35,098 bases of DNA from a virus, in IMG/VR virus record IMGVR_UViG_3300033145_002414, positions 1 to 35,098 of that record, one strand, 5' to 3'. The position numbers and the translations under genes are program-made. A model generated the notes under the pieces. It was not told the DNA's origin, ran no database searches, and was given only the letters and a program-made list of their open reading frames with translations. Shown here piece after piece: positions 1-35,098 of the stretch. Numbering within the stretch: the first letter of the stretch is position 1; every line of letters begins with the position of its first letter.

Positions 1-630
1 TCAATTGGTAATGTTATCTCAACCCTTCAAAGTGGCTTATCAGATACTATTTACGGTTTCATTACAGGCGCTAAGACAATGGCTCAAGTTTGGGCAGAGG
101 TAGGAAAAAGCATATTAAAAACAATCATTGATATGCTGGTAAAGATAATAACTCAACAGGCAGTTGTTTGGCTAATGAATTTATTCGGTTTGGCCAGTTA
201 TATTACAAAAAGAATGGGAACTTTGGCAGCAGAAACTTATGGTGCTGCCTTTGCCTCGACGGCAGCTATTCCAATAGTAGGACCTGCCTTGGCGCCAGAG
301 GTTGCTGCCGGTGCAACAGCAGCAATGTTAGCCGGGGCAACAACAGCAGCTACAACAGGAAGCACAGTTGGTGCTGGCATAGGAGCTACGCCTGCGATTC
401 CTGGGTTAGTCGAAGGTGGAGATATCATTCGTCCTGGCTGGACGCTTGTTGGTGAAGAAGGACCAGAATTACTGAATTTGGGCAAAGGAGCACAAGTTAG
501 GCCGCTTGATAGAGATCAGGCCATTACTATCCGGGCTAATTTCTATGGCGATATTCGCACTGAGGCAGATCTAAATGAAATAGTTGAAATCATAGGATAT
601 AAATTAAAGAATATTTTAAGGAGTGCTTAA
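1..630 (+). CDS. Tape measure protein, C-terminal part (5' truncated by window)
   Basis: The frame is open from base 1, so the gene starts outside the window; the ATG at 79 is internal. The visible 209 residues hold a hydrophobic, Ala/Gly/Thr-rich stretch and then a segment ending in GEEGPELLNLGKGAQV, the hallmark C-terminal 'GEEGPE' motif of siphovirus tape measure proteins. Such proteins fill the tail tube, set tail length and are threaded to the host membrane during injection. The next genes (distal tail protein, tail hub) fit the usual order after a tape measure. The other end of the gene is probably at 35085. Family known; exact N-terminal part not visible. Confidence 0.88.
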   Translation, partial: SIGNVISTLQSGLSDTIYGFITGAKTMAQVWAEVGKSILKTIIDMLVKIITQQAVVWLMNLFGLASYITKRMGTLAAETYGAAFASTAAIPIVGPALAPEVAAGATAAMLAGATTAATTGSTVGAGIGATPAIPGLVEGGDIIRPGWTLVGEEGPELLNLGKGAQVRPLDRDQAITIRANFYGDIRTEADLNEIVEIIGYKLKNILRSA

Positions 631-666
631 TGGCTTTAAATTTAAGGAGTGCTTAATGGCTTTAAA
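615..666 (+). repeat. 26-bp perfect tandem duplication across a gene junction
   Basis: The 26-base unit 615-640 is repeated exactly at 641-666. Each copy carries an AAGGAG ribosome binding site, the end of the tape measure gene (GTGCTTAA) and an ATG. The first copy's ATG at 630 reads only eight codons before a stop; the second copy's ATG at 656 opens the real downstream gene. It looks like a recent slip duplication that doubled the translation start. Confidence 0.9.
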
Positions 667-1399
667 AATAATAAAAGATGCTGATTCTTGGCAATTACCT
701 AGTGAATTCCATCTAACTAATTTAGATTTTCGAAGAAGATTGAAGATATCTCCAAAGGCTCATGCTGATGGAGCAGCAGATATAAGTGATCAAAAAATTG
801 AGCCGCGGTATTTATCTTTAGAAGGACTACTTTCTGCGGAAAATGATAGTGAATACGATAATAAATGGAATGAATTAATACTTAAAATATCTCAAAAAGA
901 TTTTTATTTGCGAGATGGCGATTGGCAAATATTAATTCACCGGACAAGAGATGTAAAACAATCTTTTGATCCCGGCTTAAGAAAGCGATTAAGTGAGATT
1001 GAAATAGAATTTGTAGCCTTAGATCCTTTTTGGTATCACAAAGATTTGTCATATGAAGAGCAATCTTGTTCATCTCCACCGACAGAATTTACAGTTACCA
1101 ATGATGGAAATTACATGGTTTATCCGGTAATAAAAATTACTGCTAATGCTAATAATCCGAGTATGTCAGTCAAAAATAAAAGCGATAATAATATTCTATT
1201 CTCATACTCTGATGGCGGATTTACAACCGGAAAACAATTGATTGTAAATTGCAAAGAGGGAATAGTTCAGTTAGATGAAGTCGATACAATCAGGTATTTT
1301 GATGGTCAATTTTTAAAACTCTTAGCAGGGAATAATACTATAGAATATGACGGTGCAGCGGCTACAATTCGTTTTGAATGGCATAAGAGGTGCCTCTAA
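656..1399 (+). CDS. Distal tail protein (Dit-like, siphovirus tail component)
   Basis: The 247-residue protein begins MALKIIKDADSW. An upstream in-frame start at 623 is rejected because AAGGAG is placed for 656. The mix of a beta-rich N-terminal half (residues about 20-130, including a conserved-looking DPFWY after the strand-rich region) and a beta-sandwich-like C-terminal half matches the phage tail component/Dit family, which forms the ring linking tube and tip. Position directly after the tape measure and before the tail hub is the classical Dit place. Its stop overlaps the next start (TAATG). No catalytic motif is seen. Family assignment is by pattern and synteny. Confidence 0.72.
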   Translation: MALKIIKDADSWQLPSEFHLTNLDFRRRLKISPKAHADGAADISDQKIEPRYLSLEGLLSAENDSEYDNKWNELILKISQKDFYLRDGDWQILIHRTRDVKQSFDPGLRKRLSEIEIEFVALDPFWYHKDLSYEEQSCSSPPTEFTVTNDGNYMVYPVIKITANANNPSMSVKNKSDNNILFSYSDGGFTTGKQLIVNCKEGIVQLDEVDTIRYFDGQFLKLLAGNNTIEYDGAAATIRFEWHKRCL

Positions 1400-2595
1400 T
1401 GTTTAATCGACAAATAAATCGCTCAGTTTATGGATGTAGGTCTTATGGTGATATACGCTATACTGATGCTTATATAGTTACTTATGTTTATCCTAAAACT
1501 GAACGAGGTATTAAGCTAAAATTTTATAATCCAGAAGGAGTAAAGCAAGGAGAGATAGGAGACGATACGCAGCAAGGCATAATTCTAAATGTTAATTTTA
1601 CACTGATGGAATTTGGTTGTGAAAGTTTTAGTATTTGTTTAGCAAAAAAGCCAAATTTTGCCATTGAATATAGAACGCGAGTAGACATTCATCTTTTTAA
1701 TGATAATAATCCGTGGTTCAGCGGATATGTAATGAAAATGCCTGTTGAAGGCAATACTAAAATTGAATATAAATATACAGGTTTTGGCTTTTATTATCAA
1801 TTAGAGACCTGCATTGTGGATAAAAAATATACCAATACTGAGGTATCGGAGATTGTAGATGATATAATTCAAACATTTGTAGAGCCAAAAACTGATATAG
1901 TTTACGATTCATACAAAATAGAAAATACAGGCTATACAATTAATGAAATCGAATTTAATAAAGTTACTGCCAAAGAGGCATTAAGTGATTTAGCAGAAAT
2001 AGCACAAAATTTTGTAATAGGCGCAGAAGAGGATAGAAAATTTTTCTTTAGAGCAATAAATACTTCAGTTAATAATAATGCTATAAAAGTTGTGGGCAAG
2101 CATACTAAGGCTTATGTATTAGAAAAGGATGCTTCGGAAATATTAAACAAGATTTATATTCTCGCAGGCAAAATTACTTCAGGCAGCAACTATATTTGCA
2201 CAGTTGAAGATGAAGCGAGCCAGAATACTTATGGAATCAGAGAAGGAACTCTGACAATTCCATCTAGCCTAAATGCATCTGATGCACAAAGATGGGGAAA
2301 TTATAAATTAAATGAAAAAAAAGATCCCATAGAAAAGGCTAAGGTTCAAGACATAGATTTGCAATTGAATATTATTAAAGCTGATGGCAAAGCGAGGATT
2401 TTCGATAAAAGCGGAAATAAAAAAGAACTTTACATCAAAAAAGTAAGCTATGAAATATCATCGAAAGGAGTTAAATGCGATATGGAATTAGGAAAGCTGT
2501 TTTTGCCTATAAGCGAAGAAATTTTAAATTTATTGCGGGATCTAAAAAACGAAACAGAACTCCAGAGAGCAAATGTTAAACAGTTGAGTGTATAA
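1399..2595 (+). CDS. Tail hub / baseplate protein (Tal or Gp37-like)
   Basis: 398 residues from ATG 1399, with AGAGGTG seven bases upstream; a GTG at 1390 is less well placed. The protein is strand-rich with features of phage tail hubs: an N-terminal beta domain (about 1-120), a central region with the usual 'V.DDIIQTF' and 'T.KEALSDLAEIA' helices (about 150-210) where minor tail proteins form the gp27-like ring, and a C-terminal Lys/Glu-rich tail. No peptidase motif is recognisable. It sits between the Dit-like gene and a fibre-like gene in the late operon, fitting a tail-tip hub that holds receptor-binding proteins. Function from family resemblance and order. Confidence 0.65.
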   Translation: MFNRQINRSVYGCRSYGDIRYTDAYIVTYVYPKTERGIKLKFYNPEGVKQGEIGDDTQQGIILNVNFTLMEFGCESFSICLAKKPNFAIEYRTRVDIHLFNDNNPWFSGYVMKMPVEGNTKIEYKYTGFGFYYQLETCIVDKKYTNTEVSEIVDDIIQTFVEPKTDIVYDSYKIENTGYTINEIEFNKVTAKEALSDLAEIAQNFVIGAEEDRKFFFRAINTSVNNNAIKVVGKHTKAYVLEKDASEILNKIYILAGKITSGSNYICTVEDEASQNTYGIREGTLTIPSSLNASDAQRWGNYKLNEKKDPIEKAKVQDIDLQLNIIKADGKARIFDKSGNKKELYIKKVSYEISSKGVKCDMELGKLFLPISEEILNLLRDLKNETELQRANVKQLSV

Positions 2596-2610
2596 CAGAA
2601 GGAGAATAAA

Positions 2611-3909
2611 ATGGGACTTCCTATAAGATATAACTTTATTGCCGATAGATTTAATCCATTTACAGAGGAATATTCGCCTAATAATATATCTGATGAACAG
2701 CATACTATACCTTCATCAAGTCCTTTTTATATTAGGACTAAAGAAGTAGTAAAACAGGATACACCTTCTACAATTGAAATTTGGACTGGCTCAGGAAAAA
2801 CGGGAACGCAGTTTACCGAAGTTTCATCTGCTCCAGCACAGGGAGAATTTCAGGTTGATTATAAGTATGATAGCGGATACATCAGATTTAATGAAGCAGA
2901 TGCTAATACAACAATTTATATCACTTATAAAGGAATAGGTGATGTAATCCGGGCAGAAGATGTTAATGCGATTTCAGACTGGCTTGGTAAGAACTTTACT
3001 CCGGCGGATGACCATAACCACGATGGTAACAATAGCAAGGTAATTGGAGACGGCACTATCTCACAAGCCAAATTAAAAACCTCACAGGGAAGCGTTAGTG
3101 ATACAAGAAATAAACCTACTGATTCTTGTCCTGCTAATTATTGTTCTGTAAAAACCTTGCCTGGCGGTGAATATGGGTTTTGGCCTCGATTAAAATTTGT
3201 TGTGACTTTAGCAAATAGTGGTTACCATAATTCTGGTGGAGCATTATTAGGTATGAAATCAAACGATAATACTACTTATCTAAAATGGAATGACCTTGAA
3301 GGAATATGGGATTATGCAGACGATGCGGACACTGGATATTTAACTAAGATTGCACTTTATCACGCTTTTAATGCTAATTCAGATGGAGACACAAGCACTA
3401 TTTATGCTCAACAAAAATATATTACAGCATCAGGCAAAGACCATTGGATATTTGTCTTAAGAGTTAAGAAGACTGGAATTATTAGAAGTGTTTGGCAAGC
3501 ACCAGACCATCCTTGCTGTGGACAAGGCAGAGATGAAGAAGGGTTACCACATCCATTTGAAATCCCTAAAGATGAAAAGGGTAATCCCTTAGAAGAAGTT
3601 ATTTTGATAGACAACGAAATTTTAAATGAAATAAAACCAAAGATAACTCGAAATAGAGATATAGCCACAATTATAACTGAAGAATACGAGATAGATATGG
3701 CTTCAAAGCCTACATATGAGACAAGGGAAATAATTGAAATAGATGAATGGGGTGATATTAAAGGTAAATCATTAGGAACTTTCAAGACGCCTGATTGGGC
3801 AAAGATTAGAATAAGAAAAGATACTTATGGATTAAAGCGTAGAGAAGTCAAAAAAGATTGGCTTGATAAACACAATATCAAATACAAAAGGCTAAAAACG
3901 AAGGAATAA
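2611..3909 (+). CDS. Tail tip / fibre-like structural protein
   Basis: 432 residues, start ATG 2611 with AAGGAG upstream. The N-terminal ~130 residues are strand-rich (SGYIRFNEADANTTIYITYK). A loop rich in His/Asp/Asn (about 130-145, DDHNHDGNNSKVIGDGTIS) follows, typical of the linker between baseplate-attachment and fibre parts in phage tail proteins. The middle (200-290) looks like a receptor-binding beta domain, and the C-terminal third is unusually charged with a CCGQG pair near residue 300. It follows the hub, so it probably attaches to the tail tip and may contact the host. The C-terminal half is not recognised. Confidence 0.55.
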   Translation: MGLPIRYNFIADRFNPFTEEYSPNNISDEQHTIPSSSPFYIRTKEVVKQDTPSTIEIWTGSGKTGTQFTEVSSAPAQGEFQVDYKYDSGYIRFNEADANTTIYITYKGIGDVIRAEDVNAISDWLGKNFTPADDHNHDGNNSKVIGDGTISQAKLKTSQGSVSDTRNKPTDSCPANYCSVKTLPGGEYGFWPRLKFVVTLANSGYHNSGGALLGMKSNDNTTYLKWNDLEGIWDYADDADTGYLTKIALYHAFNANSDGDTSTIYAQQKYITASGKDHWIFVLRVKKTGIIRSVWQAPDHPCCGQGRDEEGLPHPFEIPKDEKGNPLEEVILIDNEILNEIKPKITRNRDIATIITEEYEIDMASKPTYETREIIEIDEWGDIKGKSLGTFKTPDWAKIRIRKDTYGLKRREVKKDWLDKHNIKYKRLKTKE

Positions 3910-3924
3910 AAAAAGGAATAAAAA

Positions 3925-4164
3925 ATGGAAGCTCTTGGGATAATTCTTCAACAGTACGGATTAGCAACCGCTTTAGCTATAGGCGTTTTGTATCTTGCTT
4001 ATAAGATGTTAGATAAATTAGTTAAAGCGCAAGAAAAGGAAAGAGAAGCTTGGATGAAGTTGGTTGACCAGCATTTTGAAAGTCAAAAACAAGCCCACGA
4101 ATACCAGCGCGAGGAACACAAAGAGATGCTCGATGTCCTTAAAAGTATGAATGGAAGAAAATGA
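3925..4164 (+). CDS. Small membrane protein with coiled-coil tail (possible holin-type)
   Basis: 79 residues. One hydrophobic segment (about 5-27) is followed by a highly charged helical stretch (about 32-75) rich in Lys, Glu and Gln that should form a coiled coil. That architecture resembles BhlA/XhlA-type phage accessory holins, but no specific motif proves it. The region before the start contains a repeated AAGGAATAAAAA, so the ribosome binding site is duplicated. It opens a run of four tightly spaced small genes (overlaps of 4 and 3 bases) at the end of the late operon, a usual place for lysis functions. Confidence 0.5.
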   Translation: MEALGIILQQYGLATALAIGVLYLAYKMLDKLVKAQEKEREAWMKLVDQHFESQKQAHEYQREEHKEMLDVLKSMNGRK

Positions 4165-4373
4165 CTGAAGAACAATACGAAATACTAAATAGATTATTGC
4201 ATCGTTTAGCTAGAATTATTGGTGATATGGTTAAAGATAAAAGAAATTATTCATCTGCTATGCAGAAACATATCATACAATTAGAATTAGCCAGAGAAGA
4301 AACATTACAATTAGCAGAGAAGATAAATGGTGAAAAAAATAATAATGAAAACATGGTAGGGGGGGATGAGTGA
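4161..4373 (+). CDS. Small helical protein of unknown function
   Basis: 70 residues, ATG overlapping the previous stop (ATGA), so translation is probably coupled. The sequence is one amphipathic, charged helical stretch without a membrane segment or signal. I do not recognise the family. Its position between two small membrane proteins suggests a partner in the same lysis or tail-end module. Confidence 0.5.
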   Translation: MTEEQYEILNRLLHRLARIIGDMVKDKRNYSSAMQKHIIQLELAREETLQLAEKINGEKNNNENMVGGDE

Positions 4374-4552
4374 TGAAAATGCTTAAGTATCTAAAAGGGA
4401 AGAAAACCTATCTATGCGCTTTGGCTATTGCGATTATAGTTTTCTTGCAACAGATAGGCGTAATTGATGAAGAGACTACGAAAACGTTATTAACTCTACT
4501 TGGAGCTGGCGGTATAGCAGCTTTAAGGGCAGGGGTCAAAAAATCAGAATAA
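4373..4552 (+). CDS. Small holin-like membrane protein
   Basis: 59 residues from ATG 4373 (TGATG overlap with the previous gene, G-rich ribosome binding site just upstream; a GTG at 4370 is also possible). Two hydrophobic stretches (about 11-27 and 38-52, LLTLLGAGGIAALRAG) are separated by a short polar turn with DEETT, and the C-terminus is positive. This resembles small phage holins with two membrane segments that make lysis holes in the inner membrane. Evidence is topology and location only; no endolysin gene follows. Confidence 0.5.
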   Translation: MKMLKYLKGKKTYLCALAIAIIVFLQQIGVIDEETTKTLLTLLGAGGIAALRAGVKKSE

Positions 4553-4568
4553 AAAGGAGTGATAGATT

Positions 4569-4817
4569 ATGAGGAAAAAGATAATCTTTCTTTTTCTTGC
4601 GGTTCTTCTTTTCTCTATTGTAGGCTGTGCAAGGTTGGGTGAATATTACACCGATGTTAAGTTAGGACAGCAGAGAAAAGATGTACAAGCTTTTCAAGAA
4701 GCCACAAGGACAGTTACAGAGCCTTTAGTAGGTACTCCCTGGGCTGAAATAATTGCTGGATTGCTCGGCATAGGGCTTGGTGGAGTATTAGTACATAAAG
4801 AGAAAAAGAAGAAGTAA
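4569..4817 (+). CDS. Small lipoprotein with C-terminal membrane segment
   Basis: 82 residues. A signal peptide ends in a lipobox-like FSIVGC at about 14-19, so Cys-19 should be lipidated. The middle is polar (YYTDVKLGQQRKDVQAFQEA) and a glycine-rich hydrophobic stretch (about 60-76) precedes a Lys-rich tail. A lipoprotein beside holin-like genes could act as an outer-membrane spanin partner in a diderm host, but the second hydrophobic stretch is not typical of spanins. Strong AAAAGGAG ribosome binding site. It is the last gene of the late operon. Confidence 0.6.
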   Translation: MRKKIIFLFLAVLLFSIVGCARLGEYYTDVKLGQQRKDVQAFQEATRTVTEPLVGTPWAEIIAGLLGIGLGGVLVHKEKKKK

Positions 4818-4824
4818 TATTTAA

Positions 4825-4853
4825 TTGACATTAAATATATTTCTTGTTATACT
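4825..4853 (+). promoter_or_regulatory. Near-consensus sigma-70 promoter reading into attP region
   Basis: TTGACA (4825-4830), a 17-base spacer and TATACT (4848-4853), one mismatch from consensus. It points right, away from the late operon, into a stretch without protein genes that holds the half tRNA and a terminator. The block TGTTATACTTTA recurs near 6175 without a good -35 box. Confidence 0.75.
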
Positions 4854-4886
4854 TTAACTGTTTATATCAAAAATTAGCAAAATAAG

Positions 4887-4906
4887 TGTAGCTAAATTGT
4901 AGCTAC
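4887..4906. repeat. Candidate integrase arm-type site, left copy
   Basis: TGTAGCTAAATTGTAGCT here resembles TGTAGCTAAAATTGTAACT at 5097-5115, one on each side of the half tRNA. Paired repeats flanking a core are what tyrosine integrases bind with their N-terminal arm domain. Inferred from symmetry only. Confidence 0.4.
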
Positions 4907-4972
4907 TGCTTTATTAATCTTTATAAATCATTAAGTATTTTGTAAATCTTTAAGTTTGCTATTTTTTAGCAT

Positions 4973-4987
4973 TTTATCGACGATAAA
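4973..4987. promoter_or_regulatory. 15-bp perfect palindrome (TTTATCG-A-CGATAAA)
   Basis: A perfect inverted repeat with a one-base centre lies 20 bases before the half tRNA. Symmetry like this suggests a dimeric DNA-binding protein, such as an excisionase, a repressor or a host factor. It does not match the TCTAATT operators of the repressor. Confidence 0.45.
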
Positions 4988-5006
4988 TTAGTTATTGACG
5001 GTATCC

Positions 5007-5044
5007 GGGCCGATAGTTCAGTCGGGAGAACGCCTGGTTCGCAA
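5007..5044 (+). other. attP: 5' half of a tRNA-Ala(CGC); probable attP core
   Basis: Bases 5007-5044 read as a textbook tRNA 5' half: acceptor strand GGGCCGA, TA, D-arm GTTC/GAAC with loop AGTCGGGA (A14, G18, G19, A21 in place), base 26, anticodon strand CCTGG and loop TTCGCAA (U33, anticodon CGC = alanine). After position 38 the sequence stops matching any tRNA: the expected CCAGG is TAATT and there is no T-arm. The break falls exactly at the anticodon loop, a common crossover point for tyrosine integrases, and the integrase gene is next door. I read it as attP carrying host identity on the 5' side of the tRNA. Confidence 0.72.
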
Positions 5045-5052
5045 TAATTTGC

Positions 5053-5090
5053 AAAAAGACGCAAGTATTTGGAATTACTTGTGTTTTATT
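5053..5090. terminator. Bidirectional hairpin terminator
   Basis: A 12-bp stem (5056-5067 with 5076-5087, including two G-U pairs) and an 8-base loop are flanked by an A run on the left and a T-rich run (TTTTATTTTT) on the right. It could end the rightward transcript from 4825 and the leftward integrase transcript. Confidence 0.6.
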
Positions 5091-5096
5091 TTTATA

Positions 5097-5120
5097 TGTA
5101 GCTAAAATTGTAACTAAAGC
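5097..5120. repeat. Candidate integrase arm-type site, right copy
   Basis: TGTAGCTAAAATTGTAACT partner of the 4887 repeat, overlapping the 3' end of the integrase gene. Together they bracket the proposed attP core at similar distances (about 100 and 55 bases). Confidence 0.35.
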
Positions 5121-6115
5121 TTATTTATCTCTTTGTCAGAAGAAGGGGCTAAATGAGCATAAGTTTGAAAGGTTATGCGAGGATCAGAATGACCTAACCA
5201 TTTAGCTATTTTTAAAAGACTCACTCCTCTCATAGCCAACCTGGAAGCAAAAGTTCTGCGAAGGTCATGCCAACCAACATTTTTAAGATTAGCTTCCTCT
5301 AAAATTGTTTTAAAAGATTTTCTTGGCGGATATCTCCATTTTTTACCTTCATTGGTAAAACACCAACCGGTGTTTTTTCTATGTGGTTTAAGAATGCTTT
5401 TGAGTTTATTGTTTAAGGGAATAATGCGAAATTTTTTTGATTTAGGACTAAAACTATCTTTATTGATTATTCTAATAATGTTTTTCTCAAAGTCTATATC
5501 ATTCCATTCTAAATACATCAATTCTTTTACTCTTAAGCCAGCATAAATAGCAGTTGCAATCATTGGATATAAATAACTACCTTTTGCTGTATCTAATAAA
5601 CTCTCAACCTGCTCATCATTTAAGAATACTGGTGGATTTTTGGGTAATCTAAATTTCTTTATTTTAGTTGCTGGGTTATCAATAATATATCCTTGCCTTT
5701 TAGCCCAATTAAGCCAAGTCTTTATGCTTCCAATTATATGATTGGCTGTATTATGGCCTATGGGGGTATTTTCAAGGCGGTAGTTAATGTAATCTTCAAT
5801 TGTTTTAAGTTTGATTTGATCTACTTTTTGAACCTTACTATATTTTAAAAAAGCCTGTATTCTGCTTTTATCATCTTTTAAGGTTCGCAGGGTTTTCTGA
5901 TGTTTTGTAGCTTTTGCATATTCATCAAGGCAATCTTGGGCAGATACATTTTCGGGGGGAAGAGGAGAGCGTCTTTCAGCAAGTTCTATCTCTTTTTGAT
6001 TTTTATAGTAAGTGGCTACCTTTTTATCTTTAGTCTTTAGGCTTTTACAGTAAGGTTTACCGTTTTGATAATACTTGATCCACCAAATATTACCGCGTTT
6101 ATAAATTGAGGCCAT
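5114..6115 (-). CDS. int: Tyrosine recombinase integrase
   Basis: 333 residues, leftward. N-terminal AP2-like arm-binding part (about 1-50, IYKRGNIWWIKYYQNGK), SAM-like core-binding domain (about 55-150) and catalytic domain. All active-site residues are seen: R195 (AGLRVKEL), Lys in the SPKSKK hairpin (225-228), H283 and R286 (HDLRR), H309 (WLGHSD) and nucleophile Y319 (TYAHL). It should catalyse integration and excision between attP and the host tRNA. The gene ends 70 bases from the half tRNA, the normal int-attP arrangement. The ribosome binding site is weak. A palindrome at 6145-6158 lies just upstream and may regulate it. Confidence 0.95.
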   Translation of the reverse strand: MASIYKRGNIWWIKYYQNGKPYCKSLKTKDKKVATYYKNQKEIELAERRSPLPPENVSAQDCLDEYAKATKHQKTLRTLKDDKSRIQAFLKYSKVQKVDQIKLKTIEDYINYRLENTPIGHNTANHIIGSIKTWLNWAKRQGYIIDNPATKIKKFRLPKNPPVFLNDEQVESLLDTAKGSYLYPMIATAIYAGLRVKELMYLEWNDIDFEKNIIRIINKDSFSPKSKKFRIIPLNNKLKSILKPHRKNTGWCFTNEGKKWRYPPRKSFKTILEEANLKNVGWHDLRRTFASRLAMRGVSLLKIAKWLGHSDPRITFQTYAHLAPSSDKEINKL

Positions 6116-6267
6116 AATTACACCGCAAAATATTTTTAAACAAGTTGGATATATCCAAATAATACATTTTTATATGTTATACTTTAAGGGGAAATGTTTA
6201 AAACCCCCCTTAAACAAATGAGGATATATAAAAAGATGGGTTGTTTAATGTTTAAAACAGACCATAA
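6116..6267. promoter_or_regulatory. Intergenic control region upstream of integrase
   Basis: No gene is seen. It holds a 14-bp perfect palindrome TTGGATATATCCAA (6145-6158), a 9-bp inverted repeat TTTAAGGGG/CCCCTTAAA (6183-6191/6206-6214) with a 14-base loop and no T run, and a TATACT box (6178-6183) without a good -35. On the minus strand TTAAAG-17-TATTAT just before the palindrome could be a weak int promoter with the palindrome as operator. All assignments are inferred. Confidence 0.4.
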
Positions 6268-6877
6268 TTATTCATTTACCTTCTTAATCGTTATACTAAC
6301 CTGTCCACCCATAGCGAAGATAGCGATTAAATAAGTATTGCCAAGTCTATCCTTATAAATAAAAGTATTAAATTTACCTTTTAGTTCAAAATCACCTTTT
6401 TTAAGTTTAGTAGTCCTTTGCAGATAAAATATAAGATTTTCTTTAATCTTGGGTCTTTCTTTTTTTGAGATATTGTCTGAAAAAGAAATAAATAGATCTA
6501 TATTGTTTTATATTATTATTAACGCGAATAACCATTGATTTACCTGTTTGATTATAAAATGCTTTAGCATAAAAATCTGCCATTGCCTGTGGATTGGATT
6601 CTAAAGGTGAAACTTCAATGATTATAGAAAATGGCCTATTATCAATTACCTTTTTAGCCCGAGTTGAGCTAACGACCCATTCCATAAATTGCTTAACTTT
6701 TTGATTTTCTTCGGCAATCTGTTTTTGTTCCTGAATGATTTGTTCTTCAGTTTTTGGGGGCTTAACAGGTTGCGACTGTTTCCGTTTAGGTTTTTGCTCA
6801 GTAAAGAAAATAAGGAAGATGAAAACCACAAGAAAAAAAAGCAATATTGGTAAGCAGCCGGTTCGGCTTTTCACCAT
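6268..6877 (-). pseudogene. Membrane-anchored protein co-transcribed with repressor, frameshifted
   Basis: The intact reading frame is 6443-6877 (144 residues): a positive N-terminus, one membrane segment (about 9-26, LPILLFFLVVFIFLIFF), a Lys/Gln/Pro-rich linker and a globular part. It ends in a low-quality run (YFFFRQYLKKRKTQD). The +1 frame is open from 6507 to a stop at 6268 with protein-like sequence (IDLFISFSDNISKKERPK ... FAMGGQVSITIKKVNE) and no start codon, so the original product was probably about 215 residues. A one-base change lies between 6508 and 6450, which includes a seven-A run. It overlaps the repressor gene by 7 bases on the same strand, so it is expressed in the lysogen. 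The family is not recognised; superinfection exclusion is a guess from position. Confidence 0.6.
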
Positions 6878-7461
6878 AATACCCCCTTTACCACTCCTCT
6901 TAATTTAATATCATTCTTTTTGGTATAAATTTGTTCTTTATATTTGGGATTGGCGGGTCTTAAAACAACAGTATTGCCATATTGGTAAAATTTCTTAATA
7001 GTATATTCATTATCAACTTTAGCAACTACAATATCGCCATTAACTGGTTGAGCATCAGCATCAACAATTACAAGAGAATAAGGTTTAATGCCTGCATCAA
7101 TCATACTATCGCCTTGAGCATGTATTAAATAAATTCTTCTATTCTTTACTATTTTATCAGGCAGGGGGATCCAATCTTCAACTTCATCTTGTGTCCATTC
7201 TTTAGGCCCGGCAGGAGCAGTACCAAGGATGGGAACATTAATTAAGTTTTTAGGAATGATTGCAGGTAAGTCAGCAAAAAGTTCTGCTTCTGAAATATCA
7301 AATACTTCACAGAGTTTTTTTCGCTGAGCCGAGCGAGGTTCTGCTTCATTATTCTCCCATTTAGAGATTATTTGAAAACTACAACCTAATTTCGCAGCTA
7401 ATTCTTGCTGAGTTAAACCTGCTTTCTGTCTTAATTCTTTTATTTTTTTACCGATGTTCAT
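6871..7461 (-). CDS. CI/LexA-type lysogeny repressor (HTH + S24 peptidase)
   Basis: 196 residues. HTH_XRE DNA-binding domain at 4-58 (LTQQELAAKLGCSFQIISKWE) and a C-terminal S24 LexA-like autopeptidase. The Ala84-Gly85 cleavage bond (TAPAG), Ser119 (GDSM) and Lys156 (YTIK) are in place; Ser119 and Lys156 carry the same numbers as in E. coli LexA. It should hold the phage dormant and be cut on RecA activation after DNA damage. Divergent from the Cro-like gene, with a promoter at 7522-7550 and operator repeats between. Overlaps a membrane protein gene downstream. Confidence 0.95.
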   Translation of the reverse strand: MNIGKKIKELRQKAGLTQQELAAKLGCSFQIISKWENNEAEPRSAQRKKLCEVFDISEAELFADLPAIIPKNLINVPILGTAPAGPKEWTQDEVEDWIPLPDKIVKNRRIYLIHAQGDSMIDAGIKPYSLVIVDADAQPVNGDIVVAKVDNEYTIKKFYQYGNTVVLRPANPKYKEQIYTKKNDIKLRGVVKGVLW

Positions 7462-7521
7462 ATTTATATTATATATTAAATTTTCTAATTTGTGTTTTAA
7501 AAATAGTAAGCACTTGTAGAA

Positions 7522-7550
7522 ATATTATCACAAAAGGAGAAAAAAGTCAA
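7522..7550 (-). promoter_or_regulatory. Repressor promoter (leftward)
   Basis: On the minus strand TTGACT (7550-7545), 17 bases, TAATAT (7527-7522), about 60 bases before the repressor start. It lies left of the first full operator. Confidence 0.7.
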
Positions 7551-7589
7551 TTTTTTTATTTACATAACTTCTTATTTTATAAAGTGTTA

Positions 7590-7604
7590 TCTAATTTAAT
7601 TAGA
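7590..7604. promoter_or_regulatory. Operator O1, TCTAATT-T-AATTAGA
   Basis: Perfect 15-bp palindrome with a one-base centre, between the divergent promoters. An identical copy lies at 7701-7715, which strongly suggests repressor or Cro binding. Confidence 0.75.
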
Positions 7605-7622
7605 AAATAATAAAAAAAGGAC

Positions 7623-7650
7623 TTGACAATTCTAATTTATATGATATAAT
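7623..7650 (+). promoter_or_regulatory. Early rightward promoter, full consensus boxes
   Basis: TTGACA (7623-7628), 16 bases, TATAAT (7645-7650). Both boxes match sigma-70 consensus exactly. The spacer contains TCTAATTTATATGAT, a partial operator match. It drives the Cro-like gene and the early operon. Confidence 0.85.
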
Positions 7651-7651
7651 T

Positions 7652-7666
7652 TCTAACGCAAATAGA
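7652..7666. promoter_or_regulatory. Operator-like site O2, TCTAACGCAAATAGA
   Basis: Matches the 15-bp operator at 11 of 15 positions and keeps both outer half-site ends (TCTAA, ATAGA). It covers the likely transcription start of the early promoter, so binding here would block it. Confidence 0.5.
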
Positions 7667-7700
7667 AAAAGGCAACTTTAGAAATTTTTTAACTTTTAAA

Positions 7701-7715
7701 TCTAATTTAATTAGA
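7701..7715. promoter_or_regulatory. Operator O3, identical to O1
   Basis: Second exact copy of TCTAATTTAATTAGA, in the untranslated leader 15 bases before the Cro-like start. Sites about 50-60 bases apart would allow cooperative binding by repressor dimers. Confidence 0.75.
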
Positions 7716-7730
7716 AAAAGGAACTTCCAA

Positions 7731-7955
7731 ATGATAAAAGTAAATGAGACACTCAGAAGATGGCTGGAAATCAGAAACTGGTCCAATAGAGAACTGGCAG
7801 AAGCAATCGGCTATGATGAAGGAGCTATATCAAAAGTTATCAACGGAAAGAAAGAGCCATCTAAACAATTAATGAAAAAATTAATGGACCTTACCGGATT
7901 AGATTTTGGAAGAGAAAGTCTTTTTGTTTACGAAAGGAAAAACGGAGTGAGTTAA
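7731..7955 (+). CDS. Cro-like HTH regulator
   Basis: 74 residues. HTH_XRE fold over most of the length, with the recognition region AEAIGYDEGAISKVINGKKEPS (split here as AEAIGYDEG / AISKVINGK). It is the first gene of the rightward early operon, divergent from the repressor and preceded by operator repeats, so it most likely represses the repressor promoter and commits to lytic growth. AAAAAGGAA precedes the ATG. Stop and next start overlap by one base. Confidence 0.85.
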   Translation: MIKVNETLRRWLEIRNWSNRELAEAIGYDEGAISKVINGKKEPSKQLMKKLMDLTGLDFGRESLFVYERKNGVS

Positions 7956-8359
7956 TGTCCCGGCCTACTAAAAATAAAAAAATAAAAATCGATGAGCTTC
8001 TAGAAGCTATGTGTTTTTATAATCGGTTCATTGAAAGTGTAGATGAAATTTTAAAAGGTTTAGATGCTAATGAACAAAAGGATCATGCCAACGATTCTAT
8101 CCGCAATGAGGTTATGGAAGTAATCATCGATGCCATGAAGGATAACGCTGCCGGTGCAAAAAACCTTGTCGATAGAAATCTTAACGTAGCACATCAGCGC
8201 TTAAAAGAACAGGAGCGCCAAGACCTAGAAGACGACATACCCCGCCTTGAGGCCCGCAATAACTTAATCAAATTGAGAAACAAAGCAGTAAATTTAATGA
8301 ATAATTTAAGAGAATCCATTAAAAAACTGGAGTCTAAGGATGCCGACAAAAACAAATAG
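7955..8359 (+). CDS. Early protein of unknown function, helical
   Basis: 134 residues, starting on the last base of the Cro-like gene. It is predicted fully helical and charged, with heptad-like patterns near 85-130 suggesting a coiled coil. No motif is recognised. It overlaps the next gene by 20 bases. Its place between two DNA-binding proteins suggests an early regulatory or host-takeover role, but nothing in the sequence states it. Confidence 0.6.
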   Translation: MSRPTKNKKIKIDELLEAMCFYNRFIESVDEILKGLDANEQKDHANDSIRNEVMEVIIDAMKDNAAGAKNLVDRNLNVAHQRLKEQERQDLEDDIPRLEARNNLIKLRNKAVNLMNNLRESIKKLESKDADKNK

Positions 8360-8549
8360 ATTATTAACTGTAAAAGAACTTGCCGAATACCTGCATTGTT
8401 CGCCAGCTACTATCTGGCAGAATTGGACTAAATGGAGAGATAAATACAATCTAACCGTTATAAGAATAAATGGCAATGAAGGCGGAAAGGCAAGCTTGCG
8501 GTTTAAAAAAAGTGAAATAGATAAAATGCTTGAATCGTGGCAGATATAG
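8340..8549 (+). CDS. Excisionase-family small HTH protein
   Basis: 69 residues with the MerR/HTH_17 excisionase pattern: LLTVKELAEYLHCSPATIW (about 7-26) as helix-turn-helix, a wing and the terminal RFKKSEIDKMLES helix. Proteins like this bend attachment-site DNA to direct excision (Xis/AlpA) or act as small regulators. As the phage has an integrase and no other clear Xis, this is the leading candidate, with the RDF-like gene at 10111 as alternative. Overlaps the preceding gene. Confidence 0.65.
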   Translation: MPTKTNRLLTVKELAEYLHCSPATIWQNWTKWRDKYNLTVIRINGNEGGKASLRFKKSEIDKMLESWQI

Positions 8550-8560
8550 GGGGTGGTTAA

Positions 8561-8779
8561 ATGTTCATAAATAAGAAAGCAGTAAAGAGATATCTTAAAG
8601 ATTATCGCAAAAGAACCTCAAAGGATTTTTTAATAGCTTTAAACGGCCGGATTAAAGAAATTCTGGACAAAGCAATTCTGGCCAGCAATAGCAAGCGAAC
8701 TGTATTAGAAAGAGATTTGAATTACATTCAGATAAAACAGGGGGTTGACCCTGTAAAAAAAAGATTGGAGGGTAAGTAA
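8561..8779 (+). CDS. Small early protein, unknown
   Basis: 72 residues, highly basic (many Lys/Arg), helical. GGGGG-containing ribosome binding site. No family recognised. The basic charge would suit nucleic-acid binding. It shares its final A with the next gene's ATG. Confidence 0.55.
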   Translation: MFINKKAVKRYLKDYRKRTSKDFLIALNGRIKEILDKAILASNSKRTVLERDLNYIQIKQGVDPVKKRLEGK

Positions 8780-8973
8780 TGATAGAAAAAATGATTATTA
8801 TTACAGCATTTATTTTGTATGGTCTTTTTTTCGCAGGTGGCATTGCTTGGGAAGTCATTAGAAGAAAGAAAGCTGAATTAGACGACGAATTAAGACAGAA
8901 AGAAATTGACAGGGATGTTGGAAGATTAAGAGCAGGAGAGGGTTTAAATAGGGGCTGGGTGCAAAACGCTTAA
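8779..8973 (+). CDS. Small single-pass membrane protein
   Basis: 64 residues: one hydrophobic segment (about 5-24, IIITAFILYGLFFAGGIAWE) then a charged cytoplasmic-type tail (RRKKAELDDELRQKE). Translationally coupled to the preceding gene (TAATG). Function unknown. Confidence 0.55.
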   Translation: MIEKMIIITAFILYGLFFAGGIAWEVIRRKKAELDDELRQKEIDRDVGRLRAGEGLNRGWVQNA

Positions 8974-9026
8974 ATGGTGAGTATGAAGGACTTGCCAGCC
9001 CGCCCACAAATCAAAAAGGAGTTAAT

Positions 9027-10118
9027 ATGTTAGATTTAGCCAAAAATATAGAAGAATTAGTATTAAAAGAAAATAAAGAACGTAGTAAATATCGCAATGG
9101 ACCAAGAGACCATTTTTGGGCGAGTGATGTTTATAAATGCAAAAGACAGCTTTTTTATGAATTCAAAGACGTACCTAAAAAGGATTTAGATGCCAGAGCA
9201 TTATTAATCTTCAAGGCAGGAGATGCCTTTCATGATTTGATTAAAAATTATCTCTGGCGGACTGGTGTTTTAAGACAGGAAGAAGCAAGGCTTCCTGAAA
9301 CTGCAAGAGAAGAACTTAATCTTACCGGGCGCTTTGATGCGATGGTTTCAACGACTCCCGAAGGTGAACGTGAATTAGTAGAAATCAAATCCATCAGCCA
9401 TTTTGGCTTTGAGGATATGGCAGAACCAAAAGAGGAATGGGTGGGTCAACTAACTATATATATGCACTATCTGAATGTTAAAAAGGGCATTATTTTTGCA
9501 GTCAATAAAAATACATCTCAGATGAAGCAATTTGAGGTGCCTTATAGCGAAAAAGAATTCAAAAAGGTAGTTAAGTATTTTAAGAATGTTGAAAAATATA
9601 TCAAAAAGGATAAAGAGCCAAAGCGTCCTTATGCAAGAGACAGCTGGCAGTGCAGATATTGTAAATTCAACAAACATTGTTGGCGTGATTGTCCACTGCC
9701 TGAACCACCAGAATTAAAAATTGATGAATCAGTTGAACCGCCGAGCCAAGAAGTACTTGAATCTGCCATTTCAATCTATGGCTATCTTGATGCAGAAATA
9801 AAAAAGCTTACATCTGAATATAAAGCGGCCAAGCAAATTATTGAGTGCTACTTTAAGACCAATAAAGAAAAGATTGTCTCTGGCGACAAATACGTAATAG
9901 AGCGGATTCAAAGACAGAATGTTTACTACAATGCAGAAAAACTGCTTAAGAAATTAGGCCCTGAAATATACGCAATCGTATCCAAGCCCCAATCTACCTT
10001 GATCAAACAGGCTCTTAAAGAGAATAAGATTGACCCAACAGCAGTAGAGAAATCTAAAGAATATAAATTTACTGAAGTTTTAAAAGTAAAGAAAAAGGAA
10101 GGTGAAGAAAATGATTAA
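9027..10118 (+). CDS. PD-(D/E)XK nuclease with Fe-S cysteines (Cas4/RecB-like)
   Basis: 363 residues. Cas4/RecB-type nuclease signatures in order: C38 (YKCKRQ), H69 (GDAFHD), D104 (GRFDAM), E119-I-K121, the QxxxY motif Q141/Y145, and the C-terminal cysteines C209, C212, C218 (CRYCKFNKHC), which with C38 should hold an Fe-S cluster. The C-terminal 130 residues are helical and extend beyond Cas4. It probably degrades DNA ends in phage recombination or replication, since the next gene has an annealing-protein-like tail. AAAAAGGAG ribosome binding site. No CRISPR array is present, so it is not an adaptation gene here. Confidence 0.85.
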   Translation: MLDLAKNIEELVLKENKERSKYRNGPRDHFWASDVYKCKRQLFYEFKDVPKKDLDARALLIFKAGDAFHDLIKNYLWRTGVLRQEEARLPETAREELNLTGRFDAMVSTTPEGERELVEIKSISHFGFEDMAEPKEEWVGQLTIYMHYLNVKKGIIFAVNKNTSQMKQFEVPYSEKEFKKVVKYFKNVEKYIKKDKEPKRPYARDSWQCRYCKFNKHCWRDCPLPEPPELKIDESVEPPSQEVLESAISIYGYLDAEIKKLTSEYKAAKQIIECYFKTNKEKIVSGDKYVIERIQRQNVYYNAEKLLKKLGPEIYAIVSKPQSTLIKQALKENKIDPTAVEKSKEYKFTEVLKVKKKEGEEND

Positions 10119-11175
10119 AGGTCTTAGTGAAATTCGCAGGTGTCCACGTTTAGGTCATATCAGGTTAGGCATTAAAAAGATTCATCCTAAATCAAAAAAA
10201 GAATATCCAGTTGAAGTTGATTATTTTATTCTAGATCCACAGACTCCTGATGCGAGACGCAACAAGGAATTAAAAGAGCAGTTCAAAGAAGCTTATGGCG
10301 AAAAACCCGCCCATATAAAAATAATGTTTCCACCAACAGTTCCAGAAATCTTTTTTGCACAATGGTATAAGCGTTATGGTAGTGGCACATTGCTTAAATG
10401 TAAAGGCGATGGCGAGACCGCCATCTGTTCTTTGCCTGAATTTGCTGAAGGATTAGAAGTCATAGGAAAAGACGAAATGGGACTTACTAAGGTAAAGTGC
10501 TTAGGCCCAGAATGTCCATATCAGAAAGATAGATCGTGTCATAGGCTTGCGTCTTTACAGGTATTGCTTCCAGATATATCAGGCGTTGGGGTATGGCAGA
10601 TAAATACCAGTAGCTGGAATTCTATTGTAAACATCAATTCTGCTTTGGATTGGCTTAATGGTCTTTGTGGAAGATTTGCTATGATTCCAATGACACTTAT
10701 GAGGGTGCCAACAGATATACCATATGAAGGCAAAAGGTCAAAGCATTATGTTTTGCAGATAGACCGGAATGTTAAATTGGCCGAAATCCAAAAGGCAGCT
10801 TTAATTGCACCCGAAAAGATAGCTTTACCCGAGCCAGATGAGTCTAAAGACGCTTTGTTTTACGACCAGAATGGAATTCAAGAAAAAAAAGAAGGCAAGA
10901 AAGAGATAGAGCAAGAATTCCAAGAAGAGACAAAGGAAAATATAAAAAAGGCAGAAGAGAAGAAAGAACGGCCGAAGAAAAAGAATTTTGCTACAGAAAA
11001 ACAAAGAGATGCAATTTTAAAGCTGTTCAGGAAAATAGGTTTTGAAGATAGAGATATTGTCTTCAAGGTCGGCGAAATTGTAGGCAAAAACACAGAAGGC
11101 AAGAAATTAGTTGAAGTAATGCAGGAATTAACATCTGACGAGGCAGATTCTTTGATAATGGAATTACAGAAATAA
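10111..11175 (+). CDS. Recombination-directionality-factor-like / DNA metabolism protein
   Basis: 354 residues from ATG 10111, with AAGGAAGG upstream; a GTG at 10102 is possible. The N-terminal ~240 residues resemble the gp3/RDF-like phage family, with a putative metal-binding set (RRCPRLGH near 10-17, C95, C104, then KCLGPECPYQKDRSCH near 130-146). A Glu/Lys-rich linker (about 255-295) follows, and then a small C-terminal domain (ATEKQRDAILKLFRKIG ... LTSDEADSLIMEL) also found at the ends of phage RecT and SSB-like proteins. It overlaps the nuclease gene by 8 bases, suggesting joint action in DNA recombination or replication. Whether it controls integrase direction is open, as such factors are best known with serine integrases. 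Confidence 0.6.
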   Translation: MIKGLSEIRRCPRLGHIRLGIKKIHPKSKKEYPVEVDYFILDPQTPDARRNKELKEQFKEAYGEKPAHIKIMFPPTVPEIFFAQWYKRYGSGTLLKCKGDGETAICSLPEFAEGLEVIGKDEMGLTKVKCLGPECPYQKDRSCHRLASLQVLLPDISGVGVWQINTSSWNSIVNINSALDWLNGLCGRFAMIPMTLMRVPTDIPYEGKRSKHYVLQIDRNVKLAEIQKAALIAPEKIALPEPDESKDALFYDQNGIQEKKEGKKEIEQEFQEETKENIKKAEEKKERPKKKNFATEKQRDAILKLFRKIGFEDRDIVFKVGEIVGKNTEGKKLVEVMQELTSDEADSLIMELQK

Positions 11176-11180
11176 CAAAA

Positions 11181-11251
11181 TCAGGGGCAGGTTTCCTCGC
11201 TTTCCTCCATAAGTTGAGGCTTGGGCTTTACCCACCCTTGCCTGCCCCTGA
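11181..11251 (+). ncRNA. Candidate structured RNA (three-way junction)
   Basis: An 11-bp perfect GC-rich closing stem (TCAGGGGCAGG 11181-11191 with CCTGCCCCTGA 11241-11251) encloses two small hairpins: CCTC/GAGG around CATAAGTT (11204-11219) and TGGG/CCCA around CTTTA (11222-11234). No T run follows, so it is not a simple terminator. It lies between two early genes, just before a ribosome binding site. Function unknown; strand chosen by operon direction. Confidence 0.45.
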
Positions 11252-11283
11252 TGAAAAAATGAAATTTGCAGGGAGGGATGTCA

Positions 11284-11565
11284 ATGCTAAAAACTAAAAA
11301 ACAACAGTTAATAGAATGGTTAAAGAAAAAGAGGATATTTGCTACTCACGAGGTGGAGGCGTGGGGCTTACAGCATTTCTATATCAGGGCTGATAGGACG
11401 AAAAGAGACCTAATGAGAGAAGGCCTGATAAGAAAACTCACCGAAGAAGAGAAAGAAAGACAAGGTTACAGAGGCAAAGATGCTCTTTATATGTGGATTC
11501 CCCAAGAAGAAAAAATATCACAAGTCCAATACGAGCAGGAAAGAGAGTTTAATTTCGCAAGTTAA
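11284..11565 (+). CDS. Small winged-helix-like early protein
   Basis: 93 residues from ATG 11284 with GGGAGG eight bases upstream; ATG 11278 is too near that site. The sequence (LIEWLKKKRIFATHEVEAWGLQHFYIRADRTKRDLMREGLIRKL) has the helix-helix-helix-wing spacing of small wHTH proteins. Probably a DNA-binding early regulator. No specific family recognised. Confidence 0.6.
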   Translation: MLKTKKQQLIEWLKKKRIFATHEVEAWGLQHFYIRADRTKRDLMREGLIRKLTEEEKERQGYRGKDALYMWIPQEEKISQVQYEQEREFNFAS

Positions 11566-11567
11566 TA

Positions 11568-11726
11568 ATGCCAAAACAAGCCCTAAAAGAATACATACCA
11601 ATTATAACCGCAGAAGACCGAAAGAAGATAACGGCTTGTTTGAGACGATTAGAGGTTGAGGCGTTTTTAAGATACAGAAAGGAACATTCCAGAAAAAGAA
11701 AGGGTTTAAATCATGCCAGTAGGTAG
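11568..11726 (+). CDS. Small basic protein, unknown
   Basis: 52 codons from ATG 11568 directly after the previous gene, overlapping the next start by 14 bases. It is Arg/Lys-rich and helical, with no clear ribosome binding site. The gap it fills (about 150 bases) has no other frame, which supports it weakly. Confidence 0.45.
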   Translation: MPKQALKEYIPIITAEDRKKITACLRRLEVEAFLRYRKEHSRKRKGLNHASR

Positions 11727-12471
11727 AGTGCTACTAAAAAGCATTTCGGTTAGCAAAAAGCTGCCAAAATTAAAGACAGATGGAGCAAGACTATTATATA
11801 CCTGGTTATTGGCCCACGTTGATGTAAATGGTTGCTATGAGGCAGATCCAGGAGTAATTAAGAGCCATATATTTACAAGATTACGCAAAAGCGCCAAGAC
11901 AGTTAGACAATATCTTGATGATCTAGAACGCGTGGGGCTTATAATCCGATATGAAGCCAAAGGCGATGTTTATTTGATAATACCGGATTTTAGAGAAAAA
12001 CAGCCAAGTTTAAGGCCAGAAAGAGAAGCAAAACCGACTATTCCTTTACCTACTCCAGAGCAATTCCAGAGTAAATCAGGAGTAAATCAGGAACTCCCCC
12101 GCACAAGTCAAGTCAAGTCAAGTAAAGTAAAGATAAGTCAATATAAGTCCGGAGTAACTCCTGTGGATAAAAAGTCTGTGGATAACTGTTTAACCAAATT
12201 GACTGACTCATTTAAAAAATATGATTTTAAGAAAGAACAAAAATATAACTTGGTAGCTTTGTTATGCAGTAATATGAAAAGCAGATTTACATGTTTAGGA
12301 TTAGATGAGTGTAAAAGCATTCTAAATCAAATACTTAAAAAAATTTCTGATAAAAAACCTGTAAATCTCTATAGTTATTTAAAGAAATCAATAGAGAATT
12401 ACTTTAAAGATAATGCAGAAAAGTTAAGTCAAAAGGCTACAGGTGTTTATAAAAAACAAGAAGGGGATTAA
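11713..12471 (+). CDS. Replication initiator with winged-helix N-terminus
   Basis: 252 residues. The N-terminal ~100 residues (MPVGRVLLKSISVSKKLP ... ARLLYTWLLAHVDVNG) form the winged-helix domain seen in phage replication proteins of the O/DnaD-like type. A polar linker (105-160) is encoded by DNA full of short repeats and two DnaA boxes, and a helical C-terminal domain follows (170-245). As in lambda O, the origin probably lies within this gene and the protein binds the iterons and recruits host helicase. No helicase loader or polymerase gene follows, so it depends on host replication proteins. Domain call from fold pattern and embedded origin signals. Confidence 0.68.
   Translation: MPVGRVLLKSISVSKKLPKLKTDGARLLYTWLLAHVDVNGCYEADPGVIKSHIFTRLRKSAKTVRQYLDDLERVGLIIRYEAKGDVYLIIPDFREKQPSLRPEREAKPTIPLPTPEQFQSKSGVNQELPRTSQVKSSKVKISQYKSGVTPVDKKSVDNCLTKLTDSFKKYDFKKEQKYNLVALLCSNMKSRFTCLGLDECKSILNQILKKISDKKPVNLYSYLKKSIENYFKDNAEKLSQKATGVYKKQEGD
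12066..12185. other. ori: Candidate replication origin inside the initiator gene
   Basis: In order: two copies of AGTAAATCAGG at 11-base spacing (from 12070), a run of AAGTC/AAGTA pentamers (about 12115-12149), the palindrome GGAGT-A-ACTCC (12151-12161), and two perfect DnaA boxes TGTGGATAA at 12162-12170 and 12177-12185, 15 bases apart on the same strand. TTATCCACA is the strict DnaA consensus. Iterons within the initiator gene match the lambdoid design. Confidence 0.65.
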
Positions 12472-12491
12472 TCATTAAGAAGGGGGTAAAG

Positions 12492-12914
12492 ATGTTTGAT
12501 GAGGATAAAGTAGACCAAGCATTTGCAGGTGGAATAGCAGTTTGGATAATTGTTGTTTTAATTGTTTTGTTTTTGGTTTTCTTGATTGCTCGATGTGATA
12601 TAGCAAAAGCAGAAGAGATAGACAAGATTAGACTATGTAATGCTATCTTTAAAGCAGAAGGCGGATATAAGGCAACTTATCTATATGGTATTAAATCAGT
12701 TAAATATAAAGACGAGAAAGAAGCAAGAAGGATTTGTTTGAACAGCATTAGAAACAATATAAAACGCTGGGAAAAAGCGGGAAAGCCAGAAGATTTCATA
12801 ACTTTTATGGGTAGAAGATATTGTCCGCCAATCAATCCAAAGAATAGTAATTGGGTAAGAAATGTAAAGTATTTTTATGGGAAAAAGAGTGGAGATAATA
12901 ATTTCAAAGATTGA
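12492..12914 (+). CDS. Membrane-anchored lysozyme/transglycosylase-like protein
   Basis: 140 residues. An N-terminal hydrophobic segment (about 14-33, GGIAVWIIVVLIVLFLVFLI) is followed by a globular domain beginning KIRLCNAIFKAEGGYKATYLYGI. The IxxAEGG pattern places Glu-56 where lysozyme-like enzymes carry the catalytic acid, and the ICLNSIRNN, F-I-x-F-x-x-RYCP and WVRNVKYF blocks are shared by a family of small uncharacterised phage and bacterial proteins I remember as lysozyme-like. A signal-anchor helix would export it without a holin. It could be the missing endolysin, although it lies in the early region. The activity is not proven by the sequence. Confidence 0.5.
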   Translation: MFDEDKVDQAFAGGIAVWIIVVLIVLFLVFLIARCDIAKAEEIDKIRLCNAIFKAEGGYKATYLYGIKSVKYKDEKEARRICLNSIRNNIKRWEKAGKPEDFITFMGRRYCPPINPKNSNWVRNVKYFYGKKSGDNNFKD

Positions 12915-12926
12915 GAAGGATTAGAG

Positions 12927-13133
12927 ATGGGTATTCAAATTAGTAAACTTAGAAAGAAAGATAAAGGACGATTAGTTATCTATAAACAAGGCACACCGCA
13001 AATGGAAGAAGGGATAATTAAAACTTGGAATAAAACATATATTTTTGTGCTTTATAAAGGTGATTATTCAAGCAAGGCAACTTATCCAAGAGATTTAACC
13101 TTTGCATCAAAGGAGCAGAAAAATGACGAGTAG
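12927..13133 (+). CDS. Small beta-rich phage protein, unknown
   Basis: 68 residues: MGIQISKLRKKDKGRLVIYKQG ... GIIKTWNKTYIFVLYKGDYSSKATYPRDLTF (two blocks). This short SH3-like pattern is common in phage genomes but has no known job. AAGGA ribosome binding site. It overlaps a small frameshifted gene at its end. Confidence 0.6.
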   Translation: MGIQISKLRKKDKGRLVIYKQGTPQMEEGIIKTWNKTYIFVLYKGDYSSKATYPRDLTFASKEQKNDE

Positions 13134-13261
13134 GAAAAAGAAAAAAAAATAGAGAAAAGATAGAAAGTTGGATTGATGATTTTATTAAAACTTTAAGAAT
13201 AGAACTTTTTGAGGAAGAAAACAAAATCAAGGAGACCCAAAAATGCTTGAAAAAGATTTAG
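13123..13261 (+). pseudogene. Small charged protein split by a frameshift at an A9 run
   Basis: ATG 13123 (AAAGGAGCAG upstream) reads nine codons and meets TAG at 13150 after A9 (13141-13149). With one A fewer, the frame continues (aat aga gaa ...) to 13261, giving about 46 residues (REKIESWIDDFIKTLRIE ...). The downstream frame has no start of its own. Either an A9 miscall, transcriptional slippage or a real break. Function unknown. Confidence 0.45.
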
Positions 13262-13455
13262 AGATGAAAATAGATAAAGATTTTATTTTATTAATAAAAG
13301 AACTTAATCGAGTAGGTCTTAAAACAACTCAATGTTGTTCGGGGCATAAAGATGGCAATGCTTATTTAACTATTGCTTTGTCAAAAGACTGTGATTTTAT
13401 TTTTCGTTCTATTGATGATACTCCCCGATTGTTAATAAGGTGGAAAAGAAAATGA
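13243..13455 (+). CDS. Small CCSGH-motif protein, unknown
   Basis: 70 residues with GLKTTQCCSGHKDGNAYL (about 25-42). The CCSGH core recurs in small phage proteins of unknown role, probably metal-binding through Cys/His. CAAGGAGACC precedes the ATG. It overlaps the end of the frameshifted gene upstream. Confidence 0.6.
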   Translation: MLEKDLEMKIDKDFILLIKELNRVGLKTTQCCSGHKDGNAYLTIALSKDCDFIFRSIDDTPRLLIRWKRK

Positions 13456-13541
13456 GTATATTAAATAATCCTGAAAGAATAGAACGCTTTATACACGAAC
13501 ATATTCACGAGATAGAGATGCCCAAATACTTAAAAAGATAA
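13452..13541 (+). CDS. Possible 29-residue peptide
   Basis: ATG overlaps the previous stop (ATGA) and the frame runs 30 codons (NNPERIERFIHEHIHEIEMP). Without composition or family support it may be chance. The 40 bases after it hold no gene. Confidence 0.25.
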   Translation: MSILNNPERIERFIHEHIHEIEMPKYLKR

Positions 13542-13597
13542 TTAAAACGTTAGATTTTATAATTGAACGACAGTATAATTAAAAAGTGAGGCGAAAG

Positions 13598-14245
13598 ATG
13601 CCTGAAATGAAATTAGAAAAACAGGTTTGTTCACTTGAATTAAGTAAAAAACTTAAGGAGCTGGAGAGATTGGGAAGAGATAAATTGGGTAGATTTATAA
13701 AAGGACATAAAGTTATTGGTGGATTTAAAAAAGGCCACATAGGATTTACCCCTTATCTTTCTGAAAAGCATAAACAAAATATAGGGTTAGCTCTTAAAGG
13801 AAGGATTAGTCCAATGAAAGGAAGAAAAATGCCTCTATCCGCAAAGAAAGCGATTAGCAAGGCTCTTAAAGGAAAGCCACTCTTAAAAATAAGAGGTTCA
13901 AGACATTATAATTGGAAGAATGGAAGGACTAAATTACAAGCAAGAATAAGACACTCCGTAGAATATCAAAACTGGAGAAGAAAAGTATTTGCAAAAGATA
14001 ATTATACTTGTGTTTTATGTGGTAGCAGAAATGGTAATGGCAAAACTATTAAATTAAATGCAGACCATTATCCATTAGCTTTCAATGAACTATTAACAAA
14101 ATATAATATTAAAACATTTAAAGATGCTATGATTTGTAAAGCATTATGGAAAATAAATCTTGGTAGAACTTTATGTGTTAAATGCCATAAGAAAACTTTT
14201 AAGTTTTGGAGGAACCAATATGGAACTGGAGAAACAAGTTGTTAG
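13598..14245 (+). CDS. HNH homing endonuclease with NUMOD3-type repeats
   Basis: 215 residues from ATG 13598 (GAGG six bases before; an upstream GTG at 13586 is less likely). Residues 1-22 (MPEMKLEKQVCSLELSKKLK) look like the start of the neighbour at 14220. Two NUMOD3-like DNA-binding repeats follow (about 54-94, with ALKGR and ALKGK), and then an HNH domain: zinc knuckle C138xxC141, D156-H157, C193xxC196 and H197. It should nick or cut DNA to spread itself. A homing gene next to a homologous N-terminus suggests it invaded that gene. It overlaps the next gene's start by 26 bases. Confidence 0.85.
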   Translation: MPEMKLEKQVCSLELSKKLKELERLGRDKLGRFIKGHKVIGGFKKGHIGFTPYLSEKHKQNIGLALKGRISPMKGRKMPLSAKKAISKALKGKPLLKIRGSRHYNWKNGRTKLQARIRHSVEYQNWRRKVFAKDNYTCVLCGSRNGNGKTIKLNADHYPLAFNELLTKYNIKTFKDAMICKALWKINLGRTLCVKCHKKTFKFWRNQYGTGETSC

Positions 14246-14614
14246 TCTTGAATTGGCTAAAAGATTAAAAGAGTTAAATTGTAAGCAAAAAAGCTTATGG
14301 TGGTGGGTAAAACATAAGAAAAATCCTGATGAAAAGCCAATTTTGAACGTATTTCCGCCTTCACTTGTGCTGAATTGGGAGAGATGTTGCCTATGTTTAT
14401 TGATAAAGATAAAGTGCGTTATTTTTTACGATGGTGGAAAGGATGGGATGATGAAGAAAAAGTATATTATTCAAATTTGGCCTATAGAGCATTAGAAGCT
14501 TTATATGGATTGAGAGAATTAGTCTATGAACAGGAGAAGACCGAAGCCAACGCCAAAGCCAAAATGCTAATTTATTTAATCGAGAATAAACTTATTGAGG
14601 CAAAAAATGCTTGA
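14220..14614 (+). pseudogene. Conserved phage protein (EKQVVSLELAKRLKEL ... SAFTCAELGEMLP), frameshifted
   Basis: GGAGG precedes ATG 14220. The first frame gives MELEKQVVSLELAKRLKELN ... KHKKNPDEK, then loses the family pattern. The -1 frame, open from 14333, gives NFERISAFTCAELGEMLP and continues to 14614 with a YLIENKL end. These two halves are the N- and C-parts of one well-spread hypothetical phage/bacterial family. One A is missing from the A run at 14332-14335 (GATGAAAAGCC), or a -1 slip restores the frame. The restored length would be about 131 residues. Function unknown. Confidence 0.7.
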
Positions 14615-14777
14615 AGAAAAAAAGCCGATGAAGGAGGGTAGAGGTGAAAGACCAAAGACTCCAAAGCCTAAAGAAGTATTAGATGCTTGGATAGCAAGAG
14701 ATTTTGCTGGAGAAACAATAAAATCAATGCTAACTAAAAAAGATAAAATTAAAGAATTAAATAATTTCAAAAAATAA
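14607..14777 (+). CDS. Small basic protein, unknown
   Basis: 56 residues from ATG 14607 with GAGG seven bases before, overlapping the previous gene by 8. Lys/Glu/Pro-rich N-terminal half, then a helix (VLDAWIARDFAGETIKSML). No family recognised. Confidence 0.5.
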   Translation: MLEEKKPMKEGRGERPKTPKPKEVLDAWIARDFAGETIKSMLTKKDKIKELNNFKK

Positions 14778-14791
14778 GAGGAAAAGAAGAG

Positions 14792-14989
14792 ATGAAAATA
14801 ATTGATGAAGAGTATTATTGGGTATTAGTTAGCAAAAGACATAAGAAATTATGGAGGCCTAAAAATAAAGATGATTTTTATGATGTTATTTATTCGACTC
14901 CAGAAGATGCTTTAGACTCTGTAAGTATGTTAGATAAAAGATACTACAAACCAATGAGAGTAAGAGTTCGGTTATTACAAGAAAGTTAA
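14792..14989 (+). CDS. Small early protein, unknown
   Basis: 65 residues, start with AGGAAAAGAAGAG upstream. Rich in aromatic and charged residues (EEYYWVLVSKRHKKLWRPK), probably a compact alpha-beta fold. No family or motif recognised. Confidence 0.55.
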   Translation: MKIIDEEYYWVLVSKRHKKLWRPKNKDDFYDVIYSTPEDALDSVSMLDKRYYKPMRVRVRLLQES

Positions 14990-15004
14990 AAAGCGAGGTG
15001 AGAG

Positions 15005-15484
15005 ATGAAAATAGTAATAAATAAATGTTATGGAGGATTTAGTATATCACCATTGGCAGTTAAGGAATTAGCGAAATTAAAAGGTAAGGAATGTTATTTT
15101 TTTAGGAATCCTACAATAGAACGTGATGGTTACATTCCCATTACTTTAGAAGAAGCCAATGAAGAACTTATGTTTTATGCTTTTTCTATACCTAATCCCA
15201 ATGAGTATCTTTATGAGCACCTTCCTAAACATAAAGACTGGCGAAAGATGACAGAGGAAGAAAAAGAATTATACAACAAGAGATATGAAGAGATAAAATT
15301 AGATACACACACAATAGACAGGGCAGATAAGGATTTAATAAAAATCGTAGAAAAGCTTGGTAAGAAAGCAAATGGAAAATACGCTGACTTGAAAATAGTT
15401 GAAATACCTGATTCTGTGGAATGGCAAATAGAAGAATATGATGGCGTGGAGTGGGTATCAGAAAAACATAGAATTTGGGATTGA
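15005..15484 (+). CDS. Conserved phage protein, unknown
   Basis: 159 residues with GCGAGGTGAG upstream. Starts MKIVINKCYGGFSISPLAVKE and ends with a conserved-looking IEEYDGVEWVSEKH. This start/end pair is seen in many phage genomes, always without a known role. It is mixed alpha/beta with a charged middle (105-130). Single gene between small unknowns and the nuclease at 15500. Confidence 0.65.
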   Translation: MKIVINKCYGGFSISPLAVKELAKLKGKECYFFRNPTIERDGYIPITLEEANEELMFYAFSIPNPNEYLYEHLPKHKDWRKMTEEEKELYNKRYEEIKLDTHTIDRADKDLIKIVEKLGKKANGKYADLKIVEIPDSVEWQIEEYDGVEWVSEKHRIWD

Positions 15485-15499
15485 AGGGGGGCATATAAC

Positions 15500-15865
15500 G
15501 TGAACATTCACGAGATAATTAAAATGCACGAAAGACTGAAAAATCCACGCAAAGAGCAAGAGATAAAAAGAGAAATAATAAAATACCTTAAGGCAAAAGG
15601 TTGTTTAGTCATTCCGTATCGCAATGTAGGTATTTGGAAGAAAAAAGATAAAAGCTATATCCCTGGACCATATAAGGGGATTTCAGATATATTAGGCATA
15701 ACGAGAGAAGGTCGGTTTTTTGCCTTAGAAGTTAAGCGACCGGGTAACAAGCCAACTAAACATCAAATAGCATTTTTAGAAGCGGTTAAGTCTTTTGGGT
15801 GTATAGCTGGAGTAGTTAGAAGCGTTAAGGATGTGATTAGTCTTTTTAAAAAAGAAAGGGGGTGA
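15500..15865 (+). CDS. VRR-NUC domain nuclease
   Basis: 121 residues, GTG start with AAGGGGGG nearby. The VRR-NUC/PD-(D/E)XK core is visible: a helix with E19 (KEQEIKREIIKYL), G60-I-S-D63 (YKGISDILG), E77-V-K79 (FALEVKRPG) and Q89 (KHQIAFLE). Such small enzymes cut branched DNA and in phages probably resolve junctions before packaging. It is the last recognisable enzyme of the early operon. The catalytic set looks complete. Confidence 0.85.
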   Translation: MNIHEIIKMHERLKNPRKEQEIKREIIKYLKAKGCLVIPYRNVGIWKKKDKSYIPGPYKGISDILGITREGRFFALEVKRPGNKPTKHQIAFLEAVKSFGCIAGVVRSVKDVISLFKKERG

Positions 15866-15869
15866 AGAT

Positions 15870-16016
15870 ATGCCAGAAAAAGAATTAACAATTGATGAGC
15901 TTAAGAAAGCTCTTGATGAAGGTAGCATTGCCGAAGGTGATGTTATTACCGTCAAAACAGCAGATGCCGGAACTGGTGAAGCTGGAGAAGGTGAAGACAA
16001 AGCATCAAGCGAATAG
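15870..16016 (+). CDS. Small acidic protein, unknown
   Basis: 48 residues with an excellent AAAGGGGGTGA ribosome binding site. Mostly acidic (ELTIDELKKALDEG ... GEAGEGEDKASSE), so it could act as a DNA mimic or partner protein, but nothing proves it. Last gene before a hairpin region. Confidence 0.5.
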   Translation: MPEKELTIDELKKALDEGSIAEGDVITVKTADAGTGEAGEGEDKASSE

Positions 16017-16023
16017 ACATAAA

Positions 16024-16099
16024 AAAAGACGCCTCAAAAATCGAAGCGCCCCTTGATTAATTAAATTATATCCTATCAAAATAATATTGTCAAGGGGCG
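16024..16099. promoter_or_regulatory. Two hairpins before gene 16102; one hides its ribosome binding site
   Basis: CGCCCCTTGA (16047-16056) pairs perfectly with TCAAGGGGCG (16090-16099), which contains the AAGGGG ribosome binding site of the gene at 16102, so the stem could block translation. On the minus strand, CGCTTC/GAGGCG followed by a T7 run (near 16021-16049) looks like a leftward terminator. Confidence 0.45.
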
Positions 16100-16101
16100 T
16101 T

Positions 16102-16293
16102 ATGCTGAAAGTAGAAGTAAGCGAGCAGGAATTAATCCTGCTTAAAAAGATAAGAAGACAGAAAGGACTAGCAGAGAAGAGAAATTATAAGCAAATTTTT
16201 ACAATTGTTTTTAGTCCTGGCGGGAAAACTGCTTTTGTGGATACGACAGATAGAGAATTGATTAAATTTAACAGAAAAAACTTGACAAAATAG
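16102..16293 (+). CDS. Small protein before the late promoter, unknown
   Basis: 63 residues from ATG 16102; a TTG at 16087 would lie inside the hairpin. AAGGGG is only four bases away and sits in a stem, so expression may be controlled. Beta-rich basic sequence (MLKVEVSEQELILLKK ... TIVFSPGG). It lies exactly where lambdoid phages place the antiterminator Q, just before the late promoter that overlaps its stop, but no Q similarity is seen. Confidence 0.5.
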   Translation: MLKVEVSEQELILLKKIRRQKGLAEKRNYKQIFTIVFSPGGKTAFVDTTDRELIKFNRKNLTK

Positions 16294-16310
16294 AATTTAT
16301 AGTATATTAT
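16282..16310 (+). promoter_or_regulatory. Probable late promoter
   Basis: TTGACA (16282-16287), 17 bases, TATTAT (16305-16310); an alternative TATATT box has a 15-base spacer. It overlaps the end of gene 16102 and reads into a strong terminator 50-100 bases on and then the packaging genes. Confidence 0.65.
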
Positions 16311-16316
16311 TAAAAT

Positions 16317-16413
16317 GACAATTTAGTGTGATTTTGCGGGTGTGCGAGCAATATTCAAGCCCGCTCCTCAAAATTGGATTTTAATAAGTCCGTTTGAGGA
16401 GCGGGCTTTTTTT
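16317..16413 (+). ncRNA. Short leader RNA between late promoter and terminator
   Basis: If transcription starts near 16317, an RNA of about 95 bases ends at the terminator. It contains GCGGG (16336-16340), which can pair with CCCGC (16360-16364) in the terminator's left arm, an antiterminator-like choice. A constitutive short RNA before the late genes is the layout of lambda 6S RNA. Not proven to be made. Confidence 0.5.
16357..16413 (+). terminator. Strong rho-independent terminator
   Basis: A 16-bp perfect stem (16357-16372 with 16393-16408), a loop that holds an extra GGA/TCC pair, and a T7 tract (16407-16413). It is the strongest terminator in the window and lies upstream of the terminase genes. 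Confidence 0.9.
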
Positions 16414-16453
16414 ATTGGTTTTTTTAAAAAGGATGCGGTGGTTAAAAAAGAGG

Positions 16454-16529
16454 CCCGCGATGGGCAGGCCGACCTAACCACCTCCACATGTTCGAGGCAT
16501 GTGGCGCTCTACTTAAGCTACACCGCGGG
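16454..16529. ncRNA. tRNA-like cloverleaf, non-canonical
   Basis: On the minus strand: a 9-bp end stem (CCCGCGGTG/CATCGCGGG, one G-U), a D-arm-like TAGCTTAAGTAGAGC, a 7-bp middle stem CCACATG/CATGTGG with 7-base loop CCTCGAA, and a GGTTAGG-TCGG-CCTGCC hairpin in place of the T-arm. The length of 76 fits a tRNA. The short D-loop, long anticodon stem, missing U33 and missing TTCGA loop do not. On the plus strand the loop is TTCGAGG (anticodon CGA, U33 present) but the arms fit worse. A T6 run follows on the minus side. Either a decayed tRNA or a tRNA-mimic/packaging structure. Confidence 0.5.
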
Positions 16530-16571
16530 TAGAGAACATTTTATCAGACTTAACCCTTTTGGGCAATAAAA

Positions 16572-16609
16572 ATGCATTTCGGGGGTGCGACCATGAAATG
16601 TAGATGCAT
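16572..16609. other. GC-rich nested dyad, candidate cos or translation-control hairpin
   Basis: ATGCAT ends (16572-16577, 16604-16609), then CATTTC/GAAATG (16575-16580/16595-16600) and GGT/ACC around GCG form nested symmetry around GGGGGTGCGACC. A GC-rich dyad in an AT-rich genome before the packaging genes resembles a cosN site. It also covers the start of gene 16604, so an mRNA hairpin is the alternative. Confidence 0.35.
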
Positions 16610-17911
16610 CTTGAAAAATTCAAAATCGATCTCATCAAAACTGACTCTTATAACCCTCGCCAGCTTACAGAAAAGCAAGCTTGTGATTTAGAAGAAAGTA
16701 TAAAACGATTTGGTTTAGTTGATCCTTTGATAATTAATAAGTATCCCGGTCGAGAGAATGTTTTAATTGGTGGACACCAACGTTTAAAGATTCTTCAGAA
16801 GTTAGGCTATAAGGAAGTCGACTGTGTCTGTGTCAAGGTGGATCCGGAAAAAGAAAGGGAACTGAATATAAGACTCAATAAGAACCTTGGTGAATGGGAT
16901 TACGATCTACTGGCTAATTTTGATGAAGATTTATTAAAAGATGTGGGATTCAGCTCGGAAGAGCTGGATAAGATCTTTGATATAAAGTTAGAACCCATTG
17001 AAAACTTTGACCTGAAAGAAGAATTGAAAAAATTAAAAATCGATAAAGTCCAAACCAAAAAAGGTGACATTTACCAACTGGGTGATCATCGGCTAATGTG
17101 CGGCGATGCAAGTAAGAAAGAAGATATTCAAAAGCTTATGGGTGGCGAAAAAGCTGATTTTTGCTTTACTGATCCGCCTTATATTCTGGATTATTTAAGT
17201 AAAAAATACAAAGGCAAACCGGCCACCGAAGGATTCGGCTACCGGGCCAACAGAAAATATTTAGAAACCGATGAGGCTTTGACTTTTGATAAATGGCTGC
17301 CGAATATTAAAAAGATCGCTAAAGAGAATTTTAATATTATGGTTTTTGAGAATTGGAAAAATATTATCCCTCTCTGGCAGGAAATGGAAAAATGCTGGAA
17401 GATCAGAAATTTAATCATTTGGCATTTGCCTAATCGCTGTCAGGGATTTGCGGCTAAATATAGATTTTTTAATAAGTACGATATTGCCTTACTGGCAACT
17501 GATGATGAGGTCGAACTTAATCTGAAAGATGAAGATCAACTTTTACAGAATGAATATGAAGTTGCTCTTTATGCAACCCAGGGTAAGCCTCAATGGGAAG
17601 GTTATAAAAAAGGCAATAAATACTGTCCGACCGACGTTGTCAGTTTTAAAGCAAGCGATGCAACCTCATCCGGACAAAGCATTATTTTTGGCACAAAGCC
17701 AGTTGAGATATTAATACCATATTTGAAGGTTTTAAGTAAAAGGGAAGCAAACATAATTGAGCCGTTTGGGGGATCGGGTTCAACTTTAATAGCATGCGAG
17801 AAGATGAAAAGAAAATGTTTTTGTTTAGAATTGGTACCGACTTATTGTGAAGTAATTATCAGCCGGTGGCAGAAACTAACCGGTAAAAAAGCGGAGAAGA
17901 TAAATGGCTAA
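16604..17911 (+). CDS. ParB-like domain fused to beta-class DNA methyltransferase
   Basis: 435 residues. N-terminal ParB/Srx-like domain (1-95) with GGHQR at 56-60 and a linker, then a methyltransferase with motif IV DPPY (190-193) before the SAM-binding motif I EPFGGSGS (386-393), the order of beta-class N4-cytosine/N6-adenine enzymes. It probably methylates phage DNA against host restriction; no restriction partner is nearby, so it is an orphan. The ATG at 16604 has no clear ribosome binding site and lies in a hairpin. It overlaps terS by 8 bases, opening the packaging operon, a common phage order. Confidence 0.9.
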   Translation: MHLEKFKIDLIKTDSYNPRQLTEKQACDLEESIKRFGLVDPLIINKYPGRENVLIGGHQRLKILQKLGYKEVDCVCVKVDPEKERELNIRLNKNLGEWDYDLLANFDEDLLKDVGFSSEELDKIFDIKLEPIENFDLKEELKKLKIDKVQTKKGDIYQLGDHRLMCGDASKKEDIQKLMGGEKADFCFTDPPYILDYLSKKYKGKPATEGFGYRANRKYLETDEALTFDKWLPNIKKIAKENFNIMVFENWKNIIPLWQEMEKCWKIRNLIIWHLPNRCQGFAAKYRFFNKYDIALLATDDEVELNLKDEDQLLQNEYEVALYATQGKPQWEGYKKGNKYCPTDVVSFKASDATSSGQSIIFGTKPVEILIPYLKVLSKREANIIEPFGGSGSTLIACEKMKRKCFCLELVPTYCEVIISRWQKLTGKKAEKING

Positions 17912-18500
17912 TGTAACTATTAGCAAACAACTGGAACGAAGAGCCAAAATTAAGAAGCTATGGATTAAGGGAATTCGTAACTTTTCTGAATTGGCTCGCT
18001 TGGCCGACTGCGGTCTCGATACCGTAAAAAGAGATTTAGTTATTCTGCGTAAGCAGGCCAGAAAGAAAAACGTTAATGCCAGATTAGACCTGCTTAAGCT
18101 TGAAATAGATTATCAGTATTTAGCAGAAATGTCCTCAACTGAGGATTTAATCCAAAGAGCCCTCGATGTTACCGGAAAACAAAAAGTCAAAGTCAAAGAC
18201 GATAAAACAGTAGAAAAGAGCAGAGAAACGCCAGAGCCAAATTATAACGCTATTGTTGGACTTAAAAAGCTTAAAGCTGATTTAATTACTAAGCGCGCTG
18301 AACTTTGGGGACTAACGCAAAAAGGTGGTTTTAATTTAAGTGTGAAAGCAGAAGCACAAGCAAGTGCGGAGGCAAAAGAAAATGTCTTTAGTGGCATTAA
18401 AGAACCAGACATTAGAGCGGTTGTCGAACTCGCAAAAGCGCTTAATTCAGAAAGTGGCCAGAGCGGGCAAAACAGAATTAGCCCGTCGGAATTCGAATGA
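17904..18500 (+). CDS. terS: Terminase small subunit (probable)
   Basis: 198 residues. N-terminal HTH-like region (ISKQLERRAKIKKLWIKGIRN ... DTVKRDLV, split by a few residues), a central coiled coil (about 50-120) and a variable C-terminal tail, the usual small terminase plan: DNA recognition, oligomerisation, contact with the large subunit. It lies right before and overlaps the large subunit by 119 bases in another frame, unusually long. Called mainly from position and fold pattern. Confidence 0.7.
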   Translation: MANVTISKQLERRAKIKKLWIKGIRNFSELARLADCGLDTVKRDLVILRKQARKKNVNARLDLLKLEIDYQYLAEMSSTEDLIQRALDVTGKQKVKVKDDKTVEKSRETPEPNYNAIVGLKKLKADLITKRAELWGLTQKGGFNLSVKAEAQASAEAKENVFSGIKEPDIRAVVELAKALNSESGQSGQNRISPSEFE

Positions 18501-19914
18501 TTTCTGCGAGAAGGTAATAAAAGACGAAAAGGGCGAGCATATCAAACAGGCAGAAATCCACCGGGAAATTCAATGGCATATTGATGAGTGCCGAAAGAGA
18601 AAAGTTTATTGTGGTATTTTAGCACCTTTTAGGCATGGGAAAACAGAGAACGTAGTTATCGCCAGAACATTGAAATATTTAGGTGAAAATCAAGAAAACA
18701 GAATTTTCATTGTTTGCAACAGTGATGATAACGCTAAAGCAAGAGTAACCTCAGTTTCTAAATATATTGAAAGAGACGAAGATTACCATCAAGTTTATCC
18801 TCAAGTTAAGGCAGCCGAAAAAGAAGAGTGGACTAAGCACAAGCTCATCATTGAACGCCAAAGCAAAATTAAAGATGGTTCAGTTGAAGCATGGGGGGTA
18901 ACTTCATCTGGAGCTGGTGCTGGTTGTGATATTATGATTGTAGATGACCCTGTTGATTTAAGAAATGCTATTATCAATCCCGCCTTAAGAAAGACTGTCA
19001 AAGATAACTTTTACAATATCTGGCTTACCCGCCTGACTTCTAAAGGTTTCTTAATTTATATTGCAACTATCTGGCACGAAGATGATTTAACAAATGAATT
19101 ATTAAAAAATCCACGTTTTAAATTTCTAAAGATAGCAGTTGCCAAAGATTTTAGTTGTCTGGAATGCGAATCGCCCTTTAAAGGCAAGTTTAAGATTCCA
19201 TTATGGCAAGCAAGGTGGAACAAGCAGGCTTTATTGAACCGGCGCGGGGAAATTGGTGAAAAGGCCTTTAATCGCGGATTTAGACAGATTGCCCTTTCTG
19301 ATGAGGATAAAACATTCCCATCAGGTTTAAGAATTTTTAAATATGGAGTCAGCACAAAAGATATAGTTAAACCCGAATGGCCAAGATATGCAGGCGTAGA
19401 TCCTTTTGGCCAATGGGTAGTTATATTTACACTGGTCTTAAGCCCTGAGGGAAGAAAGTATCCGATTGACATTAGGCGAGGCAAATGGGGACCAACTGAA
19501 ACGATTTTACAATTAATTGATGCTTATAATACACACCATCATCAAATTATTATGCTTGAAAATAATGCCGCTCAAGAAGCTATTAGGCAATGGGCTTTAG
19601 AAAAAGGCAAAAAAGATATGCCATTAAAAGCATTTACTACCGGCAAACAAAAAGCGGATCCAATAGTAGGTTTGCCTGGTATGGAAGTTGAGTTTGAAAA
19701 TGATGGCTGGATAGTAGCTATGGGCAATAAAGAACATGATCCAGATTGCGGATGTAACTTCTGTAAATTTAAGCAGGAATTAAATGAACATCCTATTGGC
19801 CAGACAGCAGATATTGTTATGGCTGCTTGGATGGCAAGAGAAGCAACGAGAGAAGGTAGAAGCGAAGTTTATGCGGCTACAACTGATGATTATCAATCAG
19901 TTATGCCTGAATAG
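18382..19914 (+). CDS. terL: Terminase large subunit
   Basis: 510 residues from ATG 18382 with CGGAGG nine bases upstream; GTG 18364 is the alternative. ATPase: a Walker A variant APFRHGKT (81-88), Walker B IMIVDD (184-189) with a coupling motif ATIWHEDD (228-235). Nuclease: first acidic residue D340 (AGVDPFG), LENN (392-395) and a final Asp in GQTADIV near the C-terminus. A CxC...C set near 470 (DCGCNFC) is extra. It packs and cuts the genome at the portal vertex. Length and order fit a gp17/TerL of the HK97/P22-like type. Confidence 0.95.
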   Translation: MSLVALKNQTLERLSNSQKRLIQKVARAGKTELARRNSNDFCEKVIKDEKGEHIKQAEIHREIQWHIDECRKRKVYCGILAPFRHGKTENVVIARTLKYLGENQENRIFIVCNSDDNAKARVTSVSKYIERDEDYHQVYPQVKAAEKEEWTKHKLIIERQSKIKDGSVEAWGVTSSGAGAGCDIMIVDDPVDLRNAIINPALRKTVKDNFYNIWLTRLTSKGFLIYIATIWHEDDLTNELLKNPRFKFLKIAVAKDFSCLECESPFKGKFKIPLWQARWNKQALLNRRGEIGEKAFNRGFRQIALSDEDKTFPSGLRIFKYGVSTKDIVKPEWPRYAGVDPFGQWVVIFTLVLSPEGRKYPIDIRRGKWGPTETILQLIDAYNTHHHQIIMLENNAAQEAIRQWALEKGKKDMPLKAFTTGKQKADPIVGLPGMEVEFENDGWIVAMGNKEHDPDCGCNFCKFKQELNEHPIGQTADIVMAAWMAREATREGRSEVYAATTDDYQSVMPE

Positions 19915-19925
19915 GAATCGTAAAA

Positions 19926-21233
19926 ATGTTTGGAGATATACCCTTACTTTTTAAAGGACCAAAAATCATAAAAGAACAATGGAAAGAACTTGCTGAATTA
20001 CAGCATACGGTTTCAATTCTTATAGCTGGAATTGAGGAATATAAAAAATACAAAGGTAACCCTTATCAGACTTACTCATCCGCAGTTACAGAGTTAAGTA
20101 AAAAATATGATGGTACTGCTCAATGGGGTAATCAGATAACTAAAAACATTATAGATGTCAGGGCAGCCTTCATTATTGGACAGGGTATAAAACCGATTAA
20201 CAAATTGGAAAAACCAGGTAAAGAGTTTGAATTTATTAAAGAATTTATAGATTTTAACAATTTGGATGAGGAAGTTCCGCAGGACTGGGCCAAAGAAGCA
20301 GAAATAGAAGGTAAGTTTTTATGCAGATTATTTCCCAATGAGGATAAAAAGCAGATAGAGGTTCGTTATATTCCCTGGACCGCCCATAATTATAAAATTG
20401 AAACCGCAGAGGGTGACTATGGAAAATACGAGAAGGCGGAATATAAAATTAATAAAACTGGGAAAGAAGTAAATTTAAAACCTTCAGAATTCGTTTATAA
20501 AAAATTTGGCGGCAGAACACATAAAGTCAATGAAACGCCCCCTAAAATTGCAGGAGTTTTAAGACAAATTGAAGACTTAGATAAAGCTTTATGGGATTGG
20601 AGACAGATTAATCATTTATTTTCTGCACCAACACCTTATTTTAAATGTGAGGATGTCGAACAGGCAAAAGCGCTGCGGAAATTATTGAAAAAGATTAATT
20701 GGAAAATAGGCAAATTATTAGTTACTACCGCCAATTATGAATTAAAAGGATTTAGCGGGCAGGGTATAGAAAATTTAGAGAAAGAAATTATAACTTTAGC
20801 CAAAATCATATCAGGTGCTACTGGTGTGCCAGTACATTTTTTGGGATTGCCCGATTTAATGAGCAACCGGGCAGTGGCAGAGAATTTAATGGAACTTATT
20901 TACGCTTCAACATCCAAAGAACGCCATATCTGGATAGGAGCTTATGAAGAAATATTTCAAAAAGTTTTAAATATGGCCAATAAAAACTTCCAAAAAGGTT
21001 TTAAGCCAATGGCCGTTGGTGTTGAAATTCCATTTATTACCAAAGAGAAAATGCAGGAAATAGTCGATGTCTGGCTTCCAATTTATGTAAGTGGAGCCAT
21101 AACTCTTGATACATTTTTATCGAAAATTCCTGAAGTAGACATAGAAAAAGAAAAGGAGAGTGCAGAACAATCATCGCTTAAATTATTGGAAGATTTAAAG
21201 AAAAAGGAAAAAGAAAATGAAACAGTATCTTAG
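19926..21233 (+). CDS. Portal protein
   Basis: 435 residues. It has the marks of phage portals: an N-terminal region with SKKYDG..QWGNQITKNIIDVRAAFIIG, a wing region, the central TGVPVHFLGLPDLMSNRAVAENLMEL helix-loop (about 298-322) and a charged C-terminal tail. Twelve copies form the DNA gate of the capsid and the docking site for terminase and connectors. It follows terL with a 12-base gap and overlaps the protease gene by 17, the usual late order. No frameshift or truncation. Confidence 0.9.
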   Translation: MFGDIPLLFKGPKIIKEQWKELAELQHTVSILIAGIEEYKKYKGNPYQTYSSAVTELSKKYDGTAQWGNQITKNIIDVRAAFIIGQGIKPINKLEKPGKEFEFIKEFIDFNNLDEEVPQDWAKEAEIEGKFLCRLFPNEDKKQIEVRYIPWTAHNYKIETAEGDYGKYEKAEYKINKTGKEVNLKPSEFVYKKFGGRTHKVNETPPKIAGVLRQIEDLDKALWDWRQINHLFSAPTPYFKCEDVEQAKALRKLLKKINWKIGKLLVTTANYELKGFSGQGIENLEKEIITLAKIISGATGVPVHFLGLPDLMSNRAVAENLMELIYASTSKERHIWIGAYEEIFQKVLNMANKNFQKGFKPMAVGVEIPFITKEKMQEIVDVWLPIYVSGAITLDTFLSKIPEVDIEKEKESAEQSSLKLLEDLKKKEKENETVS

Positions 21234-22368
21234 GGCTGAACTTCAACATATGGCTAAAGAAGAAATTTTAGAGATGGTGCCACCCGATACTCTTAAGCGC
21301 CTTAAACAAACAGATAAACATCCGGAAATAAGAGTTTATGGTATAGGGCATGAAGGTGAAGCCGAAGGAACTCTTATTGGTAAAGGCAAAGCAATAATGA
21401 AGTATTTAAAAGATGCGGTTATTAAATTGTATAATCGTATTAAACTTGCTCTGCCTATTTTTAACAGGCACGCTGAGACTAACCTGCATGCTGGTAGAGA
21501 GAATATAGGCGAAGTTGTTGGCAAATCTTTAAAAATTATCGGCGACAAATTATATTCACTTGTCGCTGTTTATATATATCCACAATATAGAAAACTGCCT
21601 TTGGATGTTGCCTCAATTGAAGCACAGATTGAATTTTTAGAAGAAAAAAGTGGCAAATACAAAATTGAGGATATCCAAGAGGTAACTGGAATTGCCTTGA
21701 GTTCCTCAGCAGTAGACCAGCCAGGCTTTCCCGGCGCTACTTTACTGGGGGCAATACAGGCATTCGCTGACCAAAACAAAAAGGGGGATAATATGACGCT
21801 CGAAGAAATCAAAAAAGCCATCGAGGCGGGTAAATATAAGCCTTCCGAAGTATTCGGAGAGGAACAGTTAATCTCTGATCCAAAAGTCATTGAGCATGTT
21901 AAGAAAGAAAAGCAGGGTGAATATGAACACCGCAGACGTACTGATGATGCCTTTGATAGAGCCAGAGACGAGTGGAATAAAGAGAAGACTGGATTAGAAG
22001 AAAAAATTAAAAATTTACAGCAAGAAGTCAATAAGTCAAAATCTTCTGGGATTTTTGAAGAAGTTGCGAAAGAGAGAGAATTAGACGATAAGCAAAAAGC
22101 GTTTATAGGGAAAAATCTTTCGAAATTTGAACCTGGTGAAGATCCAGAAAAAGTCAAAGATGAAATGGATAAGTTTATTGATGGACAGCTCGAGGAATTT
22201 GAAAAAGTCAGTGAAATCTTTGGCGAAAAAAAAGACAAAGATAAGGATAAGAATAAGCCAGGAGCAGAATCTCCTTCGGGTGATGGCAAAGAAGCTGAAA
22301 CCGAAGAAGATTATGAAAATCCCGAGAAAAACGAATTTATTCCTGAAGAAACTAAAGAGGCAAAATGA
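21217..22368 (+). CDS. Prohead protease fused to scaffold
   Basis: 383 residues. The N-terminal ~190 residues fit a herpesvirus-type prohead protease: a beta-rich core with NRHAETN (His near 87) and EVTGIALSSSAVDQPGFPGA (Ser near 165), the usual catalytic pair region. After 190 the protein becomes helical and highly charged (coiled coil 225-300, Lys/Asp/Glu tail), typical of a scaffolding protein. An internal in-frame start at 21793 may make the scaffold alone. The tail ends ENPEKNEFIPEE. It is placed between portal and capsid genes, as in HK97- and lambda-type phages. Confidence 0.75.
   Translation: MKQYLRAELQHMAKEEILEMVPPDTLKRLKQTDKHPEIRVYGIGHEGEAEGTLIGKGKAIMKYLKDAVIKLYNRIKLALPIFNRHAETNLHAGRENIGEVVGKSLKIIGDKLYSLVAVYIYPQYRKLPLDVASIEAQIEFLEEKSGKYKIEDIQEVTGIALSSSAVDQPGFPGATLLGAIQAFADQNKKGDNMTLEEIKKAIEAGKYKPSEVFGEEQLISDPKVIEHVKKEKQGEYEHRRRTDDAFDRARDEWNKEKTGLEEKIKNLQQEVNKSKSSGIFEEVAKERELDDKQKAFIGKNLSKFEPGEDPEKVKDEMDKFIDGQLEEFEKVSEIFGEKKDKDKDKNKPGAESPSGDGKEAETEEDYENPEKNEFIPEETKEAK
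21793..22368 (+). CDS. Nested scaffold protein by internal start (proposed)
   Basis: AAAAAGGGGG (21777-21786) lies six bases before an in-frame ATG at 21793, exactly at the border between protease and coiled-coil parts. The 191-residue product would be a free scaffold, as Nu3 is inside lambda C. Inferred from the well-placed ribosome binding site. Confidence 0.5.
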   Translation: MTLEEIKKAIEAGKYKPSEVFGEEQLISDPKVIEHVKKEKQGEYEHRRRTDDAFDRARDEWNKEKTGLEEKIKNLQQEVNKSKSSGIFEEVAKERELDDKQKAFIGKNLSKFEPGEDPEKVKDEMDKFIDGQLEEFEKVSEIFGEKKDKDKDKNKPGAESPSGDGKEAETEEDYENPEKNEFIPEETKEAK

Positions 22369-22514
22369 CGGATAAAGCGGAAGTAAAAAAAGAATACAAT
22401 CTTCTAAAAAAGAAGATGGAAAAAAGTTATACAGCTGATGATATTGACCGACTGAAAGAATTAGAAAATCAGTTAAAGAAGGAGGAAAAAGAAAATGGCG
22501 GAAACAGCTCTTAA
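22365..22514 (+). CDS. Small coiled-coil protein before capsid genes
   Basis: 49 residues, ATGA overlap with the previous stop and 20-base overlap with the next gene. Entirely Lys/Glu-rich and helical (KEYNLLKKKMEK ... DIDRLKELENQLKKEEKE). It may be a small scaffold partner. No family known. Confidence 0.5.
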   Translation: MTDKAEVKKEYNLLKKKMEKSYTADDIDRLKELENQLKKEEKENGGNSS

Positions 22515-22857
22515 ATTGAGAAGCCCTAACTTCAAATCAATGCTCGTTACTGCACCTTCTGGTGGTTATACCGCTGGTCAGATGGTAAAAGTGCAGGATA
22601 CCGTTGGTGTGATAGTAGAAGCTATTGATGCTACTAAGACAGGATCAATGATTTATAACTGTGAAAAAATAGTAGTTCCCAAAACTGCTGGTTCTGGGAT
22701 TACTTTTGCAGTTGGAGATAAGGTTTATTTTGATGCTTCGGCTGGAAAAGTAACTAATGTAGCAAGCGGTAATACCCTTTGTGGTCGGGCAAATGAAGCA
22801 GGTGCTGCAGACGATAGTGAAATAGAAATTACCTTAAATGGCGATGTTGCCGCTTAA
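22495..22857 (+). CDS. Capsid decoration/cement protein (DUF2190-like)
   Basis: 120 residues with AAGGAGG nine bases before. The beta-barrel pattern (AGQMVKVQDTVGVIVEA ... FAVGDKVYFDASAGKVTN) and the ending EIEITLNGD match small head decoration proteins that clip onto the capsid surface and stabilise it. It sits directly before the major capsid gene, its normal position. Confidence 0.8.
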   Translation: MAETALKLRSPNFKSMLVTAPSGGYTAGQMVKVQDTVGVIVEAIDATKTGSMIYNCEKIVVPKTAGSGITFAVGDKVYFDASAGKVTNVASGNTLCGRANEAGAADDSEIEITLNGDVAA

Positions 22858-22894
22858 TAGAAGTGAAATTTGCTAAAAGGAGGTAAATAGAACA

Positions 22895-23866
22895 ATGAAA
22901 GGCAGAATTATAGCGGATTGGTCGAAAATAGATTTTACCAATCCGGAGCATCTTAAAAAGTTAAGTGGTGCTTTTCAGTATTTCATGAAGGCACCTGAGA
23001 GAAATAGAACCTTGAAAGCAGCCATTCAACAATTTGCAACTAAAGGCGATTTTCCAGCCGAGGTGCTTCAAATACTGGAAAAATTCCACGCCACACCTGA
23101 TTACGACCTTGGTTATGAACAGATATTTGACATTAGAGACTTCACTGGTACCAAGGAAAGCGGTTTTGAGATTTTAGATGTGAGTTCGGGTTTAGCCTTT
23201 AAAAAGGTAAAAACTGGCGAAAAGGCGAAGGTCTATAAGTTCAGCGGATCAAAGACAACCGTGAGTTTTGACCGTTATGGCGGTGGTTTAGGTTGGGATA
23301 AGACGCTTATAGATGATGGCAAATACTGGACATTAGAAGATAGTGCTATTGCCTTTAGAAATAAGGCCTATTCTTCAAAGGCACAGGCATTTTACGACTT
23401 GATTGACGCTTTACCAGATAGCAAGAATCTTGCCTGGCAGGGTTCAAGTGGTGATGCAACTGTCGATAGAGATATTGCAACTATAAATAAGGCCTGTGAG
23501 CAGATTTTGCTTGCTTTGAAAGATAGTGGTTTAGGCGTGAATGCAAACAGCAGATTTATAGTTTTGACACCCATCCAGTTGAAGGCCAGAATAAATAGAG
23601 CTTTGACTAAACTTAATCAGGCCTATGTAGGAGCATCTAAGGGAATAACTTATGCTGTCGATCCTCTCTATACTTTGATGCTTTCTTCTGGGACAAAATA
23701 TTATGTAATACTTCCAAAGAGAAAGTTAAAAGGTGGCAATAGAATGGATTTGACACTTTTCAATATGTTCAACATCTTAGAATATACCGAAACAGTAGTT
23801 GGCTGGATGAGATATGGTGGAGCAATTGGAGAAACCGACCAGCTGAGACGTTGTGCAACATCCTAA
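22895..23866 (+). CDS. Major capsid protein
   Basis: 323 residues with AAAAGGAGGT, one of the strongest ribosome binding sites here, as expected for the most abundant virion protein. HK97-fold style: an N-terminal arm (1-50), a central beta domain (110-170, FKKVKTGEKAKVYKFSG), an alpha-helical spine (about 190-225) and a C-terminal axial domain ending GGAIGETDQLRRC. It builds the head shell. Preceded by protease/scaffold and decoration genes. A GC-rich hairpin at 23877-23903 follows and may protect or end its mRNA. Confidence 0.88.
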   Translation: MKGRIIADWSKIDFTNPEHLKKLSGAFQYFMKAPERNRTLKAAIQQFATKGDFPAEVLQILEKFHATPDYDLGYEQIFDIRDFTGTKESGFEILDVSSGLAFKKVKTGEKAKVYKFSGSKTTVSFDRYGGGLGWDKTLIDDGKYWTLEDSAIAFRNKAYSSKAQAFYDLIDALPDSKNLAWQGSSGDATVDRDIATINKACEQILLALKDSGLGVNANSRFIVLTPIQLKARINRALTKLNQAYVGASKGITYAVDPLYTLMLSSGTKYYVILPKRKLKGGNRMDLTLFNMFNILEYTETVVGWMRYGGAIGETDQLRRCATS

Positions 23867-23876
23867 AATAAATATA

Positions 23877-23903
23877 GGGGCGGGTTTTGGCTTGGCCCGC
23901 CCC
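23877..23903 (+). terminator. GC-rich hairpin after capsid gene
   Basis: GGGGCGGG (23877-23884) pairs with CCCGCCCC (23896-23903) around an 11-base loop. There is no T tract, so it is more likely a partial terminator or an mRNA-stabilising hairpin that sets the level of downstream cassette genes. Confidence 0.5.
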
Positions 23904-23917
23904 GCTAGGATTTCAAT

Positions 23918-25204
23918 ATGGGCGAAGTAATTTTGATGTCAGATTTGGATTTTCCTAAAAAGAAGAAAGAAACTTCTTTTAAAATTTCAATCTGGGATGT
24001 GATCAAGTTAGAGGATCGTTATCTTTACAAAGTTTTACCAGATGGCATTTGGAAAGATAGAAGATGTTTTATTGTTGGTGGCGGTCCGAGCCTAAAAGGT
24101 TTTAATTTTTCTTTACTTAAAGGAGAATTGACAATTGGCATAAATCGGGCTTTTGAAAAATTTGACCCCACTATTATTTTTTCAATGGATAGTCGCTTTT
24201 GGACATGGGTTGAAGAGGGAAAGTTTGGCAAGGAAGTAACAGAAAAATTTCATAAATATAAAGGGTTTAAAGTTTGGCTTAATACTTTTGGCTTTCCATA
24301 TCCAGAGGATATTTATCTTTTGAACAGCGCCACTGGAGCAGAGGAAGCATTAACTTTTTCAATGAAAGAAGGATTGGGTCATGGAAATAATTCTGGTTAT
24401 GCTGCCTTAAATTTAGCTATCTGCTTGGGTGCTAACCCGATATATCTTCTCGGATTTGACATGAAGGGTGATAATGGCAAACAAAAATGGTGGCATGATG
24501 GATATCCACAACAACAAAATGAAGATGTCTATAAAGATTTCAAATCTAATTTTGAAAAAGCTGCACCAAAAATAAAAGAAGCTGGATTTAAAGTAATAAA
24601 TCTTAATCCTGATAGTGCTTTGAGATGTTTTGAATTTGGAGAATTTGAGGATATTAAACCGATTAAAAGACCCCTTATTGTTTCTTACTATACAAAAAAT
24701 ACAGGTTATGAAAAGGAAGCCAAAAGATTAGAAGAATCAATAAAAAAATTTGGCTTGGAATATGACATAGAAGAAATTGAAAGTTTAGGGGATTGGCAGA
24801 AGAATACCCACTATAAAGCGACCTTTATTAGGAAGATGATGGATAGGCATCCAAACAGAGATTTATTATGGCTAGATGTCGACGCAGTAGTCCATAGATA
24901 TCCTATTTTATTTGACGATATAGATACAGATTTGGCAATTCATTATAAAGATGGAAAGGAATTATTGAGCGGAACCCTGTATTTTTCTAACAATGAAAGA
25001 ATTAAAAAATTAGTGGATGCTTGGATAGAGGAAAACAAGAAAAACCCTGACATATGGGAACAGAAGAATTTAGCAACGACGCTGAAAAATTGGAATGGAA
25101 AAGTTGAGATTTTGCCACCTACTTATTGTCAGATATTCGATCTTATGATGAATGCAGGTGAACCTATAATAGAGCATTTTCAAGCAAGTAGAAGGTATAA
25201 ATAA
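23918..25204 (+). CDS. DUF115-like domain fused to glycosyltransferase-like domain
   Basis: 428 residues. Residues about 45-245 form a Rossmann-like unit of the DUF115/MptE-like or sialyltransferase-like type: FIVGGGPSL (51-59), a core TIGINRAF, GNNSGYAALNLA (156-167) and LLGFDM. Residues about 250-428 look like a GT-A glycosyltransferase with a DxD metal motif, LLWLDVDAVVHRYP (DVD 320-322), and a final EHFQASRRYK. It probably transfers sugar to a protein or surface polymer in the cytoplasm. It follows the capsid gene, away from normal structural order, and is paired with a methyltransferase and exported proteins. Confidence 0.7.
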   Translation: MGEVILMSDLDFPKKKKETSFKISIWDVIKLEDRYLYKVLPDGIWKDRRCFIVGGGPSLKGFNFSLLKGELTIGINRAFEKFDPTIIFSMDSRFWTWVEEGKFGKEVTEKFHKYKGFKVWLNTFGFPYPEDIYLLNSATGAEEALTFSMKEGLGHGNNSGYAALNLAICLGANPIYLLGFDMKGDNGKQKWWHDGYPQQQNEDVYKDFKSNFEKAAPKIKEAGFKVINLNPDSALRCFEFGEFEDIKPIKRPLIVSYYTKNTGYEKEAKRLEESIKKFGLEYDIEEIESLGDWQKNTHYKATFIRKMMDRHPNRDLLWLDVDAVVHRYPILFDDIDTDLAIHYKDGKELLSGTLYFSNNERIKKLVDAWIEENKKNPDIWEQKNLATTLKNWNGKVEILPPTYCQIFDLMMNAGEPIIEHFQASRRYK

Positions 25205-25792
25205 ATGCCATCGAGTATGCACCAAAATATATCGATGATGGTGGAAGAGATAATTAGGACAAATCCTAAAACTATCTTGGATATTGGAATAGGGTTTGGC
25301 AAATACGGTTTTTTAGCGAGGGAATTTTTAGAGACCCATTATGATAAAGTTTATCCTGAGCAGTGGAAAGTAAAGATTGACGGTGTAGAAATATGGGATA
25401 GGTATGTTGAAAAATTTTGCTGGCTTAAGAAATTCTATAATCAAGTTTATATTGGTGATATTTGTGATTTAGTAGATAAATTGGGCGATTATGAACTTAT
25501 TATTGCTGGAGATGTAATAGAACATATTGAAAAGAAAAAAGCAACCATATTACTTGGAAAACTTTTAAATAAGTCAATTAAGAAATTTTTACTTTCAATC
25601 CCTTTAGGTGATTGGACAGGAAATATGATAGCGGATAATAACCCTTATGAGAAACATTTATCAATTTGGAGTGCAAAAGAACTTATTGCTTTATTGGATA
25701 AGCCGATTAAGACATACAGATTTAAAGGTACAAGAGGGAATGTGGGAGTATTTATTTACGAAAAGCGGGATAAATGTTATGAAAAAAATTAA
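25205..25792 (+). CDS. SAM-dependent methyltransferase (class I)
   Basis: 195 residues. Rossmann methyltransferase signs: TILDIGIGFGKYGFLAREFL (17-36, SAM-binding motif I), GVEIWDRY as acidic strand-end motif, and LIIAGDVIEHIEKKKA (motif IV region). C-terminal part KHLSIWSAKEL typical of small-molecule or sugar methyltransferases. Probably acts with the preceding glycosyltransferase, which ends two bases before this ATG. Substrate unknown. It overlaps the next gene by 14 bases. Confidence 0.8.
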   Translation: MPSSMHQNISMMVEEIIRTNPKTILDIGIGFGKYGFLAREFLETHYDKVYPEQWKVKIDGVEIWDRYVEKFCWLKKFYNQVYIGDICDLVDKLGDYELIIAGDVIEHIEKKKATILLGKLLNKSIKKFLLSIPLGDWTGNMIADNNPYEKHLSIWSAKELIALLDKPIKTYRFKGTRGNVGVFIYEKRDKCYEKN

Positions 25793-26951
25793 CCTAACTT
25801 TAATCTTATTATTCTTATTAGCATTACCAGTCCAAGCCGAGATGATTTATCGTCTTTCTAAAGCAGGTGGTTCTAATAAAGAAATCCAATACAACAACAA
25901 CGGCTCTTTCGGCGGTTTTGGCTCGTGGGACGGAACAACTATGACAGTGCCTGGTGATTTGACCAGTGATTCCTTTACTATAAACTCAAAAACTCTTGAT
26001 ACTAACGAGTGGGCTTATCTTGATGGACTTGACCAATCCCTTGCTACCACCAGTGATGTTACATTTAACAGTATAACTGGCGATGGTTCAAATATAACGA
26101 ATTTAGCTGTTTTTCAATCAAGTGGTGGAGTCATAAATATAGATACTGCTGTTGCTAACTATGCTGATGACTTTGTAATTGGGTCACCTCAATTAGATGA
26201 TGATGGCGATACTGACCATGATTATAGACTTATTTACGATAAAAGCAAAGGGTTTTTTGGAGTAGGTAGGGCAACGGGTAGCCAATGGAATGATGCCAAC
26301 AGAGGAATAGGAGCTATTGTTATGGGAGATGATTCAATTGCAAGTGGTTACTACGCCCATGCAGAAGGACGTCAAACAACGGCAAGTGGGAATTATTCTC
26401 ATGCTCAAAATGAAACTACAACGGCAAGTGGGGAGGCGTCTACCGCTCAAGGTTATTTAAGTGAAGCAAGTGCTCTCTATTCTCATGCTGAAGGCTTTGG
26501 GGGTAAATCATATTTATATGCTTCACATGCCCATGCTGGGGGCACGGGTTCATGGGGTAATGTTTATGCTCAATACCAAAGAGTAATTTTAATTGCTGAT
26601 ACCACCGATGCAACTCCAGAAGTAATGTATATATCTGATCAAGATACCTATAAACTTTATATCCCAGCAGAAACAGCATGGAGAATAGATGGCGTAGTTA
26701 TAGCCACAACTTCTAATTGCGGTTTATCATCTTCTTGGACGATTAAAGGTGTAATTCATAGAGATAATGCTAACAATACAGAACTTATATGGAATAGTGT
26801 GAGTGAAGATGTTGACGAAATAGTAACAGATGCACCAGTTACTCTAACAGCAGATGACACTAATGAAGCATTTGAGATAAACATAACGGGTAAAGCGGCA
26901 ACCAATATACGTTGGGTAGCAACGGTTAATTTGACGGAGGTAGAATACTAA
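25779..26951 (+). CDS. Exported fibre-like protein with YadA-head-type repeats
   Basis: 390 residues from ATG 25779; an upstream in-frame start would remove the signal. Signal peptide 1-20 (LILLFLLALPVQA, cut after QAE-type AxA). Then GGSNKEIQYNNNGSFGG (30-46), a tail-fibre trademark, TSDVTFNSITGDG, and residues 187-250 with repeated (A)SGxYxHAxG units (YYAHAEG, NYSHAQN, LYSHAEG, ASHAHAG) like trimeric autotransporter heads, ending in a beta domain. A fibre or adhesin sent across the membrane is odd for a cytoplasmically assembled virion. Overlaps the methyltransferase gene and touches the next gene. Confidence 0.72.
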   Translation: MKKINLTLILLFLLALPVQAEMIYRLSKAGGSNKEIQYNNNGSFGGFGSWDGTTMTVPGDLTSDSFTINSKTLDTNEWAYLDGLDQSLATTSDVTFNSITGDGSNITNLAVFQSSGGVINIDTAVANYADDFVIGSPQLDDDGDTDHDYRLIYDKSKGFFGVGRATGSQWNDANRGIGAIVMGDDSIASGYYAHAEGRQTTASGNYSHAQNETTTASGEASTAQGYLSEASALYSHAEGFGGKSYLYASHAHAGGTGSWGNVYAQYQRVILIADTTDATPEVMYISDQDTYKLYIPAETAWRIDGVVIATTSNCGLSSSWTIKGVIHRDNANNTELIWNSVSEDVDEIVTDAPVTLTADDTNEAFEINITGKAATNIRWVATVNLTEVEY

Positions 26952-29008
26952 TGAAAAAAATTATAATTTACCTATTAACTTGTTTATTATTTATTTCATC
27001 AGCTTATGCTGTAGATTATGACTCTTCAAATGATTATACATTTAATTGCAACCTCGCTGTAGAAGGAAGCACAGGTATAAGCATAGGTGAGGACAAAGCA
27101 GCGGGCACAGTGAATGATGAGGGTATCTTAAAACTCTGGTCAGACGGAGACAACGCCTATTCTACAATTATAAAAACAGGCACACAGACGCAGGATGTAA
27201 CTTATATCCTTCCTTTAGATGATGGCACTGCTAATCAACTATTAAAAACAGACGGAACAGGAGTGTTAAGTTGGGATTCAGAATCCGACCCTGTTGTGGG
27301 GTCGGTAAACGGAATAATCAAAGCCGATGGTGCAGGGAATATAAGTGCGGCTACTTCTGGGACTGATTATACAAACATCGGCAATACCATAGAAAGTGCT
27401 GAAATTACTGACGGGACGATAGTTAATGCTGATATTGCAGATGACACAATAGCTGAAGTTAAGTTAGATATTTATAACGCACCTTCAGACGGTTATTACC
27501 TGAAATATACCACTGCTAACGGAATGGAATGGGCTACAGGTGGCGGTGGCGCGTCTCAATTGTCTGATTTATCTGATGTAGGCACAGTAAGCTATACTGC
27601 AGGGCAATACTTAAGAGCAGATGGGACTGATTATGATAGTGCTTCAATACAAGATGGGGATTTACCCTCTACGATAACAAGGGATACAGAATGGGATACT
27701 TCCACTAAAATTGCTAATAATATTACAGATGAGACAGGGTCAGGTGCATTGGTATTTGGCACATCACCTACATTTACCACTGATATAACCACACCAAAAA
27801 TAACTAATTCTGACAATATTACAATAGATGCAGTTAATGCCACCGCTAATTCTACTGTAAGTATAACTAACTCAGATGCTACATACAAAGCCAACCTAAC
27901 AGTAGATGGCAATGTTTCAGTTGCTGGTTCTGCAAGAATTAAAGGTGCGACAAACAGTGGGGAGGCAAATTCATTTAAAGTCGGATCTGGGGATGCTACT
28001 GATTTAGAGATTTATAATGATAGTTCAAATAATTACATTTATTCTCCAGATCATAATTTGATGCTTAAGGCTAATACAGGACATATTTTAATACGCTATA
28101 ACGGTGCTTTGGATATTGTTCCATATTCTACAGCAATTTATTTACGAAAAACCACACGAGTAGAAGGAGATTTGTATAGCCGATATAATACAAATAATCT
28201 CGGCACGTCTTCTAATTATTGGAACAATTTATACTTAACGGGTAACATTATAAGTGATGGAAACTTAATCTTAGACCCAACAGGCAACGTCGGCATCGGG
28301 ACGACTTCTTTTGGAACAGACGCAGTAAAAGTATTAGCTATAGCAAACGGAACAGCTCCAACCTCAAGTCCTGCTGACGCTGTTCAACTTTACGCCGAAG
28401 ATGTTTCAGCAAGTAGTGAATTAAAAGTTAGAGATGAAGCGGGCAATATAACTACTCTATCAGCTAATGTAGAAGGTTATCCCGATGATATGGCAGTAAG
28501 TAAAGATTATCCTTATGTAACGTTAAGAGAGAATGTTTATAAAGGAGTATCTACTTATGTATCATTGAATAAAATGGCTGAATTAGTTCAGGAGTTAGCA
28601 AAAGAAAAAGGTTTGTTGCCTCAAGACAAATATATTATAAAGCATATTGCTATGGACAGTAGCCGTATTGAAGATAAAGAAGCACAAATAAGAGAAGAAA
28701 AAATACAGAAAATAATGGAAGAAGAAGTGGAAGTATCTAAAGAAGAAGCTCTTGAAGAAGTAGAAGAAACAGAACAGGTTGAGGTAGGAAAAGAGCTCAA
28801 AGTAAGATATGAGCTTGACTTTGAAACAGGAGAGATTAAGACAATAAAGAAAGAAGTGCCTGTTTATGAAGACAAGCTTACAAGGAAAATGAAAAAACAA
28901 TTGAAAGCAGGCGTTAGATTTGATAGTGAAACAGGTAAATTTTACAGAAAGAAAACCAGAGAAGAGGCTATACAAGAATTAAATGAAAAAACTAATCTTA
29001 CTCGTTAG
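26951..29008 (+). CDS. Large exported fibre-like protein with coiled-coil C-terminus
   Basis: 685 residues. Signal peptide 1-20 (KIIIYLLTCLLFISSAYA). The body is Thr/Ser/Asp/Gly-rich with fibre repeats (TDGTGVLSWDSESDP, ADGTDYDSASIQDGDLP, GNVGIGTTSFGTD). The last ~170 residues change to charged helices (ELVQELAKEKG ... KIMEEEVEVSKEEALEEVEE). Phage tail fibres have such bodies, but not secretion signals. No S74 endosialidase chaperone domain is evident; the charged tail may be an oligomerisation part. Overlaps the previous gene by one base and the next lipoprotein by 26. Confidence 0.72.
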   Translation: MKKIIIYLLTCLLFISSAYAVDYDSSNDYTFNCNLAVEGSTGISIGEDKAAGTVNDEGILKLWSDGDNAYSTIIKTGTQTQDVTYILPLDDGTANQLLKTDGTGVLSWDSESDPVVGSVNGIIKADGAGNISAATSGTDYTNIGNTIESAEITDGTIVNADIADDTIAEVKLDIYNAPSDGYYLKYTTANGMEWATGGGGASQLSDLSDVGTVSYTAGQYLRADGTDYDSASIQDGDLPSTITRDTEWDTSTKIANNITDETGSGALVFGTSPTFTTDITTPKITNSDNITIDAVNATANSTVSITNSDATYKANLTVDGNVSVAGSARIKGATNSGEANSFKVGSGDATDLEIYNDSSNNYIYSPDHNLMLKANTGHILIRYNGALDIVPYSTAIYLRKTTRVEGDLYSRYNTNNLGTSSNYWNNLYLTGNIISDGNLILDPTGNVGIGTTSFGTDAVKVLAIANGTAPTSSPADAVQLYAEDVSASSELKVRDEAGNITTLSANVEGYPDDMAVSKDYPYVTLRENVYKGVSTYVSLNKMAELVQELAKEKGLLPQDKYIIKHIAMDSSRIEDKEAQIREEKIQKIMEEEVEVSKEEALEEVEETEQVEVGKELKVRYELDFETGEIKTIKKEVPVYEDKLTRKMKKQLKAGVRFDSETGKFYRKKTREEAIQELNEKTNLTR

Positions 29009-29204
29009 TTTATTGTTTTTAGCAGGGTGTGCTGGGGCTCAGAAGGTTACAATTACAGAGACCGAAGAAGGTCTTGAATACGAACAAGCAGAGCCAGGCA
29101 AGTTTGAAGCAGAGAAGACAAAAGATGGTTGGAAGGTTAAATCAGATACAAAAAATGAACCGTTCAAGCTATTGGATACGATAGAGTATACGAAAGAGGA
29201 TTAG
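28983..29204 (+). CDS. Small lipoprotein in the exported cassette
   Basis: 73 residues. Clear lipoprotein signal LLFLAGCAG with Cys-16 as lipidation site, then a short acidic, hydrophilic domain. Starts inside the 3' end of the fibre-like gene. It might tether exported partners to a membrane. Family unknown. Confidence 0.7.
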   Translation: MKKLILLVSLLFLAGCAGAQKVTITETEEGLEYEQAEPGKFEAEKTKDGWKVKSDTKNEPFKLLDTIEYTKED

Positions 29205-29206
29205 AG

Positions 29207-30013
29207 ATGAAAAGATTAGTAATTTTTATTTTAGCGATATTATTATTTAGCCCCATAACGCAGGCAGAGGTAGTCAGAAACATCCAAGACAATCATCAGG
29301 TTATTTATCATATTATTGACACATCAGGCAATCACGTGAGCGGACAGACGGTAACCTTAAAGATTAAGAGAATATCAGACGGCTACTGGTATGACTTCAA
29401 TGATGATACTTTCAAAAACAGTGGCTGGACTTCAAAGTCTACTAATTTAAGCGAAGATGCGACAGAGGGATATTATTACTATACTTTTGACCCGCCCGCA
29501 AGCGAAACATCGGCAGAGCAATACCTTTTTTTAGTTGATAATTCAGACGCTACCTATGGCGACCATCAGTCGAAGGTGGTCTGTTATCAGGATATAGGCA
29601 ATAGTGATTTTGATTATTCAAGTAATGATGTGGGGCTTAGTTCAACAGCTATAGATAACATCTGGGACGAATTGCAATCAGAACATACTACTGCAGGAAC
29701 ATTCGGTAAATACCTTGACAGCGAAATATCAGGAATTACAGCTTCAATCAGCGATGCTGATATAGATAAGATTTGGGATGAAGCCTTAGCTGACCATCTA
29801 ACCGCAGGTTCAACTGGAGAAAAACTTAATAATATACCTGAATCTGGAACAGGTGATTGGACTACAGATGAAAGAACTTATATTAAAGAAGCTTTAAGTA
29901 TAGAAGATGGAAGTGTTGATGTTGATTTGGATGCTTTAGGTGACGCTACAGATGGTGATAAAGAGAATGGCAGTTATACGGGAATAGAACGCTTAATTCG
30001 AATTCATCGCTAA
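29207..30013 (+). CDS. Exported protein with Ig-like part and IWDE repeats
   Basis: 268 residues. Signal peptide 1-20 (LVIFILAILLFSPITQA). An Ig-like beta domain (21-120, VIYHIIDTSGNHVSGQTVTLKIK) is followed by two copies of a phage structural repeat: IWDELQSEHTTAGTFGKYLD (146-165) and IWDEALADHLTAGSTGEKLN (180-199). Such repeats occur in phage tail or head structural proteins without signals. A different part of the same architecture opens the next gene, so the two may interact. Function unknown. Confidence 0.65.
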   Translation: MKRLVIFILAILLFSPITQAEVVRNIQDNHQVIYHIIDTSGNHVSGQTVTLKIKRISDGYWYDFNDDTFKNSGWTSKSTNLSEDATEGYYYYTFDPPASETSAEQYLFLVDNSDATYGDHQSKVVCYQDIGNSDFDYSSNDVGLSSTAIDNIWDELQSEHTTAGTFGKYLDSEISGITASISDADIDKIWDEALADHLTAGSTGEKLNNIPESGTGDWTTDERTYIKEALSIEDGSVDVDLDALGDATDGDKENGSYTGIERLIRIHR

Positions 30014-30036
30014 TTATAAAATAGATGAGGTAAAAA

Positions 30037-30768
30037 ATGATTTATATTACTGTTAATAAAGAGTTTTTAGCGATTGTGGATATACCTGAATCTCAACCAG
30101 GAGATACTGTTACTTATAAAATCTATAAAGCTTCAGATGGCTCTATTTTTGCTCAGGGCAATATGACTTATGTTGCAGGTATTGAATGGAAGGTTAAATT
30201 CACACCGACAACTTTACACGAAACTTATATTCTCGAAGTTAATGATGAAACATTAGATATAGTTCATTCAAGACAATATAAGGCATTAGGACAAGTTTGG
30301 GATGCTAGTGAAGGTCCTGGAGGCATACTTGAAGTTGGTGTTAATACGTGGACCACAGGACAAGAAGCAGAAGATTATTTTGGAGAGCGCTTAGGAAGTG
30401 ATGCTTGGAATGGAGTCTCAGATACAGATAAAATAAAAGCTTTAATTATGGCATATAGACAACTTACCCTATGCAATGAATATAGTTTTCCTACAGATAT
30501 TTCTTTGTTTTCTTCTGCTATGAAAAAAGGACAGTGCGAGCAGGCTTTATTTTTGCTTATTCATATAGAAGATATCGATAAACGCAAGGGCTTGCAGGCG
30601 CAGGGAGTTAAATCGGCTAATATTGTCGGTGAAACCTACAAAGAGAATATGTTAGAAAAAATGCCCATAGCTTCTATAACTAAAGCTTTTCTGGCTGAAT
30701 ATTCAACTGAAGGAGACCACGCCTATGCTATAGATTTAGAGAGAAACGAAGAAGAAGATGTTATTTAA
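30037..30768 (+). CDS. Ig-like domain fused to head-tail connector-like domain
   Basis: 243 residues, no signal peptide. The first ~100 residues are an Ig-like beta domain (SQPGDTVTYKIYKASDGSIF), and the rest (from about 108, WTTGQEAEDYFGERLGSDAWNG) follows the pattern of DnaT-like/gp6 head-tail connectors: YF..RLGSDAW, then a helix bundle (DKIKALIMAYRQL). It should sit between portal and tail. The C-terminal part marks the return to normal structural order after the cassette. GAGG ribosome binding site. Confidence 0.65.
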   Translation: MIYITVNKEFLAIVDIPESQPGDTVTYKIYKASDGSIFAQGNMTYVAGIEWKVKFTPTTLHETYILEVNDETLDIVHSRQYKALGQVWDASEGPGGILEVGVNTWTTGQEAEDYFGERLGSDAWNGVSDTDKIKALIMAYRQLTLCNEYSFPTDISLFSSAMKKGQCEQALFLLIHIEDIDKRKGLQAQGVKSANIVGETYKENMLEKMPIASITKAFLAEYSTEGDHAYAIDLERNEEEDVI

Positions 30769-30937
30769 ATCTATCAGAAGAAAATTTATTATTTGGAGAA
30801 TTAAAAAGGCATTAAGATTTTTGGGAGCAATAGACAGAACGATTTTGAAAAAAGCCAATAGAACTCAGCGCAGGCAGTTTTGGAGGACAGTTATCAAAGA
30901 TCGAAATTTTAGAGAAAACTTATTAAACATAAAATAA
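30758..30937 (+). CDS. Small very basic protein, unknown
   Basis: 59 residues, starting inside the previous gene (11-base overlap) and filling otherwise gene-less DNA. Many Lys/Arg and aromatic residues (RRKFIIWRIKKALRFLG). Too short for the usual ORF cut-off. It may bind DNA or the capsid. No family known. Confidence 0.5.
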   Translation: MLFKSIRRKFIIWRIKKALRFLGAIDRTILKKANRTQRRQFWRTVIKDRNFRENLLNIK

Positions 30938-30948
30938 GGAGATCGGGT

Positions 30949-31122
30949 ATGAAGGCTATTAAAGTTTCAAGTAGGCCAATAAGATTAGGAAGTAAAAATG
31001 GTCATGGTAAGGGCAGAGGAATGCCTGGGGGTGGCGGAAGAAATCGCAACATTAAACCTTGCCCTTCAGGTGGTCCGGGTTATGGAAAGGGGTCAGGTAG
31101 AGGACAAGGGCGAAACCGATAA
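30949..31122 (+). CDS. Gly/Arg-rich 57-residue protein
   Basis: AAGGAG seven bases before ATG 30949. Low-complexity Gly, Arg, Lys, Asn (KGRGMPGGGGRNRN, GYGKGSGRGQGRNR), like RGG-type RNA/DNA-binding tails. It sits between connector-like and head genes, so it may be a small virion protein. Unknown function. Confidence 0.5.
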   Translation: MKAIKVSSRPIRLGSKNGHGKGRGMPGGGGRNRNIKPCPSGGPGYGKGSGRGQGRNR

Positions 31123-31140
31123 AAAGATTAGGTAAAGACA

Positions 31141-31425
31141 ATGCCATATCCAAACGAACATAGTTGCAGAATTCGAAATCCTGATGATTTTCAAAAAGAT
31201 AGTTTTAGGCGGATAATTCAGGGTAAATTAGCCATTATCATTGGAAGGCTTAAGGGTAAAACCACTACAACTGCACAGGCTTATAGATATCCTACAAAAG
31301 ATTGGGCCGAAAAGGATGCTAAAGAACACTGTGAAGAACACGGCGGAACTTTTCATCCTGCTTCTAAAGAAGGTAGCAAAACTCAGAATTTTGAGGATCC
31401 CAGAGATAACGAATTTATACCTTAA
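31141..31425 (+). CDS. Small head-region protein (MPYPNEHSCR family)
   Basis: 94 residues. Begins MPYPNEHSCRIRNPDDF, a start found on several phage head-morphogenesis proteins, then a basic middle and an alpha part (YPTKDWAEKDAKEHCEEHGG). It ends FEDPRDNEFIP, almost matching the tail of the protease/scaffold protein (ENPEKNEFIPEE). Function unknown; probably capsid assembly. Confidence 0.55.
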   Translation: MPYPNEHSCRIRNPDDFQKDSFRRIIQGKLAIIIGRLKGKTTTTAQAYRYPTKDWAEKDAKEHCEEHGGTFHPASKEGSKTQNFEDPRDNEFIP

Positions 31426-31436
31426 AGGAGGAACCT

Positions 31437-31838
31437 ATGGCCATAAGAGTTGATAATAATAAAATCAGCACGAAGGATTGGGGCAATGTAGATAAAGCTG
31501 CCTTGGGTAATAAGATCTCTAATGCTTATGAGGCAGGAGAGGCAAATAAGGCTGTCATTAACGAATGTTATGCCTATGTGCCTGATGATGCCTTTGAAGA
31601 CGATAAATTTCTTCATTCTAAGGCGAAACTGCCTCATCACGAATTGATTGGCAACACCTTAGTTTTAAACCGCAATGGTGTCATTGCAGCCTCAAATGCC
31701 TTGGCAGGTGCAAGAGGTGGCGTTGATTTACCAGCAGAGGCAAAAGCTAAGGCAAAGACACATATTCGCAGGCATTTTGCTGATTTAAGAAAAAGAGAAG
31801 AAGATAAAGAACTCAAAACTCCGAAACACTTAGGATAA
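31437..31838 (+). CDS. DUF6582-like phage protein
   Basis: 133 residues with strong AAAGGAGG. The pattern DWGNVDKAALG ... LPHHELIGNTLVLNRNGVIAASNALAGARGGVDLPAEAKAKAK (broken here) recurs as a domain in phage head protease/scaffold proteins. Here it stands alone. Role unknown, probably linked to head assembly with the preceding gene. Confidence 0.6.
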   Translation: MAIRVDNNKISTKDWGNVDKAALGNKISNAYEAGEANKAVINECYAYVPDDAFEDDKFLHSKAKLPHHELIGNTLVLNRNGVIAASNALAGARGGVDLPAEAKAKAKTHIRRHFADLRKREEDKELKTPKHLG

Positions 31839-31842
31839 AAAA

Positions 31843-32781
31843 ATGGCTTTTAGAGAATTAAGAAAGCTTGATAAGGAATTATATCTTACAACTAAAATAA
31901 ATGAGCTGGCTAAACAATATAGAAAGGCTCAAAAGCAATTATTAGCTCAACTTAATAAAGTTGATATAACTGAATTCCAACGCTATAGGACAGAGGCGAT
32001 TTTAAAAGAAGTGAACGAAATTGTGAAAACTTTAAATCGCGATGCAAGAAAGTGGGTTATAAAATCTACGCCTTATGCCTACGTAAGAGGCATTGATGTT
32101 GCAGCTAAAAGATTGAAGACTTTAAGAGTTACCCCCTGGGTTAACTACGATGCACAGATACACACTCAGGCAGTTAATATTTTAGCTGACCAAATAACTA
32201 TGGATTTATTGATAGCCAATGAAAGCATTAAAAAGAATATGCATCGTTTTATTCGCTTGACACAACAGAGGATCTTAGAGGATAAGCGGATTTCTGAAAT
32301 GATAGCTGAAGGGATAATTAGGGGCGAAGCAAGGCGAACTGTATCAGATAGATTATTGAATGAGTTTAGAAGGCAATTAGGTAATGAGCAGTTTATAACT
32401 ATTAATGGTCGAAATTACAAACCAGATAAATATAGCGAGTTGGTAGCGCGAACAAGAACTAGGGAAGCTTCAACACAGGGAACTATTAATACTTGCTTGC
32501 AATATAATAATGATTTAGTGCAAGTGAGCGTTCATTCAAATTCTTGTGCTTATTGTATGCAGTTTCAAGGCAGGGTTTATTCTATTTCTGGCAGTCATCC
32601 CGAATTTCCAAGACTGACAGAAGAACCGCCCTATCATCCTAATTGCAAATGTAATTTGCTTCCGATTACCCAAGAAAGCCTGGAAGAACGTGGATATTAC
32701 GATGAAATTGTGAGATTATCTAATTCACCATTAACAAAAGTAGATAGTTTTTCAAGATTTGAGGAGTTATTGAACGTATGA
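31843..32781 (+). CDS. Minor capsid / head morphogenesis protein (phage min-cap-like)
   Basis: 312 residues. Helical N-terminal 2/3 and a Cys/His-rich C-terminal core: SNSCAYCMQFQGRVYSISG (about 229-247) and PPYHPNCKCNLLPIT (about 265-279), the signature of Mu gpF/SPP1 gp7-type minor head proteins, which may bind metal. Acts in head assembly and early DNA entry. It overlaps the next gene by 4 bases. Confidence 0.85.
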   Translation: MAFRELRKLDKELYLTTKINELAKQYRKAQKQLLAQLNKVDITEFQRYRTEAILKEVNEIVKTLNRDARKWVIKSTPYAYVRGIDVAAKRLKTLRVTPWVNYDAQIHTQAVNILADQITMDLLIANESIKKNMHRFIRLTQQRILEDKRISEMIAEGIIRGEARRTVSDRLLNEFRRQLGNEQFITINGRNYKPDKYSELVARTRTREASTQGTINTCLQYNNDLVQVSVHSNSCAYCMQFQGRVYSISGSHPEFPRLTEEPPYHPNCKCNLLPITQESLEERGYYDEIVRLSNSPLTKVDSFSRFEELLNV

Positions 32782-33074
32782 TTGGGGCATATTTAACAGA
32801 TGAAATAACCATAATTAAATCGGCTGGAGTTGATAAATGGGGAGAACCATTGACACCTGAGGAAATAGAAACAAAAGCCAGAATAGATTATAAAACTCGT
32901 TTAGTCAGGAATTTTGCAGGTGAGCAAGTGGTATCTTCGGCAACGATATTATTGAAAAATAGAGAGTTATCTCATGAGGATAAGATTAAATTTGATGGTA
33001 TAGAGCATGCTATCTTAAACATTGCCAAGAAAAAAGATTTTAGCAATCAATATTTGGAGGTTGCAGTTGTCTAA
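32778..33074 (+). CDS. Head-tail adaptor / head completion protein
   Basis: 98 residues. Small beta protein (MIGAYLTDEITIIKSAGVDKWGEP ... EHAILNIAKKKDFSNQYLEV, not contiguous) of the gp16/HK97 gp7-type head completion pattern. Overlaps its neighbours on both sides. Fits the connector ring between head and tail. Confidence 0.7.
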   Translation: MIGAYLTDEITIIKSAGVDKWGEPLTPEEIETKARIDYKTRLVRNFAGEQVVSSATILLKNRELSHEDKIKFDGIEHAILNIAKKKDFSNQYLEVAVV

Positions 33075-33522
33075 TACAGAGTTTAAATTTGATTTTTCGG
33101 ATTTTAATAAAAAGTTTAAAAAAATTGCTGAACAAATTATACCTCAAAGAGCCGAAAAAGGCATGGCTAAGGCAGGGATGCAATTATTGAATGATAGCAT
33201 AATGCAGAGACCTACAGTTCCCATACGGGAAGGAACTTTACGAGGTTCTGGCAGTGTCTTTGTTCAGAATAAATTGATAGGCAGGACACCATCTGTTAAA
33301 GGAAAAGGCAATCCAGCTACAGATGATAGTATCGCTATTGGTAAGAATGAGATTGTAGCCAGAGTAGGCTTTAATACGCCTTATGCGGCTCGGGTTCATG
33401 AGGTGCCGATGAAATTCAGTGAACCTTCAGCAGGCAATAAATATTTAGAAAGTAAGATGAGCAAAAATAAAAATTTATATTTTAAGATTGTAGCTAATGC
33501 GATTAAAGAAAGTGCTAAATAA
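33067..33522 (+). CDS. HK97 gp10-like head-tail/tail completion protein
   Basis: 151 residues from TTG 33067 with GGAGG six bases before; starts further upstream lie within the previous gene. The pattern is typical: helix MAKAGMQLLNDSIMQRPTVP, then LRGSGSVFV, and FNTPYAARVHEVPMKF, as in HK97 gp10 tail-completion proteins. Order (adaptor, gp10-like, terminator, tail tube) is canonical. Confidence 0.82.
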   Translation: MSNTEFKFDFSDFNKKFKKIAEQIIPQRAEKGMAKAGMQLLNDSIMQRPTVPIREGTLRGSGSVFVQNKLIGRTPSVKGKGNPATDDSIAIGKNEIVARVGFNTPYAARVHEVPMKFSEPSAGNKYLESKMSKNKNLYFKIVANAIKESAK

Positions 33523-33921
33523 ATGCTAAAAGAAATTACCAAGTATATCGAAAATAATACAAGTTATGCAATAGGCACAGATTTATTTTCAGGCCATAGG
33601 CCACAATCAGCGCCGGTAGAATGTATTGCAGTTTTGGAAAATGCAGGTGGCAAACCAGATTTTTATTTGACTGATTATGTGGAAAAACCAATTCAGATTT
33701 TAGTTAGAGCAAAAACTTTTTTTACAGCCAGAGACAATGCTTATGAAATCTATAATCTATTACACGGGAAAGCAGGTATAACCCTGCCGACCATAACAAG
33801 CGGGGAGGTGTACTATGTAAATGTTATAGAAGCTTTAAATGTGCCTCAACCTGTTGGACAAGATGAGGCAGGAAATTGGGAATTTAGTACAAATTTTATT
33901 TTTAGAATTCAAAACAAATAA
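33523..33921 (+). CDS. Tail terminator protein
   Basis: 132 residues. Pattern of minor capsid/tail terminator proteins: MLKEITKYIENNTSYAIG, a beta-rich middle (KPIQILVRAKTFFTARDNAYEIYNLLHG split) and NFIFRIQ end. Caps the tail tube and joins it to the head. Starts directly after the previous stop, so probably coupled. Confidence 0.8.
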   Translation: MLKEITKYIENNTSYAIGTDLFSGHRPQSAPVECIAVLENAGGKPDFYLTDYVEKPIQILVRAKTFFTARDNAYEIYNLLHGKAGITLPTITSGEVYYVNVIEALNVPQPVGQDEAGNWEFSTNFIFRIQNK

Positions 33922-33936
33922 AAGGAGGTAAGGAAA

Positions 33937-34437
33937 ATGGGAGGAGTAATTAAAGATTTAGGTCCTTGTCAAGTATTATTTGATAATGTTGATATAGGAC
34001 CAACCTTTGGAGATGTAATTTTTAGAGATACAGTAGAAGAAAGACCTATTCAGGAGGACCAGAAGGGGACAACAGAAGTTGACGGTGTCTTTGTGGGTAG
34101 AACTGTTGAGGTCGAAGCACCTTTATCGAGGTCGTCTATAGCAAAGTTAGCCTCTGTAGTTCCTGGCGCTACTTCTGGTTCTGGCAAACTTACAGTAGCT
34201 AATATAGTGGGCAAGGAAAGATTTGCTAATGCTAAAGAATTAGTCTTAAAGCCAATTGTTGATGGATCACCTTCTACAGATGATACAACTTGGCTAACAG
34301 TCTTTAAGGCATCTCCACGTACAGAGCTGGAACTCATTTATAACAACGAAGGTCAAAGAGTTTACAAGGTGATTTTTAAAGGTTATCCAGATGATACTTC
34401 TGGTAATGTTGACAATATGTGGAAGATAGGTTCTTAA
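33937..34437 (+). CDS. Major tail tube protein
   Basis: 166 residues with AAAGGAGGT. Beta-barrel-like protein (GPCQVLFDNVDIGPTFGD ... VIFKGYPDDTSGNV) of the tail tube pattern; the strong ribosome binding site fits a high-copy virion protein. It sits before the chaperone and tape measure genes, its usual place. Confidence 0.82.
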   Translation: MGGVIKDLGPCQVLFDNVDIGPTFGDVIFRDTVEERPIQEDQKGTTEVDGVFVGRTVEVEAPLSRSSIAKLASVVPGATSGSGKLTVANIVGKERFANAKELVLKPIVDGSPSTDDTTWLTVFKASPRTELELIYNNEGQRVYKVIFKGYPDDTSGNVDNMWKIGS

Positions 34438-34479
34438 TTTTAAGAATAAAAAAAATAAAATTAAAAAAGGAGGTAAACT

Positions 34480-34794
34480 ATGCCGCATCTAAATTTAGAT
34501 GAACAGAAGAGTTTGTTTGAACCTATTGAGATTACATTAGAGGGAAAGAAATATATTGTCAAAAAGATTTCTTCTAACATAATGAAACAAACAGATGAAT
34601 TGGCCAAGAATAAAAAAGATACTTTTGGTCTGGTAAAACAATTTGCTCTTCTAACTAACACAAAGACTGAAGAATTGGCAGATATAGATGTAAGAAAATT
34701 AGGCGAAGCTCTTAAATTCATTATGAATGAAATAACCAAACAGTTTAAAGTAACAGCTGAAAAAAACGCATCAAAAGCAGAGGGGAAAAAATAA
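34480..34794 (+). CDS. Tail assembly chaperone, short form (G-like)
   Basis: 104 residues with AAAAGGAGGT. Small alpha protein (LDEQKSLFEPIEITLEGKKY ... EALKFIMNEITKQFK) preceding a second open frame in -1 register. The stop TAA at 34792 directly follows GGGG-A6, a slippery run. Part of the products continue into the next frame. Chaperones of this type coat the tape measure protein during tail assembly. Confidence 0.78.
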   Translation: MPHLNLDEQKSLFEPIEITLEGKKYIVKKISSNIMKQTDELAKNKKDTFGLVKQFALLTNTKTEELADIDVRKLGEALKFIMNEITKQFKVTAEKNASKAEGKK

Positions 34795-35081
34795 AAATTA
34801 TCTCTTCTGCTTTTCCTGGTCTTTTTTCTTATGAAGAAATTCTAAATCTTGACATCAGAGATTTTAATTTTTGGTTTAATTTTTGGCTTCGGGAAGCACA
34901 GAAAAAGCTTATTGATGATTATTTACAACAGATTTATGCCGTGAGAATTGGAATGGCAGATAAGAGTAGTTATAGACGAATAATTAATAATCTAATCAAT
35001 CAAAAAAACCAAATAGGAATAAGCAAACAGAAAATTACAAAAGATAATTGGGAAGATTTGAAATTGCTAAAGAGGGGATAA
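34761..35081 (+). CDS. Tail assembly chaperone extension (T-like), -1 frameshift product
   Basis: The -1 frame is open from 34761 (after TGA at 34758) to the stop at 35079, with a protein-like sequence (FPGLFSYEEILNLDIRDFNF, NFWLREAQKK) but no start codon and no ribosome binding site at its head. The frames overlap over 34761-34791, where GGGGAAAAAA (34782-34791) allows a slip. The classical G/GT arrangement sits right before the tape measure gene. The heptamer is not a perfect X-XXY-YYZ, so the exact slip codon is uncertain. Confidence 0.75.
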   Translation, partial: KKRIKSRGEKIKIISSAFPGLFSYEEILNLDIRDFNFWFNFWLREAQKKLIDDYLQQIYAVRIGMADKSSYRRIINNLINQKNQIGISKQKITKDNWEDLKLLKRG

Positions 35082-35084
35082 AGA

Positions 35085-35098
35085 ATGTTTGATGCTGG
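35085..35098 (+). CDS. Probable tape measure protein, first four codons (3' truncated)
   Basis: ATG 35085 follows AGAGGGGATAAAGA and begins MFDA before the window ends. It comes just after the chaperones, where tape measure genes start. The matching C-terminal part is at 1-630, but joining the ends gives the wrong frame, so sequence between them is missing. Confidence 0.65.

Follow-up and report, generated by a model that had tools for sequence, protein, structure and literature searches.

A candidate attP with its own promoter for rebuilding tRNA-Ala(CGC) from the 5' side in a temperate phage of Omnitrophota

A probable phage attachment site that would supply the first half of tRNA-Ala(CGC)

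We identified a region that is very probably the attP of a temperate Omnitrophota phage, at which integration in the anticodon loop would rebuild a host tRNA-Ala(CGC) gene that is then read from a phage promoter at 4825-4853. The window, meaning the whole stretch of DNA analysed here, is a linear virus record of 35,098 bases with a G+C content of 35.6%. In the proposed mechanism, recombination by the integrase between attP and the anticodon loop of the host tRNA-Ala(CGC) gene would strand the host 5' half and its native promoter beside the integrase gene (int) and join the host 3' half to the phage 5' half as a whole tRNA gene; these steps are seen in relatives, and we infer them for the window phage. 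The restored gene, deprived of its native promoter, would be transcribed from 4825-4853, which in the lysogen would face outwards from the prophage, towards the restored host tRNA, and the 5' end of the transcript would be trimmed by RNase P. A hairpin at 5056-5087 would stop stray transcription before it reaches int. The attP would thereby act as a portable cassette that holds the 5' part of a tRNA gene and a promoter for it.

Profile searches revealed an integrase, a CI-like repressor, a large terminase and head genes, all encoded in the window, which, judged by this gene content, is a temperate tailed phage. The repressor (6871-7461, minus strand), with domain matches to a CI/LexA-like helix-turn-helix and an S24 peptidase, marks the phage as temperate. 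The record looks as though it starts inside the apparent 3' end of a tail tape-measure gene and finishes in tail genes; as both ends lie in the tail/tape-measure region, most of the genome, cut there, is present. Relatives found through terminase and capsid genes are mostly fragments without an integrase, the single integrase-bearing one being L032. The window also encodes an N6/N4 DNA methylase fused to a ParB-like N-terminal domain (16604-17911) and, between the capsid and tail-fibre-like genes (23918-25792), a methyltransferase-like protein and a 428-aa protein that by eye resembles glycosyl- or nucleotidyl-transferases.

The attP core and its match in Omnitrophota

The sequence GGGCCGATAGTTCAGTCGGGAGAACGCCTGGTTCGCAA at 5007-5044 corresponds to positions 1-38 of tRNA-Ala(CGC), and its last base is the end of the 7-nt anticodon loop (5038-5044), the probable overlap region. 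The host match extends one base further (T, 5045), giving an attP core at 5007-5045 on the plus strand (tRNA positions 1-39; Omnitrophota tRNA matches and ARAGORN). The best host match, an Omnitrophota tRNA-Ala(CGC), covers 38/39 bases rather than 39/39 because tRNA position 17 in the D-loop (window 5023) is C in the phage and T in the hosts. The half had been described beforehand as perfect: it does end on the last anticodon-loop base, but is near-perfect against known hosts, and the host tRNA-Ala(CGC) that it was expected to match exists in Omnitrophota with that one D-loop base differing. Such a host tRNA fragment, in attP and beside int, is what a phage that integrates into tRNA genes carries.

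The exact half had no match in viral contigs or in about 85,000 genomes, and this search found no lysogen of the window phage itself. A relaxed pattern returned five matches, on five contigs, among 84,980 species (257 Gb); all were in Omnitrophota and all were intact tRNA-Ala(CGC) genes, so that chance can be dismissed. Allowing up to three mismatches, the half was present in 28 of 384 sampled Omnitrophota genomes, and each half-matching locus scanned with ARAGORN holds an intact tRNA-Ala(CGC). When the window half was joined to each of three Omnitrophota 3' halves, ARAGORN recognized a complete tRNA-Ala(CGC), which the phage sequence alone does not yield. At G403:C47 (L060/L082), two tRNA-Ala(CGC) copies (19587 and 19795) lie 208 bp apart. 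The first has a break in the T-arm region, and the pair would represent either what is left of an earlier insertion or a partial duplication.

Prophage junctions in related elements

Three prophages in Omnitrophota genomes lie between a displaced 5' half of the host tRNA, next to int, and an intact tRNA at the opposite end; the target is tRNA-Met in G158 and G394 and tRNA-Arg(TCG) in G419. Each intact tRNA is preceded by phage DNA with a promoter and followed by host DNA, whereas host DNA lies upstream of the displaced halves; the 5' half of the working gene is therefore the phage's. In G158, a 43.2 kb prophage encoding terminase, head-tail and tail proteins has both ends on one contig. Read along the tRNA, rpoD and a displaced 5' tRNA-Met half (50272-50235) come first, then int and about 43 kb of phage DNA, and finally a promoter ahead of the intact tRNA-Met (from 7051), with tRNA-Val and a zinc-ribbon gene beyond it. 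The unoccupied site is seen in other genomes of this taxonomic order, G401, G358, G173 and G120, where rpoD, tRNA-Met and the zinc-ribbon gene are adjacent.

The ends of the G394 prophage are on two contigs: dnaG and rpoD adjoin the displaced tRNA-Met half, while phage genes and a promoter precede the restored tRNA-Met, which is followed by host tRNA-Val. The displaced and restored halves differ by three mismatches, all 5' of the crossover. In G419, the displaced tRNA-Arg(TCG) half follows a host radical-SAM gene and faces int, and the restored tRNA-Arg, located on another contig, is preceded by phage genes and a 12/12 promoter, with one mismatch between the two halves. Contigs of metagenome-assembled genomes may hold assembly errors, but a single contig holds both junctions of G158, and three genomes share the architecture, at two loci. 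The preliminary description had proposed that integration cuts the host tRNA from its own promoter and that phage and host halves rebuild one tRNA. The displaced host halves bear out the first proposal, and the restored tRNAs, together with the joined tRNA-Ala(CGC) above, the second; the junctions that it predicted are found in these three related prophages, none of them the window phage's own.

Free phages and a D-loop group

The same design occurs in free phages. Viral contig L144 carries an attP with a tRNA-Arg(ACG) 5' half that ends after the anticodon loop, and in L142, L145, L032 (=L216) and L209 the tRNA sequence consists of the first 21-23 bases of tRNA-Phe and stops at the D-loop. Two integrated relatives of L145, namely L200 and L207, align with it up to tRNA base 21; past this base, L200 continues into a whole tRNA-Phe and L145 into the int-side arm, which places the phage/host boundary at the D-loop. 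A search for the tRNA-Met pattern in viral contigs gave no match, the pattern having demanded one D-loop base too many.

A conserved promoter upstream of the half

The predicted promoter at 4825-4853 (plus strand) is of the extended -10 sigma-70 type, TTGACA-17-TATACT with TG at -15/-14, and matches 11 of 12 consensus positions. Placed after the last late gene, it is aimed through the tRNA half from about 150 bp upstream. Among promoter-like sites on both strands of the whole 35 kb it ranks second, behind one at 7623 that precedes a cro-like gene, and 500 dinucleotide shuffles of the upstream 300 bp all scored below it. All nine attP members scored have a predicted promoter 150-250 bp upstream of the half. 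In the first seven it is an extended -10 promoter with TG, 152-231 bp upstream; L032 also has an extended -10 promoter there, and the best site of L209 is without TG in the scored register. Individual scores in the relatives are modest. Compared with other 300-bp segments of the same loci, each of the nine members gives a P value of 0.002-0.044, and the combined P value of about 1e-8 is rough and indicative only, since the segments overlap and some members are related. The near-consensus promoter reported earlier is thus present, and its position is conserved.

An alternative that shares the attachment site with our reading holds that the restored tRNA is not expressed from the promoter at 4825 and would instead be read through from late genes, be covered by another copy, or be dispensable. 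Some room for dispensability exists, as a tRNA with a UGC anticodon may partly cover CGC-Ala by wobble. Late genes, on the other hand, should be off in the lysogen, and int lies on the opposite strand, facing the half, so that its own promoter cannot serve the restored tRNA. The position of the promoter is, moreover, conserved across nine diverged attPs and four tRNA types. We therefore consider this alternative unlikely, and a dedicated phage promoter would be the simplest way of expressing the restored tRNA. The promoter could also have another role, for example in setting the direction of recombination.

The integrase and switching between 5' and 3' modes

The integrase (5114-6115, minus strand; 333 aa) is convergent with the tRNA half and matches PF00589 (5.6e-28) and phrog_1 (7.4e-65). 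It has the R...HxxR...H...Y catalytic domain of tyrosine recombinases, and the catalytic-type residues R195, H283, R286, H309 and Y319 are invariant in the alignment of homologues. Its matches in named phages are distant only (at most 28% identity). As a lone query it had no match among viral contigs, but an alignment that includes the Omnitrophota homologues does find viral-contig integrases. Its two nearest homologues in the Omnitrophota sample (46% and 44% identity) each have, just past the int stop, a convergent 5' tRNA-Met half that ends after the anticodon loop.

Integrases with the 5' mode group together on the tree more than shuffled labels do: four changes of mode are required, and only 5 of 500 shuffles gave a number as low. 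They do not form one clade, and the idea of a single 5'-mode clade was accordingly rejected. The homologous integrases of L115, L116, L118 and L121 adjoin an intact tRNA whose 3' end faces int. These loci, and a tree that mixes the modes, are what could be said for ordinary 3'-mode integration in the window, in which the half would be a displaced scar and the intact tRNA would form on the int side. The window half lacks any 3' part, and no matching tRNA 3' half was found elsewhere in the window. Late genes lie to the left of the half and the integrase to the right, and phage genes on both sides identify an attP, not a scar. The best-matching integrases with mapped junctions (G394, G158 and G419) also use the 5' mode, and we regard the 3' mode as very improbable here.

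L115 is the nearest relative of the L145 integrase, and L145 uses the 5' mode, likewise on tRNA-Phe; the mode may thus have switched between the two, L115 having an apparent 3' mode, without a change of target tRNA. The enzyme appears to need only the overlap and core sites, and the side that carries extra tRNA sequence would be changeable. Such interchange among close integrases bears on why the 3' mode dominates elsewhere. With somewhat more confidence than doubt, we propose that Omnitrophota phages share a modular attP cassette with a promoter, retargeted among Ala, Met, Arg and Phe tRNAs and among loops, with repeated 5'/3' switches.

Several neighbouring loci were recorded alongside. At L115 (G173:C22), the intact tRNA-Phe (8749-8823, plus strand) is on the int side and int is on the minus strand. 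At L121 (G177:C29), a 16-nt copy of the tRNA-Gly start (TTTTGCGGGAGTAGTT) lies upstream of an intact tRNA-Gly (9706-9776, minus strand), beside the integrase. Another integrase type (25-28% identity) is located upstream of, and co-directed with, an intact tRNA-Met, as in L192 (G450:C1; int 9993-10973, tRNA-Met 9870, minus strand), L191 (G450:C27; 6417) and L196 (G432:C12; int 7914-8867, tRNA-Met 7755, minus strand), and in G450 a displaced 5' half is still beside rpoD. The G450 and G432 integrases look like a second 5'-mode type, in which the transcript of int itself could serve the tRNA, as in pTN3.

A further explanation is that the host tRNA is destroyed and complemented by a separate, complete phage tRNA, as in the tRNA-dependent lysogeny of mycobacteriophage Fionnbharth, in which the phage encodes an entire tRNA and the host gene is not restored at the junction (PMC10865867). 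There, too, the phage supplies tRNA sequence together with a promoter for it (PMC10865867). Here, ARAGORN found no complete tRNA gene, of the disrupted isotype or any other, in the 35,098 bases of the window (the tape-measure region of the genome is missing), and the shared core of 39 bp rebuilds the tRNA, whereas that of Fionnbharth is about 10 bp and does not. This explanation is hardly credible for the window.

Arm-type sites, a shared motif and a hairpin

Paired repeats flanking a core are the usual layout of arm-type integrase sites in attPs of the lambda type. On the left of the core, a putative P-arm (4887-4905, plus strand) consists of two direct copies of TGTAGCTA, 11 bp apart, and its equivalents in relatives are specific to the integrase: TGTAGTGATT in G158, TATGTTTAAA/TATGTTCA in G394 and GTGTGAATAAAA in G419. 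On the right, TGTAGCTAAA and TGTAACTAAA, 12 bp apart, form a putative P'-arm (5097-5118, plus strand). Sequence comparison further detected the motif CGACGATAAA between the P-arm and the core (4978-4987, plus strand), with similar motifs at the same place in L142, L145, L209 and L032 and variants in L144, G158 and G394; it may be bound by a directionality factor or by a factor of the host.

The terminator-like hairpin (5056-5087, plus strand), of 12 pairs with a T-rich tail, lies between the core and the P'-arm. A hairpin with a T tract after the core is clear in the window and in L145; none was clear after the core in G394, G158, G419 or L144. As it is clear in only some members, the terminator is not an essential part of attP, and its place in the core design, for which L145 offers the only clear counterpart, was dropped. 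The hairpin terminator of the preliminary description is thus present but not conserved, and we view it as an accessory element that would prevent a truncated tRNA transcript from running antisense into int. A tRNA-fragment RNA or decoy with no role in integration would also be transcribed on the free phage and end in a hairpin, but the position of the half beside int, the paired repeats flanking it and the direct junctions in relatives leave that idea a negligible probability.

Comparison with known systems

With almost all tRNA-integrating elements described so far, the tRNA stays under its native promoter, and integration is therefore silent for the host. Under the 5' mode, the tRNA of the lysogen would depend on the phage promoter, and the phage would therefore control host tRNA expression while resident. 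The 5' mode, described earlier as unusual, is indeed rare but not unprecedented. Islander reported 3,760 of 3,919 islands with a displaced 3' fragment and 159 of 3,919 with a 5' fragment (PMC4383910), and pTN3-like archaeal integrases also use the 5' half, the tRNA then being read from the integrase promoter, a mode seldom encountered in bacteria (PMC8371274, a 2021 review).

The common 3' mode shares with the window the enzyme family, the anticodon-loop crossover and the restoration of the tRNA, and is its mirror image, in that the restored tRNA keeps its native promoter and 5' half. The Islander 5'-fragment islands have in common with the window a tyrosine integrase, a tRNA target, an anticodon-centred crossover, an element-supplied 5' part, and ends marked by a displaced 5' fragment and an intact tRNA. 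In contrast to these islands, the promoter is here a conserved part of attP, the hosts are Omnitrophota, and a sub-group breaks in the D-loop; the crossover sub-sites of Islander are the anticodon loop, the T loop and the T/acceptor junction, with none in the D-loop (PMC4383910). The pTN3-like elements share an attP with a 5' tRNA half and a restored tRNA separated from its original promoter, as described in Thermococcus (PMC8371274, PMC5495485). Their attachment site falls within the integrase gene, so that integration splits that gene (the SSV type), whereas here int, which ends at 5114, is intact and convergent, the core (5007-5045) is outside it, and the promoter is separate, int being on the strand opposite to the restored tRNA. 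With mycobacteriophage tRNA-dependent lysogeny, the window phage shares a lysogen that would depend on phage tRNA sequence and promoter, and differs in that the former uses a whole tRNA and no rebuilt gene.

The principle of the 5' mode is thus known and rare, and what differs here is the separate conserved promoter, the intact convergent integrase and the D-loop sub-group, for which a literature search of partial coverage found no description. Together, these attPs with mapped junctions in an uncultured phylum offer a compact, testable set and add a D-loop sub-site to those known.
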